DNA of 64,000 bases from Pirellulaceae bacterium. GTDB taxonomy: Bacteria; Planctomycetota; Planctomycetia; Pirellulales; Pirellulaceae. The position numbers and the translations under genes are program-made. Numbering within the stretch: position 1 is the first letter of the stretch; the number at the start of each line of letters is the position of its first letter. Below the pieces are notes generated by a model. That model made no database searches. It was not told the origin of the DNA and was given only the letters and a program-made list of their open reading frames with translations. Where the stretch lies: NCBI GenBank assembly GCA_020852965.1, contig JADYZV010000094.1, forward strand, positions 1 through 64,000, in the 5' to 3' direction. Shown here piece by piece: positions 1 to 64,000 of the stretch.

Positions 1-30
1 GCGGGCCGCGTCCACTACAGGGACTCGAAG
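1..30. repeat. partial copy of dispersed palindrome family A
   Basis: The bases just after the fabH stop contain GTCCACTACAGGGACTCG, which matches one arm of the family A palindrome seen complete at 28512-28579. The window edge cuts it, so the full element cannot be judged. Confidence 0.45.
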
Positions 31-32
31 GA

Positions 33-1097
33 TCAGAGCTGCCAGATGGCGGTACCCCATGCCAGGCCGGAACCGAAGCCGCACAGCATGACGAGCTCAC
101 CTGGCTTGAGTGCGCCACTGGTGAGCGCTTCGTCGAGCGCTAGGGGGATGCTGGCTGCACTGGTATTGCCGTAGCGTTCGAGATTGACAAACACCTTGTT
201 GCGATCGAAGCCAAAATCGGACACGGCCGAGTCGATGATGCGCATGTTGGCTTGATGCAAGATCATCAAATTGATCCGACCGATATCGAGTCGAGCATGT
301 GTTAAGCAATCCTGCAAGCTATCGGAAACGACGCGCACGGCCCACTTAAAAACCGAACGTCCCTCCATGCGCAAATAGTGGTCTCCCGCTGCAATCGCTT
401 CTGCCGTAAGTGGCATGCGGCTACCGCCGCTGGGAATGCTCAGCAATTGACCTCCGCAGCCCTCGGCTCCCAGCGTGTAGCTCAACAAGCCTTTCGAGCG
501 ATCTTCGGTAGCGCGCAACAGCACGGCTCCCGCTCCATCGCCGAATAGCGGGTAGGTCTTTTGATCGGCAGGGTTGACCGTGCGGCTCATCACTTCGGCA
601 CCGACCACCAAGGCGCACTTGGCGGAGCCATTGGCGACAAACTGTCCAGCGGTGACCAGGGCGTACATGAAGCCGGCACAAGCTGCATTGACATCCATGG
701 CGGGTGCCACGCAGCCAAGTGCACGTTGCAGATGGCACGCGGTCGAGGGTGTGGCATGATCGGGAGTAATGGTTGCGACCACGATCAAGTCGACCTCAGA
801 AGGGCTCACTCCGGCGCGTTGCAGACATTGCTCGGCAGCGCGTAGCGCCAAATCGCTGGTCGCCTGCTCGGGGCTGGCACGGCGACGCTGGCGTATACCG
901 GTGCGCTGTACAATCCACTCGCTGTCGCAGCCCAGCTCCGCCAAGTCCTCATTGGCGACCACGGCCTCGGGAACATAACTTCCGGTCGCCATGATCTCAA
1001 TACCAGTTAGTTGGCCCAAGCGACTGCGGCCACTGACTTGCCCAGATCGCGCCGGCGACGCGTCTGATTTGTTGGTAGAATCCACAGATATCGACAT
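33..1097 (-). CDS. fabH: 3-oxoacyl-ACP synthase III (FabH)
   Basis: Condenses acyl-CoA with malonyl-ACP to start fatty acid synthesis; cytosolic. The 354-residue product shows the full thiolase-fold triad: nucleophile Cys140 in VNAACAGF, His281 in LHQAN and Asn311 in RYGNTSAAS, plus the FGDGAGAV glycine motif near residue 185. FabH proteins are usually about 320-330 residues; the excess is an N-terminal tail of about 30 polar residues before TGIEIMATGSYVPE, so the start could be later (for example Met36, position 992). It is the last gene on the minus strand after the VWA/BatA cluster, about 130 bases downstream of it, and may be read with it. A second ketosynthase III lies at 56.0-57.1 kb, but this one has the more FabH-like motifs. 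Family call is secure; exact start is not. Confidence 0.93.
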   Translation of the reverse strand: MSISVDSTNKSDASPARSGQVSGRSRLGQLTGIEIMATGSYVPEAVVANEDLAELGCDSEWIVQRTGIRQRRRASPEQATSDLALRAAEQCLQRAGVSPSEVDLIVVATITPDHATPSTACHLQRALGCVAPAMDVNAACAGFMYALVTAGQFVANGSAKCALVVGAEVMSRTVNPADQKTYPLFGDGAGAVLLRATEDRSKGLLSYTLGAEGCGGQLLSIPSGGSRMPLTAEAIAAGDHYLRMEGRSVFKWAVRVVSDSLQDCLTHARLDIGRINLMILHQANMRIIDSAVSDFGFDRNKVFVNLERYGNTSAASIPLALDEALTSGALKPGELVMLCGFGSGLAWGTAIWQL

Positions 1098-1228
1098 TCG
1101 TTCTTTTCAAATTCTGCCCGATGATTCCCCTGAGCTCGATGAGGGGCGAGGGGTATATCTTAGCAGAAAGTGCTCGAATCTGCCAAAGGCCTAAAATTAG
1201 GATTAGTGCTTTATATGGGGTTGAAGCA

Positions 1229-3523
1229 CTAGGGTAGCTGCCAACTTTTGCGTAAGCCCCATTCGCAACTCATGAGCACGCAGAATAGCACCAAGACCAG
1301 CCAAGCATCCCAGGCGCGATCCCCCAAACGTCGTTTTTCCAAGGTAGTAACCTGTGTCGCCTTTTGCCGCTCTCGCAGCCAGTCAAGGGCGACACCGATC
1401 TCTTCGGGCAATATCAATTGCCCACCGGCGGCCTGATTGGCGGCCACGATGTTGTTCATCATCTGCCAATCGGCGGCTGGTTGCATTAACTCTCGTGATT
1501 CGTCGCGCACGATAAAAGCGATTTCCGCTTGATAGGTTTGGCCATCGCTCGCCGTCGCCGATAGCGCCGCACGGTACAAGCCTGGGGTACTGAGCCCCGT
1601 GAGCGTGGCTTGTCGCTCGCCGTCGTCGATGGACGTCGAACTGAAATTTTGCAACCACTGTCCGTCGCGTGATAGTTCGAGCTTGATCTCATCGGGCATC
1701 GGCTTCCCCTCGCTCCCGCCAAACCAGTCGATGACCAAATTGGGCGTTTCATCCAATTGAAGCCGCCTGCGTTCGAGCTGCAATCGAAAACCTTCATGGA
1801 GCGAATCGCGACGGACCAGCCACAGAACTGCTTGTCGCCAAAACTGTTGATGCGCCTTGGTTTGTCCAGCCAAGCACCAGCGCCACGTGCTGTCGCCAGC
1901 GAAGGCCAGCACGCGACCTTTTCCGAATTCGCCCGTCACCAGCGCGGGATCGTGCTCAGGTCCTTCCAGCAGTACTTGCACACCGGGCGAACGCGTGAGT
2001 TCTCCCAAGCGATTCATCCCTTGAAGCGGTTTGAGCTTTTCCCATATTCGAGTATTGTCGGGCTCTGGTGCCAAGGTGGTAATCGGATGCGGGCGCGTTG
2101 GACGCAGTAGCACATCGCCCAGGATCTGTAGCTCGGGGTCGATGGGCGCATCCCAAACATGTGCCTTCTTGCTTAGTTCCACAGGGAAGAGTGGCGCAAG
2201 TGGGCTGCGTCCATAGCCACCGGCATCAAAGCTGCGATAGCCTCCCATGAACAAGATCCCCGCACCACGTCGAACACTTGCCAAAATCTCCCGGGCCGTG
2301 CTATCGGACAGCGCTTCGGCGGCCAAGTCATCGATGATCAGCACGTCGAACTGATCGAGGTCGACAGCTAGGTCCATTGGCCAGCGACTTCGTTCGCGCT
2401 CGGGCCACATTTGAAACTGAGTAGCAAAGTCCTGCGACTCCTCCAGCGAGCGTCTCAAGAATTTCTGCTCAGGTAAGGGTTGTCCTGCCAGATATAAAAT
2501 TCGCACGCCCCCTTCGCGTACGGTCACAAAACTGAGCGTCTGATTGTTGGCCATGCTCTCTTCGCGCGCCGCTACCCTAGCGTTCGCTTCCAATAGATAC
2601 TCACCTTCGTCGGGTAGCACAATCGTGAATTCCAGCGGCATCTTTTGGCTCGGTTTGGTAGCCACTACTTCGCGGCTACCTACAATTTGATCGGGCTTGC
2701 CGCTGGCTCGCAGCGTCAACTCGATCTCGATCGGCACCCCCTGAACGCCTTGCGCATTGACGACCAACGGAATTTTCAATTCCTTCTTGACGAAGGCGGT
2801 GAAGAGTTCTGGAACTCCTTCGATGGCCACATCTTTAACTTGGCTCTTTTCACCACGCGGCCCAATACCGACTAGCAGTACGGGTTGATCGAGCTGGGCC
2901 ATTTGTCGCGCCGCGATGCTGGGATCGATGGGGGCCGGAATCAGTGTCTGCGTTCCATCGCCGAGCAGGATCACGCCGCGCAGAGGCGGATCGAGCTGCA
3001 ATTGGCCGATCTTGGCGAGCGCGTTGCCCAGGTCAGTCACGCGTCCAGTCGGTGGCTTTGAGAAAGTTTTATCGAGCTGTGGAAGTTCATCAGCGGGGGC
3101 CGCAACGAGTTGGCCATCGTAGAAATAAGGCACCAGTAGCATTTGGCCAATTTTCAAGTCGGTCGCCGCCACAATCGCTTGCCACACTTCGCGTTCGACC
3201 TCCCAGCGACTGCGGTCGCTGACATCGCTGGCCAGTCCCATGCTCTGAGAGCGATCGATGAGCACGGCGATCGCCCCAGCGCTTTGATTCTCGCGCTGAG
3301 TGACCAGAGCTGGACGAAGCCAGCCGATCAGCAACAAAAGCATTGCCAAAAAACGCAACAGAACTAATAGCCATCGCGCGCGTAGGGATAAACCAGTCGA
3401 CGACAGTGTGAGCCAAAGACTGGCCAACATCACCAGCGCAAGCGGAATCACTGCCAACCAGCCGAACACCGGTTCGACACTGAACTGGCCGAGCATCATC
3501 GAGTTGTTTAAAACTTCTATCAT
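1229..3523 (-). CDS. membrane VWA / glutamine-amidotransferase-like protein
   Basis: A 764-residue membrane protein. Two hydrophobic segments (about 19-41 and 50-70) come first, then a von Willebrand factor A domain whose MIDAS begins at Asp90 (DRSQSM). A beta-rich middle and a class-I amidotransferase-like alpha/beta domain follow at about 350-550 (YLAGQPLPEQKFLRRSLE, VLIIDDL, GRVLAFAGDSTWRW), and a last hydrophobic segment sits near 740-756. No catalytic Cys of a real amidotransferase is evident, so that domain is probably structural. It follows the BatA-like gene by 18 bases on the same strand and is surely cotranscribed with it. In related operons such proteins act at the envelope with MoxR ATPases and DUF58 proteins; the molecular role is unknown. 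Confidence 0.85.
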   Translation of the reverse strand: MIEVLNNSMMLGQFSVEPVFGWLAVIPLALVMLASLWLTLSSTGLSLRARWLLVLLRFLAMLLLLIGWLRPALVTQRENQSAGAIAVLIDRSQSMGLASDVSDRSRWEVEREVWQAIVAATDLKIGQMLLVPYFYDGQLVAAPADELPQLDKTFSKPPTGRVTDLGNALAKIGQLQLDPPLRGVILLGDGTQTLIPAPIDPSIAARQMAQLDQPVLLVGIGPRGEKSQVKDVAIEGVPELFTAFVKKELKIPLVVNAQGVQGVPIEIELTLRASGKPDQIVGSREVVATKPSQKMPLEFTIVLPDEGEYLLEANARVAAREESMANNQTLSFVTVREGGVRILYLAGQPLPEQKFLRRSLEESQDFATQFQMWPERERSRWPMDLAVDLDQFDVLIIDDLAAEALSDSTAREILASVRRGAGILFMGGYRSFDAGGYGRSPLAPLFPVELSKKAHVWDAPIDPELQILGDVLLRPTRPHPITTLAPEPDNTRIWEKLKPLQGMNRLGELTRSPGVQVLLEGPEHDPALVTGEFGKGRVLAFAGDSTWRWCLAGQTKAHQQFWRQAVLWLVRRDSLHEGFRLQLERRRLQLDETPNLVIDWFGGSEGKPMPDEIKLELSRDGQWLQNFSSTSIDDGERQATLTGLSTPGLYRAALSATASDGQTYQAEIAFIVRDESRELMQPAADWQMMNNIVAANQAAGGQLILPEEIGVALDWLRERQKATQVTTLEKRRLGDRAWDAWLVLVLFCVLMSCEWGLRKSWQLP

Positions 3524-3541
3524 CCGATGAGCATTCGACTC

Positions 3542-5917
3542 CTATCGCCCCAGCTTAATCTGATAAAAGCGGTTCGACATTGCCTGCTCGGCGAGGAACA
3601 GTCCGGCCACCAATAGCATTAACAGCGGGTAGAGTTCGCGGCCGAAACGCGCTTGTCCCACGCTGCTCTCCACTTCGCTACGGTCATGGGCCAAACGATA
3701 GTGGTCTCGTCCCAAACGTTCATCCAAATCGAGCGATTGCATGCGCACCAGCGCAGTATCGCTGGCGGGTACGTTGACGCTGAACGAACGTGCAACCGCT
3801 TCATTGCGTTGCCCACGCAACCGATAAATGCCCGCCTGCTCGAATGCACCCAAGTTGAGTGTCCCCTCCGTCGCGCTGGGGCGAAGCAAATGCGCATCGG
3901 GTGTCATTAAATCATAGCGACTGGGCCACTGGAGCGGATCGTTCGAGAGAGCTACGGCTTGCCCCACCTCGTAATTGAGACTTTCGCGATTGGCACCACT
4001 GAGCGATCGAAAGGAACCGAGCAAGATAGCGAACGCTGGAAGGGGATCGCTGGTCCATAGCAGATTCCACAGTTCGCGTTTGCGGGAATCGAATTCGGGG
4101 ATTGGCGTGGTCAATGTCAGGATCTCTCCGCGGCCGCGACTCTCCAACGTGAGAAACGGTGCCGAGCCGTCGCTCAGCCTCATCAGGGTGATGACACCAT
4201 CGGCCAGCGACGAGAAATCCCAATTGCGGTAGATGGGATAGACGTTCCAAATCACTTCATCGGGTGATTGACCCAAAGCAAAGAAGACCGGATGCGACAG
4301 CGCGACAGGTTCAGGATAGACCAACGGATCGGAGGTGCGCCGGATGGCCAACGCGGACAATGGCCCTGGGAGCAATTCAGTGAGCGGATTTCCCTGGATG
4401 CTCTCGAGCGTCCCCATGCTGGGGCCCAATATCAGGAACAATCCACCCCCGCCGGCCACATGTTGCTGCAAGCTCTGAACGAGTTTGTCCGTCAATGGTG
4501 GCGGGTCGTACAGACAGATGACCGAATACTTTTCCAAGAGCACGTTCGACAACTGAACATAGCGGACTTGATCCACGGCGGACTCTTCGGATTTCCCACT
4601 GGCGAACGACGATGGGTCGACAATCGCTTGCAAGTTTTGACCAATGGCCACGTCGTCGGCGACGATCAATGTCGGGCGTTGCTGCTGAGCCAGCACGGTC
4701 AAGAAACGTTGATTGTCGACCAGTAGTGGGTCGGGCCGATCGAGGCGAATGGTAAAGTTGTGCGAGCCAGCTACCAGATCGCTGGCCCTGAGTGTCACGC
4801 GAGCTGTTTCGGATGATCCGAACTCGGCGACTTGCCGATCGACCACCTTGACGTTCGTGATCTGTAGTTTCCCATCGCTTATGATCGGAGGAGACTTCGG
4901 ATCAACTTGCTCCTGGTGCAATTCTATGTTCAGACCTTCGCCTGCAGTATTATCGGGACGATGCACATCGATCTCGATGGCGACTTCACCACCTGCGGGA
5001 ACCGTGTCGAAATCGACGAGTGGATCTCCCAAGCGAAAATTGACATGGTCTTCGGCCCCTACATCGATCACTTGCAGCAGCACGTCTTCGACGTGTGCGC
5101 CCAGCAACTCTGTCAACCCGCCGGTGCTGGCCAACCACGAAGCGGACATCAAATCGGTAACGACATAGATCTCTTTGCGTTCCAATTCGCTGACGAGTAC
5201 CAGGTCGAGCGCAGTGCGGATGCGCGCGAGTAGATCGACATGCGCGCCTCGCGTTTCGATAATCTTCAATTGCGACTTGGCGGTAGCAGGATCGAGTGCC
5301 AGTGAGCCGAGCGGAGCACCTGCGTGAATCCCCACGCGGCTATCCAGCGGGAGCTGGTCGAGTATCCACACCCCCATATCTCGCGCCAACTCGAGCCGAG
5401 TGGTATTGTCAGTGCGGTAGCTCATCGTCGGGCCGTTGTCGATGATTAGCACGGCCGCTACCGGTGCCGATTGGTCGGAACTGGGGACGCTCGGCCCCTT
5501 GGCCAACGCAGTCACACTCCACAGCGCCGCCGCAATCCACAGCCCTGCTGCCACCAGAGCGACTGTCAACCACACACTGGCCGGTCGCCGCGATACGAAA
5601 GCGACAGCAGCAATCACCGAAGCCAACAACGCGCAGCCCGCCAAAAGCGATCCAGTCAACACATTCCCAAACATCATGCTGTGAATGCGCGGCCGAGCTA
5701 GTGCGAGAGCCAAGGCCGCCAGCAACAGAACGCGCAGCAGCAACAGCAGCATATGCCGCAATTGCCAACTCATGCTCTGTTCTTGCGTAGTCTGTTGCAC
5801 GAATCGCAGCGCCGGAAAATCGATCACCTGCGGTTGGCTGCGGCCAAACAAATGCAGCAGGATCGGGATCGATACCGCTCCCAAACCGGCGAGAAGAGAT
5901 AGGTGTAGGAAGCTCAT
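3542..5917 (-). CDS. BatA-like membrane protein with VWA domain
   Basis: 791 residues. The first 80 residues match the aerotolerance-regulator (BatA) N-terminal domain: a hydrophobic stretch, then LLHLFGRSQPQVIDFPALRF, then a second membrane segment and LARPRI. Two more membrane segments follow (about 88-135). A VWA domain starts near residue 152, with a weakened MIDAS at Asp160 (DNGPTMS rather than DxSxS), so metal binding may be lost. The middle is beta-rich with an amidotransferase-like region around 440-540, and a C-terminal helix ends the protein (about 765-785). It lies between the DUF58 gene and the VWA/amidotransferase gene. Its start is only 17 bases from a 15-unit heptamer array, so the leader of this gene is repetitive and could vary in length. 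Confidence 0.85.
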   Translation of the reverse strand: MSFLHLSLLAGLGAVSIPILLHLFGRSQPQVIDFPALRFVQQTTQEQSMSWQLRHMLLLLLRVLLLAALALALARPRIHSMMFGNVLTGSLLAGCALLASVIAAVAFVSRRPASVWLTVALVAAGLWIAAALWSVTALAKGPSVPSSDQSAPVAAVLIIDNGPTMSYRTDNTTRLELARDMGVWILDQLPLDSRVGIHAGAPLGSLALDPATAKSQLKIIETRGAHVDLLARIRTALDLVLVSELERKEIYVVTDLMSASWLASTGGLTELLGAHVEDVLLQVIDVGAEDHVNFRLGDPLVDFDTVPAGGEVAIEIDVHRPDNTAGEGLNIELHQEQVDPKSPPIISDGKLQITNVKVVDRQVAEFGSSETARVTLRASDLVAGSHNFTIRLDRPDPLLVDNQRFLTVLAQQQRPTLIVADDVAIGQNLQAIVDPSSFASGKSEESAVDQVRYVQLSNVLLEKYSVICLYDPPPLTDKLVQSLQQHVAGGGGLFLILGPSMGTLESIQGNPLTELLPGPLSALAIRRTSDPLVYPEPVALSHPVFFALGQSPDEVIWNVYPIYRNWDFSSLADGVITLMRLSDGSAPFLTLESRGRGEILTLTTPIPEFDSRKRELWNLLWTSDPLPAFAILLGSFRSLSGANRESLNYEVGQAVALSNDPLQWPSRYDLMTPDAHLLRPSATEGTLNLGAFEQAGIYRLRGQRNEAVARSFSVNVPASDTALVRMQSLDLDERLGRDHYRLAHDRSEVESSVGQARFGRELYPLLMLLVAGLFLAEQAMSNRFYQIKLGR

Positions 5918-5934
5918 AGAAGACGCAGACGAAG

Positions 5935-6039
5935 GGTTCTTGGTTCTTGGTTCTTGGTTCTTGGTTCTTGGTTCTTGGTTCTTGGTGCTTGGTGCTTGGT
6001 GCTTGGTGCTTGGTGCTTGGTTGTTGGTGCTTGGTTGTT
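5935..6039. repeat. heptanucleotide tandem array, 15 units
   Basis: Fifteen uninterrupted 7-base units fill this span exactly: seven GGTTCTT, then five GGTGCTT, then GGTTGTT, GGTGCTT, GGTTGTT. On the minus strand they lie between the DUF58 gene and the start codon of the BatA-like gene at 5917, ending 17 bases from it. Seven-base units change spacing rather than a reading frame here, so slippage could alter expression of the BatA-like gene. Confidence 0.95.
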
Positions 6040-6129
6040 TTTTTACCGCGAAGCACGCCTATCGCCGCTCAGTGCTCAGCTTCACCTGGGATTTGCTATC
6101 ACATGCCGTCCCTATCGGGACCCAAACAC

Positions 6130-7026
6130 TCAAAACCTGTTGCGGCGGCGTAGGAGATACTCCATCAGAGCTTTGTCATAGGGCTGGCTGGTATCAAGCG
6201 GTACATAGTCGATACGACTTTCGTTGAATTCGCGTTCGAGTCGTTTACGAAAGGCTTCGATCGTCTTGCGATATTCGGACGCGGCGTCGGCAGCCCGCAC
6301 CGATTCGCTGGCTCCTGTCTCGGGATCGCGGAGTTGCATCGTCCCTTGAAAGGGAAAGGTCACTTCGGCTTCATCCAGCACATGAAAAATGATCACGTCG
6401 TGCCCCGCATGTCGCAAATTGCGCAACGAGCGAAACATCGGCTCCTCTTCGGTCAGCAAGTCGCTAAATAACATGACCAAACTACGATGGCGCAGCATGG
6501 CGGCGAGCTGCATGACGGAGCCGGCCAAGTCGGTTTTGCCGGCGACTTTGAGCCGCGTCAAATGGCTGAGGATCGTGGGTAGCTGGCTGCGCCGGCTGCG
6601 CGGTGGAACGCTAGCCCCTAGCTTGGTATCAAATGTGACCAGTCCCACAGGGTCTTGCTGCGCGATCATCAAGTAGCTTAGCGCGGCGGCCAGGCAAATG
6701 CAGTAGTCGAGCTTGGTCAACGACTGTCGATAGGTGTAGTTCATCGACGCGCTCAAGTCGATGGCCAAGTAGCCTGTGAGATTCGTTTCGGATTCGAACT
6801 TTTTTACGTAGTACTTACCGGTCTTGGCGTAAGCGATCCAGTCGATATTTTTGGGGTCGTCCCCTGGGGAATAGCGGCGGTGCTCGCTGAATTCGGCACT
6901 GAAACCATGGAAGGGACTCGCGTGTAGCCCTTGCAAAAAACCGCGTACGACCATTTTGGCGCGTAGGTCGAGCCGCTTGATCTGCGCGGCCAACTCGGGT
7001 TTCAAATACTGCTCGACGGCAACCAT
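6130..7026 (-). CDS. DUF58 domain protein
   Basis: 298 residues, cytosolic, with no signal or membrane segment. It has the DUF58 signature at about 42-82 (FSEHRRYSPGDDPKNIDW, then KKFESETN) followed by a VWA-like domain whose MIDAS-type motif is DLSASM at Asp90. Family members are nearly always paired with a MoxR-type AAA+ ATPase, and here the moxR-like gene ends only 6 bases upstream, a clear operon. The family is thought to be remodelled or recruited by MoxR; the substrate is unknown. Length is normal for the family. The heptamer array and about 90 unremarkable bases separate it from the BatA-like gene downstream. Confidence 0.92.
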   Translation of the reverse strand: MVAVEQYLKPELAAQIKRLDLRAKMVVRGFLQGLHASPFHGFSAEFSEHRRYSPGDDPKNIDWIAYAKTGKYYVKKFESETNLTGYLAIDLSASMNYTYRQSLTKLDYCICLAAALSYLMIAQQDPVGLVTFDTKLGASVPPRSRRSQLPTILSHLTRLKVAGKTDLAGSVMQLAAMLRHRSLVMLFSDLLTEEEPMFRSLRNLRHAGHDVIIFHVLDEAEVTFPFQGTMQLRDPETGASESVRAADAASEYRKTIEAFRKRLEREFNESRIDYVPLDTSQPYDKALMEYLLRRRNRF

Positions 7027-7032
7027 CGCGGT

Positions 7033-8100
7033 TTACTTTCCCCGTACGGCAGGGGGAGGCGGAGGAGGAGAAGGAGCTGCAACACCGCCGAACTTGGGGA
7101 CATCCGGCTCAGGGATCTCCTTCAACAGCCGCTGCACGATTCGCTCGCTGGTCATCCCTTCGGCCTGCGCCTGAAAGTTGGTGCTCACGCGATGCCGCAA
7201 CACCGGAATGGCAATGCGCTTTATGTCCTCGATGGCAATGCTGAAGCGTCCATCCATAGCAGCCATCGCTTTGCCGCCATTGATGAGAAACTGTCCCGCG
7301 CGCGGCCCAGCCCCCCAGTCGACCAGGTCCTTGATGAACTGAGGTGCTCGTTCGTCAGCAGGGCGACTTGCACGCACCAAGTGGGCGACATACTTCACGA
7401 CAAACGGACTGACCGCCACGCTCTGCACCAGCTTCTGGATATTGATGATGGCTCGAGCCGACAGGATTTTGTTGACTTCGATCTTTTCGTTGCGCGTAGT
7501 AGCTAGCAGAATGCTTTCCTCTTCATCGGCAGACGGATAGCCGACAATGATATTGAACATGAAACGGTCAAGCTGAGCTTCGGGGAGCGGATAGGTCCCC
7601 TCCTGTTCAATCGGGTTTTGGGTAGCGATGGCGAAGAACGGATCGGGCAAATCGTAGGTCGTCCTCCCCACCGAGACTTGTCGTTCCTGCATGGCCTGCA
7701 ACAAAGCGGCCTGGGTCTTGGGCGGGGTACGGTTGATTTCGTCCGCCAGCAAGATATTGGTGAAGATGGGACCTTCAACAAAACGGAACTGGTGCTTGCC
7801 CTGTTCGTCTTCGTCGAGCACGTTGGTGCCGGTGATATCGGAGGGCATCAGGTCGGGCGTGAACTGGATTCGATTGAAGGACACATCGATGATGCGCGCC
7901 AGCGAGCTGACCATCAGTGTCTTGGCCAAGCCTGGCACTCCTTCGAGCAAACAATGGCCGCGCGTAAAGATGGCAGCCAACAGTTGCTCGATCACTTCAT
8001 CCTGGCCAATCACTACCTTCGCCAGCTCTTGCCGCATGGTATCGCGATGCTCGCGAAATTCACGCAGCAGGTCTCCAACGTTTTTGGGTTTGTTCGACAC
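7033..8100 (-). CDS. MoxR-family AAA+ ATPase
   Basis: About 355 residues. Walker A is GVPGLAKT (near residue 55), Walker B is [18 protein letters not shown], and the MoxR-specific stretch [19 protein letters not shown] and sensor region [23 protein letters not shown] follow. MoxR ATPases act as chaperones for VWA-domain partners, which fits the three genes downstream. A proline tract (PSPPPPPP) ends the protein, an unusual tail. The GTG at 8100 is preferred because TAGGA lies 8 bases before it; a TTG at 8106 in the same frame is possible. It is the first gene of the minus-strand cluster and faces a 540-base divergent region that must hold its promoter. Confidence 0.92.
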
Positions 8101-8138
8101 GAGCAAATTCCTACCGATTCGGACGATTGGCTATAATT

Positions 8139-8180
8139 GTAGTGGATGAGGTAATTGTAGTGGACGAGGTTACGAGTCCC
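8139..8180. repeat. family A palindrome arms, direct duplication
   Basis: Two direct copies of one family A arm: an imperfect one (GTAGTGGATGAGGTAA) and, at 8157-8180, one that starts GTAGTGGACGAGGTTACGAG. No inverted arm sits next to them; the nearest inverted copies are at 8444-8485. Confidence 0.75.
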
Positions 8181-8204
8181 TGGCGGTTATCGCGGATTAT
8201 TCAT

Positions 8205-8323
8205 AACCCGCAGCGTCAGCAAGGACGTTTGAGCCTGAATCGAATATCAGAAGCGTGGATTAACTTGGTTTTGATTGGCCATTTTGTAGTCGAGTCAAAC
8301 GCCCTTGCTGACGCTGCGGGTTA
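8205..8323. repeat. MITE-like inverted repeat, 28-base arms
   Basis: Left arm 8205-8232 begins AACCCGCAGCGTCAGCAAGG; right arm 8296-8323 is its reverse complement with one mismatch in 28 bases. The 63 bases between carry no open frame of note. Long, near-perfect terminal inverted repeats around a small non-coding core suggest a miniature mobile element or a very stable RNA hairpin. There is no second copy in the window. Confidence 0.75.
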
Positions 8324-8443
8324 CGATTTCCACTGCAGACTGTGTTTTGTCCCTCTGACGTAAACCTATGCAACAACATCGTTTACTTCGTTTTCGCACA
8401 AACTCATGAATAATCCGGGTTAAACGAATCAAAGGGCTCGTTG

Positions 8444-8485
8444 CCTCGTCCACTACATCAACCAACTCGTGGACTCGTCCACTAC
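8444..8485. repeat. family A palindrome arms, inverted orientation
   Basis: Two copies of the complementary arm: CCTCGTCCACTAC at 8444-8456 and GGACTCGTCCACTAC at 8471-8485. With the copies at 8139-8180 they form a widely spaced inverted pair around the MITE-like repeat, suggesting that the MITE-like sequence lies inside an older family A element. Confidence 0.65.
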
Positions 8486-8643
8486 GCTAGAATTGTATTG
8501 TCGCAGGCCCTTTGCCGCACGGGGACTCGCCACGAATCGGCCACAAAGTATCATGCAAACCACCCACGTTGCCTTTTGTACCGCGAGCGTCGCGCAGCTT
8601 CATTTCATTCGCCCGGCGATAGATGATTTTAGGAAACCGCAGC

Positions 8644-10968
8644 ATGATAGCTAGAATTGCCAGCACAATTGCGATTCTAACGTTTGCAGCAGCGCCGTCC
8701 GCCTGCTGGGGACAAGACCTCAGCCCACAACAGGTCGAACAGGGCATAGTGCAAGCGACCCGTTTCCTAATATCCAACCAGCTTGCCGATGGAGGTTGGC
8801 CGGAATTCAACGCCATTTATCCCGATGGCGTTAGCGCTTTGGTGACTTTGGCACTACTCAATAGTGGTGCGAGTCCCGATCAGCCGGAGGTTGCAAGGGC
8901 TCTACAATTCCTAGGTCGTCGCGAATTGGAAAAGACCTACACCGTATCTTTGCAGACCATGGTATTTTGCGCGGCGAACCCGAACAAATACGCCAGTCAG
9001 ATCCGTCGCAACGCCGAGTGGTTGGGCCGAGCCCAGTTGGCCAACGGCGGTTGGAGCTATGACCAAGGGGGTGGTGGAGGTGATCCATCCAACGGTCAAT
9101 TCGCGCTACTGGCCTTGCATGAGGCCCAACGTTCAGGGGTGGCCAACTTTCCTGCCGACACATGGCGGATGATTTTCGGACGCGCTCGCCAATACTGGAG
9201 TACTTTGCAAAACCGCGATGGCAGCTTCCCCTACGATTCGGATGGACCGGGACGCGGCAGTATGACCTGCGCGGGTATCGCTTCGCTGGTGATCGTCGGC
9301 GACCAGCTCGATGGGCTCGAGCCGACTGCGCTCGACTCAATTCAATGTTGCGGCGGAGGGTTCAGCGAACAGGATCGCATTGCCGCCGGTTTGAAATGGC
9401 TAGGGGACAACTTCTCCGTGGCAAGCAATCCTGGCTATCAAGGGCAACATCTGTACTATATCTATGCTTTGGAACGCGTAGGGCGCTTGACCGGTCGCCG
9501 CTTTATCGGTGACACCGATTGGTATCGGCAAGGCTCATTGCAACTACTGAATTTGCAAGACAATGTTACCGGCCGTATCGTGGGGAAATCAAACGCTTAC
9601 CACGGCAACGAGTTCACAGAAACGGCTTTCGCCCTGTTGTTCCTTTCAAAAGGGAAACGACAAACGGTTATTAATCGATTGCAATTCGGCGAGGATCAAG
9701 ATTGGCGAAATCATCCAGCAGCCGTTCAACACCTGACCACCTATATCGAACAGGCTTGGAAGCGAGATCTTTCGTGGCAAAACATCGAACTGAGCAAAGC
9801 CAAAGTCGCAGATCTGCTCGAATCCCCAGTGCTATTCATCAGCGGTAGTCGCGCACCGAATTTGACCACGGGCCAAAAACAACTCCTCAAGGAGTACGTC
9901 GAACAGGGTGGCTTCATATTTGCCGAAGCCTGCAATGGCAATGGATGCGATGGCCTGGATTTCGAAAGGTTCTTCCAAGCACTTGTTGTCGAGCTGTTCG
10001 GGCAACCCTTGGAAAAGATCTCACCCGATCACCCGATATGGTTTGCAGAAAGCCGCGTCACTCCGCAAGATTTGCCATCCGACGCCTGGCTGTACGGCGT
10101 GCAAACCTGCTGCCGCTTGGGAGTCGTCTATTCGCCAATCAGTCTATCCTGCCGGTGGCAATTGAACCAACCGTACGGCATCAAACCCGAGTTCACGGCC
10201 GCTGTACAAAAAGACCTGGATGCGTCGACCAAGATTGGCATCAATGTTGTTTCCTACGCCACGGGCCGCGAGCTAAAGCAGAAGCTCGATTCGGTCACCG
10301 TACTCGAAGAGGTCCGCAACCAGCTTCCGACCGATCGCGGTTTGTTTGTACTCCCCAAATTGCAACACAACGCCGGTGCGGACGACGCTGCCCGAGCCAT
10401 CCCCAACCTGATGCAGTGGCTCGACAAAGAGAGCCCCTTTCAGCTTAGTGGCGAACGGCGGATGATCGACATCGATCCCGAGAGCCTAGCACAATACCCG
10501 ATGGTTTTCATGCATGGTCGTGGAGAATTGCGATTGAGCGAGCTACAACGTGTAGCGCTACGCAACTATTTTAAGAATGGCGGTTTCTTATTTGCCGACG
10601 CGATCTGCGCCGACGAGGCCTTTGCCAGCAGCTTCCGTCGCGAGATGGCTCTAATACTCGGCGAGCCGTTCGAAACACTTCCCGCAACACACCCATTACT
10701 GACTCGCAACTTTTACGGCTTTGATATTCGCCAAGTCAACGTGATCGATCCCGATTTGTCTGGCGATAGTATCGTAGCCGCTCAGCGCCGTATCGCACCT
10801 CGCTTGGAAGTGGGCAGAGTCAACAATCGCATCGCCGTGGTCTTTTCGCCTCTCGATATCAGTTGCGCGCTGGAGAGTCGCCATTCGCTTCAGTGTCACG
10901 GTTACGTGCGCGAAGACGCTGCTCGCATCGGTATTAATATAATTCTATTTGCGCTACAGCAAGAATAA
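8644..10968 (+). CDS. secreted terpenoid-cyclase-like protein with two DUF4159 domains
   Basis: The start at 8644 is chosen because AGGAAA lies 7 bases before it and the product then opens with a clean signal peptide cut near ACWGQ; an in-frame ATG at 8623 is possible. Residues about 20-360 form an alpha/alpha toroid like prenyltransferases and squalene cyclases, with repeats such as QLADGGWPEF, LANGGWSYD and NRDGSFPYD. The acidic DxDD of true cyclases is not seen, so it is unlikely to cyclise terpenes. Two DUF4159 domains follow (about 395-530 and 600-770), each with a YVEQGGFIFAEA- or YFKNGGFLFADA-type core. DUF4159 proteins accompany MoxR/DUF58/BatA operons, which here diverge immediately upstream, so a role in the same envelope system is likely. 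Confidence 0.87.
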   Translation: MIARIASTIAILTFAAAPSACWGQDLSPQQVEQGIVQATRFLISNQLADGGWPEFNAIYPDGVSALVTLALLNSGASPDQPEVARALQFLGRRELEKTYTVSLQTMVFCAANPNKYASQIRRNAEWLGRAQLANGGWSYDQGGGGGDPSNGQFALLALHEAQRSGVANFPADTWRMIFGRARQYWSTLQNRDGSFPYDSDGPGRGSMTCAGIASLVIVGDQLDGLEPTALDSIQCCGGGFSEQDRIAAGLKWLGDNFSVASNPGYQGQHLYYIYALERVGRLTGRRFIGDTDWYRQGSLQLLNLQDNVTGRIVGKSNAYHGNEFTETAFALLFLSKGKRQTVINRLQFGEDQDWRNHPAAVQHLTTYIEQAWKRDLSWQNIELSKAKVADLLESPVLFISGSRAPNLTTGQKQLLKEYVEQGGFIFAEACNGNGCDGLDFERFFQALVVELFGQPLEKISPDHPIWFAESRVTPQDLPSDAWLYGVQTCCRLGVVYSPISLSCRWQLNQPYGIKPEFTAAVQKDLDASTKIGINVVSYATGRELKQKLDSVTVLEEVRNQLPTDRGLFVLPKLQHNAGADDAARAIPNLMQWLDKESPFQLSGERRMIDIDPESLAQYPMVFMHGRGELRLSELQRVALRNYFKNGGFLFADAICADEAFASSFRREMALILGEPFETLPATHPLLTRNFYGFDIRQVNVIDPDLSGDSIVAAQRRIAPRLEVGRVNNRIAVVFSPLDISCALESRHSLQCHGYVREDAARIGINIILFALQQE

Positions 10969-10975
10969 GCTATCT

Positions 10976-11374
10976 ATGATCGTCGCTCGCTTCCATGACC
11001 AGCTCGCACAATTTGCTCCCTACGCACAGCTCCACACTCGGCTGGCATGGGTGCTGTGTGCCTTGCCCGAGTCGGTGCAGTGTGACTTCATGGAAGATAC
11101 CACCTTCCGCATTACCCTTGAGGACTATACACCCGAGACGGGCTGGAAGCTCTTCATGGCTTGTCCCACTTCAGGCGGTATGGTCAGCCGCTGCGTAGTG
11201 CTCCGGAGCAAACTCAATGATACCTCGGTTGGCTTTACCGACTATGTCATCGCACATGAGTTCGCCCACGCGTTTTTGCGCAACGGTGGTTGGGGCGAGA
11301 TCACCGACATCGAACTGGCCGCCGATGCGCTGGCGGCTAGCTGGGGATTCTCGCGACCAAATGCGCCGTGCTGA
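10976..11374 (+). CDS. small putative HExxH metallopeptidase
   Basis: A 132-residue protein starting 7 bases after the DUF4159 gene and read with it. VIAHEFAHAFL gives an HExxH motif (His94, Glu95, His98), and IELAADALAASWGF about 15 residues later supplies a plausible third ligand (Glu113), the layout of small zincin-like proteins. There is no signal peptide, so it is probably cytosolic. The N-terminal 80 residues are not recognised. Substrate unknown. A short hydrolase in this operon could process a partner, but its position is the only hint. The ATG at 10976 is preferred to an upstream in-frame ATG at 10949, which lies inside the previous gene. Confidence 0.68.
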   Translation: MIVARFHDQLAQFAPYAQLHTRLAWVLCALPESVQCDFMEDTTFRITLEDYTPETGWKLFMACPTSGGMVSRCVVLRSKLNDTSVGFTDYVIAHEFAHAFLRNGGWGEITDIELAADALAASWGFSRPNAPC

Positions 11375-11504
11375 GTGAGAGTGATACTTGTTGATACGTG
11401 GCGTTTGGTGTTGGTGTTTGACGCTTCAATCTGCCTAACAGCGAGGCCTAGTATTGAGCCTACCAATAAAAGTAACCGTCTACGAACTTGGAGGATTGGG
11501 AGTT

Positions 11505-11766
11505 GTTTAACCACGAAACACACGAAGGACACGAAAGTAATCTCTGCCGCTGTTCTTGGCAGTCTAGCAACGCGGTAATGAGCAATGCTGAAATACTGTT
11601 CAAAGACGAAAGTTGCAAAATCTTGGGAGCGATGTTCGAGGTCAACAAAGAACAACATGCACGAATCGTCCACTAAAAGTTTTTGAGGATGAAATCGCGG
11701 GTGTACTAAACAATTAAAGAAGAGTAGATCCAGTTTTTCGTGTTCTTCGTGTTTTTCGTGGTCAAC
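11505..11766. repeat. inverted pair of CACGAA-rich repeats
   Basis: The left copy (11505-11536, GTTTAACCACGAAACACACG and onwards) and right copy (11737-11766) are imperfect inverse complements, about 30 bases each, 200 bases apart. They lie in the gap (11375-11804) between the HExxH gene and the convergent Hint gene. No gene is seen between them. Such CACGAA-rich motifs look like dispersed intergenic repeats; a hairpin across 200 bases would be weak. Confidence 0.6.
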
Positions 11767-11804
11767 AAACGAACTAACGGGTGAACGGTTGTGAATAAAG
11801 ACTG

Positions 11805-13646
11805 CTATTGGGTAAGCACGATTTGGCCGTAGCCGGGAACGGCGCGCAAGGTAGGCTGTAGTTCGGAGTTGTCGTAGCTGAGCACCCGCTCAGGACCGAC
11901 GAAATAAGTATGGAACCCGTCGACCACCAGATTGTACGTCTCTTGTTCGAGCGGATCTGCAATCATGCTTACGATTCGGGTGGTCCCGCTGGCGTTATGC
12001 AGCAACATGTCGGGTTGCAGTTCTTTGGTCATCAACCAGCCCTTGCCCGATACAAACCAGCGATGGCCAGCAGTGGCTTGTATTTCACCCGCTTCGGTTA
12101 CCATGCGCAATGTCGACAGTGGAGGGCGGATCGTGGTTTTTATAACCGGCTTGAGACACAACTCGCCCGATTCGACGTTCTGCGATAAGACCAAATCACC
12201 GACTTGGATCGATTCGATTGGTCGCAATCCACTTTGGGTTTGCACGAGCGTTCCGTAGACTAGGCATTCGTGTACTCTAAACTGTCCGAGGAGAGCGTAA
12301 TTGACTTGCACTCGTGCTTGGTCAACCAGTTGGTAGTTCGATTCACGTAGCGGCTTGCGTGCCAAGGTCTGACCATTGGATTCGCGCCACCAAGCCCACC
12401 AAGCCGCAGGTGTTTCCGCCAAGCCTTGACCCGTTGTTTTGGCTAGCAGGCGATAGACCTTTTGACTCGACTGTTTAAGTTCTGCATTGGATTGTTGTAA
12501 CCTCTGCTCGAACTGCTTTTGCGCTTCGAGAGCATCCTGCGAAGCTGCGATCTCATCGGCGGAAATCTGAGACGGAGCCGACATGCCGGCCGCCAATGCA
12601 CCCGGTTGAGTTTCAATACCCGGCCTCTGCATCAGTGGCCCGCGCCCAGTTACGTTTTGAATCTGGCTAACGGGCGCATTGATACGCACCAAACGTTGCA
12701 GGTATACGGCTTGCTTTTCGTTCATCGTCTCGCGAATCAATGCGCGATGAATCAGTAATTCTCCCTTCGCGTTAACTTGGTATTCCACCTCCGTCTGAGT
12801 TGGCTCCAGAAGCAAGCTAAGCAGTTCCGGAACGTACATCTCTTGAGGATAAGCCTTGACCTGTTTGATAGCCATTTCACCCGCAGGCTCCCCAGAACGC
12901 TCCATGGCGATCCGGCAACAGGCCAAGCAAGCAGCCTTCGACTGGATTCGTCCGATAGCTTGTACGAATGGCAATGCTTGGTCGTCAGCTAACTGTTGGC
13001 TAGTAATCTCCAGCGACGAGATCGCCGCCGGATCATCGATCTTGTCGAGCGCAGCCAATCCGCGTTTGGTCCTCTCGGTAGAAGTGCTGACAATGTTTTC
13101 GACAATTTTCTGCAGGCGTGGAATCCATTTCGTCCACTCGGCTTCGATGCGCTGGGAAGCGTCCGCTACCCGTTCTCGTTCCTCGAGCGAGAACCACTGG
13201 CCATCGATCCAGGCATCCTTTAATGCCATGCGAGCTTGAACGTCGTTGGGCGAGAATGCCAGGACTGCGTGCCAATGAGCCGTGGCCTGCGCATCTAATT
13301 TTTGAGACTGGCACCAAAGTGCTAAGCGGCGATGGTTTTCTACGTCGGCCTGCATCTCCGAACGAAGCTGGCGGTAGCGTTGCAATTGCAGCGGTTCCAC
13401 TGCCTCATCCAGGTCTTCGAAATTGAGCCACTTCCCCCGATGTTCGAATTGACCGACATGCCAGCGAGCTGTCGGCCCGAGCCCATCGACTTCACCCAGA
13501 CTGGAGCGACGGTCTACAGCCGTACCGCCGGCTTCTGATTGCAGAACCTGCTGAAGTCGATCGGGACTCTCCTGCCGATTTGGCTCATTGGCTAACACGC
13601 AGGTGGTTCCCAAGACCAAGCACGAGCAAAACAATATCGCACGCAT
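11805..13646 (-). CDS. secreted protein with C-terminal Hint (intein-fold) domain
   Basis: 613 residues. A signal peptide (1-19, cut at VLANE) is followed by about 430 mostly helical residues with no recognised domain. A Hint domain starts at Cys461 (ECLVYGTLVQ), with the GD motif IESIQVGDLVLS, block B TAGH ending at His528, and the block F/G region YNLVVDGFHTYFVG then YDN at Asn593, followed by Ser594 and a 19-residue remainder. The key splicing or cleavage residues (Cys1, block-B Thr/His, terminal Asn, following Ser) are present, but the usual penultimate His is Asp592. The layout resembles pre-toxin HINT modules, yet no toxin domain follows: only a 20-residue tail could be released. Function unknown. 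It stands alone, divergent from the gene at 13891. Confidence 0.78.
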   Translation of the reverse strand: MRAILFCSCLVLGTTCVLANEPNRQESPDRLQQVLQSEAGGTAVDRRSSLGEVDGLGPTARWHVGQFEHRGKWLNFEDLDEAVEPLQLQRYRQLRSEMQADVENHRRLALWCQSQKLDAQATAHWHAVLAFSPNDVQARMALKDAWIDGQWFSLEERERVADASQRIEAEWTKWIPRLQKIVENIVSTSTERTKRGLAALDKIDDPAAISSLEITSQQLADDQALPFVQAIGRIQSKAACLACCRIAMERSGEPAGEMAIKQVKAYPQEMYVPELLSLLLEPTQTEVEYQVNAKGELLIHRALIRETMNEKQAVYLQRLVRINAPVSQIQNVTGRGPLMQRPGIETQPGALAAGMSAPSQISADEIAASQDALEAQKQFEQRLQQSNAELKQSSQKVYRLLAKTTGQGLAETPAAWWAWWRESNGQTLARKPLRESNYQLVDQARVQVNYALLGQFRVHECLVYGTLVQTQSGLRPIESIQVGDLVLSQNVESGELCLKPVIKTTIRPPLSTLRMVTEAGEIQATAGHRWFVSGKGWLMTKELQPDMLLHNASGTTRIVSMIADPLEQETYNLVVDGFHTYFVGPERVLSYDNSELQPTLRAVPGYGQIVLTQ

Positions 13647-13735
13647 GCTGCTATCCTTTAAGATAAGCCATTGTCGAACCTGAAAATTGCGAGCCGAATT
13701 GAATTCTATGCTCCGCTCGCCTACGATGCAAGTTA

Positions 13736-13867
13736 GTCGCCGACCGCTCCGCCGGTCAGTTGCTCAAGTTAGTCGCCGCGATCAGTTGCTTGCGAGTCTC
13801 ACGGATAAACGAACACGTTGACGCTGCCCATGCACCAAGAGCATTGATCGGCGGAGCGATCAGCGAC
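13736..13867. repeat. imperfect inverted repeat with 22-base arms
   Basis: Left arm 13736-13757 (GTCGCCGACCGCTCCGCCGG and onwards) pairs with 13846-13867 at 19 of 22 positions. A partial direct copy of the left arm follows at about 13768. It fills the gap between two divergent secreted-protein genes, where their promoters must also lie. Possibly a miniature element. Confidence 0.55.
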
Positions 13868-13890
13868 TATCGCGTAAACTGCTACAATTA

Positions 13891-15270
13891 ATGATGCCTA
13901 GAAAGTCAAAATTGATGCAAACGATGGCCGCTACGTGGAGCATAATAGCGATGCAAAGTGTGATTTCGCGACCCAAATTCGTATGTTTATGGCTGATAGC
14001 GGCGTTGGCGATGCCCACGGCTCAGCTCGCTGCCCAAAGCAAAGGCAGCCAGTCATTCGCGAGCATTATGTCGTATGCAACCACGTTTGAAGAACTTCAG
14101 CGCGATTCCGAAGAGCTGCTAGCTACTCAGCGTCGGCTGATCCAACAACGCGACGATGCCCACGCACGCTTACAGCAGAGCGAGAAAGACCTAGGGCAGG
14201 TCAAGTCCGCTGAAGTCATGGGTGCCATGCGGTTGTGGGAAGCCAACATGCAACTGCAGCTTCTCCAGCTTGATTTTGCTGTACTGTCCAGTCAATCCAC
14301 CCTGCGTGATTCAGCTTCGTCAGATCCACTGCTACAGAACAGACGGCCATCCTCGACGGGTACAATAGAATCGGGGCGAGTTCTTTCTGGCAATATTCAA
14401 CAGCAACAATTTCGAACAGTGCAGTCGATCAACCTGGGGGAACAGTTCAAACAGCTCGATTTGGCGAGCCGGTTGGTCGTCGAACGTCGTCAGAAGATAC
14501 TCAACGGTCTTGAGGAAACGAACCGCCAAGCTCAGCAGTGGTTTGTCGACCAACGCAAGCTATACGATCGCTATCTTGATCAAGCGGATATCGCGGGTGT
14601 ACGAAGTCAAGTTCAGCTTAAATCGGCACTACGTGAACTCGAACGAGCCGACCCCGATAACCTGAGCGCACGAGTCGTGCGAGCCATTACGCTGGTCCGA
14701 CTCGAGCGGCTCGACGAAGCTGAACCACTCATGGAGGAGCTTGTCCGGTCGCCGACGATTGCGCGGCCTGTAGCCATAGCCCTGAAAGCAGAGGTGCTCG
14801 CGCGTCGTGGAGAGACGAAGGAAGCTCAAAAGCAACTGAAGGAACTTCTCAAGCTAAAAGAGATTCCCTCACAGGCGATTTGGCTTCACGCGCAAGTAGC
14901 GCAGCTCTTAAATGACCCCAGCCAGGCGGTCAGACAGTGGAATTCTCTGCTGCAAAGCGGTTCGAATGAAGTCGCCGCGCACCGAGGACTCGCACTGTGC
15001 TATTGTACATTTCGGCAGCGTTCCTCCAACCAAAAGCGTGTGTACCGCGAAGCCCTGGAACACGCCGAACTTGCCAATCGATTGACTGGTGACAGCGATT
15101 GGAGTTGCCAGATTGCATTGGCTCTGGCCACCGCCATTAGCGGTGACCTAGATCAAGCCGCTACGCTCGCCGAAACGGCTGCAGATAGCGCATTGTTGGA
15201 AAAGCAAACGCTGTGTCTCGCCTTCGCCCAAGAGCTGCGGGATGGGAGCATTCCCGTGTGGGAATTCTAA
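13891..15270 (+). CDS. secreted TPR-like repeat protein
   Basis: 459 residues in the longest frame. Several in-frame ATGs lie near the start; the one at codon 21 (13951) gives the best signal peptide, ending ALAMPTAQLAAQ. A coiled-coil-like segment (about 60-130, rich in Q, E and R) and a central region follow. From about 240 to 440 there are helical-hairpin repeats typical of tetratricopeptides (RAITLVRLERLDEAEPLMEE, AEVLARRGETKEAQKQLKEL, AALAETAADSALLEKQ-type). These usually serve as protein-binding scaffolds. No enzymatic motif is seen. It diverges from the Hint protein gene; both are secreted, but no other link shows. Family A repeats directly after the stop probably end transcription. 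Confidence 0.72.
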   Translation: MMPRKSKLMQTMAATWSIIAMQSVISRPKFVCLWLIAALAMPTAQLAAQSKGSQSFASIMSYATTFEELQRDSEELLATQRRLIQQRDDAHARLQQSEKDLGQVKSAEVMGAMRLWEANMQLQLLQLDFAVLSSQSTLRDSASSDPLLQNRRPSSTGTIESGRVLSGNIQQQQFRTVQSINLGEQFKQLDLASRLVVERRQKILNGLEETNRQAQQWFVDQRKLYDRYLDQADIAGVRSQVQLKSALRELERADPDNLSARVVRAITLVRLERLDEAEPLMEELVRSPTIARPVAIALKAEVLARRGETKEAQKQLKELLKLKEIPSQAIWLHAQVAQLLNDPSQAVRQWNSLLQSGSNEVAAHRGLALCYCTFRQRSSNQKRVYREALEHAELANRLTGDSDWSCQIALALATAISGDLDQAATLAETAADSALLEKQTLCLAFAQELRDGSIPVWEF

Positions 15271-15272
15271 GG

Positions 15273-15362
15273 CAGTGGACGAGGTTACGAGTCCTCAACC
15301 GATAGAGAATCTACAGGACTCGCAACCTCGTCCATTACAGGACTCGTAACCTCGTCCACTAC
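15273..15362. repeat. family A palindrome, three arms
   Basis: One forward arm (15273-15294) and two inverted arms (15316-15338 and 15340-15362, both reading GGACTCG-AACCTCGTCCA). It starts 3 bases after the stop of the TPR-like gene and lies between convergent genes, a position suited to a two-way transcription end. Confidence 0.85.
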
Positions 15363-15447
15363 CCGAAAATAGAAGCTCGAATGCAACAACGCGATGACCG
15401 GTGGGGCATCGCGCTGGAGTTGAGTTTATATTCGGTGGCTGGCAGCC

Positions 15448-15891
15448 TTAGAACACGTCCAAGATGAAATGGTGTCCCCAATGGTAGCGCCGCGAACTGG
15501 GGTAGAAATTTTGCCAGTGGCGGTTGTAGACTGGGATTTGCATCTCGGGTGGATAGCGATTGTACATGCTATCGCTGCTTTGATAGTATTCGCTGCCACG
15601 ATAGTTCTGTGGATAGAACACGTAGGGATAGTGGTAGAAACGATCGCAATCGCGGCTTCCTCCAGTACCTCCCCAAGTCTGTCCGTAGGCCATGGCTTGC
15701 GGCGTTTGCATGAAGCCGCCGCTAGCGGATGCAACGGACGAGTAGTTGGTGGTGTAGGCGGCCAGTTCGGCTTTGACGCCACTGGCCTGAGTCACGGCGG
15801 ACTCACCGTTGTCTTCGGCCCGAGCCAAACTGCCGAGGGCGCAAGCGCCAACCATCGCGATCGAAAGAGAAATCTTGCGAAACATTTTCAA
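15448..15891 (-). CDS. small secreted aromatic-rich protein of unknown function
   Basis: 147 residues. A strong ribosome site (AGGGGG) lies about 8 bases before the ATG. A signal peptide spans residues 1-25, cut after SLARA. The mature part has a short linker and then a Tyr/His/Arg/Pro-rich C-terminal half (YHYPYVFYPQNYRGSEYY, RHWQNFYPSSRRYHWGHH). Such composition is seen in small secreted planctomycete proteins of unknown role and may favour wall or metal binding. No catalytic motif. It is a single gene between repeat-rich gaps. Confidence 0.7.
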   Translation of the reverse strand: MKMFRKISLSIAMVGACALGSLARAEDNGESAVTQASGVKAELAAYTTNYSSVASASGGFMQTPQAMAYGQTWGGTGGSRDCDRFYHYPYVFYPQNYRGSEYYQSSDSMYNRYPPEMQIPVYNRHWQNFYPSSRRYHWGHHFILDVF

Positions 15892-16255
15892 AACCCCCTG
15901 GGACTTCGTTTGTCAGCAACCTGATTCACGGGCGGCGACTTGGTTTATTGTGCGTTGAGAAGGACTGTTCCAAGCGTCGACGGCGCTACCGACGACCAGC
16001 GGCGGCAGCTAGGTCGCATGACCGCTCGCAAGAAAGTCCTCCTCAGCAGTTCCAATCGGCCACAAGCAAAGGCAGAGTTGAAGGAATATCCAATACAACC
16101 TGCATTCTGCGAACACGCGATAAACTGCGCAGAGTTTGCGGGCCAATCCCCTTGAATTAATTAAGATAGCTGGCGCACTCCCTACCATCCGTGCTCCGGC
16201 CTTGCCATCCGTGCGAAAATTCTTGTCATTCGCTAGCATGGAAATTAACGCGACT
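15892..16255. other. intergenic region without a recognisable gene
   Basis: About 360 bases upstream of the small secreted protein and downstream of the sulfatase. Apart from a family C repeat (16185-16241) nothing recognisable is seen; short open frames here lack ribosome sites and protein-like composition. Confidence 0.5.
16185..16241. repeat. family C palindrome, degenerate copy
   Basis: Begins CCATCCGTGCTCCGGCCTTG and repeats CATCCGTGCGA, with a decayed inverted arm (GCTAGCATGG). It lies 15-70 bases after the stop of the sulfatase gene on the minus strand. Confidence 0.75.
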
Positions 16256-17722
16256 CTAACGCTTGGTATCTGGACAGCGTTCATCGAGCGATCGTTGAAG
16301 CTCATCACAAAGCTCTGGGAATTGCTGAGCAACATTCTCAGTCTCCCCCGGCTGCCGAGCGTGGTCGTATAGCTCGCGATGTCCATCGCGATGCACTATG
16401 AAACGATACCGATCGGTGCGCAGGCTGCGCGCCTGCTTGAAGTAAGAAACCGCCGTCTGCTCGGTGGCCAGTCCCCCTCGCAGTATTCCAGCTAGCGATT
16501 CACCCTGAACAAAGTCGGGCTGAGTCAGTCCAGCCAACTCGCAGAGCGTAGGAAAGATGTCGACCGATTCCACGATCGTATCGAACCTCTTCACTGAGTC
16601 GGGTGGGCTACCAGGCACATGGATCAACAAGGGTGAACGCAGCGATTCTTCGAACAGAGCGTGCTTGCCCCAAATAGCATGTTCTCCCAAGTGCCAACCG
16701 TGATCTCCCCACAGCACGACGATTGTATTGTCTTTGGCCCCTACGGCTTCGAGCTGTTCCAGGATACGTCCGACTTGGGCATCGGCGTAGGTAACACAAG
16801 CGGCGTAGTGCCTGCGAACATCGCTGGCGAATTGGGCGTCACGGTTCGGGTCTTGCCCCCAACGCTGGTACTGCATGAACTCGCCCGAGTTGTGCCAGGT
16901 GGTGTGGCCCGACGGCTTTTCGGGGTGCGCAATGGGGGGCAACGTCACATTGCGATAGGGCTGCATGTACTTGGCAGGCGCGCCAAAGGGGAGATGTGGC
17001 CGTAGAATTCCAACCGCAAGAAAAAACGGCTGTTGCGTGTCGGTCGTCAAACTGTCAAGCTGTCTTAGAGCTTCGTTGGTGGTCAGCCCGTCGGGATAGA
17101 TGTCGTCATCACCGGCGGTCGATTGAAAGAGATCCATTTCATTTGCTTGAGTGCGAATCTCACCATGAGCCAAGCCGTGCATGAAGCCGCGTGGGTGTTG
17201 CCAGTCGCCCGAAGGACAGATTTGTTCATCCCACGCCTGAGGCATTTCAACGATCGCTTCGTCATTCCAATCCTCGCCACCCAGCCCGCCGGGATGGTGC
17301 GAGACTTTGCCAACGGAAACCGTGCGGTAATTTTGCTGCCGAAACCACTCCGGCATGCTCGGAGCCTCCGTTTTCCCAGCCGTTATTCTGGCGGCCCGTT
17401 GAAAGAGGGCTTCATTCGAGCCCCCTCCGTAGCGTCCGGTCAGCATGGCATAGCGCGATGCGCCGCACGTCGGTGCTTGCACATAGTGTCGAACAAACAT
17501 CCCACTTTCATTCGCGAGCCGATCGATGTTCGGGGACCGAATGTAGTCGACTCCGTAACAGTTCAATTCGGGGCGCAGGTCGTCGATACAAATCAGCAGC
17601 ACATTAGGCCGCTCCGCACACACCGCTGGTCTCGCATCGAAATGACTGGAAACGAAGAGCACAAACAGCAGACAGAGTGCGCGGTACCCACGAATCAACG
17701 AGTGAATGTTGAAATTCTTCAT
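16256..17722 (-). CDS. secreted sulfatase (iduronate-2-sulfatase-like)
   Basis: 488 residues with a signal peptide (about 1-36). Asp47/Asp48 ([10 protein letters not shown]) supply calcium ligands, and Cys86 lies in CGASR, the C-x-[PA]-S-R signature whose Cys is converted to formylglycine by a dedicated maturase. The C-terminal half keeps [18 protein letters not shown], the metal and substrate region of the iduronate-2-sulfatase group. It hydrolyses sulfate esters, probably on algal or marine polysaccharides, outside the cytoplasm. It follows a second sulfatase gene on the same strand, 160 bases away, a typical planctomycete grouping. Length is normal. Confidence 0.93.
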
Positions 17723-17844
17723 GATGACATCTTTCGCGGTGTGCTAATGGTGTAGCCATTCACAAGTTTTGCAATCGCCCGTGCCATTTTGCGTCTGACA
17801 TTAATAAGAATGCTAGGAAACGAGCAATGTCGTCTTTTGTCCCT

Positions 17845-17926
17845 GCCATCCGTGCTCCGGCCTTGCCATCCGTGCGAGAACTCGTGTCAATCACTAGCAC
17901 GGATGGAAAGGCCGGAGCACGGATAG
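17845..17926. repeat. family C palindrome containing a gene's stop codon
   Basis: Arms 17848-17875 (ATCCGTGCTCCGGCCTTGCC and onwards) and 17897-17924 are almost perfect inverse complements with a 21-base loop. The minus-strand gene at 17887-20169 ends inside it: its last dozen codons and TGA (17887-17889) are element sequence. Confidence 0.92.
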
Positions 17927-20169
17927 TTACGCAGATCCTCCAGTACCGCTGCGCTGCCAGGTTGACTAGCCAGATTGTACCTTTCGAGCGCGTCGACGGC
18001 GTGGTCGTAGAGCTCTTCCGATCCATCGGCGTAGCGGATATATCGGTAGCGTTCGTTTCGCAGGGCGACGTTCCCTTTGTCAAAGGTGGTTAGCACATAC
18101 CTGTCGGTATCTAGTTTGGGGTCGCGCAGTAGTGGCACCAGCGATTGGCCATCGAGCTCTTCGGGACCTGGCACGTTGCAGAAGTCCAACAGAGTGGGAT
18201 AGAGATCGAGCAAACTGACCACGCGCTCGCAGCGTGAGCCGGCCGACGCGAACTGGCTAGCTTGCGACTTGGGAGGAATGATCATCAGCGGGACGCGGGT
18301 AGATCGCTCCCAACCCGTCCACTTGCCCCAATGCTGTTTCTCGCCTAGGTGCCAACCGTGGTCGGTCCACAGCACAATGAGCGTATTGTCGCCCAAGGAA
18401 CCTGAATCGAGCGCCGCGATCAGACGCCCGAGCTCATGGTCGACGTAGTAGGTGCATGCCAAGTAGGCTTGGACGGCATTTCGCCACTGGTCATGCTTGA
18501 CGACCGTCGCGTGGCTACCAGCGGTTACCGCCTCCAAGGCCCATTGCTTGCCGGCCGAGCTCAGGTCATCCAAGTCATCCTGGGTATAGGGAGGTAATTG
18601 AATTGCGTCGAGCGGAAAGGGCTCGAAGTAGCGACTCGGGGCCCACAATGGAATGTGCGGTCGATAGTATCCGACGCCCAGGAAAAACGGCTTACCCTCA
18701 AACCCCTGCTGCAGTTGCTCGATGGCCCAATCAGTGATTTTTGTATCCCCCATCTCGGTGTCGGCCACATCGAGTGGTCCCCAGTCGAACGACTCGCCAT
18801 CCGGCTTCCCTGGGGCGCGATCCGAGGGCATGCGATTCAGTGGCAACACGATCGGATCAGCTCCTTCGCGTTCGACGACATGCCGTGGGTTCTCGCTTCC
18901 TTTGCTCGGCAACTCTTCCTTGGTGTAGCGCACCGTCTTACCATTCAGCGGACTCCATCGCTGCTCAGTACTAAACGATTGCTCGAATAGCATTCTATTA
19001 TCCGGACCACCGCCATGCAGCATTTTTCCGGTCGCCAAGGTTGAATAGCCCGCCTTCTGGAAAGCGCGCGGGATGGCAAGTATGTCGGGATGCTGTTTCA
19101 GCAACTGAGCACTGTCGTTGGACCATACGCCGGTATAATGTGGGGTGCGTCCGCTAAAAACCGCCGCTCGCGACGGATTGCAAGCCGGGGATGAGCAATG
19201 AGCATTGGTGAATAACACACCACGACTGGCCAACGCATCCATGTTGGGTGTTAACGCCTGGGGATGCCCCTGCAAGCAGCCGATCCAGTCATTCAAGTCG
19301 TCGATTGCAATGAACAACACATTGGGTCGTTCCTGAGACTTTCGCGTAAACTCCAACACCGACACAACGGGCCGATGATCGGAAGCCAACGCCTCATCGA
19401 GCACTCGCGACTCGACCTCGCGGATGTTGAACTCCACGTTTGTCGAAGCTTGACCGTGCAGAATGTAGTCGATCTTCCTTTGTGGCTTTCCAACGGGAAT
19501 CGTGGGCTGATCCTGCCCCGTTGGGAGCGTCCACTGCTGCCGGAGTGACTCGATGGTACTGCTATCGGGAACTGCGTTCAAGTCACCTACCAAGCAGAGG
19601 GGCTGTTCCGAAGCGTCGACTAGTTCGTTGATGAATTTTGCTGAAGCCAATCGCTGAGCGGGATCGTGACGATGGTCAAGATGCGTCGCCAGAAACTTCA
19701 GCTCGATTCCTTGCGGCAGTTCCACATTGACTTCCAACAGACCGCGTTGCTCACCGCCCCCTACGTTAGGTAGTACGTGATTCTTGCTCGATTTGATCGG
19801 GTAGCGAGAGAGCACGGCATTGCCATATTTGCCTCCCTGCAAATCGATGTTGGCACCGAAGACAACGTGCATCCCCAGTTGTTTGGCAAGCTCTTGAGGC
19901 TGATCGACTCGTTCGCTGCGCGCGACGCGTTGATCGACTTCCTGGAGCGAGACCAAGTCGGCTTGGGACTTGCGAATCACCTCTGCGATACGGTCGAGAT
20001 CCAAACGACCGTCGACCCCTTCGGCATGATGAATATTGTAGGAAAGGACGGTGACTCGCAGTGGGGCTTCAGCCGAAGAGGACTCGGACGATTGCGCGAG
20101 CACTTGTGATGGAATGTAGCTCGAAATGAACGAAAGGATCGTCAGCCCGATCGACATTGCTAGTTTCAT
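17887..20169 (-). CDS. fusion of exonuclease/phosphatase domain and sulfatase
   Basis: A 760-residue secreted two-domain protein; signal peptide about 1-25, ribosome site AAAGGAT before the ATG. Residues 38-273 are an endonuclease/exonuclease/phosphatase domain with its catalytic set: VLSYNIHH, SLQEVD (Glu77), ATHLDHRHD, VGDLNAVP (Asp196, Asn198) and SDHRPVV (Asp264, His265). Residues 281-750 are a sulfatase with FIAIDDLNDW and formylglycine Cys330 in CNPSR, plus [18 protein letters not shown]. Each half is complete, so both may be active, for instance on sulfated and phosphorylated substrates. The last dozen residues (YPCSGLSIRASD) come from the family C element, so the native C-terminus has been replaced or extended. 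A family D-like copy lies just upstream of the start. Confidence 0.9.
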   Translation of the reverse strand: MKLAMSIGLTILSFISSYIPSQVLAQSSESSSAEAPLRVTVLSYNIHHAEGVDGRLDLDRIAEVIRKSQADLVSLQEVDQRVARSERVDQPQELAKQLGMHVVFGANIDLQGGKYGNAVLSRYPIKSSKNHVLPNVGGGEQRGLLEVNVELPQGIELKFLATHLDHRHDPAQRLASAKFINELVDASEQPLCLVGDLNAVPDSSTIESLRQQWTLPTGQDQPTIPVGKPQRKIDYILHGQASTNVEFNIREVESRVLDEALASDHRPVVSVLEFTRKSQERPNVLFIAIDDLNDWIGCLQGHPQALTPNMDALASRGVLFTNAHCSSPACNPSRAAVFSGRTPHYTGVWSNDSAQLLKQHPDILAIPRAFQKAGYSTLATGKMLHGGGPDNRMLFEQSFSTEQRWSPLNGKTVRYTKEELPSKGSENPRHVVEREGADPIVLPLNRMPSDRAPGKPDGESFDWGPLDVADTEMGDTKITDWAIEQLQQGFEGKPFFLGVGYYRPHIPLWAPSRYFEPFPLDAIQLPPYTQDDLDDLSSAGKQWALEAVTAGSHATVVKHDQWRNAVQAYLACTYYVDHELGRLIAALDSGSLGDNTLIVLWTDHGWHLGEKQHWGKWTGWERSTRVPLMIIPPKSQASQFASAGSRCERVVSLLDLYPTLLDFCNVPGPEELDGQSLVPLLRDPKLDTDRYVLTTFDKGNVALRNERYRYIRYADGSEELYDHAVDALERYNLASQPGSAAVLEDLRNYPCSGLSIRASD

Positions 20170-20183
20170 AGGTGCTATCCTTT

Positions 20184-20215
20184 GGAGTGCTGGGACTTGT
20201 CACAGCTTTGGTCTT
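20184..20215. repeat. family D element, degenerate copy in a gene leader
   Basis: GGAGTGCTGGGACTTGTCAC and the following AGCTTTGGTCTT match the family D consensus at 26630-26662 except that the central hairpin is decayed. It ends 14 bases upstream of the start codon at 20169, nearly the same place as the copy in front of the gene at 26622. Confidence 0.6.
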
Positions 20216-20395
20216 GAGACAGGTAGACACCAACTGCAACGTTTCGCAATGTTCGTGCTGGGAGTAGGTTGGTCCTGAACACTTGTTTTAAACGTGAGGT
20301 TCCGGGCGCACAGAGGTGTCGTGTAGTATACCACCTAACGGCTCTAACCGCTCGCGATAGATACGTTTGCTTGTGATTCTGGCTATGGGGGAGGC

Positions 20396-20423
20396 CAAAG
20401 CGGGGATCAATCCCCGCACTCCA
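20396..20423. repeat. family D element after carB
   Basis: CAAAGCGGGGATCAATCCCC and onwards: a perfect 8-base stem (GCGGGGAT/ATCCCCGC) with a 2-base loop, in the opposite orientation to the copies at 26.6-26.9 kb. It sits 6 bases after the carB stop on the minus strand and could act as a transcript end. Confidence 0.75.
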
Positions 20424-20429
20424 AGGAGA

Positions 20430-23400
20430 TCAGGGAAAGCGATCTTGCAAGGCTTCGACCGTCAGCTCTTCGGTGCGTAGCGCCTGCATGGCCTTAATCG
20501 CGGCCGACGCGGCGGCCATGGTCGTGATACAAGGGACTCCATTTTGCACCGCTGCAGCGCGGATGCGACCTTCATCGGTCCTCGCCCCCTTGCCGCTGGG
20601 AGTGTTGACAATCAGTGAGACTTCACCGTTTTTGAGATAGTCGATCAAATTGGGCGACCCCTCCGCAATCTTCTTGACGCTCGTCACCGGTATGCCTGCC
20701 GCTTCGATAATGCGAGCTGTCCCCTGAGTGGCTAGCAAGGTAAAACCGAGCTCATGAAGCTGCGTGACCAACTCGGGAATCCCCTCCTTGTGTCGCGAGT
20801 TGATACTCACGAATACATTGCCACTGGTCGGCAGTACCACCCCGGCAGCCAATTGACTCTTGGCAAACGCAATGGCAAAACTTTCACTGATTCCCATCAC
20901 TTCGCCCGTACTGCGCATCTCAGGTCCGAGCACGATGTCCACACCAACGAACTTGCGAAATGGAAAGACACTCTCTTTGACGGACACACGCTTGGGAACG
21001 GGCTCGGAGGTAATGCCCAGTTCGCGCAGCGTCATGCCCGCCATCACTTTGGCAGCCAACTTGGCGACGGGAACGCCGGTCGCTTTGGCCACAAAGGGGA
21101 CGGTGCGGCTGGCGCGCGGATTGACTTCCAAGATATACACGACCATTTTGCCATCTTCGGCCTTGACGGCGAACTGGACATTCATCAGTCCGATCACTTG
21201 CAGACGCTTGGCCATGGCCCACGTCGCTTCGCGAATCTCCTGCAGCACTTCGTCCGATAGTGTGAAAGGGGGAATCACACAGGCCGAATCGCCGGAGTGA
21301 ACACCTGCCTCTTCGATGTGTTCCATGATCCCCATGACCACTACGTCTTGGCCGTCGCTGAGCGCATCGACGTCGACTTCGATCGCGTCCTCCAAGAATC
21401 GATCGATGAGCACCGGTTGACCTTCAGCCACAATGAAAGCTTCCGCTACATAGCGTTCGAACTGCACATGGTCGTAGCAGATCTCCATGGCGCGGCCACC
21501 GAGTACAAAACTCGGGCGAACCAACGATGGGAAGCCGACATTCTTGGCTTCGGTCCGCGCCTGCGCCATCGTGCGCGCAATGGCATTGGCCGGTTGCTTC
21601 AAACCGAGCGAATTAAGTAGTTTTTGGAACTTCTCGCGATCCTCGGCCGCTTCGATGGTATCGACCGTGGTGCCGATGATCGGCACGCCAGCCGTAGCCA
21701 GTACTCGAGCCAAATTGAGCGGAGTCTGTCCGCCAAATTGCACGATCACACCGTCGGGTTGCATGCGATCACAGATATTCAGCACATCCTCGATCGTCAG
21801 CGGTTCGAAAAACAAGATATCGCTGGTGTCGTAGTCGGTACTGACCGTTTCGGGATTGCTATTGACCATGATCGATTCGATCCCCATCTCGCGCAGGGCG
21901 AAGCTGGCATGGCAACAACAGTAGTCGAATTCGATCCCTTGGCCGATGCGATTGGGACCGCCGCCGAGGATCATAATGCGTTTCACGCCAGGCTTTTTTA
22001 CTGGCGTTTCGTCTTCTTGTTCGTAGGTGCTGTAGTAGTACGGAGTGTAGGCCTCGAACTCCGCCGCACAGGTGTCGACGGCTTTGAAAGTCGACACAAT
22101 CCCGCGCGACTTGCGCCATGCGCGGACTTCGAGCTCGTCACTACCGAGCAGCTTAGCCAACTGGCGATCGGAGTAACCACACTGTTTGGCCAAACGCAAT
22201 TCGTCATCGGGGAGCTTCTCCAACGAACCGAAGGCGGCCAAGCGATTCTCCATCTCAACCAATTCGGCCAAGTGATCCAAAAACCAAGGATCGATGTTGG
22301 TGATCTCATGGATTTCTGCCACGCTCATGCCCGACTTGAGCGCATATCGCAAATGCCAAACTCGATCGGGATTAGGACGGGACAGCTTGCTGCGGATCTC
22401 GTCCTCGTCAGGCGCGAAATCAGTCCCCCACAGATCTTTGTTGTCGCAACCAAAACCGAAAGCTCCCACTTCCAATCCACGCAGCGCCTTTTGGAACGAC
22501 TCCTTGAACGTGCGGCCGATAGCCATGGTTTCGCCGACGCTCTTCATCTGCGTCATCAATGTCGTATCGGCTTCAGGGAATTTCTCGAAAGCAAAGCGTG
22601 GAATCTTGGTAACCACGTAGTCGATCGTTGGTTCGAAACAAGCCTTGGTCTTCTTGGTGATATCGTTGGGCAGCTCCCACAGTCGATAGCCCACCGCCAG
22701 CTTGGCCGCAATCTTGGCAATGGGGAAACCAGTCGCTTTGCTCGCCAGTGCGCTAGAGCGACTGACGCGCGGGTTCATCTCGATAACGATCATGCGGCCC
22801 GTGTCAGGATGAATAGCGAACTGGATATTGGAGCCACCCGTCTCGACACCAATTTCGCGCATGACTGCCAACGAGGCATCGCGCATCCGCTGATATTCTT
22901 TGTCGGTCATCGTTTGCGCAGGAGCAACGGTGATCGAATCCCCCGTATGCACCCCCATCGGATCGAAATTCTCGATTGAGCAGATGATCACGACATTGTC
23001 ATCCATGTCGCGCATCACCTCCATCTCGTATTCCTTCCAGCCGATAATCGATTCTTCGAGCAGCACTTCCGTTACGGGCGATTGCACCAATCCGTTACGC
23101 ACCAAGGCGTCGAAATCATCTCGATTGTAGGCGATGGCCGAACCGCTGCCCCCCATCGTGAAGCTCGGTCGTACCACGCAGGGGAGGCCTACGTCGCCGA
23201 GCACACGCCGCGCCTCCTCGATAGTCGAAACGACCTCGCCACGGCAAACTTCGAGGCCGATTTTCTCCATCGCCTCTTTGAATTGGTCGCGCTCCTCGGC
23301 CTTGGCAATCACCGAGGGAATCGCACCGATCATTTCCACCGAGAAGGTTTTCAACACACCGTGTTTGTCCAAATCCATCGCCACGTTGAGAGCCGTCTGT

Positions 23401-23675
23401 CCCCCCAACGTCGGCAACAGCGCATCGGGACGCTCCTTTTCGATGATCTTGGCCACCACCTCCCAAGTCAGCGGCTCGATATACGTCCGCTCGGCCGTAT
23501 TGGGGTCGGTCATGATCGTGGCCGGGTTGCTGTTGACCAATACGACTTCATATCCCTCCTCGCGGAGGGCTTTGCAGGCCTGAGTTCCTGAGTAATCGAA
23601 CTCGCACGCTTGCCCAATAACGATGGGGCCCGAGCCGATGATCATGATCTTCTTTAAGTCGTTTCGCCGTGGCAC
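20430..23675 (-). CDS. carB: carbamoyl-phosphate synthase large subunit
   Basis: 1081 residues, the normal length. It makes carbamoyl phosphate from bicarbonate, ammonia and two ATP for arginine and pyrimidine synthesis; the small subunit (carA) is not in the window. Both ATP-grasp halves are complete: first half with [20 protein letters not shown] and the loop [16 protein letters not shown], second half with [20 protein letters not shown] and [16 protein letters not shown]. The methylglyoxal-synthase-like allosteric domain follows at about 940-1081. The start is a GTG at 23675 with GGAGAA upstream. It stands alone, 117 bases from the SUI1-like gene; a family D palindrome follows the stop. 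Confidence 0.98.
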
Positions 23676-23792
23676 AGCGTGGGGTTCTCCGCAGATGTCT
23701 CCGAATCCTGTCGCGGTCCAGATAGTTTTGGCCGCCCAAAATAAAATCGCTCAAGACTACCATGCAAAACCCAACATTGCCAAGGGGGCCGA

Positions 23793-24137
23793 TCAGTTTA
23801 GTCGGTAGCCCTCGGCGCGCAACCATTGGCTGGCGCGCTGGCGATGATCCCCCTGCAGTTCAATCTGGCTCCCTTCGAGCGCTCCACCGGCACCACAATC
23901 CTGCTTAAGAGTTTTCAACAGCAACTTGCGCTGCTCGAGCGCTCCCGTCAGTCCTGAGATGACGGTCACCACCTTGCCTCGCTGCCGCTTTTCTACGCTT
24001 ACACTTAGGCGTTGGGCTGCGGGTGCCACTTCGGACTGGCGGATCGACTCTGCTGGGCAAGTACACTGTTGGACATCCTTGCAGCAGCGGTCACATGTCA
24101 CCGGGCGCTCGAGCGGCGTTCCATCAAAAAGTCCCAT
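23793..24137 (-). CDS. SUI1/YciH-type translation factor
   Basis: 114 residues. The C-terminal 75 residues form the eIF1/SUI1 fold (SVEKRQRGKVVTVISGL, then LLKTLKQDCGAGGALEG, then IELQGDHRQRASQWLRAEGY). The N-terminal part holds a Cys cluster (CDRCCKDVQQCTC) that could bind zinc, as in some bacterial YciH-like proteins. It probably monitors initiation complexes on the ribosome. It is the last gene of a tight minus-strand group, starting 5 bases after the PLP enzyme gene. Family call is secure; the role in bacteria is not fully settled. Confidence 0.9.
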   Translation of the reverse strand: MGLFDGTPLERPVTCDRCCKDVQQCTCPAESIRQSEVAPAAQRLSVSVEKRQRGKVVTVISGLTGALEQRKLLLKTLKQDCGAGGALEGSQIELQGDHRQRASQWLRAEGYRLN

Positions 24138-24142
24138 TTCGT

Positions 24143-25273
24143 TTACACCAGCCGATCGCGCGCCGTCACGCGCCAGCGATCGACGACTCGACCATCTTCG
24201 ACAACGATCATGTGGCTGTGTAGAGCCACCGTAGGACAGATATGCGCCGGTACAACGTACAACACGTCGCCCACAGTCAAATTGTCCACCGCAGGGCTCT
24301 CGACGACCAAATGCTCTTCGCTGTGCTGAATCTCTTTGGCGTCGGGAAGATTCAAGAAGTGGCAGCGCCGACCAGCGGGCGGGTCTGAGGCAACCGCTTT
24401 ATAACCCAAATCGACGGTAACTCGCCCAGGGAAAGGTTTCGAGATAACGCGTGTCATCAACACGGCCGCTGGTCGGAAACCGGCCATGTCGCGGTAGTTA
24501 TTCGAGTAGTTGAAATCCGTCAGCACGCACGTCCCTGGAGAACACTCGACTTCCACACTGGTCTTCGACTTAGCCAGTTCGGCAAAGATTGGAAACGTTG
24601 GAGTTCCACCGCAGACGAGCTTCGGCACTGTCACTCCGCCGGCAGCCAGCCGCTCGACCATTGCCAGCACCGGTGCAAACAGGCTATCGACGGCAGCTCG
24701 CCGCTCCTGCACATCCGACTGATGGTTCTGACCGTCATAAACGTGCAAGCCACCTGCCGCGAGTACGGATGAACGGCTGAGTTGACGATAGAGCTCGTCG
24801 GCTGCATCTCCCAGCAAGATGCCAGTGCGATGCATGCCCGTGTCGACATCCACCAATACACTCAATTGCTCTGTGTGCTGTTCGAATTCAACTTCGAGCT
24901 GCTTAAGCGAAGTGGCGTTGTCGACAACGGTTGAGAAACGAGTGGCGGGGAATTGATCGACCAGTTCTCCCAAGCGAGTTACCGCCGGCCCCACTTGCGG
25001 GTAGGCGATCAGCACATCGGGCGCGCGGCACTCGGCGAGCATTCGCGCTTCGGAGAGTGTCGCGCACTTGTGCTTGGTTATTCCAGCCGCGAGTTCCATA
25101 TGCACAATCTGCGGCGTCTTGTGCGTCTTGACATGCGGGCGCAGGCGCTGCGCTGAACCAGCAATTCGTATCGTCTCAGCCAGATTCTTGCGCACCAGGT
25201 GCGGATAGACAAGTAAACAAGGGGTGATTAACGACGACGGGTCTGCCAGTTGATATTCGTCCATGGTGAACAT
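24143..25273 (-). CDS. D-threonine aldolase / D-serine dehydratase-like PLP enzyme
   Basis: About 376 residues. The N-terminal alanine-racemase-like barrel carries the PLP lysine in LRPHVKTHKTPQ (Lys49). The C-terminal domain has the metal site of the D-serine dehydratase-like family, PAHICPTVALHSH, with His and Cys two residues apart as expected for zinc. It cleaves or deaminates a D-3-hydroxy-amino acid; which one cannot be told. The start at 25273 gives the usual length and lies 5 bases after the stop of the PQQ gene; a longer frame runs into that gene and is unlikely. Cotranscribed with its neighbours on both sides. Confidence 0.88.
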   Translation of the reverse strand: MFTMDEYQLADPSSLITPCLLVYPHLVRKNLAETIRIAGSAQRLRPHVKTHKTPQIVHMELAAGITKHKCATLSEARMLAECRAPDVLIAYPQVGPAVTRLGELVDQFPATRFSTVVDNATSLKQLEVEFEQHTEQLSVLVDVDTGMHRTGILLGDAADELYRQLSRSSVLAAGGLHVYDGQNHQSDVQERRAAVDSLFAPVLAMVERLAAGGVTVPKLVCGGTPTFPIFAELAKSKTSVEVECSPGTCVLTDFNYSNNYRDMAGFRPAAVLMTRVISKPFPGRVTVDLGYKAVASDPPAGRRCHFLNLPDAKEIQHSEEHLVVESPAVDNLTVGDVLYVVPAHICPTVALHSHMIVVEDGRVVDRWRVTARDRLV

Positions 25274-25278
25274 TGATG

Positions 25279-26622
25279 TTACTCCGCTGCTAAACTGACA
25301 CAAACTAACTCTTGGTCGTTGCGCACATAGATGCAACGATTAGCTAAGGCTGGATGGCTCCACACCACCGAGCGCCCCATCGCTTCCCCAGTTGGTTCTA
25401 ACACGTGCATGCGCCCCAACTCTTCGAAACCTTCCGCAGAGAATCTAGCGAAAACAAGATCGCCCGTTTCCGTAAACAGAATGAATTTATTTTCGTGTTT
25501 GATGGCAAAGGCTGTTCCTTGCGATGCGCGGCGGTCGCCCCCCGTCGTCAGCTCAAACGTCTCCCACAGCCGCTCGCCATCGTCTGCATTGACCGCGATG
25601 AAAGCCCCCGAACCGCAATCGGCCCCATAGAGCTTGTCGCCGTCAAACAACGCGGTCGCATTGCAACTATAGACGCCCAGTTTCGGTCTGCCGGTCCACA
25701 ACGCCTCCCCAGGCGTTCCATCCGGTTTCAATTCGAGCATGACGGCGGTCTCGCCAATGCCGCTAGCATACAAGCGATTGCCACTGACTTGCGGCGCAGC
25801 GACGGCCATGGCGTAGCGCGCTTGCAAGGGATAGGTCCAGATCAGTTTTCCAGTTTGCGGATCGAGTGAATTGAGTGAATCGGCGTGCCAAATCAGCAAT
25901 TGCTCACGCCCGCCGAGCGAATAGATGATTGGTGGGCAATAGCCGATCTCCGAAGCCGACAGGGCGTGCCAACGCACTTCGCCGGTCATCTTATCGAGTG
26001 CGACGGCTACACTGTTCGGGCCACCCGCCAAACAGTAGAGCAGTTCGCCATGCACCAGCGGATGAGCTGCGTGGCCCCAGATCGGTGTCTCGGCCTTGAA
26101 CTCTTTTGCCAGTTGTTTTTCCCAAACTAGCTCGCCCGTCGCAACGCGCAAACAGGTCAAATCTCCTTCGGCCCCCAGCACGTAAACTCGGTCGTCGTCC
26201 ACGGTGGGAGTCGCCCGCGGTCCATTGGGATAAGAAATATTGTAGGCGCGCGGACGTTCGAACTTCCACAACTCTTGGCCAGTGTCCGCAACGAAGCAGA
26301 GGACGCGCTCGATACCAGTTAACTTGTCACGAACGCTAGGATTGTTGGTAGTCTTGCCACTTTCGATGACGTAGTCGCTCAAAAACACCCGACCATTAGC
26401 GACGGCTGGTCCCGCATAGCCACTCGCCACCGGCGCTCGCCACTTAATCGGCAGCCCTTGTGTAGGTATGCGATCGACGATTCCCTCTTCGCGATAGACA
26501 TCATCGCGCTGCGGCCCCATCCACTGCGGCCAATCGTCGGCGCTGGTGACGCTAACCAACATCAACCCCCACACGGTAGTCACCAGGGCGAGTAGTCTTT
26601 TACACATAATTCGAACTTTCAT
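25279..26622 (-). CDS. secreted PQQ-type beta-propeller protein
   Basis: About 447 residues from the ATG at 26622 (signal peptide to about residue 28, ending SVTSADDWPQW). The DWPQWMGPQRDDVY opening and repeated blades such as LCFVADTGQELWKF, CLRVATGELVWEKQL, LDPQTGKLIWTYPL and VNADDGERLWETFEL mark an outer-membrane-assembly-like or quinoprotein-like propeller. These domains are very common in planctomycetes, mostly without PQQ-enzyme residues; an enzymatic role is not shown. It is the first gene of the operon with the PLP enzyme and the SUI1-like factor. A family D hairpin covers the usual ribosome-site region of its leader, and no clear Shine-Dalgarno is left. Confidence 0.88.
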   Translation of the reverse strand: MKVRIMCKRLLALVTTVWGLMLVSVTSADDWPQWMGPQRDDVYREEGIVDRIPTQGLPIKWRAPVASGYAGPAVANGRVFLSDYVIESGKTTNNPSVRDKLTGIERVLCFVADTGQELWKFERPRAYNISYPNGPRATPTVDDDRVYVLGAEGDLTCLRVATGELVWEKQLAKEFKAETPIWGHAAHPLVHGELLYCLAGGPNSVAVALDKMTGEVRWHALSASEIGYCPPIIYSLGGREQLLIWHADSLNSLDPQTGKLIWTYPLQARYAMAVAAPQVSGNRLYASGIGETAVMLELKPDGTPGEALWTGRPKLGVYSCNATALFDGDKLYGADCGSGAFIAVNADDGERLWETFELTTGGDRRASQGTAFAIKHENKFILFTETGDLVFARFSAEGFEELGRMHVLEPTGEAMGRSVVWSHPALANRCIYVRNDQELVCVSLAAE

Positions 26623-26629
26623 ATTTTTT

Positions 26630-26662
26630 GGAGTGCGGGGATTTATCCCCGCTTTGGTCTTC
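26630..26662. repeat. family D hairpin in the leader of the PQQ gene
   Basis: GGAGTGCGGGGATTTATCCC and onwards; a perfect 8-base stem (26635-26642 with 26645-26652) followed by CTTTGGTCTT. It ends 7 bases from the start codon at 26622 on the minus strand, so the hairpin would form in the mRNA leader. Confidence 0.8.
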
Positions 26663-26822
26663 CCCACAGTCAACACCAACGCGGACGGTCGTCGATAAAC
26701 AAGAGCGGAATCAGCATAGTCTTCACTGATAAACAATCCAAATGCAGGGCCCAGTCGCTTCAAACTCGAAGCACTCTACCAGCACTTCAGCTTGCTTCTA
26801 GCCGCAGTGAGGGCCAAAATAT

Positions 26823-26854
26823 GGAGTGCGGGGATTTATCCCCGCTTTGGTCTT
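26823..26854. repeat. family D element, second copy
   Basis: Identical over about 32 bases to the copy at 26630-26662 and in the same orientation, with the same GCGGGGAT/ATCCCCGC stem. The two copies are 193 bases apart. Confidence 0.85.
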
Positions 26855-26943
26855 CTGCTATTGTAGTGTTTCCATCAATAGTCGTTAATCGCTCCGTAGA
26901 TCAGTTACCCATTTGGGCTGACTTTTTTTGTCATGGGTTCTTA

Positions 26944-27012
26944 TCATTCTGCCGGCCATCATTCTCATTCTGCCTTGAGTCGACTTGGAGAGCTGGCAGA
27001 ACGATGGCCTGC
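26944..27012. repeat. family E element
   Basis: CATTCTGCCGGCCATCATTC, then CATTCTGCC, then a purine-rich part (GACTTGGAGAGCTGGCAG) and ACGATGGC. The same order of blocks recurs at 46615-46690, with substitutions; a shorter match is at 62290-62320. Confidence 0.7.
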
Positions 27013-27134
27013 GGGGTAATCTGGCCTTTCCTGTCGGAGCGTTTCGAGTAGTGTTTCTTGAGCTACAGTAAAATCATGCAACTGATCGTGATACAATCAA
27101 GCCATACGCTTTAGTCGTCTAACTCGAAAGGCAA

Positions 27135-28466
27135 ATGATGTTCAAATCCACTATGGCATTCGTCGGCTTGCTGTTCATTGCGCAATCTGCATTAGCTCAA
27201 AAACCTACCCGCGAGCAAAAGGTACGAGCCGATAAAGCGGAGGTCGAAGCGGAAGGCTTTTGGCTTTATAACGATCTCGATAAAGCCTACCAGTTGGCGC
27301 GCGAGTCAGGCAAGCCGATTTTGGTTACGCTGCGCTGTATTCCCTGCGAAGAGTGTGTCAAGTTGGATGATGATTTGGTAGATACCGATCCCGTCATTCG
27401 CCCGCTTTTGGAGCAATTCGTGTGCGTACGTATTGTCGGTACGAACGGATTGGACCTCAACACATTTCAGTACGATACCGATCAATCGTTCGCTCTGTTT
27501 ATGCTCAACGCGGACAAAACCATCTATGGTCGATTCGGCACGCGTTCGCACCGTACCGATTGGATTGGAGATGTGTCGCTCGACGGCATGGCGCGCGCCT
27601 TGGAAGGCGCACTTGCTCTACACAAGCAGTACCCAAACAACAAAGCTTCGTTGATTGGCAAGACGGGAAAGCCTCTTGAATTCGACGCGCCGGAAAAATA
27701 CCCGGCGCTAAGTGGAAAATACACCGATCGACTGAATTACTCGGGTGACGTTGTCAAGAGTTGCATCCACTGCCATCAAATCGGCGACGCGCGACGCGAC
27801 TTTTACTGGGAACAATCGCAGCCCATTCCGGAGCAGATTCTCTTCCCCTATCCACATCCCAAAGCGGTGGGCATGATTCTCGATCCCGACCAACGAGCCA
27901 CAGTAAAAGATATTATCGCTGGCTCTCCAGCCGCTGCCTCGGGATTGCTGCCTGGTGACGAAATTGTGCTGATGAACGGTCAGCCTTTACTTTCGATGGC
28001 CGACGTCCAGTGGATACTGCATCATGTTCCCGCCGAAGGAGGAGAGGTAGCATTGAGGGTTCGTCGCGACGGCGAGGTTATCACTGCATTATTGGCGCTC
28101 GGCAGCGGTTGGCGCCAGGCAGATGATATCTCGTGGCGAGTCTCTTCCTGGGGCATGCGCGGCATCGCAACCGGCGGCTTGAGCTTGAAAACCCTTGCCG
28201 ACGACGAAAAGCAAGCCCTTGGGATCGAAGGAGCAATGGCACTTCGCATCACACACGTTGGGCAATACAACAAGCATGCAACAGCTAAACGCGCTGGCTT
28301 TCAAGTCGACGACATACTGATTTCCTATGACGGTCGCACCGATCTCCGGCGCGAAGCAGACGTGTTTGCCTATGTCGGCCGAAATCTCAAGCACGGCGAT
28401 GTAGTCGATGTCGAAATCCTGCGTAGTGGCAAACACCATCAGCTAACTCTACCGATTCAGGAATAG
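27135..28466 (+). CDS. secreted thioredoxin-fold / c-heme / PDZ protein
   Basis: 443 residues. Signal peptide 1-21 (SALAQ). Residues about 40-165 look like a thioredoxin-fold domain with the redox motif CIPC (Cys68, Cys71; Cys74 close by) after GKPILVTLR. Next comes a c-type heme site CIHCH (Cys210, Cys213, His214). Two PDZ domains follow: about 255-330 (GSPAAASGLLPGDEIVLMNG) and about 360-440 (ATAKRAGFQVDDILISYDGR). No protease domain is present. The protein could sense or transfer electrons in the periplasm and bind partners through its PDZ domains; the exact job is unknown. Single gene, converging on the hydrolase gene with a family A hairpin between. Confidence 0.83.
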   Translation: MMFKSTMAFVGLLFIAQSALAQKPTREQKVRADKAEVEAEGFWLYNDLDKAYQLARESGKPILVTLRCIPCEECVKLDDDLVDTDPVIRPLLEQFVCVRIVGTNGLDLNTFQYDTDQSFALFMLNADKTIYGRFGTRSHRTDWIGDVSLDGMARALEGALALHKQYPNNKASLIGKTGKPLEFDAPEKYPALSGKYTDRLNYSGDVVKSCIHCHQIGDARRDFYWEQSQPIPEQILFPYPHPKAVGMILDPDQRATVKDIIAGSPAAASGLLPGDEIVLMNGQPLLSMADVQWILHHVPAEGGEVALRVRRDGEVITALLALGSGWRQADDISWRVSSWGMRGIATGGLSLKTLADDEKQALGIEGAMALRITHVGQYNKHATAKRAGFQVDDILISYDGRTDLRREADVFAYVGRNLKHGDVVDVEILRSGKHHQLTLPIQE

Positions 28467-28511
28467 CGCGACTGGTGCGACCGCGACTGAAATGTTTTGC
28501 TTATATCGAAG

Positions 28512-28579
28512 GTAGTGGACGAGGTTACGAGTCCCGTTTGGATCGTTAACCGTTAGGGACTCGTAACCTCGTCCACTAC
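28512..28579. repeat. family A palindrome, perfect 24-base arms
   Basis: Arms 28512-28535 and 28556-28579 are exact inverse complements (the left begins GTAGTGGACGAGGTTACGAG) with a 20-base loop. It lies between convergent genes, 46 bases from one stop and 34 from the other, an ideal place for a two-way terminator. There is no U-tract, so Rho-independent action would be non-standard. This is the type copy of family A. Confidence 0.95.
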
Positions 28580-28612
28580 GACTAACCCCAAAAATCAAAT
28601 TTGGTTGAAGCG

Positions 28613-30682
28613 CTACGATTCAATCTGCGTCAACTTTGGCAACGCGGCGTAGCAGTCGGGCATGTCGAAGTGGCTGAGAACATCTAACGGCAGATAAGCT
28701 AACGGCATGTCGTAGTCTTCGTCGATCGCCAGCGAATGAAAAGATTCCAACGCTCGATTGAGCGTTACCGACGAGACGCAATCACCCAGCATACTCTGAC
28801 TGAGCACCACTGCCAGGCTTGCTGAAATCGCGCCCCAACCACTGGCAATGATTTCAATCTGTTCGTGGCCAAACGACTTCATCCATTGCAACACTCGGAG
28901 TACATCCCAAGTCTTTTGACCGAGATATGAGCGATCGAGCATGAGTCCATGTATGGCGTAGAAGTAGTCGCATCCATAGGGATCATCAAAACTGTTGAAT
29001 CCGCAGGTGTTGGGACGCGATTCACCAATGCCGCGAACGTCGCATGCGAAGACTGGCGTCTCTGGCCGACCGGTAATCAACTTACGCAGCCAATCTTCGT
29101 CACGCAACTCCTGATCGCTCGATCGATGCGACACATACAAGACGGCTGTTCGCACGTCCTGCGGTGGCCGACTGTAATGCGGCGCATCCGTTAGCATATA
29201 GCTCAGCGCAAACACACCAGGCTCGGTTTCCACAGCGTAGGTCGTGCTAGAGCGACGAGGGTATTGGCGATTTCCGATGTTGCGCAAAATGCGATAGTCG
29301 GGTGGTTCGTTCGGCAAGTTGGGCGCGACATTGAGCACCTGCTGGATGAGCTTCGGCAACTGGCCACTGTCAACTTGGGCACGTTGTTTTTGTAACAGCA
29401 GAGCTTTGTCGCGAGTCATGCTAAAGACGGTGGCAGGCTGCGCGGTGGCAACTTGTCCTGATGGCGTGCATTGCAGCGTTTCGTCCGTTTCGATGACGAT
29501 CTCCGGTTCGCGCTCGGCGTCCGAGACTCCCGTGATGCGATTGAACCAGCCATACATGGCCTCTCGATTCTCGATCGAGTAACCATGATCCGTGGGGCCG
29601 GTATGCAGCGCGATGTTGTCAGGTTTCCCTAATAGCGTGTACAGTCGCTTTAGTCGCTTAAACGCTTCTTCACCGCCACGGACATCGAAGTAATCTCGCT
29701 CTTTGGTAAGGATCACGATCGGCTTGGGCGCCATGGCAGCCAGGAAGTCTTCATGCTCCAATCCCAGCGCCAGCGCATGCGGCGGGCACTGCTCGGTATC
29801 GGCGGGCAATTCGTTCTCCGCGTTATGTAGGAACGTGGTTACGAAGCAGGCGGGCGCGGCCATAGTCCATCGCGACTCGACGCCGCACAACCAGGTCGTC
29901 ATAGTGCCACCACCTGAATTACCCGTCACACCGACGTGTTGTGGATCGACTTCCTCGCGAGTCAACAAGTAGTCGAGCGCGCGAATGCCATCCCAGGCTC
30001 GCCACATTCCGAAAAAGTCGCCGACCAAAAATTGTTGATTGCCCGCGTGAATGTGTTCGCGGACGCCTACGCCATATTTCGATTTGACTTGGCCATCTTT
30101 GCTAACCATATATTGCAGACGCTCTCCTTGACCAATAGGGTCGTATATTAAGCAGGCGTAGCCTTGCAGTGCGAGTCCCTGCGCAAATGACTGATAGGCG
30201 CCTGCCGCTTTGCCATTGTCGGAGTGACCGCAGGTTCCCACCACCGCAGGCACTTTTCCAGGTCGCTTGGGCAAGTATAGATTGGCAGTGACCGGAAAGT
30301 TCGGGCGGCTATCGAAGATGACCTTTTCAATGCGGTATTGGTCGCGCTCAATGACACCAGTCACTCGCGCGTTTAAGTCTGTCTTTTCCGGATGTGGGCC
30401 AAAGCAGAGTGCGATTTTCTCGCGAACCGATTGCACGTATCGTTCGGCATCGCTGCGAGTCTGCAGGCGTTCCTTCGCTTCGACTGAGCGATCGTGAGCG
30501 GCAGTGACCCGCTCGACCAAGAACTCTTGCATCATCCGCGGAAAGCGATCGAGCGCAGGAAGGGTCTGAGCAGAGCTGTCTTGTGCCAACAACTCTGAGT
30601 TTGACAAGTCGGCTAGTGCCAGCGCGGAAAGTGAACCGGCGAGCGTTTGAGCGAATGCGCGGCGATGGAAATGGAAAGGCAT
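28613..30682 (-). CDS. secreted alpha/beta hydrolase, acetylxylan-esterase-like
   Basis: 689 residues from the ATG at 30682; a longer frame to 30970 would run across the rmlB stop and a palindrome. The start resembles a twin-arginine leader (HRRAFAQTLAGSL). The first half is an alpha/beta hydrolase with nucleophile Ser256 in GNSGGG, an acid in YFDVRGGEEA and His in TDHGYS, as in the acetyl-xylan esterase group. The second half (about 430-689) looks like another hydrolase core (FACDVRGIGESRPNT), but its nucleophile elbow reads IIASGWGAIS, with no G-x-S-x-G, so it is probably inactive. Likely deacetylates a polysaccharide or similar ester. Confidence 0.8.
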   Translation of the reverse strand: MPFHFHRRAFAQTLAGSLSALALADLSNSELLAQDSSAQTLPALDRFPRMMQEFLVERVTAAHDRSVEAKERLQTRSDAERYVQSVREKIALCFGPHPEKTDLNARVTGVIERDQYRIEKVIFDSRPNFPVTANLYLPKRPGKVPAVVGTCGHSDNGKAAGAYQSFAQGLALQGYACLIYDPIGQGERLQYMVSKDGQVKSKYGVGVREHIHAGNQQFLVGDFFGMWRAWDGIRALDYLLTREEVDPQHVGVTGNSGGGTMTTWLCGVESRWTMAAPACFVTTFLHNAENELPADTEQCPPHALALGLEHEDFLAAMAPKPIVILTKERDYFDVRGGEEAFKRLKRLYTLLGKPDNIALHTGPTDHGYSIENREAMYGWFNRITGVSDAEREPEIVIETDETLQCTPSGQVATAQPATVFSMTRDKALLLQKQRAQVDSGQLPKLIQQVLNVAPNLPNEPPDYRILRNIGNRQYPRRSSTTYAVETEPGVFALSYMLTDAPHYSRPPQDVRTAVLYVSHRSSDQELRDEDWLRKLITGRPETPVFACDVRGIGESRPNTCGFNSFDDPYGCDYFYAIHGLMLDRSYLGQKTWDVLRVLQWMKSFGHEQIEIIASGWGAISASLAVVLSQSMLGDCVSSVTLNRALESFHSLAIDEDYDMPLAYLPLDVLSHFDMPDCYAALPKLTQIES

Positions 30683-30744
30683 GGCGGGTCTCGACTGGAG
30701 GATAGTAGAATACGGCAGGTGTAAGCATTTGCATTGTAGTCGAC

Positions 30745-30810
30745 AATGTGGCTCGACGCTCCGCGTCGTGAGTTCTATTAGCGACACCGACGCGGAGCGT
30801 CGGGCCACAT
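30745..30810. repeat. family B palindrome, complete copy
   Basis: Left part AATGTGGCTCGACGCTCCGC, right part GACGCGGAGCGTCGGGCCAC, inverse complements with a short loop. The copy ends 2 bases from the stop codon of rmlB (minus strand). Confidence 0.9.
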
Positions 30811-30812
30811 GA

Positions 30813-31850
30813 TTACCCGAGTCCCGCACGCCGAAACGCGGCCGGCCGAACTTCAGCCACCCAGGCCTCGTTATCAAGATACCATTGCACCGTCGAACGC
30901 AAGCCATCGGCAAACTGGTTCGTGGGCGACCAATCCAACTCTGCACGTAGCTTAGTCGTATCCATTGCATAGCGCCGGTCGTGGCCTGGACGGTCCGCCA
31001 CGTGCGTGATCAGCTCGCGCATGCTGCCTGAGTCGCGACCCGTGGCTTCCGCAACATAATCGCAGATCGCCTGCACAACTTGTAGATTCGTCAGTTCGCT
31101 GCCTCCACCAACATTGAAGACATCGCCCACTGTGCCACTTTCCAACACGCGCTCTATCGCGCTGCAATGGTCGTCGACGTGCAACCAATCGCGAACTTGC
31201 AGTCCATCGCCGTAGACGGGGAGCGGTCGCTGCTCGATGGCGTTGAGGATCATTAGCGGAATCAACTTTTCAGGGAATTGGTAAGCCCCATACGTGTTCG
31301 AGCCACAAGTTGTTAAGACTGGCAAGCCATAGGTCCGATAGAATGCGCGCACGAAGTGATCTGAGGCTGCCTTGGATGCCGCATAGGGCGAGTTGGGTGC
31401 ATATCCTGAAGACTCGTCAAATGCACCGCTGGCTCCAGTTGAACCATAGACCTCGTCGGTCGAGACATGCAGGAAGCGGAATTTCCGCTGCGCGACCGCG
31501 TCGAGTTCCCGCCAGTAGGCCAGTGCCGCAGTCAGCAAACTAACAGTCCCCAACACGTTGGTTTGCGCGAACACTCCCAGTGCGTCGATGGAACGATCCA
31601 CATGACTCTCCGCCGCAAAATTGACGGCGGTCGTGCAGGCGTGTCGCTGCAGCAAGTCAAGCATCGCCGATTGATCGCCGATATCCAACTGCGAGAACGA
31701 GACACCATCAGTCCGCAGCGGCTGGTCGATCGACGACAGATTGCCTGCGTAAGTCAGTTTGTCGACCAAACACAGTTTGCGCCCTTGGGCAGCTTGTCGC
31801 CGAGTAAAACAACTACCGATAAAACCCGCCGCTCCCGTTACCATCCACAT
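30813..31850 (-). CDS. rmlB: dTDP-glucose 4,6-dehydratase
   Basis: 345 residues, normal length. It oxidises and dehydrates dTDP-glucose to dTDP-4-keto-6-deoxyglucose for rhamnose and related sugars; cytosolic. Seen: NAD-binding TGAAGFIGS near the N-terminus, the STDEVYGS loop with catalytic Asp-Glu, and the SDR Tyr-Lys pair in SPYAASKAASDHF. The RmlB-type regions NTYGAYQFPEKLIPLMI and VRDWLHVDDHC support this over other 4,6-dehydratases. rmlA, rmlC and rmlD are not nearby, so this copy is isolated. Its stop abuts a family B palindrome; a family C element lies upstream of its start. Confidence 0.95.
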   Translation of the reverse strand: MWMVTGAAGFIGSCFTRRQAAQGRKLCLVDKLTYAGNLSSIDQPLRTDGVSFSQLDIGDQSAMLDLLQRHACTTAVNFAAESHVDRSIDALGVFAQTNVLGTVSLLTAALAYWRELDAVAQRKFRFLHVSTDEVYGSTGASGAFDESSGYAPNSPYAASKAASDHFVRAFYRTYGLPVLTTCGSNTYGAYQFPEKLIPLMILNAIEQRPLPVYGDGLQVRDWLHVDDHCSAIERVLESGTVGDVFNVGGGSELTNLQVVQAICDYVAEATGRDSGSMRELITHVADRPGHDRRYAMDTTKLRAELDWSPTNQFADGLRSTVQWYLDNEAWVAEVRPAAFRRAGLG

Positions 31851-32200
31851 GCGTCAGTCGCCCATCTTTCTTTCATAAATTAATAAAAGTCTATTGTGTT
31901 TCGCTGATGAACAGCCGCAACGGTTCACACGAGTGGTCTGGCATTTCTCTATCCGTGCACCGGCCTTGCCATCCGTGCGAGGCAATGACATGAAGCCCGA
32001 GCACGGATAGCAAAGCCGGCGCACGGATAGTAGAGGCAGAAAGCTATCTTACACGCTTCCTCAGATCTTTGCTTTGCCAAACTCAACAATATAGATTAGC
32101 TGTTTTGGCGCTTGCCACGGTTCACGCATCACAATACAGCCGTGCCCAATGATCTCAATGATTATTTCTTTGCATTTGCTATCCAACAACGGAGCGCGGT
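31851..32200. other. intergenic region with a family C element and prepilin-like remnant
   Basis: About 350 bases. Besides the family C element at 31951-32028, the last 35 bases translate in another frame to FAFAIQQRSAV, which resembles the end of a prepilin leader (AIQQARxAAR) normally preceding the protein encoded at 32201. Otherwise no gene is seen. Confidence 0.45.
31951..32028. repeat. family C palindrome, complete copy
   Basis: Left arm 31951-31978 (ATCCGTGCACCGGCCTTGCC and onwards) and right arm 32001-32028 (GCACGGATAGCAAAGCCGGC and onwards) are inverse complements with a few mismatches and a 22-base loop. It lies about 100 bases before the rmlB start. Confidence 0.9.
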
Positions 32201-32896
32201 ATGTCTTGCAGCAACAACCTCAAGCAGATTGGACTTGCCCTGCACAACTACGAACGGACTTATCACACCCTGCCGCTTGCTGTAGAAACTGACTCCGATG
32301 GCAAATTGTGGCGTAGCTGGCGATCGCAAATATATCCACATTTCATGGAACAATCGTCTATGTTCTACGATGTAAATACTAGTTGGGATTCACCGATGAA
32401 CATGCGCTTGCTCAATGGCACACCCGTGCCAATGGGGAGTAAAGGTGGAGCCACGTTCATGGCCACAATTCCACGACACCCATGGGCGTTCACATGTCCA
32501 AGTTGTCGTTTAAATAATCGAGCCGGAATCAACTACGTGGTTGTGTCGGGAGAATTGACCGCGTTTCCAAAATCAAAATGCGTTAAGCCATCTGACATCA
32601 AGGATGGGTTGGAAAACACGATTCTTGTCGTTGAATCAATCACATTTACTCCAGACTGGACAGAACCACGCGACCTGGAATTTGAAACGATGAGCCTCCA
32701 AGTTAACGCGAAGAATGAACTGTCCATATCGAGCGTTCACCCTCGCGGACCACTTGTGTGCTTTGCCGATGCGGCAGTGTATCATGTCTCCGAGAAAGCC
32801 ACGGAAACTGAATTGAAGGCGATGCTAACGATCGCAGGGAATGAAAACATAGTCCGCCAGAACCTAGTATCACGCGGCGTTTTGGTCCGCTACTAA
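32201..32896 (+). pseudogene. DUF1559 protein lacking its prepilin leader
   Basis: The 231 residues open with MSCSNNLKQIGLALHNYER, the block that in intact DUF1559 proteins follows a type IV prepilin-like leader and membrane helix. Here the leader and helix are missing: upstream in frame there is a stop at 32159, and a leader-like trace (AIQQRSA) lies in a different frame just before the ATG. The rest (GINYVVVSGELTAF, SDIKDGLENTILVVES, FADAAVYHVSEKATE) is a recognisable but short DUF1559 domain. Without the leader the protein could not be exported by the usual route, so a decayed gene is most likely; a cytosolic product cannot be excluded. It opens the accessory stretch. Confidence 0.65.
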
Positions 32897-32922
32897 CGCT
32901 GCCGTCGACTGCGAATGCCTAT

Positions 32923-32959
32923 AATGTGGCTCGACGCTCCGCGTCGTGAGTCCTGCTCA
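32923..32959. repeat. family B palindrome, half copy
   Basis: AATGTGGCTCGACGCTCCGC followed by GTCGTGAGTCCTGCT, the left half of the family as at 34376; the right half is missing. It starts 27 bases after the DUF1559 stop and leads into the next gene. Confidence 0.8.
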
Positions 32960-32977
32960 TCAATCGCGATCAATACC

Positions 32978-33454
32978 ATGACTGAAACGGACGCATACGA
33001 AACAGTTTACCGCTTTGCTGCATTCAGCGCTCGTGGGATGGTCGTACTACGCCATGATGAGGTCTATGTTAAGACTCGAACACACCTTGGATGGTGGGAG
33101 CAGACGATACCACTCTCAGAATTGAAGCCGGCCTATTGTAAGCTCTCTGCCACAACGGAAATCTTTTTTGGGGCGTGCATTTTTGCAATCTCTTTCATCG
33201 TTATCGGCGCATGTGGATTATTTTCGGTTCTCGCGACGATTTCACAGAGAACCACCTACGGAGCTATCCTGCTTTTTGGAATTGCTGCGGTTTGGTATTT
33301 GTTGAAACACCGAAGATCAGACTGGATTATTTTTAACGCATTCGGCGGTAGTGCTCGCGTCGGGTATACTCGCCAAGGACCCGACTCGCAAGAATGCGAC
33401 ACGTTTACTCAGCGACTTGTAGACGCAATCCGTGGGGCACAAATTGAGCTATGA
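32978..33454 (+). CDS. hypothetical protein with two membrane helices
   Basis: 158 residues from the ATG at 32978; an upstream in-frame ATG lies before the family B half element and would read through it, so it is unlikely. The N-terminal 60 residues are polar and beta-like (VVLRHDEVYVKTRTHLGWW). Two hydrophobic helices follow (IFFGACIFAISFIVIGACG and AILLFGIAAVWYLL), then a short soluble end. The layout, a PH-like fold plus a helix pair, resembles small bacterial membrane proteins of unknown function. No family recognised. It converges on the DUF4365/HicA-like pair. Confidence 0.55.
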   Translation: MTETDAYETVYRFAAFSARGMVVLRHDEVYVKTRTHLGWWEQTIPLSELKPAYCKLSATTEIFFGACIFAISFIVIGACGLFSVLATISQRTTYGAILLFGIAAVWYLLKHRRSDWIIFNAFGGSARVGYTRQGPDSQECDTFTQRLVDAIRGAQIEL

Positions 33455-33721
33455 CGCAAGCGGTAGTTTGCCAGCCCGGAATTGTTCGAGTGTTTTCTCG
33501 TCTGCAATACCTTGGTATTCGAGCCGGACAATGATGGAAAGTAGGTCGGCAGGGCGAACAGAGTGCCCGTTTTCAGGAACAGTAATCGCAACGATGGTGT
33601 CGCTTTCCTGGTGTTTGAGTATCAGCGATGTGTCTGGGTTTCCAACTTCTTCGAAGCCAATTCCTTTGAGGAAGTGTTTCAATCCTTGGAAGTCTATATC
33701 GTTCTCATTGGCGTCGTCCAT
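33449..33721 (-). CDS. small HicA-like protein
   Basis: 90 residues. GGAGGG lies 6 bases before the ATG at 33721, and the start overlaps the end of the DUF4365 gene by 17 bases, so the two are translated together. The order LKHFLKGIGFEEV, SLILKHQES, ITVPENGHSVRPADLLSIIV follows the HicA toxin pattern (GF..., hydrophobic strand, VPxH, LxxIL), but the catalytic His of HicA is absent; LILKH lacks the GSHxxF core. It could be a partner or antitoxin-like protein rather than an active RNase. Call rests on weak similarity. Confidence 0.5.
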   Translation of the reverse strand: MDDANENDIDFQGLKHFLKGIGFEEVGNPDTSLILKHQESDTIVAITVPENGHSVRPADLLSIIVRLEYQGIADEKTLEQFRAGKLPLAS

Positions 33722-34226
33722 CTTTTTTCCCTCCGGTTCGTTTATTTGCTTCCACCGCCGACAACGACTTTGATCGAAACAAGTCAATTGCGTCCAATGT
33801 CAGACAGTTCAAAGTGGGTACGTGTACGTTGATGGTCTGTTGGTCAAAATCAATCCCTTCGGAATTCTGGCTAACGTACTCTTGGACATCCACCCAGAAC
33901 GCCCTGTTTTCAATTGCGTTGTAGACCACCAGTATAAACGGATAGTACTCCATCGACCAATAGTGAAGATCGCTGGATTTAATGCTAATGGAGATGAATT
34001 TTCCACTGCTAATCAGCTTCAATCGCTGCGACGCCTTAAGCTGAAATCGAACTTCCCCATTCTCAAGCTCTCCGTTTTCGGCAAAATGGAACATCGTGAC
34101 GTCAACGCCATAGTCGCGCGAGGGACGCCTCAATAAATGGCCTCGTATAAGCACTAACTGTTCAAGGAAGTTTTCGCTCAGGTCTTCGATGACGTGTTCA
34201 CGTGTCCTTCGTATGCGAATTGGCAT
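33705..34226 (-). CDS. DUF4365 domain protein
   Basis: 173 residues, cytosolic. The helix with Glu residues near the start, then RDYGVDVTMF, then VRFQLKAS, and later LHYWSMEYYPFILVVYN, match the DUF4365 layout. The D-x-G-x-D followed by Q-x-K resembles the metal site of PD-(D/E)xK nucleases, so a nuclease-like fold is plausible; activity is not shown. DUF4365 domains often occur in accessory, defence-associated loci, and here the gene overlaps a HicA-like small gene in a decaying accessory stretch. Reads as a two-gene unit. Confidence 0.7.
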   Translation of the reverse strand: MPIRIRRTREHVIEDLSENFLEQLVLIRGHLLRRPSRDYGVDVTMFHFAENGELENGEVRFQLKASQRLKLISSGKFISISIKSSDLHYWSMEYYPFILVVYNAIENRAFWVDVQEYVSQNSEGIDFDQQTINVHVPTLNCLTLDAIDLFRSKSLSAVEANKRTGGKKDGRRQ

Positions 34227-34375
34227 GTCCCGCCCCCTGTGTAATGCTTAGTGAGAATGTCCACTCGCAAAATCATTAGTGTGCGATTAGGGTAGATTAG
34301 TGCTCTTTACTTATCCGAACACTAGCTGCAATTGTCTTTCGAACTGTCTGGCGGAGAACTCACGACTAGCGCAAA

Positions 34376-34442
34376 TAATGTGGCTCGACGCTCCGCGTCG
34401 TGAGTCCTGCTAGCAACACCGACGCGGAGCGTCGGGCCACAT
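34376..34442. repeat. family B palindrome, complete copy
   Basis: AATGTGGCTCGACGCTCCGC and onwards to GACGCGGAGCGTCGGGCCAC then ATT. The element ends exactly at the stop codon (34443) of the next minus-strand gene. Confidence 0.93.
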
Positions 34443-35867
34443 TCAAGATTTTGTAAAACTGTAGAGCGCAGCGTCGGTACGGATGTAGAATATGCCGTCG
34501 GCAATGACTGGTGTGGCCATCACCCGTTCGCCAAAATCGTACGAAGATAAGATCTTCCCCTCCGGTCCCGACTCGAGTACCGTCATTACGCCACTCTCGC
34601 TGATCAGGTAGACCTTGCCGTCGCCGGCCACGAGCGATGCATAGTAGTTGCCTCGCCCGGCGGCTCGCAGTTGCTGCAACATCTGGCCGTTGTTGATGTC
34701 GAGCAGGGTCACGATACCGCTATCCTTGACCATCGTCATTACACCATCGTAGACCACCGAGCTGGGAACCGTTGGCAGCCCTCGGTTATAGCTCCATTGA
34801 ACATGCTGTGGGTCGAGGCTACCGCGCGTGCCAGGAACTAGGGCGACAGCTACGTTCTGAGCACGTTCGAACACCGCCGCATGGCGAGCCCACTCTTGTT
34901 CGTCCAACTGCTGATCTTGATTTAAGTCGATTCTGAAAAATCGCTCTAAGACGGGACTCGCCGGCGGCAGTTCGTCTTTGGCGACTAATCCATTTTGATT
35001 CTTGTCATATTGTGCCAGGGCCTGAGCGAAAGGCTCCATGGAAATGCGTTCGCCTGGATCGCCACCCGGTGTCCAGGAGGCCGAGTAAATCCGGCCATCG
35101 TGAATGACCGGAGTACAATCGACGATGCGCGATAAGCCATTGAACCACCACAACTTCTCTCCCGTGGCTGAATCGTAGGCAGCTAATTGTAGGGCACCAG
35201 CCACGACGACTTGTTTGGCGCCGTCGCGTTCCAAAACAATGGGGGTCGAGTAGCTACGCGTGGCTTCGCTACGATCTGCCCGCCAAACGGTCTCGCCACT
35301 AGTTTGATCCAGAGCGATGATAAAGCTGTCGATATCGTGGTCTGCATTTAGAATGAGTTTGTCATCGACTAGCACCGGCGAGCTGGCTGCGCCAAACTCG
35401 TCTTGAAAAGGCCCCATGGTTTTTTCCCAGAGGAGATTTCCATCGAGATCGTAGCACAGCAGACCATAGCTACCGAAGAAGGTGAAAATTTGCTTGCCAT
35501 TGCAAGCTGGAGTCGCTGTGGCTGGGCTGCCCGTGCTATGAAAGGGCTCGATCGACTCAGTGGGCACCACTTGCTTCCAACGCACTACCCCAGTGGCTCG
35601 GTCCAAACAGACGGTGGCGAGCTCTTTCTCATCAGCTTGAAAAGTGGTAAGCACAATCAAGTCGCCGCACACGCAAGGGGACGAATGCCCAGGAGCCAAG
35701 GTAGTCCGCCACAACTGTTTGGCGTCCACGGAAAAGTCCGCCGGCAATGGTTGTTGGCCTTGCGCCACACCGTGATCGCTTCGAAAGTGCGAAAGCCCTT
35801 GACTCCATGCTGGTAGAGCAAGCAGCCCCAGCGAAACTGCAATGGCTGATAGAATTCGAAATCGCAT
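34443..35867 (-). CDS. secreted PQQ-type propeller with EF-hand insertion
   Basis: 474 residues from the ATG at 35867, which gives a clean signal peptide (MRFRILSAIAVSLGLLALPA, cut at WSQG). Propeller blades include LDRATGVVRWKQV, YDLDGNLLWEKTM, LDQTSGETVWRAD and YDSATGEKLWWFNG. Between blades lie two EF-hand-like calcium loops, DKNQNGLVAKDE (about 288-299) and DLNQDQQLDEQE (about 314-325), as in calcium-stabilised planctomycete propellers. No catalytic residues seen. Single gene; its stop abuts a family B palindrome. Confidence 0.87.
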   Translation of the reverse strand: MRFRILSAIAVSLGLLALPAWSQGLSHFRSDHGVAQGQQPLPADFSVDAKQLWRTTLAPGHSSPCVCGDLIVLTTFQADEKELATVCLDRATGVVRWKQVVPTESIEPFHSTGSPATATPACNGKQIFTFFGSYGLLCYDLDGNLLWEKTMGPFQDEFGAASSPVLVDDKLILNADHDIDSFIIALDQTSGETVWRADRSEATRSYSTPIVLERDGAKQVVVAGALQLAAYDSATGEKLWWFNGLSRIVDCTPVIHDGRIYSASWTPGGDPGERISMEPFAQALAQYDKNQNGLVAKDELPPASPVLERFFRIDLNQDQQLDEQEWARHAAVFERAQNVAVALVPGTRGSLDPQHVQWSYNRGLPTVPSSVVYDGVMTMVKDSGIVTLLDINNGQMLQQLRAAGRGNYYASLVAGDGKVYLISESGVMTVLESGPEGKILSSYDFGERVMATPVIADGIFYIRTDAALYSFTKS

Positions 35868-36336
35868 GAGCACGCCCTCTGAATAAACTACTATTAATCC
35901 TAGACTCGATAAAAGAACCCGCAGGTATCGACTCTGGAATGTAGATTCTAGTTGGTTTGCTGAATTCATGTTGTCAGTTCACCGAACGATGCGCGTGAAT
36001 ATGTTGCTCGGACTGTCGCGAGTGATCGAAGCGACTGGTAGAAAGGCCGATTTGGCGGTGGAACCCGTTCGTGACAGCAAGCTTCGGCGCCGCGATCTTA
36101 CGGTGGAAGCCGCCAACGATTGGCTCCGTAGTTGGCAACCCTCAATGGCTTTGCTAGAAATATGTCGGACCAATCGCGAAACCTGCACTTGAACTTATGG
36201 ATCCGCCAGACGGGTGCTTCGATAGAACGTTTTCCACGTGATATTGATTTCGAGTTTTTGATCCTCTGTTTATTGGCAAGTTGGCTCATAACCACTCGCT
36301 GGCAATTGCTGATTTATTCCTGACAGGAGAGCTCAT
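35868..36336. other. intergenic region, no supported gene
   Basis: About 470 bases between divergent genes. Two short plus-strand open frames (35968-36192 and 36132-36323) lack ribosome sites; the second ends in a hydrophobic stretch (FLILCLLASWLITT) but has no convincing start. Probably decayed sequence. Confidence 0.45.
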
Positions 36337-36978
36337 GTGACCGACTGGGACACGATTTCTTTTGAGTTCAAGAACTATGACGTCGGCGGAAAGGATTTCA
36401 CGCTGACCTACACAGACACGCATGTTAGTTTGAACGACAAGGGGATTGCGTTTAGCGACTTGAGGGCCACGCGATTCGCAGTCTATCCGCCTTTCAAGTC
36501 AAGAGGTTGGACGTTCTGGCTGGAATTGCTCTCGCATTCGAAGGAAAAGATCAAAGTAGAATTCCATTGTGGACGCTTGATGAAGCAAAACTTTGAACAG
36601 AGAATGGCACTCTGGCAGAATATCATGTATGTCAATCGGGAACGTGTCCTACAGCCGATGGTTGTTGCCGCAGTAGACCAAATTCGGAATGGCGGAATCT
36701 ATTCGGTCGGCAGAATTGGAGTACTGAGTGAAGGCGTTAGTCTTAGAGTTCGTCGCCTGCTCCTGTTCAACAGACAGGTTTTCATACCGTGGCAGAATGT
36801 TTTGAAGCGAGAACAAGATGATTGGCTCCACGTTAGTTCAAGCGCCGAGAGATCGGTCGCGGCCTCATGCTCGCCAATGGTGTGGAATGCTGTCGTATTG
36901 CGTAGTCTGCTTGATTACTTGTGGCAGGATGGTCGGCTGGCCGAACTGAAGCCCCCGCTTTCCTCAAAAGGTTCTTGA
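36337..36978 (+). CDS. hypothetical protein
   Basis: 213 residues. A GTG start with AGGAGAG 6 bases before it. No signal peptide or membrane helix. It is rich in beta-like and basic stretches (RVRRLLLFNRQVFIPWQNVL, KSRGWTFWLELLSHSKEKIK) and has no catalytic motif I can name; a PH-like or immunity-protein-like fold is possible. The 3' end (KPPLSSKGS) runs into a remnant of a VOC-family gene in another frame, so the native C-terminus may have been lost at that junction. Confidence 0.5.
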   Translation: MTDWDTISFEFKNYDVGGKDFTLTYTDTHVSLNDKGIAFSDLRATRFAVYPPFKSRGWTFWLELLSHSKEKIKVEFHCGRLMKQNFEQRMALWQNIMYVNRERVLQPMVVAAVDQIRNGGIYSVGRIGVLSEGVSLRVRRLLLFNRQVFIPWQNVLKREQDDWLHVSSSAERSVAASCSPMVWNAVVLRSLLDYLWQDGRLAELKPPLSSKGS

Positions 36979-37105
36979 GACGGGCGAAGAAATTGTCGAT
37001 CACGACCTTGCATTTTCTATTTATTTCTGTGATCCATATGGCCATCGATTAGAACTGACAACCTACGAATACGAACAGACTGCTGGAACGATCAAGGAAA
37101 TGTGA
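36968..37105 (+). pseudogene. C-terminal remnant of a VOC (glyoxalase-fold) protein
   Basis: In the frame ending at TGA 37103-37105, 45 codons read VLETGEEIVDHDLAFSIYFC then DPYGHRLELTTYEYE and a short tail. The DPxGHRLEL motif is the hallmark C-terminal strand of VOC/glyoxalase proteins, including the Glu metal ligand. No start codon or N-terminal part is present; it overlaps the end of the gene at 36337 by 11 bases in a different frame. Clearly a 3' gene fragment. Confidence 0.72.
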
Positions 37106-37168
37106 ATGGAAATGCCCAGATAACTAAACTCACTTTTCGTGAGCTATTCCCTGATGAAGGAGTGCCTC

Positions 37169-37918
37169 GTGCGAATCAAGACGCTAGCCATCCTGCTCGT
37201 CCTATGGGCAGCCAACCTGTGGGCAGATGACACCTCCGACTCGCCAGGGAAAAACCCCTCAATCCGCGTGGCGGCGATTTCGTTTATCCCCCAGAAATTC
37301 GATATTCAGGGGAATGCCAAACGCTTGGAAAGTCTGTTTTGTCAGGCGAAACGCGGTGGCGCGCTCCTGGCTGTCGCTCCCGAGGGTGCGCTCGACGGAT
37401 ATGTAGTCAATGAGATCATCGCCGGTGAGTTTCCATCGGAAAGAATGCACGAAGTTGCCGTAGCCATGGATGCGACGATCGTCGGTGGTTTTAGAGATCT
37501 CGCACGTCAATTGGATATGTGCCTCGTATTCGGGTTGGCCGAGCAGATTGGCGAAGACGTTTTCAACTGTGCTGTCTTCATCGATCGCGATGGGGAGCTA
37601 CGTGGGAAGTATCACAAAATGCAGTTGGCCGAAGGCTATCATCCTTCGTGGTGGTACAACCGTCTTGGTCAAACCAGTCGCGCTTTCGATACATCGCTGG
37701 GGCGCTGCGGAATATTGATTTGCAACGATCGTTGGAATCCGCAATTAGCGCGCATTCCCGCTCTGGACGGTGCCCAGTTTCTGGTAATTCCCGCCTATGG
37801 TTCACGTTCCGAATCCCAGGACACGGCTGGATTGAGTCCTCTTCACGTTCTATTCTCCGATCGCAGCTTGGGCAATCACATGCCTAAACAACGCACAAGC
37901 TCTACAGCAGTTCGATGA
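37169..37918 (+). CDS. carbon-nitrogen hydrolase (nitrilase family), C-terminally truncated
   Basis: About 249 residues from a GTG at 37169 preceded by AAGGAG 6 bases away; the product then starts with a signal peptide (MRIKTLAILLVLWAANLWA). The Glu-Lys-Cys triad is complete: Glu72 in APEGALDGY, Lys150 in KYHKMQL, Cys185 in LICNDRWNP. It would hydrolyse a nitrile or amide outside the cytoplasm. After IPAYGSRSESQD the sequence stops resembling the family and ends about 60 residues early with AGLSPLHVLFSDRSLGNH and a basic tail. Another frame opens at the same point (37836), which points to a deletion junction. Activity of the shortened enzyme is doubtful. Confidence 0.72.
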   Translation: MRIKTLAILLVLWAANLWADDTSDSPGKNPSIRVAAISFIPQKFDIQGNAKRLESLFCQAKRGGALLAVAPEGALDGYVVNEIIAGEFPSERMHEVAVAMDATIVGGFRDLARQLDMCLVFGLAEQIGEDVFNCAVFIDRDGELRGKYHKMQLAEGYHPSWWYNRLGQTSRAFDTSLGRCGILICNDRWNPQLARIPALDGAQFLVIPAYGSRSESQDTAGLSPLHVLFSDRSLGNHMPKQRTSSTAVR

Positions 37919-38039
37919 ATGCATCGCTACTGCCACGGTCCTCGATGCTTGGACATTGACGAGCCCTGCCCGTGTGGTAGATAATAAGATCATGGTGTAT
38001 GTGGGAGGGGCATACGTTTCGTGGCACGCCTTCCGTTGA
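37836..38039 (+). pseudogene. possible 3' remnant of an unknown gene
   Basis: Just where the nitrilase stops looking like its family, the next frame stays open for 67 codons without a start: it reads FYSPIAAWAITCLNNAQALQ, then FDECIATATVLDAWT and VVDNKIMVYVGGAYVSW before the stop at 38037. The composition is protein-like but I do not recognise the family. It fits the idea that a deletion joined the 5' part of the nitrilase gene to the 3' end of another. Confidence 0.35.
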
Positions 38040-38500
38040 TGCAATTCAGCCCGAGCCGACACCCCACTCGCCTGCTGCTGGCTTATAATCAACCGCCAAA
38101 ACCCTTCCGCCTCCGAACATTTCGTACTGTCCATTGCTGGGCTCCTAGTTCGAGGAAACAAATCCTCCAACATAAACTATCCTGCAAGATGCACTTCGCC
38201 GAACGCTCAAGTTGCTCAGGCACAGTCGGTCGGATAGAATCTGCTTTGGCACTCCCGTCGTCCCTACCATCAACAAACCTCCATGAGCGATCTATCCCCC
38301 GCATCCTATTCCGACAGACCCATTGATCGCGATACGTTTCTGACGTCGTTGGTTATCATTGTTGTTCGACTCACCCCTATTTGATCTTGGAACCGCTGAT
38401 GAGCGCTGCATAGGCTGATCGAGTGTGTCACGGATCCCAAACATCCCGCAGTGCAATCGCCGAGAGTGGTCGCAGGTTAAAAGGTTGAAGGTAATTCCGA
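38040..38500. other. intergenic region, no supported gene
   Basis: About 460 bases. A 33-codon open frame starts at ATG 38283 (MSDLSPASYSDRPIDRDTF) and ends at TGA, resembling the beginning of a longer protein, but nothing recognisable follows. Probably more gene debris. The leader of the TPM-domain gene lies at the right end. Confidence 0.4.
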
Positions 38501-39298
38501 ATGAGTAATCGACGCAGTAGCCGAGCGTTTGTTGGTTTTGCCACGATCATTGCCTTTTGTATGATGGCCACATCGTCGGCGCCCGCGATCGAAATTAGCC
38601 TGGAGCCGCCGGGGGAACGCGAATTCATCCGCGACCTCGCTGGCATGCTTGAGCCCAACGCAAAAGAACACATTCGTGAAATCTGCGATAGTCTGCTGAC
38701 AGACAAGGCAACTCCGATCATTGTCATCACGATCGAATCTATGGCCCAATATGGCGGTGAGGGCATGCGTATCGAGACCTTCGCAACTTTACTTTTCGAT
38801 CAGTGGGGAATCGGGCACGCAACTTTGGGAGGCCAGGATTGGAATACGGGTATCCTATTGCTGGTTTCCAGGGACGATCGAAAAGCGAGGATTGAGCTAG
38901 GAGGCGGATGGGGACGACGTGAGGATGCCCTCTGTCGGCAGATCATGGATGAGCACATCATTCCCGAGTTTAAACAAGGCCGATTTTCTGAGGGAATCGT
39001 GGCTGGCGTCGAGGCGCTGGACAAGATGGGCCGAAAGCTAGAATTGCCGACGCGACCACGCCCTTGGTGGCATTATGCGCTGATAGCCGCTTCTATCGGA
39101 CTGGCTGTCTTTACGATCGTGTCTCTTGTGCGCAATGGTTCCAGCGGCTGGGCTTGGGTTTTTTGGGGAGTCGTATTTGCAATACTGGGCACGATCCTCT
39201 ATCAGGTGCTGACCAGTCGCGGCAGCAGTGGTTCGTTTGGCGGAGGTTCATTTGGCGGAGGTTCTTCCGGTGGCGGTGGTGCAACGGGATCTTGGTGA
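38501..39298 (+). CDS. TPM-domain membrane protein (YgcG family)
   Basis: 265 residues. Signal or anchor helix at 12-30; TPM domain at about 40-180 (FIRDLAGMLEPNAKEHIREI, GNDRGILLLVSRDDRKARIE-type with the GGGWG turn). Two membrane helices follow at about 190-240, then a glycine/serine-rich end (GSFGGGSFGGGSSGGG). TPM domains were named for phosphatase activity in plants; in bacteria they often sit with LemA, which is absent here. AAGG lies 9 bases before the ATG. It is paired with the next gene, 12 bases away, also a TPM-like protein. Confidence 0.88.
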   Translation: MSNRRSSRAFVGFATIIAFCMMATSSAPAIEISLEPPGEREFIRDLAGMLEPNAKEHIREICDSLLTDKATPIIVITIESMAQYGGEGMRIETFATLLFDQWGIGHATLGGQDWNTGILLLVSRDDRKARIELGGGWGRREDALCRQIMDEHIIPEFKQGRFSEGIVAGVEALDKMGRKLELPTRPRPWWHYALIAASIGLAVFTIVSLVRNGSSGWAWVFWGVVFAILGTILYQVLTSRGSSGSFGGGSFGGGSSGGGGATGSW

Positions 39299-39310
39299 GG
39301 ATAGGCGAAT

Positions 39311-39988
39311 ATGAAGAGAGCATCTGACCTCATAAACGAGGAACAGCGCAAACAGGTCGAAAGAGCGGTTGTGGAAGCCGAGGCCAAGACATCGTGTGAA
39401 ATCGTGCCGGTCGTGGCCACCGAGTCTGGACGGTACGATCGGCCGGAGGACATGATCGGCCTTTGGTTGGCGATTCTTGCAGCGCTCACTATTTGGCTAG
39501 TCCTCCCGCGGCAATTAGGCGAAACAGGTAGTTGGGACAGCTTACCCATTTACGTCGGTTTGTTGACGATGGTTGCCGGTATCGTGGTGGCATTTATCGC
39601 GGGTGCTTCCATAGGAAGTCGGATCGGGTGGCTCCGACGGTTGTTTACTCCACGCAAACAGATGCAGGAGGAAGTTTCCGCGCGAGCGCGCGAGACGTTC
39701 TTTGACAAACGCGTTCATCACACCAGTGGTTCAGCCGGGATGCTAATCTATGTTTCTTTATTCGAACGCATTGCCGTCGTCCTTGGAGACCAAGCGATTC
39801 TGGACAAACTGGGGCAGACGTTCCTCGATCAACTATGCCGACAACTCACTGAAGGACTTCGTCAAAATGAATCCAGTGACGCGATTTGCAACGCAATTGC
39901 GGAGGCTGGAAAACAACTTGCCGGTCCTTTTCCTCGCGTCGCAGGAGATGTCAACGAATTGCACGACGCCCTAGTTCTGATCGATTAA
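39311..39988 (+). CDS. second TPM-domain membrane protein
   Basis: 225 residues. The N-terminal part of the TPM-like fold (LINEEQRKQVERAVVEAEAK, TSCEIVPVVATESGRYD) is followed by two membrane helices (about 50-66 and 80-100). The rest of the fold then resumes (RARETFFDKRVHHTSGSAGM, LIYVSLFERIAVVLGD, ending in VNELHDAL). Inserting the helices inside the domain is typical of the second protein in LemA/TPM operons. The two TPM proteins probably work together at the inner membrane; the substrate is unknown. It overlaps the convergent scpB gene by 4 bases. Confidence 0.87.
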   Translation: MKRASDLINEEQRKQVERAVVEAEAKTSCEIVPVVATESGRYDRPEDMIGLWLAILAALTIWLVLPRQLGETGSWDSLPIYVGLLTMVAGIVVAFIAGASIGSRIGWLRRLFTPRKQMQEEVSARARETFFDKRVHHTSGSAGMLIYVSLFERIAVVLGDQAILDKLGQTFLDQLCRQLTEGLRQNESSDAICNAIAEAGKQLAGPFPRVAGDVNELHDALVLID

Positions 39989-40905
39989 TCGATATCTTCA
40001 GTCTGTGGCAAATCGTCGAGCGATTCGATGCCAGCTAGGTCGAGTAGCCGCTGAGTTGGGTAGTAACGCTGCACAGTTTTTTTGTCGGCTGGCGTTTTGA
40101 CGGCTGGCTTTTTGTCGGCTGGTATTTTGACGGCTGGCATTTTGTCACCGGGAGAATTCTCAGCGGTCTCGCGACACATCTCGACCAGTTGCCGGCGAAT
40201 CAATTGCGACAGCAGACTGCCGCTGGGTTGACCACGCTGTTGTTCGAGTTCTTCGCGCGAAATACCAGGCTGATAGGAGATCAGCGCCAAGCAGTCGATG
40301 GCGGCTTGATTGAGTTTAACTTGCCGCACGCGTCCGTAGAAGCGATTGCGGATAGAGCTCAAATCATCAGCGAGTTGCAGGCGAAAGCCCGCTCCGCTCG
40401 CGACAATGCGCGTTGCGCGGTTGGTTGCTGCGTAGATTTCGTTGAGTTGATCGATCGACTCGACCACTTCGCTTTCCTGGACACCGCGCATCAAGTCGGC
40501 GATCTCAGCGGCCGTGATGGGGCTACCATCTGAGCGGCCAACAAACAGAATGGCTTCCAGAATCGATTGGGGTGTAAGTGGACAGCCCGCGATGTCTTCC
40601 TGGTCGGCTTCTTCCGGATCGATCCGATCGAATGGATGGAGCACGTCCCCAGATTGGAGCTCGCTAGCGAGACCAGCGATTCCGTCCGCTCCGCCCACAG
40701 TTGCAGCCTCTACTGCGCTTGGCACGACATCCGTCGCTTGGCCGACCGCGCGTCGATAGGATTGACTGAGCTCCTCCAGCGAGACGCCCTCTTCGTCAAT
40801 CGAGGACTCCATTTCCTCTGCCGAAGCCGGGGTGGACGGGACCGGACTTAGGCGTGGAGGTTTGGGATGGCTTGAAGAAGGCCTATGTCGTTTGGAATCG
40901 TCCAT
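39985..40905 (-). CDS. scpB: segregation and condensation protein B
   Basis: 306 residues. Binds ScpA and SMC to condense and separate the chromosome. The two winged-helix domains occupy about 110-245 (SILEAILFVGRSDGSPITAA, RLQLADDLSSIRNRFYGRVR, LALISYQPGISREELEQQRG). An acidic, serine-rich N-terminal tail of about 100 residues is longer than usual. The C-terminal tail has a near-exact repeat (KMPAVKIPADKKPAVKTPAD), matching a tandem duplication of about 30 bases at 40078-40143. Last gene of the rho-ribH-mscL-nusB-scpB group; it starts inside the end of nusB (23-base overlap). Confidence 0.9.
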   Translation of the reverse strand: MDDSKRHRPSSSHPKPPRLSPVPSTPASAEEMESSIDEEGVSLEELSQSYRRAVGQATDVVPSAVEAATVGGADGIAGLASELQSGDVLHPFDRIDPEEADQEDIAGCPLTPQSILEAILFVGRSDGSPITAAEIADLMRGVQESEVVESIDQLNEIYAATNRATRIVASGAGFRLQLADDLSSIRNRFYGRVRQVKLNQAAIDCLALISYQPGISREELEQQRGQPSGSLLSQLIRRQLVEMCRETAENSPGDKMPAVKIPADKKPAVKTPADKKTVQRYYPTQRLLDLAGIESLDDLPQTEDID

Positions 40906-41464
40906 AGTTCACTTTCGGAGGAGACGCATCGCTCCGAGCGGGCTGATGGATATCAGGCGAACTGCTCGCCGGCTCTGCGGTCGCTTGATTGCCCGTCGTC
41001 AGATTGCCAGTGGCTTCCGCGGTGGCGGAATCTTGCGGCGGATCACCGTCTACCGAGGAAGCAGCGGTTTGATGTAGAACGCGATCCAGGATGCCATTGA
41101 CGAACTGTCCCGACTGGCGATCACCATAGCGCTTGGCCAGTTCGACCGCTTCATTGATCACCACGCGCCCGGGCGTGTCGGTCATCAATATCTCATAAGC
41201 CCCCAGACGCAAAACATTGCGATCGATGGCCGCCATGCGCCGCAAGGACCAGTTGGCTGCTTTCGAGCTGAGCGCTTTATCGAGCTCCTTGCGGTTAGCA
41301 ACCACATTGTGAAATAGTTTGCGTGCAAACTCGACCAGCGGCCGGTTGCCATGCAAACGCTTGGTTAAGAATTGATCCGCCACCTTTGCATTTTGCTCCG
41401 GATGCAGATCTTCTTCGTAGAGCAGTTGCAATACAATTTCACGAGCGCGTCGGCGGGTTGTCAT
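40883..41464 (-). CDS. nusB: transcription antitermination factor NusB
   Basis: About 193 residues from MTTRRRAREIVLQLLYEED at 41464; a longer frame upstream is not supported. NusB pairs with NusE (S10) at boxA in rRNA operons. The helical core ends near residue 130 (VINEAVELAKRYGDRQSGQF, VNGILDRVL). About 60 further residues are low-complexity (rich in A, S, T, P, D), an extension not usual in NusB. The gene lies between mscL and scpB in the same direction and close to ribH, the classical ribH-nusB neighbourhood. Confidence 0.93.
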   Translation of the reverse strand: MTTRRRAREIVLQLLYEEDLHPEQNAKVADQFLTKRLHGNRPLVEFARKLFHNVVANRKELDKALSSKAANWSLRRMAAIDRNVLRLGAYEILMTDTPGRVVINEAVELAKRYGDRQSGQFVNGILDRVLHQTAASSVDGDPPQDSATAEATGNLTTGNQATAEPASSSPDIHQPARSDASPPKVNYGRFQTT

Positions 41465-41613
41465 TGGCGAGCAAATGGTAAGTGGCAAGTTGTCGAACAG
41501 GTAACGAGCGTCCCAAGACAACTTAGGTTGCGTTTAGGAAGGGTCGTTGGTTAACACTCGCTCAATGGTAACCATAGAGCGGCGTGTTGTCATGCCAAAA
41601 TAGCGTTATTTTA

Positions 41614-42084
41614 TTAATTGCGTTTGAGTGAATCGCGGATTTCACGAAGCAACAAGACTTCTTCGCTGGGCAAAGCCGGAGCGGTTGATTCCTTCTTCTC
41701 AAAGCGTGCCTTTGCCGTATTAATGGCTTTGATCACGACAAAGATGGCAACGGCGACGATCAGAAAATCGACGATGGTTTGCAAGAACGGTCCGTAGTTC
41801 AAGATCGCATAGTCGGTAGGCACAAGTTTGACCGACCCGTCGGCCTCAGTCACCATCTTTCCTGCCGCGTCCATCACCGGTGCATCCGTCTTGACCTTCA
41901 GCGCGAGGTCGTTGAAATTCACACCATACTTGGCAGTCAACAGATTGAGCGGGGGCATCACAATGTTGGCCACAAACGAGCTGACGATCTTCCCGAATGC
42001 GGCTCCAATCACGACGGCTACGGCCAAATCGATCACGTTACCGCGCATGGCAAATTCACGGAACTCTTTTATTAAACTCATCAT
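41614..42084 (-). CDS. mscL: large-conductance mechanosensitive channel
   Basis: 156 residues. Opens under membrane stretch to release solutes during osmotic downshock. The N-terminal helix and first membrane segment show the signature [20 protein letters not shown] and [12 protein letters not shown]; the second segment is [20 protein letters not shown], followed by a cytosolic helix with [14 protein letters not shown]. The periplasmic loop is somewhat long. It sits between ribH and nusB, an unusual neighbour for those genes. Confidence 0.96.
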
Positions 42085-42260
42085 TGTCCTCCAGAAAAGT
42101 CTTTAAAGATCGAAAAAACGGTGCGGATGGGTAGCGGGGAGATAGGATACCGCAGCTAGCCACCCAAGCTGAATCACCAGCGAGCAAGTCTGCAGGATTC
42201 CAAGCAATTGCGTGTGGTACAACGATCGAAGCAATCTCGTAGTGCCTACAGTCAAGAGTT

Positions 42261-42683
42261 TTACAGCATGGCCAAAACGGCTTCGGCCGTCTCGCAACCT
42301 TTGTTGCCCACGTTGCCACCGGCGCGATGAATGGCCTGTTCGAGCGTATTGCAAGTCAGCAAGCCGAAACCAACCGGCTTCCCTGAGGCGAGCATCAGAT
42401 CCATTAGCGCGCTGCTGACGGCGCGGTTGATATGTTGATCATGCGTGGTCTCACCGCGAATGACCGCTCCCAGCACGACGACTCCGAGGACCTCGTCGCG
42501 GTCCAATAGTCGCTGTGCGGCCAACGGCAGTTCCCACGCGCCGGGAACCTTCAGCGTCTCGACTTTTTCGCCATTCCAGCCGGCTGACTGCAGCGATTCC
42601 AAGCTTCCTTCAAGCAATCTCTGGGTGATGTTGGAATTGTACGTCGAGACGACGATACCGATTTTCGATAGCGTTTCACCCAT
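42261..42683 (-). CDS. ribH: 6,7-dimethyl-8-ribityllumazine synthase
   Basis: 140 residues. Penultimate step of riboflavin synthesis; forms icosahedral or pentameric shells. Seen: IVVSTYNSNITQRLLEGSLE, the substrate loop PGAWELPLAAQRL, and GVVVLGAVIRGETTHDQHI with the catalytic His. It starts 2 bases after the rho stop, so it is coupled to rho. Other riboflavin genes are not in the window. Confidence 0.97.
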   Translation of the reverse strand: MGETLSKIGIVVSTYNSNITQRLLEGSLESLQSAGWNGEKVETLKVPGAWELPLAAQRLLDRDEVLGVVVLGAVIRGETTHDQHINRAVSSALMDLMLASGKPVGFGLLTCNTLEQAIHRAGGNVGNKGCETAEAVLAML

Positions 42684-42685
42684 GG

Positions 42686-44203
42686 TTATTGAGGCCTCAG
42701 ACTCATCAGGAATTCGGCGTTGGTCTTCTTCTTCTGCAGTTGCTCGACCAGCTTTTCCATCGCGTCGGGTGCGCTGAGCTCGCCCAACACGCGTCGCAAA
42801 GCGGTCACGCGTTTGTGCTCTTCTGCATCCATCAGCACCTCTTCACGTCGAGTGCCACTCTTATTGAGATCAATCGCAGGCCAAATGCGGCGATCGACCA
42901 AGCTGCGATCGAGCACGATCTCCATATTTCCGGTCCCTTTGAACTCTTCAAAGATGATATCGTCCATGCGGCTACCGGTATCGACCAGCGCGGTGGCGAT
43001 AATCGTTAGCGAGCCCCCTTCTTCGACCTTGCGCGCCGATCCGAAAAATGCCTTGGGCTTCTGCAACGCGTTGGCGTCCAATCCACCCGTCAACAATTTA
43101 CCACTCTGCGGGCATTCGCTATTCCAAGCTCGTGCAAAGCGGGTAATGCTGTCGAGGAAAATCACGACGTCGACTCCATATTCGACCATTCGCTTAGCTT
43201 TTTCCAACACCATTTGAGCGACTTGAATGTGCCGCGAAGCGGGTTCGTCGAAAGTGCTGCTAACCACTTCACAGTTGGGGCCGCGCACCTCGCGCTCCAT
43301 ATCGGTCACTTCTTCAGGGCGCTCGTCGATGAGCAACATCATCACGTAGGCGTTGGGGTAGTTCTTCAAGACGGAGCGGGCCATCTTTTGCATTAAAATC
43401 GTCTTGCCCGCGCGAGGAGGACTGACGATCAAGCCTCGTTGTCCAAATCCCAGGGGAACGAACATGTCGATCACGCGAGTCTCGATGGTTTCGGGATCGG
43501 TCTCGAGCACAATGCGTTGGTCGGGATGTAGCGCGGTCAAATCTTCAAAGTTAACTTTGCGATGTCGCAAGTCGGGGTCGTGAAAATTGATCGCTTCGAC
43601 GCGTAGCAAAGCGAAGTAGCGTTCGTTCTCCTTGGGAGGACGAATTTGTCCTGCGACGGTCGAGCCGGTTTCTAGGCCAAAGCGACGAATCTGGCTAGGA
43701 GACACGTAGATGTCGTCGGGGCAAGAAATATAGTGGTGGCGAAAACTGCGAAGAAAGCCAAACCCGTCGGGGAGGATTTCGAGCGTCCCTTCACCGAACA
43801 TCAGCCCATTGTTCTTGAGTCGAGCTTTGAGGATTTGAAACACCAATTCGCGTTTACTCAAGCCGGTAGAGTCGACTTGAGCCTCTTCCGCGACCCCGCG
43901 CAGCTCGCTCTCCTCCATGGCTTGCAGCTCAGCAAACGTCGTCCCCTGCTCGCTGGAGGTACGCGTCGAGTCCTGCGTGCCGAGCTCGCTTGCGCGACTC
44001 ACGCTGCCAGCGGGCGCAGTGCCTCCTGCTTGTCGCGCCTCGATGGCGATCTCCTCCGCCAGCGACATCGGTTCGCGATCGGAATCAAGCTCGCGGATGC
44101 GCTGCTCCACTTCAGGATTGGCATCTGGCGCGCGGGCGCGCCCCAAGGGAGGACGACGATCTTGTCGATCGCCACGCCAGCGCCGTGGACGTTGACCATT
44201 CAT
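42686..44203 (-). CDS. rho: transcription termination factor Rho
   Basis: About 505 residues from MNGQRPRRW at 44203; upstream in-frame codons give an unlikely leader. A hexameric RNA helicase that ends transcription. An Arg/Asp-rich N-terminal insertion of about 100 residues precedes the SAP-like helices ([18 protein letters not shown]), the cold-shock RNA-binding domain ([15 protein letters not shown]) and the ATPase with Walker A PPRAGKT and Walker [16 protein letters not shown], then the Q-loop [19 protein letters not shown]. Such N-terminal additions are common in high-GC and deep-branching bacteria. First gene of the group ending in scpB. Confidence 0.97.
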
Positions 44204-44807
44204 GCTAACAATACTCCGGATGGAAAAGGCCGAATGTGGATCAATTCGGGAACTAGGTAGGACGGCTGACGAGGGGGTCCAGGGGCTCGTGGTGTTTTCG
44301 TGGCCTACGCCCATTGGCTCCGTGGAGGCGGACCCAAACACCTGGCACTTTACACCCCAAATGGGCGTTATGCGCGCGGTTCGTTGGGGATGAGCGGTAA
44401 GCGAAGACCAAACAGTGGGGATGTGTGAAAAGTAGGCGAGCAGCTAACCAGCCGCTTCATATTTAACTAAGTATAGTAGGCGCGGAATCGATTTGGGAAT
44501 AGCAATCGATTCGAAACATGTTTTGTTGAGAAATGAAGTAAAGCTTCAAGGCACTCAATGGGCAGCTAACAGCCTGCAGACAACCACTTAAAGGAAGTTG
44601 TCAACCCATAGCCTCGCCCATTACCCGTCACCAAATGAATGGAATTATTGTTGCTCCGTAGGTCGAACACTCTTTTGAGCCCACCTTGGAATGCTCCCAC
44701 GGCAGAGTTTGCCGCGTGCCTACCCCTGTTAACCGACGGGCGATCGGCTTAAATTGGGAGTCTCACAAGTCTTGCAAGATCCGATTCTAAATTTGAGGAG
44801 CATAACC
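44204..44807. other. divergent intergenic region upstream of rho
   Basis: About 600 bases between rho and the parvulin gene, holding both promoters. No gene, repeat family or clear promoter box is seen. rho leaders are often autoregulated by Rho itself; nothing diagnostic of that is visible. Confidence 0.5.
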
Positions 44808-45089
44808 ATGGCACGAGCCAGCGCACGACACATTTTGGTCGATAGCGAAGCCCGCTGTGAAGAACTGAAAAAGCAGATCGAAGCTGGGACCGATTTTGCC
44901 GATGTAGCCAAAGCCCACTCGACCTGCCCATCGGGAAAAAGTGGCGGCGACCTGGGCGAATTCGGACGAGGACAAATGGTCAAGGAGTTCGACGAAGTCG
45001 TTTTCAATGGCGACCTGAACACCGTCCATGGGCCCGTCAAAACTCAGTTCGGTTATCACCTGCTGGAAGTCACCAGCCGCAGCGAATAA
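44808..45089 (+). CDS. parvulin-type peptidyl-prolyl isomerase
   Basis: 93 residues, a stand-alone parvulin domain like PpiC. Seen: ARHILVDSEARCEELKKQIE, DFADVAKAHSTCPSGKSGGD and LGEFGRGQMVKEFDEVVF, then VKTQFGYHLLEV. No signal peptide, so cytosolic. It isomerises X-Pro bonds during folding. GAGGAG lies 7 bases before the ATG at 44808, which sets the start. It precedes the redoxin gene by 48 bases on the same strand. Confidence 0.95.
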   Translation: MARASARHILVDSEARCEELKKQIEAGTDFADVAKAHSTCPSGKSGGDLGEFGRGQMVKEFDEVVFNGDLNTVHGPVKTQFGYHLLEVTSRSE

Positions 45090-45137
45090 CGCAACTTCCG
45101 CAACGCGTATACGAATAACTACGAAGGAGATGCAGCG

Positions 45138-45731
45138 ATGGTTCGAACCGCCAGCACCATGCTTCCGTTGGGGACAGAAGCCCCCAACTTTTCGCTCCCT
45201 GATACCGACGGCAAATCGATTTCGCGTGACGACTTTCGCGGGCAGCGCGGCTTGCTCGTCGTCTTCATGTGCAACCACTGCCCCTACGTCAAACACGTCG
45301 CCCCAGAGCTCGCCCGATTGGCAGACGAGTACCAGGCCAAAGATGTTGCCGTGGTCGGTATCAGCAGCAACGACATCGTGGCTCAACCCGACGATTCCCC
45401 CGAGATGATGAAGCAGGAAGCAGCCACACAAGGCTACCACTTCCCCTATTTGTACGACGCCACACAAGCGGTTGCCAAAAGCTACAAAGCTGCCTGTACA
45501 CCCGATTTTTACTTGTTCGATGCCGACTTCAAACTGGTCTATCGCGGGCAAATGGATGGCACACGGCCCAATCAAGGTGCCCAGCCCGATGGTGCCGATC
45601 TGCGCGCTGCCCTGGAGGCCCTACTAGCCAGGCGACCGATTCCCGAACCGCACAAGCCGAGTATCGGATGCAACATCAAGTGGAAGAGCGGTGCCGAGCC
45701 CGAGTACTTCAACCCAGCCGGAACTGCCTAA
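45138..45731 (+). CDS. thioredoxin-fold redoxin (AhpC/TSA-like)
   Basis: 197 residues. PNFSLPDTDGKSISRDDFRG opens an AhpC/TSA-type thioredoxin fold; the active-site region is VVFMCNHCPYVKHV, with two Cys in a CxxC arrangement (CNHC), then VGISSNDIVAQPDDSPEMM. A third Cys-bearing part follows (YKAACTPDFYLFDADFKLVY). Proteins of this type reduce thiols or peroxides; the CNHCPYVKH motif is typical of a cytosolic planctomycete/proteobacterial subgroup with unknown partner. AAGGAG lies 8 bases before the ATG. Confidence 0.92.
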   Translation: MVRTASTMLPLGTEAPNFSLPDTDGKSISRDDFRGQRGLLVVFMCNHCPYVKHVAPELARLADEYQAKDVAVVGISSNDIVAQPDDSPEMMKQEAATQGYHFPYLYDATQAVAKSYKAACTPDFYLFDADFKLVYRGQMDGTRPNQGAQPDGADLRAALEALLARRPIPEPHKPSIGCNIKWKSGAEPEYFNPAGTA

Positions 45732-45772
45732 TCGAGCAGCCAAAACATCGTGGGCCCACGCCAGCTTGACTA

Positions 45773-45807
45773 ATGTGGCCCGGCGCTCTGCCGTCGGCAT
45801 TTCATCC
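45773..45807. repeat. family B palindrome, half copy
   Basis: AATGTGGCCCGGCGCTCTGC then CGTCGGCATTTC, matching one unit of the triple array at 58704-58810. It lies about 40 bases after the redoxin stop. Confidence 0.75.
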
Positions 45808-45904
45808 CCAAACAATACGTTTACTCTCGGCCTCATGGCAGTTTCCAAGTATGAGCCGAGGTTTTGAAGGGTAGCGCAGGACGACTTATCACAAGTAGTT
45901 TGCA

Positions 45905-46594
45905 ATGGGAATGGATAGTGTCTACATCGTGATGGATGTCGAAGACCACTTCGGCATCCACATCCGCGACGAAGAAGGCCAATCCGTCCGCTCGGTTGGT
46001 GATCTCGTTGCGATCATTCAAAATCATATCCGTATCGCTCAGGCAGAACCCTGCCTTTCGCTACGAGCTTTCTTTCAACTTCGAGTTTCTGTTCGCGAAG
46101 CAGCCCACAACGACAGTCTTCGCATCCGCCCTCGCGATCGAGTTTCGCATGTCCTGAATGTGAAAGAGCGTCGAGCGCTGTGGGCCGCACTACCCGCACT
46201 GCTTGGCTCCTTTCCTAATGGTTTACGCCTGTCGGGCGCCTCGCGATTGCTTGCCTATCTTGCTTTTTTTATTTCCGCCTACTTCATTGTGAAAAATCTG
46301 CTGGTGCTGGGGGTCGAGTTTTTTCCGTTGGCTATGTTTGTGCTGTCGCTGCCAATACTGCTGCTTATCGCAGTCGCGTCACGGTTTAGGACTTCACCTC
46401 CCGCCGGTTGGGCCACGTTCGGTGAGCTCACACAACATATCGTCGCGTCAATCGCTGCGACCAAGTTGTTGGACTTGAAATCTGAAGCGGAAATTCTCGC
46501 GGAGCTCAGGCCGATAATCGCCGAGGCACTTGGAATTGCCCCGCAGACGATTGAGCTTCAATCACGATTCGTTGAGGATCTTGGGATGAGCTAG
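45905..46594 (+). CDS. membrane protein flanked by two incomplete acyl-carrier domains
   Basis: 229 residues. It opens directly with MGMDSVYIVMDVEDHFGIHI, the phosphopantetheine Ser motif (DSV, Ser5) and helices II-III of an acyl carrier protein, but helix I is missing. Two membrane helices follow (about 118-136 and 142-158). The end, ILAELRPIIAEALGIAPQTI then FVEDLGMS, is helix I and the loop of an acyl carrier domain cut exactly before the Ser. Just after the stop another frame continues LVAMTA, consistent with a frameshift deletion in a DSLELVAM-like motif. So either a decayed gene with two carrier domains or, less likely, a permuted carrier. No family name for the whole. Confidence 0.6.
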   Translation: MGMDSVYIVMDVEDHFGIHIRDEEGQSVRSVGDLVAIIQNHIRIAQAEPCLSLRAFFQLRVSVREAAHNDSLRIRPRDRVSHVLNVKERRALWAALPALLGSFPNGLRLSGASRLLAYLAFFISAYFIVKNLLVLGVEFFPLAMFVLSLPILLLIAVASRFRTSPPAGWATFGELTQHIVASIAATKLLDLKSEAEILAELRPIIAEALGIAPQTIELQSRFVEDLGMS

Positions 46595-46614
46595 TTGCGA
46601 TGACGGCAAACATG

Positions 46615-46690
46615 TCATTCTGCCGACCATTATTTACCCTGCTACTCTGCATTGAGGCGAGTTGGAGAGTAGACAGCGTAACGATCGGGA
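46615..46690. repeat. family E element, second copy
   Basis: CATTCTGCCGACCATTATTT, CTACTCTGCATTGAGGCGAG, TTGGAGAGTAGACAGCG and ACGATCGG follow in the same order as at 26944-27012. It starts 21 bases after the stop of the acyl-carrier-like gene; the rest of the gap (to 46960) shows no gene. Confidence 0.65.
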
Positions 46691-46960
46691 GTTTGCCTCG
46701 CAGTCTAGCTTAAAAGCTGATTTACCGGCGAGTCAAGCTCGCGGGTGCCACTGCCACCAACTGGGCCGGGCAGACGCATCGTATCTCTTGTTCGATTAGG
46801 TAGAATAATATAAGGGAATGGCCGTCACCGAGGTCGTTTTGGAATAGAATCGCAGGATAGAGGTTCGAATGCGCGTGGTCCGGTACAAGCGAAATCCTAC
46901 CCTGACTCAGCCATGCAGATAAGTTAGTTTTCCGCTGATAATGGGAGATCGATCGATCCT

Positions 46961-49900
46961 ATGTATATCCGTCTGATCGCAATAGGGTGCCTGATTTCGA
47001 TACCGGCTTTTGCAGACGAGCCGATAAGCTTCAACGAACACATTCGGCCCATTCTTTCAGATAATTGCTTCGCTTGTCATGGTCAGGATGCCGAACACCG
47101 CGAAGCGGATCTTCGCCTCGACACCGCCGCAGGCGCGGAGCAGGTACTCTCTCCGGGCGACTGGGAGAACTCGGAACTATGGCATAGGATCTCCACGGAG
47201 GATACCAGCGAACAGATGCCGCCTGTCGATTCGCTCAAGACGCCGCTGTCAAAAGAACAACTCGATTTGGTACGGCGCTGGATAGAGCAAGGCGCAATTT
47301 ACGAAGATCATTGGGCCTTCGCGCCGGTGACGCACCCGCCATTGCCGCAGACCGATTGCGGCATGGTAGGCCATCCAGTGGATCGCTTTATTCAGGCGAA
47401 GTTGGCGGAGCACGATCTAAGCCTCTCGCCACAGGCCGCACCCGAGACGCTGCTCCGGCGTGTTACGCTCGACCTGACTGGGCTGCCACCCACGCCTGAG
47501 GAAGTCGATCGATTCGTCGCGGATACGGCACCCGATGCATACGAGCGCTTGGTCGATCGCCTGCTCGCCTCGCCGCAATACGGCGAACATTTTGCTCGGT
47601 ACTGGCTCGACGCGGTTCGCTATGCCGATACGCACGGACGTCACTTTGACAATGTTCGCTCCATCTGGCCCTATCGCGATTGGGTTGTACAAGCTTTCAA
47701 TCGCAATCTCGCATTTGATCAGTTCACGATCGAACAGCTCGCCGGCGACTTGTTACCCAACCCGCGTATCGATCAACTGGTGGCGTCGGGTTACAACCGA
47801 AATCTGCAGACGACTTCTGAGGCGGGATCGATCGAGGCTGAAGAAGAGATGCGCACCACGGCCGATCGCGTCGATACGACGGCCGCCGTATGGATGGGCC
47901 TCACCACGAATTGTGCCTCCTGCCACGATCACAAGTTTGATCCACTGACGCAAAAAGAAGTCTATTCCCTGGGGGCCATTTTCAAAGGGCTGGACGTCCG
48001 ACCGTGGGACGGCAATGTGCGATTTGCAGGACCGGTGGCGGTCGTCGCAGACACCCCTTCCAAGCAAAATCGCATCGATGAAATCACGTCGGATGTCGAG
48101 TCGCTCGAAGCAGCCGTCACGAGGCGCGCCGACGCGTTGATCGCTGGCGGGTTCGACCTGCTAGAGCTCACCGAGACGGCAATTACCTACGAGGTGATAT
48201 GGGCCGAGGATGCGGATCTACCCACGCCCAAGAATGTCATCGGCCCGCCATTGTCGGGCCAATGGTTGGCAGGGGAAGACATACCGTTGGTAGGCGGTCA
48301 ACGCGCGTTGCAGTTGGAAGGGAGAGTGGAACGGCCGATCGCGTTCACGGCGGGTGACGTAGTACTCACCGTCGGTGACAATGTTCGAGCGTTTGTCAGC
48401 GTCCACTTAGATCCAGTCCATCCGCCACGTGCGATCAGCTTGGAGTTCATCAGCCAAGAAAAGACGTTCCGAAAAGTTTGGGGCGACGCGGCGGCTTTTA
48501 CAGCGGAGTCTCCCCAGGATGTGATCGACGCTGGGCCGCTACCATCCGTCGGCGAATATGCAGTGTTGGAGCTGACGGCTGCGGAAGCTGGCCTCGAGCA
48601 AGGCAAGGATTATACAGGCTTGCGGTTGGCTCAGAGTGGCGGCCAAGCCTGGTGGGATCACGTGGGGGCCGAGTATACCAGCCCCAGCGCGAAAGCCGAT
48701 CCACTGCTCTCCAAGAGCGCTTGGGTCAACTCCGTATCTTCCCGAGCTCACGAATATCCGCCAACTATCTCCCTTCGCCATGACATTAGCTACCTCGTCG
48801 GAGTCTCCAGCGTTCAACAGACCGACGAGGAAAAATTGCAACTTGCCAATTGGTATCGCGACTACATCTACGCTCCATTGCGCGGGGCGCTTGAGCCGGA
48901 GGTCCATGCTGCTCGCCGGCTGCTCGCCGAGCAGATCCACTATGAATCGAACCTTCCCGTGACTCTAGTTTCGAGCGAACGAGACGAGCCACTGCCTGCT
49001 TACGTTATGCTCCGCGGTCAGTACGACCATCCTGGCGAGCGAGTACAGGCGGCGACGCCCGCGTTCCTTCCTCCGATCGACCCCGAGGGAGAACGGCTCA
49101 ATCGACTCGATTTTGCGCGCTGGCTGGTTAGCTCGCAGCACCCCTTGACCTCCCGTGTCACGGTCAATCGATTTTGGCAACAGCTATTCGGTGCGGGACT
49201 TGTCCGCACTCCAGGCGATTTCGGCGTTCAAGGTGAGCCCCCAACCCATCCACAGTTGCTCGATTGGCTTGCGAGCGAATTCAGGCTCTCCGGTTGGGAC
49301 GTAAAAAAATTGGTACGCCTGCTGGTGACCTCGCGCGCCTACCGACAGGACTCTCGTGTAACGCCCGAATTGCTGGAGGCCGATCCATCCAACCGCCTGC
49401 TGGCACGTAGTTCCAGACTGAGGCTCGATGCCGAAGTATTGCGTGATCAAGCGCTCGCACTGAGTGGGCTTCTATGTCAGCATGTGGGTGGCCCACCCGT
49501 AAACCCCTACCAGCCTATCAATATCTGGGAGCCGGTAGCCTTTGGAGGGAGCAACACGAAGGTCTATGTGCAGGACCACGACAGCGCACTCTATCGCCGT
49601 AGTCTTTATAGCTTTTGGAAACGTACCGCTCCCCCACCCTCGATGACGATCTTTGACGCCCCATCGCGCGAGATGTTCTGCGTTGGTCGCAATCGCTCCG
49701 ACACTCCCCTGCAGGCGCTCGCACTGCAAAACGATGTCCAACACGTTGAAGCGGCTCGCGCATTTGCCGAGCGATTGATCCAACATTCGGACTGCGAAGA
49801 TGAAAAACTGTATTACGCGTTTCGATCCGCGACCGCGCGCAATCCGACGCCAGAGGAACACGACTTGCTCGCGGCGACATTGGCGAATCATCGGAAACAC

Positions 49901-50047
49901 TTTGAGGCGGACCTGGTAGCGGCACGCCAAGTCATCAGCCACGGGAAGTCGAAACCTTCCATCGATCCTCCGCTGGCGGAATTCGCCGCCTGGACAATGA
50001 TAGCCCAATTGCTGCTCAACTTAGACGAGACACTGAATCGCAATTGA
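46961..50047 (+). CDS. planctomycete cytochrome with DUF1549 and DUF1553 domains
   Basis: 1028 residues. Signal peptide 1-18. An N-terminal PSCyt1-type c-heme domain has CFACH (Cys36, Cys39, His40) in the opening INFNEHIRPILSDN-like block. DUF1549 spans about 140-345, with RVTLDLTGLPPTPEEVDRFV and a second CxxCH, NCASCHDHKFDP, near residue 325. A carbohydrate-binding-like middle (about 400-640) precedes DUF1553 at about 690-1000 (LDFARWLVSSQHPLTSRVTV, NRFWQQLFGAGLVRTPGDFG). Exported; thought to move electrons or act on surface polymers in concert with the DUF1501 protein encoded 56 bases downstream. This gene pair is a hallmark of planctomycetes. Confidence 0.95.
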   Translation: MYIRLIAIGCLISIPAFADEPISFNEHIRPILSDNCFACHGQDAEHREADLRLDTAAGAEQVLSPGDWENSELWHRISTEDTSEQMPPVDSLKTPLSKEQLDLVRRWIEQGAIYEDHWAFAPVTHPPLPQTDCGMVGHPVDRFIQAKLAEHDLSLSPQAAPETLLRRVTLDLTGLPPTPEEVDRFVADTAPDAYERLVDRLLASPQYGEHFARYWLDAVRYADTHGRHFDNVRSIWPYRDWVVQAFNRNLAFDQFTIEQLAGDLLPNPRIDQLVASGYNRNLQTTSEAGSIEAEEEMRTTADRVDTTAAVWMGLTTNCASCHDHKFDPLTQKEVYSLGAIFKGLDVRPWDGNVRFAGPVAVVADTPSKQNRIDEITSDVESLEAAVTRRADALIAGGFDLLELTETAITYEVIWAEDADLPTPKNVIGPPLSGQWLAGEDIPLVGGQRALQLEGRVERPIAFTAGDVVLTVGDNVRAFVSVHLDPVHPPRAISLEFISQEKTFRKVWGDAAAFTAESPQDVIDAGPLPSVGEYAVLELTAAEAGLEQGKDYTGLRLAQSGGQAWWDHVGAEYTSPSAKADPLLSKSAWVNSVSSRAHEYPPTISLRHDISYLVGVSSVQQTDEEKLQLANWYRDYIYAPLRGALEPEVHAARRLLAEQIHYESNLPVTLVSSERDEPLPAYVMLRGQYDHPGERVQAATPAFLPPIDPEGERLNRLDFARWLVSSQHPLTSRVTVNRFWQQLFGAGLVRTPGDFGVQGEPPTHPQLLDWLASEFRLSGWDVKKLVRLLVTSRAYRQDSRVTPELLEADPSNRLLARSSRLRLDAEVLRDQALALSGLLCQHVGGPPVNPYQPINIWEPVAFGGSNTKVYVQDHDSALYRRSLYSFWKRTAPPPSMTIFDAPSREMFCVGRNRSDTPLQALALQNDVQHVEAARAFAERLIQHSDCEDEKLYYAFRSATARNPTPEEHDLLAATLANHRKHFEADLVAARQVISHGKSKPSIDPPLAEFAAWTMIAQLLLNLDETLNRN

Positions 50048-50103
50048 TGCCGTTGGTTTGCTAGTTCGGCGGCCCGACTTCGCAAGTAATAGAGGATAGC
50101 GCG

Positions 50104-51567
50104 ATGAATCCATGCCACGACTATATGAATCAATTGACTCGGCGACAATTTTTTTCGGGTGCAGGACTGGCGATGGGGAGCGTCGCGATGGCGGGACTTT
50201 CGCCCCGAGTCTTTGCGGCGACCAGCGCAGACTCCGTGGCGGGGCACGCGTCACTTCCAGGTCTGCCACATTTTTCGCCGACGGCCAAGCGAATTATTTA
50301 CTTACACATGAATGGTGGGCCTTCACAAATCGATACGTTCGATTACAAGCCGGGTTTGCACGACTACTTCGATGTAGACCTCCCCGAGTCGGTGCGGCAG
50401 GGCCAACGCATTACGACGATGACCAGCGGACAGAATCGCTTCCCGATCGCCCCCTCGGTGTTTAAGTTCGCGCGCCATGGACAGAGCGGCGCGTGGGTCA
50501 GCGATTTGCTTCCACATACGGCGAAGTTGGTGGATGACCTGGCGATTGTACGCAGCGTCCATACCAATGCGATCAACCACGACCCAGCCTGTACTTTCCT
50601 GATGACCGGCAGCGAGATCCCCGGTAAGGCGAGCATCGGATCGTGGATCTCTTATGGTTTGGGAAGCATGAACCAGGACTTGCCCGAGTTCGTGGTGTTG
50701 ACGCCCAAGTTCTCCGCGCAAGCCGCGCAAGCGCTCTTTACTCGCATGTGGAGCTCGGGCTATCTACCCACAGCTCACAATGGTGTCGTACTCCGCAATC
50801 AGGGCGATCCGGTGCTGTTCTTGGAAAACCCTCAGGGGGTCGATCGCGCTACTCGTAGTACCATGCTAGATTCGTTGACACGCTTCAATCAAATGGCGTA
50901 CGCAGAGCATGGTGATCCTGAGACGCTCACTCGGATCAAGCAATACGAGATGGCGTTTCGCATGCAGGCTAGCGTTCCGGAGCTAGCCGATTTCAGCCGT
51001 GAAACGCAGTCCACACTTGAGCTCTACGGCCCCAGCGTGCATGAATCGGGATCTTTTGCCGCAAGCTGCCTGCTCGCACGCCGACTCGCCGAACGTGATG
51101 TGCGCGTCGTCCAGGTGCTTCATCGTGGCTGGGACCAACATGCCGATCTCCCCAACGAGCACGGACTGCAGTGCCGAGACACCGATCGCGCATGCTATGG
51201 TCTGATTACCGACCTCAAACAACGCGGTCTACTCGATGACACGCTGGTGGTTTGGGCGGGCGAGTTTGGCCGAACCGTCTACAGCCAAGGTGAGCTAACC
51301 AAAACAAAATACGGGCGCGATCACCATCCAAGGTGTTTCAGCGTGTGGCTGGCCGGAGGAGGCGTACAGGGGGGCGTGGTCTACGGTGAGACCGACGACT
51401 TCTCATACAATATCGTAAAGGATCCGGTCAGCCTGTACGATCTGAACGCCACTCTTCTCCATTGCTTAGGAATCGATCATGCGAGATTCACCTTCAAATC
51501 CCAGGGTCTCGATCAACGACTGACTGGTGTGGAGCCGGCGCGGGTCGTCAAGGAGATCTTGGCATAG
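50104..51567 (+). CDS. DUF1501 protein with twin-arginine signal
   Basis: 487 residues. GAGGA lies 7 bases before the ATG. The N-terminus [18 protein letters not shown] carries a twin-arginine export signal, cut near VFAAT. The body shows the DUF1501 pattern (alkaline-phosphatase-like fold): [86 protein letters not shown] and [20 protein letters not shown]. Export after folding suggests a cofactor or metal. It is the constant partner of DUF1549/1553 proteins and is read with the one upstream. Confidence 0.95.
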
Positions 51568-51892
51568 GATCGATGTAACCGTTCACGTTAGACGTTGGAT
51601 TTAGACGATATAGAACCAGTGTCTGAAGTGTGGTTGGCAGCCGCAGGTGAGCTTATCAGTTGGCTGCCGCAGGTGCCGTCGCCTGCGCAGGCCGCGAAAG
51701 TCGGTTAGCATGTGTTATGGTGCCTCTGAGACTCACCTGTTGATCAACTCGCCTGGCGCACCTGCGGCCTGCTGCGGCTCGGCGTTAAACGATTGCATCC
51801 AGCGACGCACATTGTTTGGCTCAATCGGGACGTAACAATGTTCACCGGCCAATAGTCCGCAGGGTCGTGGGTCGGTATCCCAACGGTCAAAG
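51568..51892. repeat. gap with an inverted repeat between convergent genes
   Basis: GCCGCAGGTG occurs at 51640-51649 and 51666-51675, and its complement CACCTGCGGC at 51759-51768; GTTGATCAAC lies between. The 130-base unit could fold into a long hairpin and sits between DUF1501 (plus) and gyrA (minus). Outside it nothing is seen. Possibly a miniature element or terminator. Confidence 0.5.
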
Positions 51893-54739
51893 CTACTCGT
51901 CGGACGGGTCAGTTTCTTTGGCGGGCTCAGGGGGTGTAGATGCAGGCTGGGCGGGAGGTGTGCTCGGCATCACAGCTTCTTCATCAATGATATCCTCCTT
52001 AGGGACTTTGACGATGGCTGTAAGAGTATCCCCCTCGTCGACGTTCATAATGCGTACCCCCTGGGTATTGCGGCCGATGATGTTGATCTCTTTGGCAGCG
52101 ACTCTTTGAATCTTGCCGCGCGAGGTCATCATCAATAGCTCATCGTCGTCGGTAACGGGTACGATGCCGATCACAGGCCCATTGCGTTTGGTCGTTTTAA
52201 TATCCATCAAACCGCCGCCACCACGTCGCTGAGTACGGTAGGAATGGGACGAAGCAACTTCGTCACCACCATCGCCGTTTTCTGTATCGACATTTTCGGC
52301 GCTAACATCTGCCGGCGTCGAATCGGCCGCGTCTGGCGCATCGCCATTTTCGTTTGCGCCATTCTCATCATCTTCAACGGAGGTAAGTTTCTCTCCAGCA
52401 CCGAACCAAGTTCGTTTGCCGTAGCCCTGTTCGCAGACCGTCAGCAGCGTTGCCTCGGGATCGGCCACGACCATGCCGATCACCGAATCTCCCTTCTTCA
52501 GCCGAATGCCCTTCACTCCCGACGTATTGCGCCCCATCGAGCGTGCATCGGTTTCGGCAAAGCGAATGGCCTTACCGCCGGAGGTCGACATCAACATTTG
52601 CGCGTCGGGACCGGCCACGACCACATCGACGAGCTCGTCGTCGTCTTTGAGTTTGATGGCGATGATGCCACCTTTCTTGGGACGGCTGTAAGCGTCGAGG
52701 GCGGTTTTCTTTACCAGACCTCGCTTGGTGGCCATCATCAGAAAGTGACCGGGCATGTCAAAATCTCGTACGGCTACGCATTCGGCGATCTTCTCACCTT
52801 CGGCCAAGTTCAATAGATTGACCACAGCGCGGCCACGGCTCTCGCGACTCAGTTGTGGTATCTCGTAGACCTTCTGCCAGTAGACCTTCCCCTGCGTGGT
52901 GAAAAACAGCAGATAGGCGTGCGTGCTGGCTACAAACAGGTGCTCAACTGGATCTTCATCTTCAGTCTTGGCTCCCGTGATACCCTTACCTCCACGGCGT
53001 TGTGCGCGGTAGGTGATCGATGGAATGCGTTTGATATAGCCGCGATGGCTGATCGTGACCACCATGGTTTCCTCGGTGATGAGGTCTTCCATGTTGTAGT
53101 TGCCCAGCTCTTCGTGGCTGATTTCCGTTCGTCGATTATCGCCAAAACGCCGCGCGATCTCTTCAGTCTCTTCGCGAATGATGGCGTAGATATTCTTGGT
53201 ATCGGATAGTATCTCCAGATAGCCATCGATCTCGACCAACAGTGCGGCGTGCTCGTCGGAGAGTTTGTCTTGTTCGAGGTTGACCAACTGCCCGAGCCGC
53301 ATGGCCAGGATGGCATCGGTCTGTACGCTCGAAAGCGAATAGGTATCCGATTCGCCTCGGTCTCGCTGGAATTCAATGAAACCACGTTCGCCCAGGGCGC
53401 GCTGCATCATCGAGCCGGGAACCTGCACTCCCATCAAACGTTCTTTGGCTTCGACCTGGGTGCGGCTGGAGCGGATAATTTGAATGATTTGATCGATGTC
53501 GGCCAATGCGAGCAGCAGCCCTTCGACCGTGTGCTTGCGCTTGCGAGCTCGGGCAAGCAAGAACTGCGTCCGGCGACGGATGACCGTCACGCGGTGGCGA
53601 ATGAACTCCTGCAGCATCTCCTTCAAATTCAACTCGCGCGGCTTGCCGTCGACCAGCGCCAGAAAAATAATCGAGAAGGAATCTTGCAACGGCGAAAACT
53701 GGTAGAGCTGATTGAGGACGATGTCGGCGTCGTGCCCCTGCTTGATTTCAATGACCAGACGCACCGGCTCTTTGAGATCGCTTTCGTCGCGAATACCCGA
53801 AATCCCCTTGATCCTGCCGGTACTGACCAGGGCTGCGATGCGCTCGATGACTCGGTCGCGAAACTGTTGAAACGGAATCTCACTGACGACGATGCGCGAA
53901 CGATTCTTGATCGTCTCGATCTTGGTACGCGCTCGGACCACAATCACGCTACGACCAGTGCGGTAGCCCTGGCGAATCCCATAACGTCCGCAGATGATGC
54001 CACCGGTAGGAAAGTCCGGGCCAGGCACGAGTTCCATCAGCTCGTCGATCGAAGTTTCCGGATCGTCCACCAATGCTAGGATTGCAGAACAGACCTCGCG
54101 CAAGTTATGCGGAGGAATGCTGGTTGCCATACCTACGGCGATGCCCGTCGCACCATTGACCAACAGGTTGGGGAAACGCGCGGGTAGCACGACGGGTTCG
54201 GTGCGGACCTCGTCGTAGGTCGGGACGTAATCGACCGTATCGAGCTTGAGGTCATCGAGCATATTCGCAGCGGCCGCGCTGAGGCGAGCTTCGGTGTATC
54301 GCATGGCCGCTGGCGGGAGCCCGGCAATCGAGCCGAAGTTACCCTGTTTGTCGATCATCGTTTGACGCATGTTCCAGTCTTGGGCCATGCGCACCAAGGT
54401 CGGATAGATGACCGCTTCGCCGTGCGGGTGGTAATTACCGCTGGTATCCCCCGAGATCTTGGCGCATTTAACTCGCTTAGCCCCTGGCCCGAGCCCCAAG
54501 TCGTTCATCGCGACTAGAATGCGCCGCTGCGATGGCTTGAGCCCGTCGCGCACGTCCGGTAGCGCTCGGCTGACAATCACGCTCATGGCGTAGGTCAAAT
54601 AGCTTTCACGCAGTTCATTTTCGATGGGCTGATCGATAATGGTCGTGCCAGGATGGCTGCCATCGTCACCGCCGGCAGCATTGGTTGCGGGATTGTCCAC
54701 GTCATTCGGGGGTTCGTCGGCCAAGCCAAAATCCTTCAC
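51893..54739 (-). CDS. gyrA: DNA gyrase subunit A
   Basis: 948 residues, GTG start. Cleaves and rejoins DNA through Tyr148 ([11 protein letters not shown]). The quinolone region reads [17 protein letters not shown], so the positions equal to E. coli Ser83 and Asp87 are Ala109 and Pro113. A GyrA-box (QRRGGKG) in the C-terminal wheel supports gyrase rather than topoisomerase IV. An acidic insert of about 50 residues ([20 protein letters not shown] and onwards) breaks the wheel late, followed by a second box-like QRRGGGG at 837-843. The protein ends in a Pro/Glu-rich tail. gyrB is not in the window. Confidence 0.96.
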
Positions 54740-54893
54740 TCGGAGAGCACATCAATCGTCGACAATTCACCTGATTAGGCAAGCGGAAAGTGTAGCAGAA
54801 TAGCCTTCGATCGACAACCACTCGCGAGCCCCGGACAGGGATGCTAAGTTGTTGTTTTCTAAGAGTTTGCGGCTTGCGGAAAACGGGCTAGTT

Positions 54894-55994
54894 CTAACGC
54901 CATACGGCATCGATTGCAGCCACGATCGACAGGCAAAAGCTGAGCAGTGCATTGATCTGAAAGAACGCTTCATTGATACGCCCCAAGTCGAGCTCCCCGG
55001 GCTTCAATGTGGCCCGACGCAATGTGGCCCGACGCTCCGCGTCGGATAGCCCCACATCTCCCTCTCCCTCTCCCTCTGCTCCCCTCGGTCGAATCATTGC
55101 ATGTTGCCGAACAACCAGCGCAGCCACGATGGCCAGTCCCATCCAATAGATAATTCCCAACGAAAGTTGCGGAAACAGACTCGGCAGCGCGGCCAGTACA
55201 ACCAGCATCAATGCGTGCAAGCCCGCAGCGACGCGAAGCGCACCCAACACTCCCAATCGCGCCGGCAGACTGTGCAATCCCGCTTGCCGATCGAATGCAG
55301 CGTCCTGACATGCATAAATAATGTCAAAGCCCGCTACCCAGCAGGCGATCGCCATCGCCAATCCCACAGCGGGCCACACATCGCCGGGGACGATCAGCAG
55401 TACTTCGCCCCGCATGGCTATCCAAGCGCATATCGGGGAGAGTGCCAGTGCCACCCCCAACCAAAGGTGGACGGCAGAGGTAAATCGCTTGGCCAAACTG
55501 TAACCACAAATCCACAGTAGCACTGGCAGTGCACCGGCCAAAGGTAACCAGTTCGGTAGAAACAGCGTGCAGGCTAGGAAGAACATCAACACCATGGCAG
55601 CAAAGAAACCCCAGGCTTGGCCACGAGTCAATTCACCTGAGACCAAGTGCCGTGCGGCGGTGCGCGGATTGCCAGCGTCGAAGCGCGCGTCGACCAATCG
55701 ATTAAAAGCCATCGCCGCCGACCGCGCACTTACCATGCACAGCAGCACTCCCAGCGCGCGCAAGCCAATTTGTCCGCTCGAGAGTTGTCCGCCAAAAGAA
55801 CCAGTTTGCTCAACAGCCGCGAGCGACACTTGCGCTTGAGCCACGTCGTGCTCTAGTGTCTCGCTAGCGGGCAAGGGGACCACACTGGCCCACACGCAGG
55901 CTAGCAGCGCAAATGGCAACGCAAACACCGTATGGCTAAAGCGGATCAATTCGAGCAAGCGCCGCGCGACCGATTTTGGAGATGGTTGATTCAA
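54894..55994 (-). CDS. UbiA-type prenyltransferase with in-frame repeat insertion
   Basis: 366 residues, TTG start, about 70 longer than the family norm. Multi-pass membrane enzyme that attaches a polyprenyl chain to an aromatic acid. Both Asp motifs are present: NRLVDARFD (98-106) and YACQDAAFD (227-235). Extra length comes from a soluble loop at about 40-75 and from about 303-331 (GEGEGDVGLSDAERRATLRR then ATLK), which is translated from two family B copies plus a CCCTCT hexamer run. The normal last helix (LDLGRINEAFFQINALLSFC) follows intact, so the insertion is tolerated in a loop. Given that planctomycetes use the futalosine route, it may be the menaquinone enzyme MqnP; this is inference. 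Confidence 0.9.
   Translation of the reverse strand: MNQPSPKSVARRLLELIRFSHTVFALPFALLACVWASVVPLPASETLEHDVAQAQVSLAAVEQTGSFGGQLSSGQIGLRALGVLLCMVSARSAAMAFNRLVDARFDAGNPRTAARHLVSGELTRGQAWGFFAAMVLMFFLACTLFLPNWLPLAGALPVLLWICGYSLAKRFTSAVHLWLGVALALSPICAWIAMRGEVLLIVPGDVWPAVGLAMAIACWVAGFDIIYACQDAAFDRQAGLHSLPARLGVLGALRVAAGLHALMLVVLAALPSLFPQLSLGIIYWMGLAIVAALVVRQHAMIRPRGAEGEGEGDVGLSDAERRATLRRATLKPGELDLGRINEAFFQINALLSFCLSIVAAIDAVWR
55006..55049. repeat. family B copies inside a coding sequence
   Basis: A short unit AATGTGGCCCGACGC (55006-55020) and a longer one AATGTGGCCCGACGCTCCGC, then GTCGGATAG (55021-55049), lie in frame in the UbiA-type gene. They add about 15 residues (GLSDAERRATLRRATLK) to a loop before the last membrane helix. 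Confidence 0.93.
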
Positions 55995-56035
55995 GATTGA
56001 GTCGTTCCACTTAGTGCTTTGTCAGGGTTCAGCTT

Positions 56036-57142
56036 TTAGGGTTGAGGGACTATTAGATTCTTCAACGCGTTGGCGTCGAGTTCGCCTGCCACTAGCGGAT
56101 GATTCCAGCGAGTCGACATCATCACCGAGTTAATACCCGAACCAATGCCTAGCAGCGCAACATGCTTTCCACCCGAAAGCGCACCCTGCTTTAGTCCAAG
56201 AGCCAGCGCGGTCGGCAATGCCACCGAGCCGGTGTTGCCCAGCCACGCAAACGTGCTGAAGTCGTTCAGCTCGGGCAAGTGAAGCGATTCGAGCATCAGC
56301 CGCCGGTGCGTGGCACCGACTTGATGGCAAACGGTCGCGTCGAATTCGTCGCGCTGAGCGCCTTCGGCCAGTAGTTGATCGAAAGTACGAACCCCTACGG
56401 CTATGCCGGCTTGCAATAGTTGCTCCGAGTCGGTTTGCATGAGCGGCTGCATCGCTCGCCCCGCTTGATCGTTGTCGCTCTGACACAACGCATGGTGTTG
56501 CGTTTCCGCTCGTGCCACACAGGAGAGCAAGCGATTATCGGTCTGACTCAGCTTGCGATCGACCAATAGCACCGCACAGCTCCCTGAGCCGATGGTCAGC
56601 GAAGCGAACGAGGGTTTGATCGTTTGACGAGTAAGATGCTCATCGGCATTGAGCGACGCGATCGTCGACTCGACCAAGCTGCGCGCGCTTTCGGTACCAA
56701 CCACGATGCCTGCGCGAATGGCGCCGCGCTCGATCAACGTAGCAATCTGTACCATGCCGCTGAGCAAGCCGAGACAGGCGTTGGAACAATCGTAGACCCA
56801 ACAATCGGAGCTCAGCCCCAGAGCGGCATGCACGCCGCAAGCCGTAGCGGGCTCGAGGTAGTCCCGGCAAACGCTGGCGTGGATCAAGCAACCGATATCC
56901 GCCCGGTCAAGACCCGTCGCATCGAGCGCAAGTCCAGCGGTCTGTGCGCTGGGGCCTCCGATCGAAGTGTCCCTTGGCCAGAATCGTCGCTCGGCAATGC
57001 CACTCATCAGCTCCAGCCTCCCCTCCGGCAAACGCAATCGCGAATAGGTCGGGGCCAACTGCTGTTCGATTTCTTGCGATGTGACAACTTCGCCAGGTAG
57101 GGTAAATGCTAAAGCTTCAATAGCGACACGTTCAAACTGCAC
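56036..57142 (-). CDS. OleA/FabH-like beta-ketoacyl synthase III
   Basis: 368 residues, GTG start. Thiolase-fold enzyme with nucleophile Cys123 in CSNACLGLLSGM, His273 in VCHQVGATH and Asn303 in LGNTGSVALPTAL. The SNACLG context and the longer chain resemble OleA, which joins two acyl-CoAs head to head, more than FabH (compare the gene at 33-1097 with NAACAGF). The oleB, oleC and oleD partners are not adjacent, so a different condensing role is possible. It precedes the UbiA-type gene on the same strand by 41 bases. A 29-unit heptamer array lies 30 bases before its start. Confidence 0.85.
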   Translation of the reverse strand: MQFERVAIEALAFTLPGEVVTSQEIEQQLAPTYSRLRLPEGRLELMSGIAERRFWPRDTSIGGPSAQTAGLALDATGLDRADIGCLIHASVCRDYLEPATACGVHAALGLSSDCWVYDCSNACLGLLSGMVQIATLIERGAIRAGIVVGTESARSLVESTIASLNADEHLTRQTIKPSFASLTIGSGSCAVLLVDRKLSQTDNRLLSCVARAETQHHALCQSDNDQAGRAMQPLMQTDSEQLLQAGIAVGVRTFDQLLAEGAQRDEFDATVCHQVGATHRRLMLESLHLPELNDFSTFAWLGNTGSVALPTALALGLKQGALSGGKHVALLGIGSGINSVMMSTRWNHPLVAGELDANALKNLIVPQP

Positions 57143-57172
57143 GGCTCGTGGCTCGATGAAAAAGGGGGGCTT

Positions 57173-57375
57173 GGTTCTTGGTTCTTGGTTCTTGGTTCTA
57201 GGCTCTAGGCTCTAGGTTCTAGGTTCTAGGCTCTAGGCTCTAGGCTCTAGGCTCTAGGCTCTAGGCTCTAGGCTCTAGGTTCTAGGTTCTAGGCTCTAGG
57301 CTCTAGGCTCTAGGCTCTAGGTTCTAGGCTCTAGGCTCTAGGCTCTAGGTTCTAGGTTCTAGGCTCTAGGTTCTA
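57173..57375. repeat. heptanucleotide tandem array, 29 units
   Basis: 203 bases equal to 29 units of 7: three GGTTCTT, then mixed GGTTCTA and GGCTCTA. The unit is a near relative of the one at 5935-6039. It lies directly upstream (minus strand) of the ketosynthase start at 57142, 30 bases away. Confidence 0.95.
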
Positions 57376-57382
57376 GGGCTTG

Positions 57383-57439
57383 GTAGTGGACGAGGTTACG
57401 AGTCGGTTTGAGTCAGGGACTCGCAACCTCGCCCACTGC
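57383..57439. repeat. family A palindrome
   Basis: GTAGTGGACGAGGTTACGAG and its inverse copy at 57416-57439 (GGGACTCGCAACCTCGCCCA), with an 11-base loop. It abuts the end of the heptamer array. Confidence 0.88.
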
Positions 57440-57929
57440 GGCAGACCCATAGGCCAGCTCGCGCGTAGGTTTGTGGGATACCGAATGATTTGCTAGCACA
57501 CTCCATTGGGCTAGCAATGCGCCGCAACACCAAATATAGAGTATCACTTGAAGCCTTGAAAAACGTTGTTACCTTTCTCCCATCGCTCTGGCAAAGGTTG
57601 CCAGTCACACTCGTGAGGACTCGGAGTTTAACGTATTCGGACGTTTTTCGCAGGGATTGTGCGAAAGCTGCTCTCGAATGTCAAGTAAGCCCAGTTGACG
57701 GTGCGTGTTGGATAAAATCATCGGGATGATGAAGCCACAGCCACCAACAACCTACTCGGGCCTACCATTCGTTAGCAACGCAACTTCGACGTGATGTATC
57801 TCGTCTGCTGCCTACCATTGCCCCTATTACGGAAATTGCTGGCCATTGTCCAGTTAGGATTTCTGCCTGCGCTTGTCTGATGCGTTGCCCTGAGCACCGA
57901 CGGACTTAAGATCTGACAAGGATTTTCAG

Positions 57930-58688
57930 ATGACAAAGCCAATCATTGGCATTAATGCGGATTTCCGCGCAGCTACCCACAGCCAACCTGCTTTCTCCTT
58001 TGTGGCAGCAGGGTACTACGATGCGATTGCTCGAGCAGGTGCCATTCCGGTGGTCCTGGCTCCCTTGGCTGACGAAGCAGGTATTGGTCAATTGCTCGAT
58101 CACCTCGATGGATGTGTACTGATTGGCGGCGGTGATTTGGACCCTCGCAATGATGGTTTCATGCTGCATCCTTCTGTGAAACCGATGGAAGCGCGACGCG
58201 AGCGCTTCGATCGCCGCCTGACACACGAGATCGTAGAACGTCGCCTACCGGTTCTGGCAATTGGCGCTGGAATGCAATTGCTGAATGTGGTTTGCGGTGG
58301 CAATCTGTTCCTACACCTCCCCGAAGACCTACCCGACGCGCTGCCTCACCGCGATGCCCAAGACCCTGCCCATCGGCACTCGTTGGTCATCGCCGCAGAT
58401 TCACTCATCGGTCGTGTGTACGGCGAAGGGGAGATTCGTGTTACCAGTCGCCATCACATGGCGATCGACGAAGTAGCTCAGGGCTTCCGCGTCACCGCGC
58501 GATGCCAAGATGGAGTGATTGAAGCCATCGAAAGCGAGATGATCGACTGGTTCGCTATCGGCACTCAGTTCCACCCCGAGTGTCCCTATGCGAGTGCACT
58601 CGATTGTCGCATTTTCGAAGAGTTCATTGAGGTGTTAACGGGAACGGGTGCTGCCGCTCATCCCGCCCTGGCGACGGTCGCCGCCTGA
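57930..58688 (+). CDS. class-I glutamine amidotransferase-like protein lacking the nucleophile
   Basis: 252 residues of the gamma-glutamyl-GABA hydrolase (PuuD, peptidase C26) family. Seen: IGINADFRA, the LIGGGDLDPRN substrate loop, and the His-Glu pair in GTQFHPECPY. The nucleophile elbow, normally GICRGMQLLN, reads AIGAGMQLLN, so the catalytic Cys is Gly112. Everything else is well kept, so this is a maintained protein with a non-hydrolytic role or another chemistry, not a decayed gene. AAGGA lies about 8 bases before the ATG. Single gene, followed by three family B units and a strong hairpin. Confidence 0.87.
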   Translation: MTKPIIGINADFRAATHSQPAFSFVAAGYYDAIARAGAIPVVLAPLADEAGIGQLLDHLDGCVLIGGGDLDPRNDGFMLHPSVKPMEARRERFDRRLTHEIVERRLPVLAIGAGMQLLNVVCGGNLFLHLPEDLPDALPHRDAQDPAHRHSLVIAADSLIGRVYGEGEIRVTSRHHMAIDEVAQGFRVTARCQDGVIEAIESEMIDWFAIGTQFHPECPYASALDCRIFEEFIEVLTGTGAAAHPALATVAA

Positions 58689-58703
58689 CCACTCCCCTAG
58701 CAG

Positions 58704-58810
58704 AATGTGCCCCGACGATCCGCCGTCGGATTGCATTAGAATGTGGCCCGACGCTCCGCCGTCGGTTTGCATTAGAATGTGGCCCGACGCTCCGCCGTCG
58801 GTTTGCATTT
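58704..58810. repeat. three tandem family B units, 36-base period
   Basis: Units at 58704-58739, 58740-58775 and 58776-58810, each starting AATGTG-CCCGACG and ending CGTCGG-TTGCATT. The last two are nearly identical. Each has a small stem (CCGACG/CGTCGG). The array begins 15 bases after the stop of the amidotransferase-like gene. Confidence 0.95.
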
Positions 58811-59122
58811 CCTAGCAACAACTAACTAACGCGATTCCGCGCGCAACAGCAAGGACCGCTCGCCCCTGCATGGATTGCAAATGGCGGCGCGCGGAATCGT
58901 TTTTTCAATTAACAATTAGGTGGGCGGCCTCACCATGCTGACGGGATACGCCCGAGTCCCACGCCAGCAGATGAGGCCGACCCATTTCTCCTAGTTGCCG
59001 CTTTATTAAGGCTAGTTTATCTTCGCCAGGCTGGCTGATAAGTCTATCGGTTTTCCACATCTTTAGCATGAGCGGCGACGGAACAATGCTCAAAACCGGA
59101 CGTGTAGCTAAGTAGTGGGACT
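58811..59122. other. intergenic region, no supported gene
   Basis: Holds a terminator-like hairpin (58832-58905). An 88-codon minus-strand frame (58905-59171) overlaps the end of apbE and looks unlike a protein. The rest shows nothing. Confidence 0.5.
58832..58905 (+). terminator. hairpin followed by a T-run
   Basis: Arms CGATTCCGCGCGC (58832-58844) and GCGCGCGGAATCG (58887-58899) are perfect 13-base complements, followed by six T. The 42-base loop is longer than in typical terminators, but the GC-rich stem plus T-run fits Rho-independent ending of the plus-strand gene upstream. Confidence 0.55.
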
Positions 59123-60268
59123 TCAGCGGGTACATTCCCCTTCGGCTGACTCTCGAGGCAGCTCGGTCCATTGATCGGGCGCGACGTTCAAGAGTTCGAC
59201 ATGGGGACGCGTCTCACGCTCGGAGGCGACGACTAACACTACCCCTACTTGTGGGTGGCTTTCGCAAAATACCCGCGCACGCTCGAGCCCCATCACGAAT
59301 AGTGCCGTCGCCAAAGCATCCGCCACCGCACCGCTGCGACATATCACGGTTGCACTCAGTAGGCCCTGCGCGGGCCAGCCGCTGCGGGGATCAATGATAT
59401 GACTGTAGCGCTGGCCACCGAAGTGAAAAAACTGTTTGCCCGAACCACTGGTTCCAAGCGCTTGATCGCGCAGCCGAATCGTCCCCAAGACTTGTTCCAA
59501 TCGCCACGGATGCCTGAGTGAGACGAGCCAACCACCACCGGTCTGCGGATGCTGCCGCGCCCCGCGCGCGACAACGGAACTGAGTCCACCATGGATCATG
59601 AAATCCGCGATTCCGCCGTTGTCGAGTCGCTGGGCCGCCCGGTCAAGCGCGTAGCCCTTTCCGATTCCTCCTGGATTCGTTTTCACCCCAGTGCGCAGCA
59701 AGCGACCTTGTCTCGCCGTCCCATCCAACTCCAGAAACTGTGAACCGACCCGTTGCAACGCGTCAGCGATCTGCTCTGGCGACGGCACGACACCTTGCCG
59801 CCGTGAAAAGCCCCATGCTTCCGACAGGCTACCGGCCGTGATGTCAAACGCTCCGTCGGTCCAGGTATGGATGTCCTGGGCCAGTTGAAGCAACGTCAGG
59901 CTATCGTGAGACAGCGGTATTGCGCGCTGGCTACCGAAGCGATTGAGCACGCTCAAATCGCTTCGCGGCTTGTAGACACTCAGCCGACTTTCGAGCTGCT
60001 CTACCAAGTCGAGCGCTTCGACTGCCAAGTCGGCGGCCTGCGGATACTGGAATTGATTGAACAGCACTTCGAACTCGCAGGCCATGGCTGACCGCGATAC
60101 GCTCAGCAACAGACGTTCGACGACCGGCTGTTGGGTTGTCTGAGCCTGAGCTGCCTGCGACGGCGAGTCAAACTCTTTTACCGGTGCGAGTCGCTGGAAC
60201 CATTCGTTGAGTGTGTTAACGTGCAGGGGAGGATTCATGTGCATTGGATAATGTAGAGGTGCAATCAT
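59123..60268 (-). CDS. apbE: FAD:protein FMN transferase
   Basis: 381 residues in the longest frame; starts at 60244 or 60238 are also possible. It attaches FMN covalently to Thr residues of Nqr/Rnf-type proteins, using FAD and Mg. Seen: AMACEFEVLFNQ, the LEQLESRLSVYKPRSDLSVL block, TDGAFDITAGSLSEAWGF, the FAD loop NPGGIGKGYALDRAAQRL, FMIHGGLSSVVARG and the HIIDPRSGWPA metal/substrate loop with AVADALATALFVMG. No lipoprotein Cys is seen at the start, and no clear signal peptide. No Nqr or Rnf genes in the window. A family C element lies right before the start. Confidence 0.92.
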   Translation of the reverse strand: MIAPLHYPMHMNPPLHVNTLNEWFQRLAPVKEFDSPSQAAQAQTTQQPVVERLLLSVSRSAMACEFEVLFNQFQYPQAADLAVEALDLVEQLESRLSVYKPRSDLSVLNRFGSQRAIPLSHDSLTLLQLAQDIHTWTDGAFDITAGSLSEAWGFSRRQGVVPSPEQIADALQRVGSQFLELDGTARQGRLLRTGVKTNPGGIGKGYALDRAAQRLDNGGIADFMIHGGLSSVVARGARQHPQTGGGWLVSLRHPWRLEQVLGTIRLRDQALGTSGSGKQFFHFGGQRYSHIIDPRSGWPAQGLLSATVICRSGAVADALATALFVMGLERARVFCESHPQVGVVLVVASERETRPHVELLNVAPDQWTELPRESAEGECTR

Positions 60269-60279
60269 GTGTCGCTACC

Positions 60280-60337
60280 ATCCGTGCTAGCCAATGTCAC
60301 GAATTCTCGCACGGGTGGCAAAGCCGGAGCACCGATG
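60280..60337. repeat. family C palindrome, degenerate copy
   Basis: ATCCGTGCTAGCCAATGTCA and GCAAAGCCGGAGCACCGATG form the two ends; the arms are shorter than at 17848-17924. It lies between the M28 peptidase stop and the apbE start. Confidence 0.75.
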
Positions 60338-60399
60338 ACAGGGAACGAAGACGATCATACTTCGTCGCCGATCTCGCATGAGAACTACGCAAGTCGAAC

Positions 60400-62211
60400 T
60401 CAGCGGTCTCGGGCTTCGATGGCCGAGCGGCGGGCGGCTTCAAATTCGTCGCCGCGAATCCACTGCGGCATGTCAGCTTGGTTGGCCACTTCAAAACCCA
60501 GTTGCATTAGCAATCGGGCATCGTCGATTGCACCCGTCAAATCCCAGCTCGCATCGAATTCGTCGCTCGGTTGATGATACGTCTTTTCCACCCAAGCTCC
60601 CAATTGCTCCTTGCCCCAACCGTCGGGTCGATCGATGATTTTGATACCGCTGTGCAGGTAGACTCCGGGCACCCCCACTTTGGCTAAGCTGAATTGATCG
60701 GAGCGATAATAGTAGCCACGATCGGGAAAGTAGTCGGGGATCACCGTCCGGCCCTGCCACTTGGCCACGCGTTCGACTAGCCCATCGAGATTCGATTTAC
60801 CATAGCCGATCACATTCACATCGTGAGCTCGGCCTAGAAAGTTGATTCCATCAATGTTGATGACTGCGGCCATGTACCCCGTCGGCATTGGAGGGTGCAG
60901 TGCCAAGTGCTGCGAGCCGAGTAGTCCCTGCTCCTCCGCTCCTACAAAGGCAAATAGCAGGCTGCGTTTGGGCCGCTCCGGCAAGGCAGCCATCGCCTTG
61001 GCTATCGTCAACAGCGAAGCGACTCCTGAAGCGTTGTCGACTGCTCCATTGTAGATATTGTCCCCGTCCGCATCGCGAGTTTCCGCCATTCCCAAGTGGT
61101 CGTGGTGCGCGGTGTAGACCACAAACTCGCGCGCTAATTGGGGATCGCTCCCCGGTATCACCCCCAATACGTTGCCGGTCATCTGTTCGCGCACCGAGCA
61201 TTGCATCTCCAGTGAGAGTTCAACTCCCAGCGGTACCGGCTTGAAGTCGCGTGACTGAGCTTGATCGATGAGCTGCTGAAGGTCGTGGCCCGAGAAATTA
61301 ATTAATTTCTGCGCCGCCTCTTCCGTCAACCAACCTTTGAGCTTTGTGCGCGGTCCTTGCGAGCTAGCGAGTTCGAACTCCTCGCCGCTCCACGAAGTGC
61401 GAACGACTTGGTAGGGATACCCGGCTGATTCCGTGGTATGGATGATCAGCGCACCGGCCGCCCCCAGCTTGGCAGCCATTTGGTATTTGTAATCCCAACG
61501 ACCGTAGTAGAGCCGTCGCTTGCCTGCGAAGAGATCGGGGTCATCAGCGGGGTCGTTGTTGAGTACGACCAATATCTTGCCGCGCATGTCGGTCTGTTTA
61601 AAATCGTTCCAATCGTACTCGGGGGCTTGGATACCATAGCCAACGAAGACCAGCTCGGCGTTTTCGATGCTGATCGTTGGTTCCGCTTTACCGCTGATCG
61701 CCATCATATCATCCAGCAATCGCAGGCTGAGAGTACCCGCCGAATTGCTCTTATCGCTGGCGACGTCAGCTTGTTTTTGCTCCGGTTTCGCGCGACGAAA
61801 GTCGATCATCTCGGGAGCCCGAGTTGTCAGACCGCGCAGTGGGACCGGCTGAAACCACGTCGACTCGCCCGCTTCGGTTTTAGCGGCTGGTTCAATACCG
61901 AGCGCTTCGAGCTGACACGAGATATAGAGTTGCGCCAATTGATCTCCTCGCGAGCCAGGCCCACGGCCTTCGAGCAGATCATCGGCTAGGAAGCGAATAT
62001 GCGCCCGCAGTCCCGCCGCATCGATCACCTCTGCCGCAGCCCGCGCTCCGGCGCTCGGTTCCGATTCGCCCCGCACGACTGTCGGTACCGCATTTTCCGG
62101 CTGCGTCTCCTGCGAGTAGGCCGAAGTGAAAGCGACAACCACGACTGTTGCGACCAATATCCCTTGCGAAAATCGGCTGCGAAACATATTGGTCAACGTC
62201 GACGGTTGCAT
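60400..62211 (-). CDS. secreted M28 family metallopeptidase with PA domain
   Basis: About 603 residues from the ATG at 62211, with a signal peptide ending near TSAYSQE. A protease-associated (PA) domain lies inserted at about 165-310 (ENAELVFVGYGIQAPEYDW). The two-zinc site of M28 is complete: HHDHLG, GAVDNASGVA, GAEEQGLLGS, YYRSDQFSL and, near the end, TYHQPSDEFD. The catalytic pair therefore looks intact; it acts as an exported aminopeptidase or carboxypeptidase. Length is normal for PA-containing M28 proteins. The gene is flanked by repeat elements and is not clearly part of an operon. Confidence 0.92.
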   Translation of the reverse strand: MQPSTLTNMFRSRFSQGILVATVVVVAFTSAYSQETQPENAVPTVVRGESEPSAGARAAAEVIDAAGLRAHIRFLADDLLEGRGPGSRGDQLAQLYISCQLEALGIEPAAKTEAGESTWFQPVPLRGLTTRAPEMIDFRRAKPEQKQADVASDKSNSAGTLSLRLLDDMMAISGKAEPTISIENAELVFVGYGIQAPEYDWNDFKQTDMRGKILVVLNNDPADDPDLFAGKRRLYYGRWDYKYQMAAKLGAAGALIIHTTESAGYPYQVVRTSWSGEEFELASSQGPRTKLKGWLTEEAAQKLINFSGHDLQQLIDQAQSRDFKPVPLGVELSLEMQCSVREQMTGNVLGVIPGSDPQLAREFVVYTAHHDHLGMAETRDADGDNIYNGAVDNASGVASLLTIAKAMAALPERPKRSLLFAFVGAEEQGLLGSQHLALHPPMPTGYMAAVINIDGINFLGRAHDVNVIGYGKSNLDGLVERVAKWQGRTVIPDYFPDRGYYYRSDQFSLAKVGVPGVYLHSGIKIIDRPDGWGKEQLGAWVEKTYHQPSDEFDASWDLTGAIDDARLLMQLGFEVANQADMPQWIRGDEFEAARRSAIEARDR

Positions 62212-62289
62212 TGAAACAACTCTCCGAAATGAACGATAGGATCGAAAAGGGATACGTTTCGCTGAACGTAACCACAAAAAAATGTCTTC

Positions 62290-62320
62290 ATCATTCTGCC
62301 AACCATGATTCTGCCTCGTC
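62290..62320. repeat. family E fragment
   Basis: CATCATTCTGCCAACCATGA then TTCTGCC matches the left part of family E (26944 and 46615). It is in the short gap upstream of the M28 gene. Confidence 0.45.
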
Positions 62321-62349
62321 CCATATTGGATCCAACGACGAACGAAGTT

Positions 62350-62964
62350 CTAACACTCCAGGCTTTCTTCAGGGGTGACTATCTCGAGCAGCTCGACGGC
62401 GGGCTTGCCGTCGCAATAGATCAAAGCGGTACGTCCATAGGTTGTGCTACCAGTCGGCACTCCAAACCACTCGGCCAACTCGGGGCCGCAGGCAACGCGC
62501 CACAGCGCATTGAGCTGAACGTGTCGTAGTACATCGTGCGCGATCAGCACGCGGCCCAAGGGAATGCCCTGTGATAGAATCTCATCGCGGACTTGGGGCT
62601 GCAGCGTGCCCAAAGCCAATCGCACGATACCAAATAGCACCACGCACCGATCGGCTTGTCGACGCAACAGAATCTTGCGCATGTAATGCGTTTCATTCTG
62701 CCTACAGGCCAATACTTCGACATCGACCGAATCTTTATGGCGATGTTCGACCGTGACTGTCATGTGCTTTTCATGATCGAGCATGCTACGGTAGGCGGGG
62801 GGACACTCCTCCGTGGTGCAGTGCGAAAACGAACCCAGCTCGGCGAGCCGGGGATAGAACAGTCCAATGAGCCGCACGAGCTGTGCGCTAGGCGAGGTCG
62901 CTTCCAACAAGGGAAGACTCCTGTAGTGGTGGGACTTACTTGGCGACGACGGGCAGCAGCCCAT
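62350..62964 (-). CDS. chorismate-lyase-like protein (UbiC/DUF98 type)
   Basis: 204 residues. The central region (PAYRSMLDHEKHMTVTVEHR, VEVLACRQNETHYMRKILL, RLALGTLQPQVRDEILSQGI and the end YGRTALIYCDGKPAVELLEI) follows the UbiC-like fold, in which chorismate loses pyruvate to give 4-hydroxybenzoate. The critical Arg/Glu cannot be confirmed by eye, so DUF98-type unknown function is also possible. The start overlaps the end of the polyprenyl synthase gene by 29 bases, indicating translational coupling; a 4-hydroxybenzoate maker next to a polyprenyl-chain maker is sensible for prenyl-aromatic synthesis. The N-terminal 30 residues may be non-native. Confidence 0.65.
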   Translation of the reverse strand: MGCCPSSPSKSHHYRSLPLLEATSPSAQLVRLIGLFYPRLAELGSFSHCTTEECPPAYRSMLDHEKHMTVTVEHRHKDSVDVEVLACRQNETHYMRKILLRRQADRCVVLFGIVRLALGTLQPQVRDEILSQGIPLGRVLIAHDVLRHVQLNALWRVACGPELAEWFGVPTGSTTYGRTALIYCDGKPAVELLEIVTPEESLEC

Positions 62965-64000
62965 GCGGGGCGATGGCTACCATCGGAGGATCGGCGGGGT
63001 CTTCGTGTTCGAGCACGGTGTCGACTAGGTACAATAACAAACGCTGCATCGGTTCGGAGTCGATTTGTGCGGCGGCTTCCAGGGCGCGCTGCTCGTGCTT
63101 TTCAATCAACCGCCGCGCCTGCTCGAAGACTTGCGCCTGTCGATACAATTGTCGAACTTGTGACAGCTTTTCCGTATCGCTTAAATCGCACTCGTAACTC
63201 ACAAGATGCAGCAAGCGACTCTGGTCCTCATCGGAGAGATTGGCCAAGGCCAGTGCCCACAGCAGCGTCGGGCGACCGCCGAGCACATCTCCGCCGGCGG
63301 ACAGTTTGTTGTGTTGATCCCCTTCCCAATCGGCCAGGTCATTGAGGATTTGAAAAGCGACACCGATATTTCGCGCAAACAATTTGATCGGTTCGGCCAA
63401 CGAGCTAACATCACCGGCCAAGCGTGCTCCGGTGTACAAGGCCGCTTCGAAGGCGGGCGCTGTCTTGAGTGCGTAGACCTTGAGCGCATCCAGTGGGGTT
63501 AAGCGTTTGTCGCTCGCGTCGCGCCATAGCAGCTCGGCACCTTGCCCCTCGGCCAAGCGAGTGTGAGCGCCCGCCAAACAATCCAAGATGTCGGCGGCAC
63601 AATCCGAGCCGATTTCGGAACCGCTGCGGCTGACCATGCGATAGCCCAAGCCGATTAGGTAATCGCCCACGTTGATGGCTGTCGGCAGACCAAAGCGACG
63701 GTGCATGGTTTCGTGACCGTAGCGATAACCATCGTCGTCTTCGATATCATCGTGTACCAAGCTCGCTTTGTGAAACATTTCGATACTCATCGCCGCTCGC
63801 AGAACAGCATCGGAGTACTTGGCGATGGCTTCCGGCCCGCCGTTGAGCGTCGCTTCTCCATCGGCGAGCGCATCGTAGGTCGCCAACGTCATGAAGGGAC
63901 GCGAGTACTTACCTCCGCGACTGACGAAGTCCAGCCCCAGTGCTTCGGTAGCGGCAATAGGGTCGATGCCCTCGAGTGGGTTGTGAGCCGAGTTGTCGAG
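62936..64000 (-). CDS. polyprenyl synthase, 5' end outside the window
   Basis: The frame stays open to the right edge of the window, and the extra codons read LGLDFVSRGGKYSRPFMTLA, the GGK-x-RP substrate motif of trans-isoprenyl diphosphate synthases, so the gene is cut and an apparent start at 63892 is false. First Asp-rich motif VHDDIEDDDGYRYG; second region QILNDLADWEGDQHN, where DxxxD-type spacing replaces DDxxD. It chains C5 units into a polyprenyl diphosphate, probably for quinones or carriers. Coupled to the chorismate-lyase-like gene downstream. Confidence 0.9.
   Translation of the reverse strand, partial: LDNSAHNPLEGIDPIAATEALGLDFVSRGGKYSRPFMTLATYDALADGEATLNGGPEAIAKYSDAVLRAAMSIEMFHKASLVHDDIEDDDGYRYGHETMHRRFGLPTAINVGDYLIGLGYRMVSRSGSEIGSDCAADILDCLAGAHTRLAEGQGAELLWRDASDKRLTPLDALKVYALKTAPAFEAALYTGARLAGDVSSLAEPIKLFARNIGVAFQILNDLADWEGDQHNKLSAGGDVLGGRPTLLWALALANLSDEDQSRLLHLVSYECDLSDTEKLSQVRQLYRQAQVFEQARRLIEKHEQRALEAAAQIDSEPMQRLLLYLVDTVLEHEDPADPPMVAIAPHGLLPVVAK

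Follow-up and report, generated by a model that had tools for sequence, protein, structure and literature searches.

A REP-type palindromic repeat inserted in frame in a UbiA-type polyprenyltransferase gene of a Pirellulaceae bacterium

A short palindromic repeat of the REP type interrupts, in frame, the gene of a UbiA-type polyprenyltransferase in the 64,000-nucleotide stretch of Pirellulaceae DNA that was analysed (hereafter the window). The insertion is confirmed, at the level of sequence, by comparison with related genes in which the site is empty, and the original prediction of a palindromic insertion that is in frame and tolerated is supported on the same footing. The host gene and the parts of the insert are as follows.

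54897-55994, minus strand: gene of a UbiA-type polyprenyltransferase, 366 codons, TTG start, stop codon at 54894-54896 (PF01040, TIGR01475 and the list of open reading frames)
55677-55703, minus strand: first Asp motif, N98-D102-D106, intact, with invariant columns in both alignments
55290-55325, minus strand: second Asp motif region, D224-D235, intact, with invariant columns in both alignments
54990-55085, no strand: inserted stretch, 93 bp or 31 codons within these bounds, ends placed to within one codon; relatives are without it
54903-54989, minus strand: conserved D336-L337 and presumed last helix, in frame after the insert, the helix being taken from the family
55006-55019, plus strand: truncated repeat, first 14 bp, AATGTGGCCCGACG (from sequence)
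55021-55045, plus strand: complete REP-type unit AATGTGGCCCGACGCTCCGCGTCGG, 25 bp, with GTGG tag, 7-bp stem and 3-nt loop (DNA fold, z -3.7)
55046-55057, plus strand: ATAGCCCCACAT, the end of which pairs with the ATGTGG foot and extends the palindrome (sequence and fold, z -3.4)
55058-55084, plus strand: CT-rich tail of CTCCCT hexamers, EGEGEG in the protein; similar tails recur 3' of this repeat

The host enzyme and its empty site in relatives

In a profile search the gene product matched PF01040 (UbiA) with an E-value of 1.4e-42 and passed the curated cut-off of TIGR01475 (UbiA-like polyprenyltransferase) with 207.7 bits against 180.8, which bears out the earlier assignment to the UbiA-type prenyltransferases. 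Three models of MqnP, the prenyltransferase of menaquinone biosynthesis, gave 184.9, 168.1 and 165.8 bits, below their cut-offs of 420, 430 and 375. Judged by these profiles, the enzyme is a UbiA-type polyprenyltransferase for which assignment to MqnP falls short. It has no second close copy in its own genome; the sole other match there is a remote one that reaches 34% over about 108 residues (E 3.7e-4). Directly downstream, on the minus strand, lies a frame (51893-54739) that can be named gyrA-like from its sequence alone.

Two sets of relatives, which overlap in some genomes, were aligned with the host. The first was drawn from 60 genomes searched, the host's own included, of which 56 matched; 30 loci were taken, one of them the window's own. 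Three residues (xDL) stand in place of the host's 34 in all 29 aligned relatives, one of which (L011) diverges shortly past the insert position. The second set consisted of the best 80 of 545 relatives in a named collection, nearly all titled planctomycetes, and three residues occupy the insert position in all 80. The comparison of homologues that had been proposed as a check thus finds the stretch absent from 29/29 and 80/80 (best 80 of 545), with flanks that join as xDL. A loop conserved without similarity to the palindrome, the outcome that had been named as speaking against the insertion, was not seen among the 29 and the best 80 of 545 relatives.

The reading frame resumes exactly after the insert. 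Neither alignment shows variation at N98, D102, D106, D224, D231 or D235, and the claim that both Asp motifs are intact holds. Beyond the insert, the conserved columns D336, L337, R339, A343, F344, F345, N348 and D362 are retained in the host enzyme, in agreement with the claim of an intact last helix, a helix that is itself presumed from the family. Among PDB entries the profile search ranked 4od4 first, and its alignment shows a 3-residue gap where this loop lies, consistent with a tolerant spot that would lie between the last two helices.

The insert, repeat and CTCCCT tract included, adds 31 residues: the conserved flanks enclose 34 in the host enzyme and 3 in the relatives. The earlier estimate of about 15-30 residues was about right, and the measured value lies at the upper end of that range. 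The translation reads ...RGAEGEGEGDVGLSDAERRATLRRATLKPGE... upstream of LDLGRINEAFF in the UbiA protein. Two copies of the repeat had been announced within the enzyme; one is a complete unit (55021-55045), composed of AATGTGG and a hairpin with a 7-bp stem, and the other is truncated to the first 14 bp (55006-55019). GCTCCCC stands at 54992-54998 and again at 55078-55084; the idea of a 7-bp duplication of the target was rejected because it would imply an insertion of 86 bp, out of frame and at odds with the 31-codon difference. The two occurrences of GCTCCCC are left as chance or a later change.

The repeat family in the genome

Allowing at most one mismatch, the repeat was matched 202 times in the 8.37-Mb genome and its reversed control pattern not once, an abundance far beyond chance. 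Exact 21-base cores number 169, divided into two types (96 C-type and 73 T-type). When these 169 copies are aligned, conservation extends beyond the core to AAT before it (98, 99 and 93%) and to a G after it (64%). The 24-bp repeat unit, AATGTGGCYCGACGCTCCGCGTCG, occurs 153 times as a 24-mer in its own genome and in none of 395 other genomes of the order, which were drawn evenly from a larger group (the own genome is the one in the tally of 1/396). With at most one mismatch, the 21-mer was found in 2 of 59 relatives, as two and one copies: in the congener G011 both copies sit at the extreme end of a contig of 3.9 kb, and G004 has one near-copy. Inspection by eye noticed no transposase beside the G011 copies or the G004 near-copy.

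Besides the copies in the UbiA-type gene, the window holds the following members of the family.

30745-30810, no strand: inverted repeat pair, tags outermost (sequence; fold z -9.1)
34377-34443, no strand: inverted repeat pair, tags outermost (sequence and genome-wide copy search)
32923-32946, plus strand: single repeat copy (genome-wide copy search)

The complete copies originally placed at 30745-30810 and 34376-34442 are real and form inverted pairs, the second at 34377-34443. An esterase-like frame (28616-30970) reads through the first of these pairs soon after its start, and the true start of this frame may lie past the pair.

At the UbiA site the CT-rich tail is part of the insert, since relatives are without it. 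Among C-type copies, the 60 bases on the 3' side, where these held no other repeat, were at least 70% pyrimidine in 15 of 72 cases, and the 5' flanks in none of 85; random 60-mers reached this level in 0.6% of 2220. Corresponding pyrimidine-rich flanks of T-type copies numbered 4 of 46 (3') against 1 of 56 (5'). In the 5' flanks, too, the pyrimidine content was a little above random (0.53 against 0.50). The tail may travel with the repeat or mark preferred targets.

Several other palindromes and arrays were observed in the window. A variant palindrome, mostly GTGGCCCGACGCTCCGCCGTCGG, fills 58702-58809 as three 36-bp units arranged head to tail, and it recurs about 1.2 kb away from a match to Y1 transposase (L031). 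A second palindrome family, GTAG-tagged GTAGTGGACGAGGTTACGAGTCC, is found at 8152-8192, 15264-15370, 28506-28584 and 57377-57405, with close inverted pairs at two of the four places, and is probably another REP family. A third dispersed family, ATCCGTGCTCCGGCCTTGCCATCCGTGC, lies at 16179-16242, 17830-17927, 31951-32031 and 60278-60354, and a fourth, around GCGGGGATTTATCCCCGC, at 20183-20216, 20380-20424, 26628-26672 and 26822-26855. Tandem arrays with 7/14/21-bp spacing were seen at 57142-57412 and 5918-6062 of the window and at 1043-1448 of L031; an array of this spacing adjoins the Y1 transposase match on contig 48.

Copies inside other genes

Copies less than 300 bp apart were merged into 126 sites, and a site was classed as internal when it fell in an open frame of 250 codons or more, with 40 or more codons between it and the start and 30 or more between it and the end, only such frames being classed. 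By this definition 34 of the 126 sites are internal, against 2429 of 3780 random positions (64%) in the same stretches (depletion p 3e-17); genic sites are depleted yet far from absent. The 34 sites fall in 32 genes. A Pfam family was recognized in 22 of the 31 genes scanned (21 of 30 at E 1e-5, plus UbiA), and the 32nd gene was scanned against NCBIfam only, with matches under the cut-offs. The Pfam match spans the repeat copy in the MFS_1, SBD_N, QueG_DUF1730, PSD1 and DUF7133 proteins. In the ACR_tran and FAD_oxidored proteins the best Pfam stretch starts at or within the repeat. In several other genes the copy is close to the N-terminus and may precede the true start codon.

The empty-site comparison was run for five genes besides UbiA (DUF7133, SBD_N/NBD_C, MnmE, QueG and RND). 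Extra length at the repeat is clear in two of the five alignments. The DUF7133 gene is longer by 9 codons than 6 of 19 aligned matches and by 8 than 3 of 19, these nine including the closest congeners (80-82% identity), and by 10 to 16 than the other 10 of 19, distant matches among them. The SBD_N/NBD_C gene exceeds by 32 to 35 codons the three congeners that have it. The other three genes are less clean and were rejected as clean empty sites. In the MnmE-like gene (L101 1784-3100) the repeat encodes 8 residues, yet the gene is longer by only 3 than 25 of 29 relatives, equal in length to 2 of 29 and shorter than 2 of 29; part of the old sequence would therefore have been lost or replaced. The QueG and RND loops vary in length, with differences from +9 to -42 among 29 relatives of QueG (mostly +6 or +7) and from +18 to +52 among the 10 aligned of 20 loci of RND. 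Just beyond the window on contig 94, a gene with Pfam matches to squalene-hopene cyclase (L038 1362-3542) has a tandem duplication of 72 bp, in frame and with the repeat inside it.

The repeat unit has no stop codon in any of the six frames, and an insertion of suitable length could therefore stay open. A TGA follows 29 of the 73 T-type copies and closes one frame there. The six readings were used unequally in 34 gene-frames (14, 7, 6, 3, 3 and 1; chi-square p 0.002), the most hydrophilic (DAERRAT) being the commonest with 14 and the least hydrophilic the rarest with 1, and between these extremes use was not strictly ordered by hydrophilicity. The 22 Pfam-supported genes, with 24 gene-frames, gave a similar order and a bias that was not significant (p 0.075). 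The frame bias hints that selection acts on the peptides but falls short of proving it.

Relation to REP elements and other known systems

REPs have been defined structurally, in the text of PMC6006769, by a GTAG or GTGG tag 0-2 nt 5' of a hairpin with a basal stem of 7-20 bp and a loop of 2-5 nt. Folded as a single strand, the C-type unit agrees with this definition (GTGG, 1 nt, 7-bp stem, 3-nt loop; z -3.7), and the T-type unit falls short of it with a 6-bp stem (z -2.3). Like REPs, the repeat is dispersed through its genome in high number (169 exact copies, merged into 126 sites) and lies mainly between genes, as far as long frames can tell (34/126 internal, compared with 64% for random positions). 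A catalogue of 2013 includes REPs that lie wholly within genes of several species, for example O. terrae, Thauera and R. conorii; according to the text of that paper, O. terrae has the most intragenic GTAG copies, its GTAG-20 units are mostly GTGG, and 'R. baltica' is among the genomes with several REP families (PMC3733652). The present repeat resembles the intragenic REPs described there in being a short tagged hairpin of high copy number, found singly and in groups, mostly intergenic with some copies inside open frames; it differs in sequence, as far as the text of PMC3733652 shows, figures aside. It differs also in being almost confined to one genome, in its one-sided CT-rich tail and in that no matching RAYT gene was found among the seven PF01797 genes. 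We take the 'R. baltica' of the 2013 catalogue to be the planctomycete Rhodopirellula baltica. The anatomy of the repeat is, overall, the REP anatomy given in the texts of PMC6006769 and PMC3733652.

The genome has seven Y1_Tnp (PF01797) genes. No repeat copy within 3 mismatches was present in their fetched flanks, two of which end at contig ends; near one of the genes lie different palindromes and, about 1.2 kb away, a 4-mismatch variant of the repeat. Copies that flank a RAYT gene, as in RAYT-associated REPs or REPtrons, were thus not encountered at these seven genes. Consequently, the repeat is classed as a REP by its structure and is not placed among the RAYT-associated REPs. REPINs, or BIMEs, are inverted pairs of REPs. 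Neighbouring copies less than 200 bp apart form 42 pairs, 13 of them inverted, all with the GTGG tag outermost as in REPINs and none with the tags inward; unlike REPINs, 29 of the 42 pairs are tandem, 88 of the 169 copies have no neighbour within 200 bp, and a cognate RAYT was not found among the seven genes.

The original comparison was with the RPEs of Rickettsia, palindromes of about 150 bp that, by the account in PMC10969869, lie in frame in many unrelated genes and are apparently tolerated; the same 2024 review regards a process like that of RPEs as conceivable in other prokaryotes. The present repeat likewise lies in frame in genes that are unrelated to one another; it differs from the elements of that account in size (a 24-bp unit, 93 bp at the UbiA site, against about 150 bp) and in phylum. 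The repeat works like an RPE but is not one. The comparison was apt as to the way of working, and the closest described class is that of REP elements inside genes, as the text of PMC3733652 presents them. An in-frame repeat insertion in a planctomycete gene was not reported in the literature listings searched, in line with the earlier remark that no described case was known. REPs in genes and RPEs of Rickettsia are already known, and the planctomycete case joins a known phenomenon with good empty-site evidence.

Origin of the insertion

The reading that we regard as very probable is that of a lineage-restricted burst of a mobile REP, of which in-frame insertions in loops survived. A mobile palindrome, AATGTGGCYCGACGCTCCGCGTCG, often CT-tailed, would have multiplied in this lineage, probably recently and with a Y1 (RAYT-like) transposase as the presumed copying enzyme. 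One copy would have entered the UbiA-type enzyme in the loop that separates its last two helices and been enlarged later by a 15-bp partial tandem duplication and by hexamer repeats. Selection would have purged most genic insertions, those in frame in tolerant protein loops surviving, and the added loop would be translated and nearly neutral. The pillars of this explanation are the copy number of the repeat, its near absence elsewhere, the empty sites, an insert that is a multiple of three, the resumed frame and the retained residues.

Other explanations can be weighed against the same data. The stretch might be an ordinary length-variable loop of the enzyme family that resembles the repeat by chance. 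The loops that carry the copies in QueG and RND are indeed variable in length, but the UbiA loop is uniform, with exactly 3 residues in 29/29 and 80/80 (best 80 of 545) relatives, and the 25-bp unit at this site is a member of a family that numbers 169 exact 21-base cores; this explanation retains almost no probability. No more credible is a misassembly or contamination that placed the repeat in the gene. The assembly is a draft of 199 contigs with 3.6% contamination, and repeats can cause misjoins, but the insert is short, a single open frame runs through both flanks with conserved residues on either side, and other genes show the same in-frame pattern.

The insert could instead have been selected for a function, either through a DNA or RNA hairpin that acts on the transcript before the gyrA-like gene or through a loop that alters the enzyme. 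A role of this kind is improbable. The gyrA-like frame does follow directly on the same strand, and REPs have been hypothesized, in the text of PMC3733652, to act in transcription termination and mRNA stabilization. However, among the 29 and the best 80 of 545 UbiA relatives compared the insert is seen in its own genome only, REP sites are depleted inside genes, and the repeat occurs in many unrelated genes and in all six readings, which argues against a peptide function. A somewhat different proposal would see repeat and CT-rich tail as one composite mobile unit compatible with coding sequence, a genome-wide donor of short polar loops. It is suggested by the length of 24 bp (a multiple of three), the lack of stops and the best survival in the most hydrophilic reading, and we consider it unlikely.

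The UbiA-type gene offers a clear empty-site case of a REP-type element that appears to have been absorbed into a planctomycete protein, and many other genes of this organism hold copies in frame. Since the family is nearly confined to one of the genomes searched, the tolerance and retention of mobile-element sequence by proteins would be directly testable in close strains.
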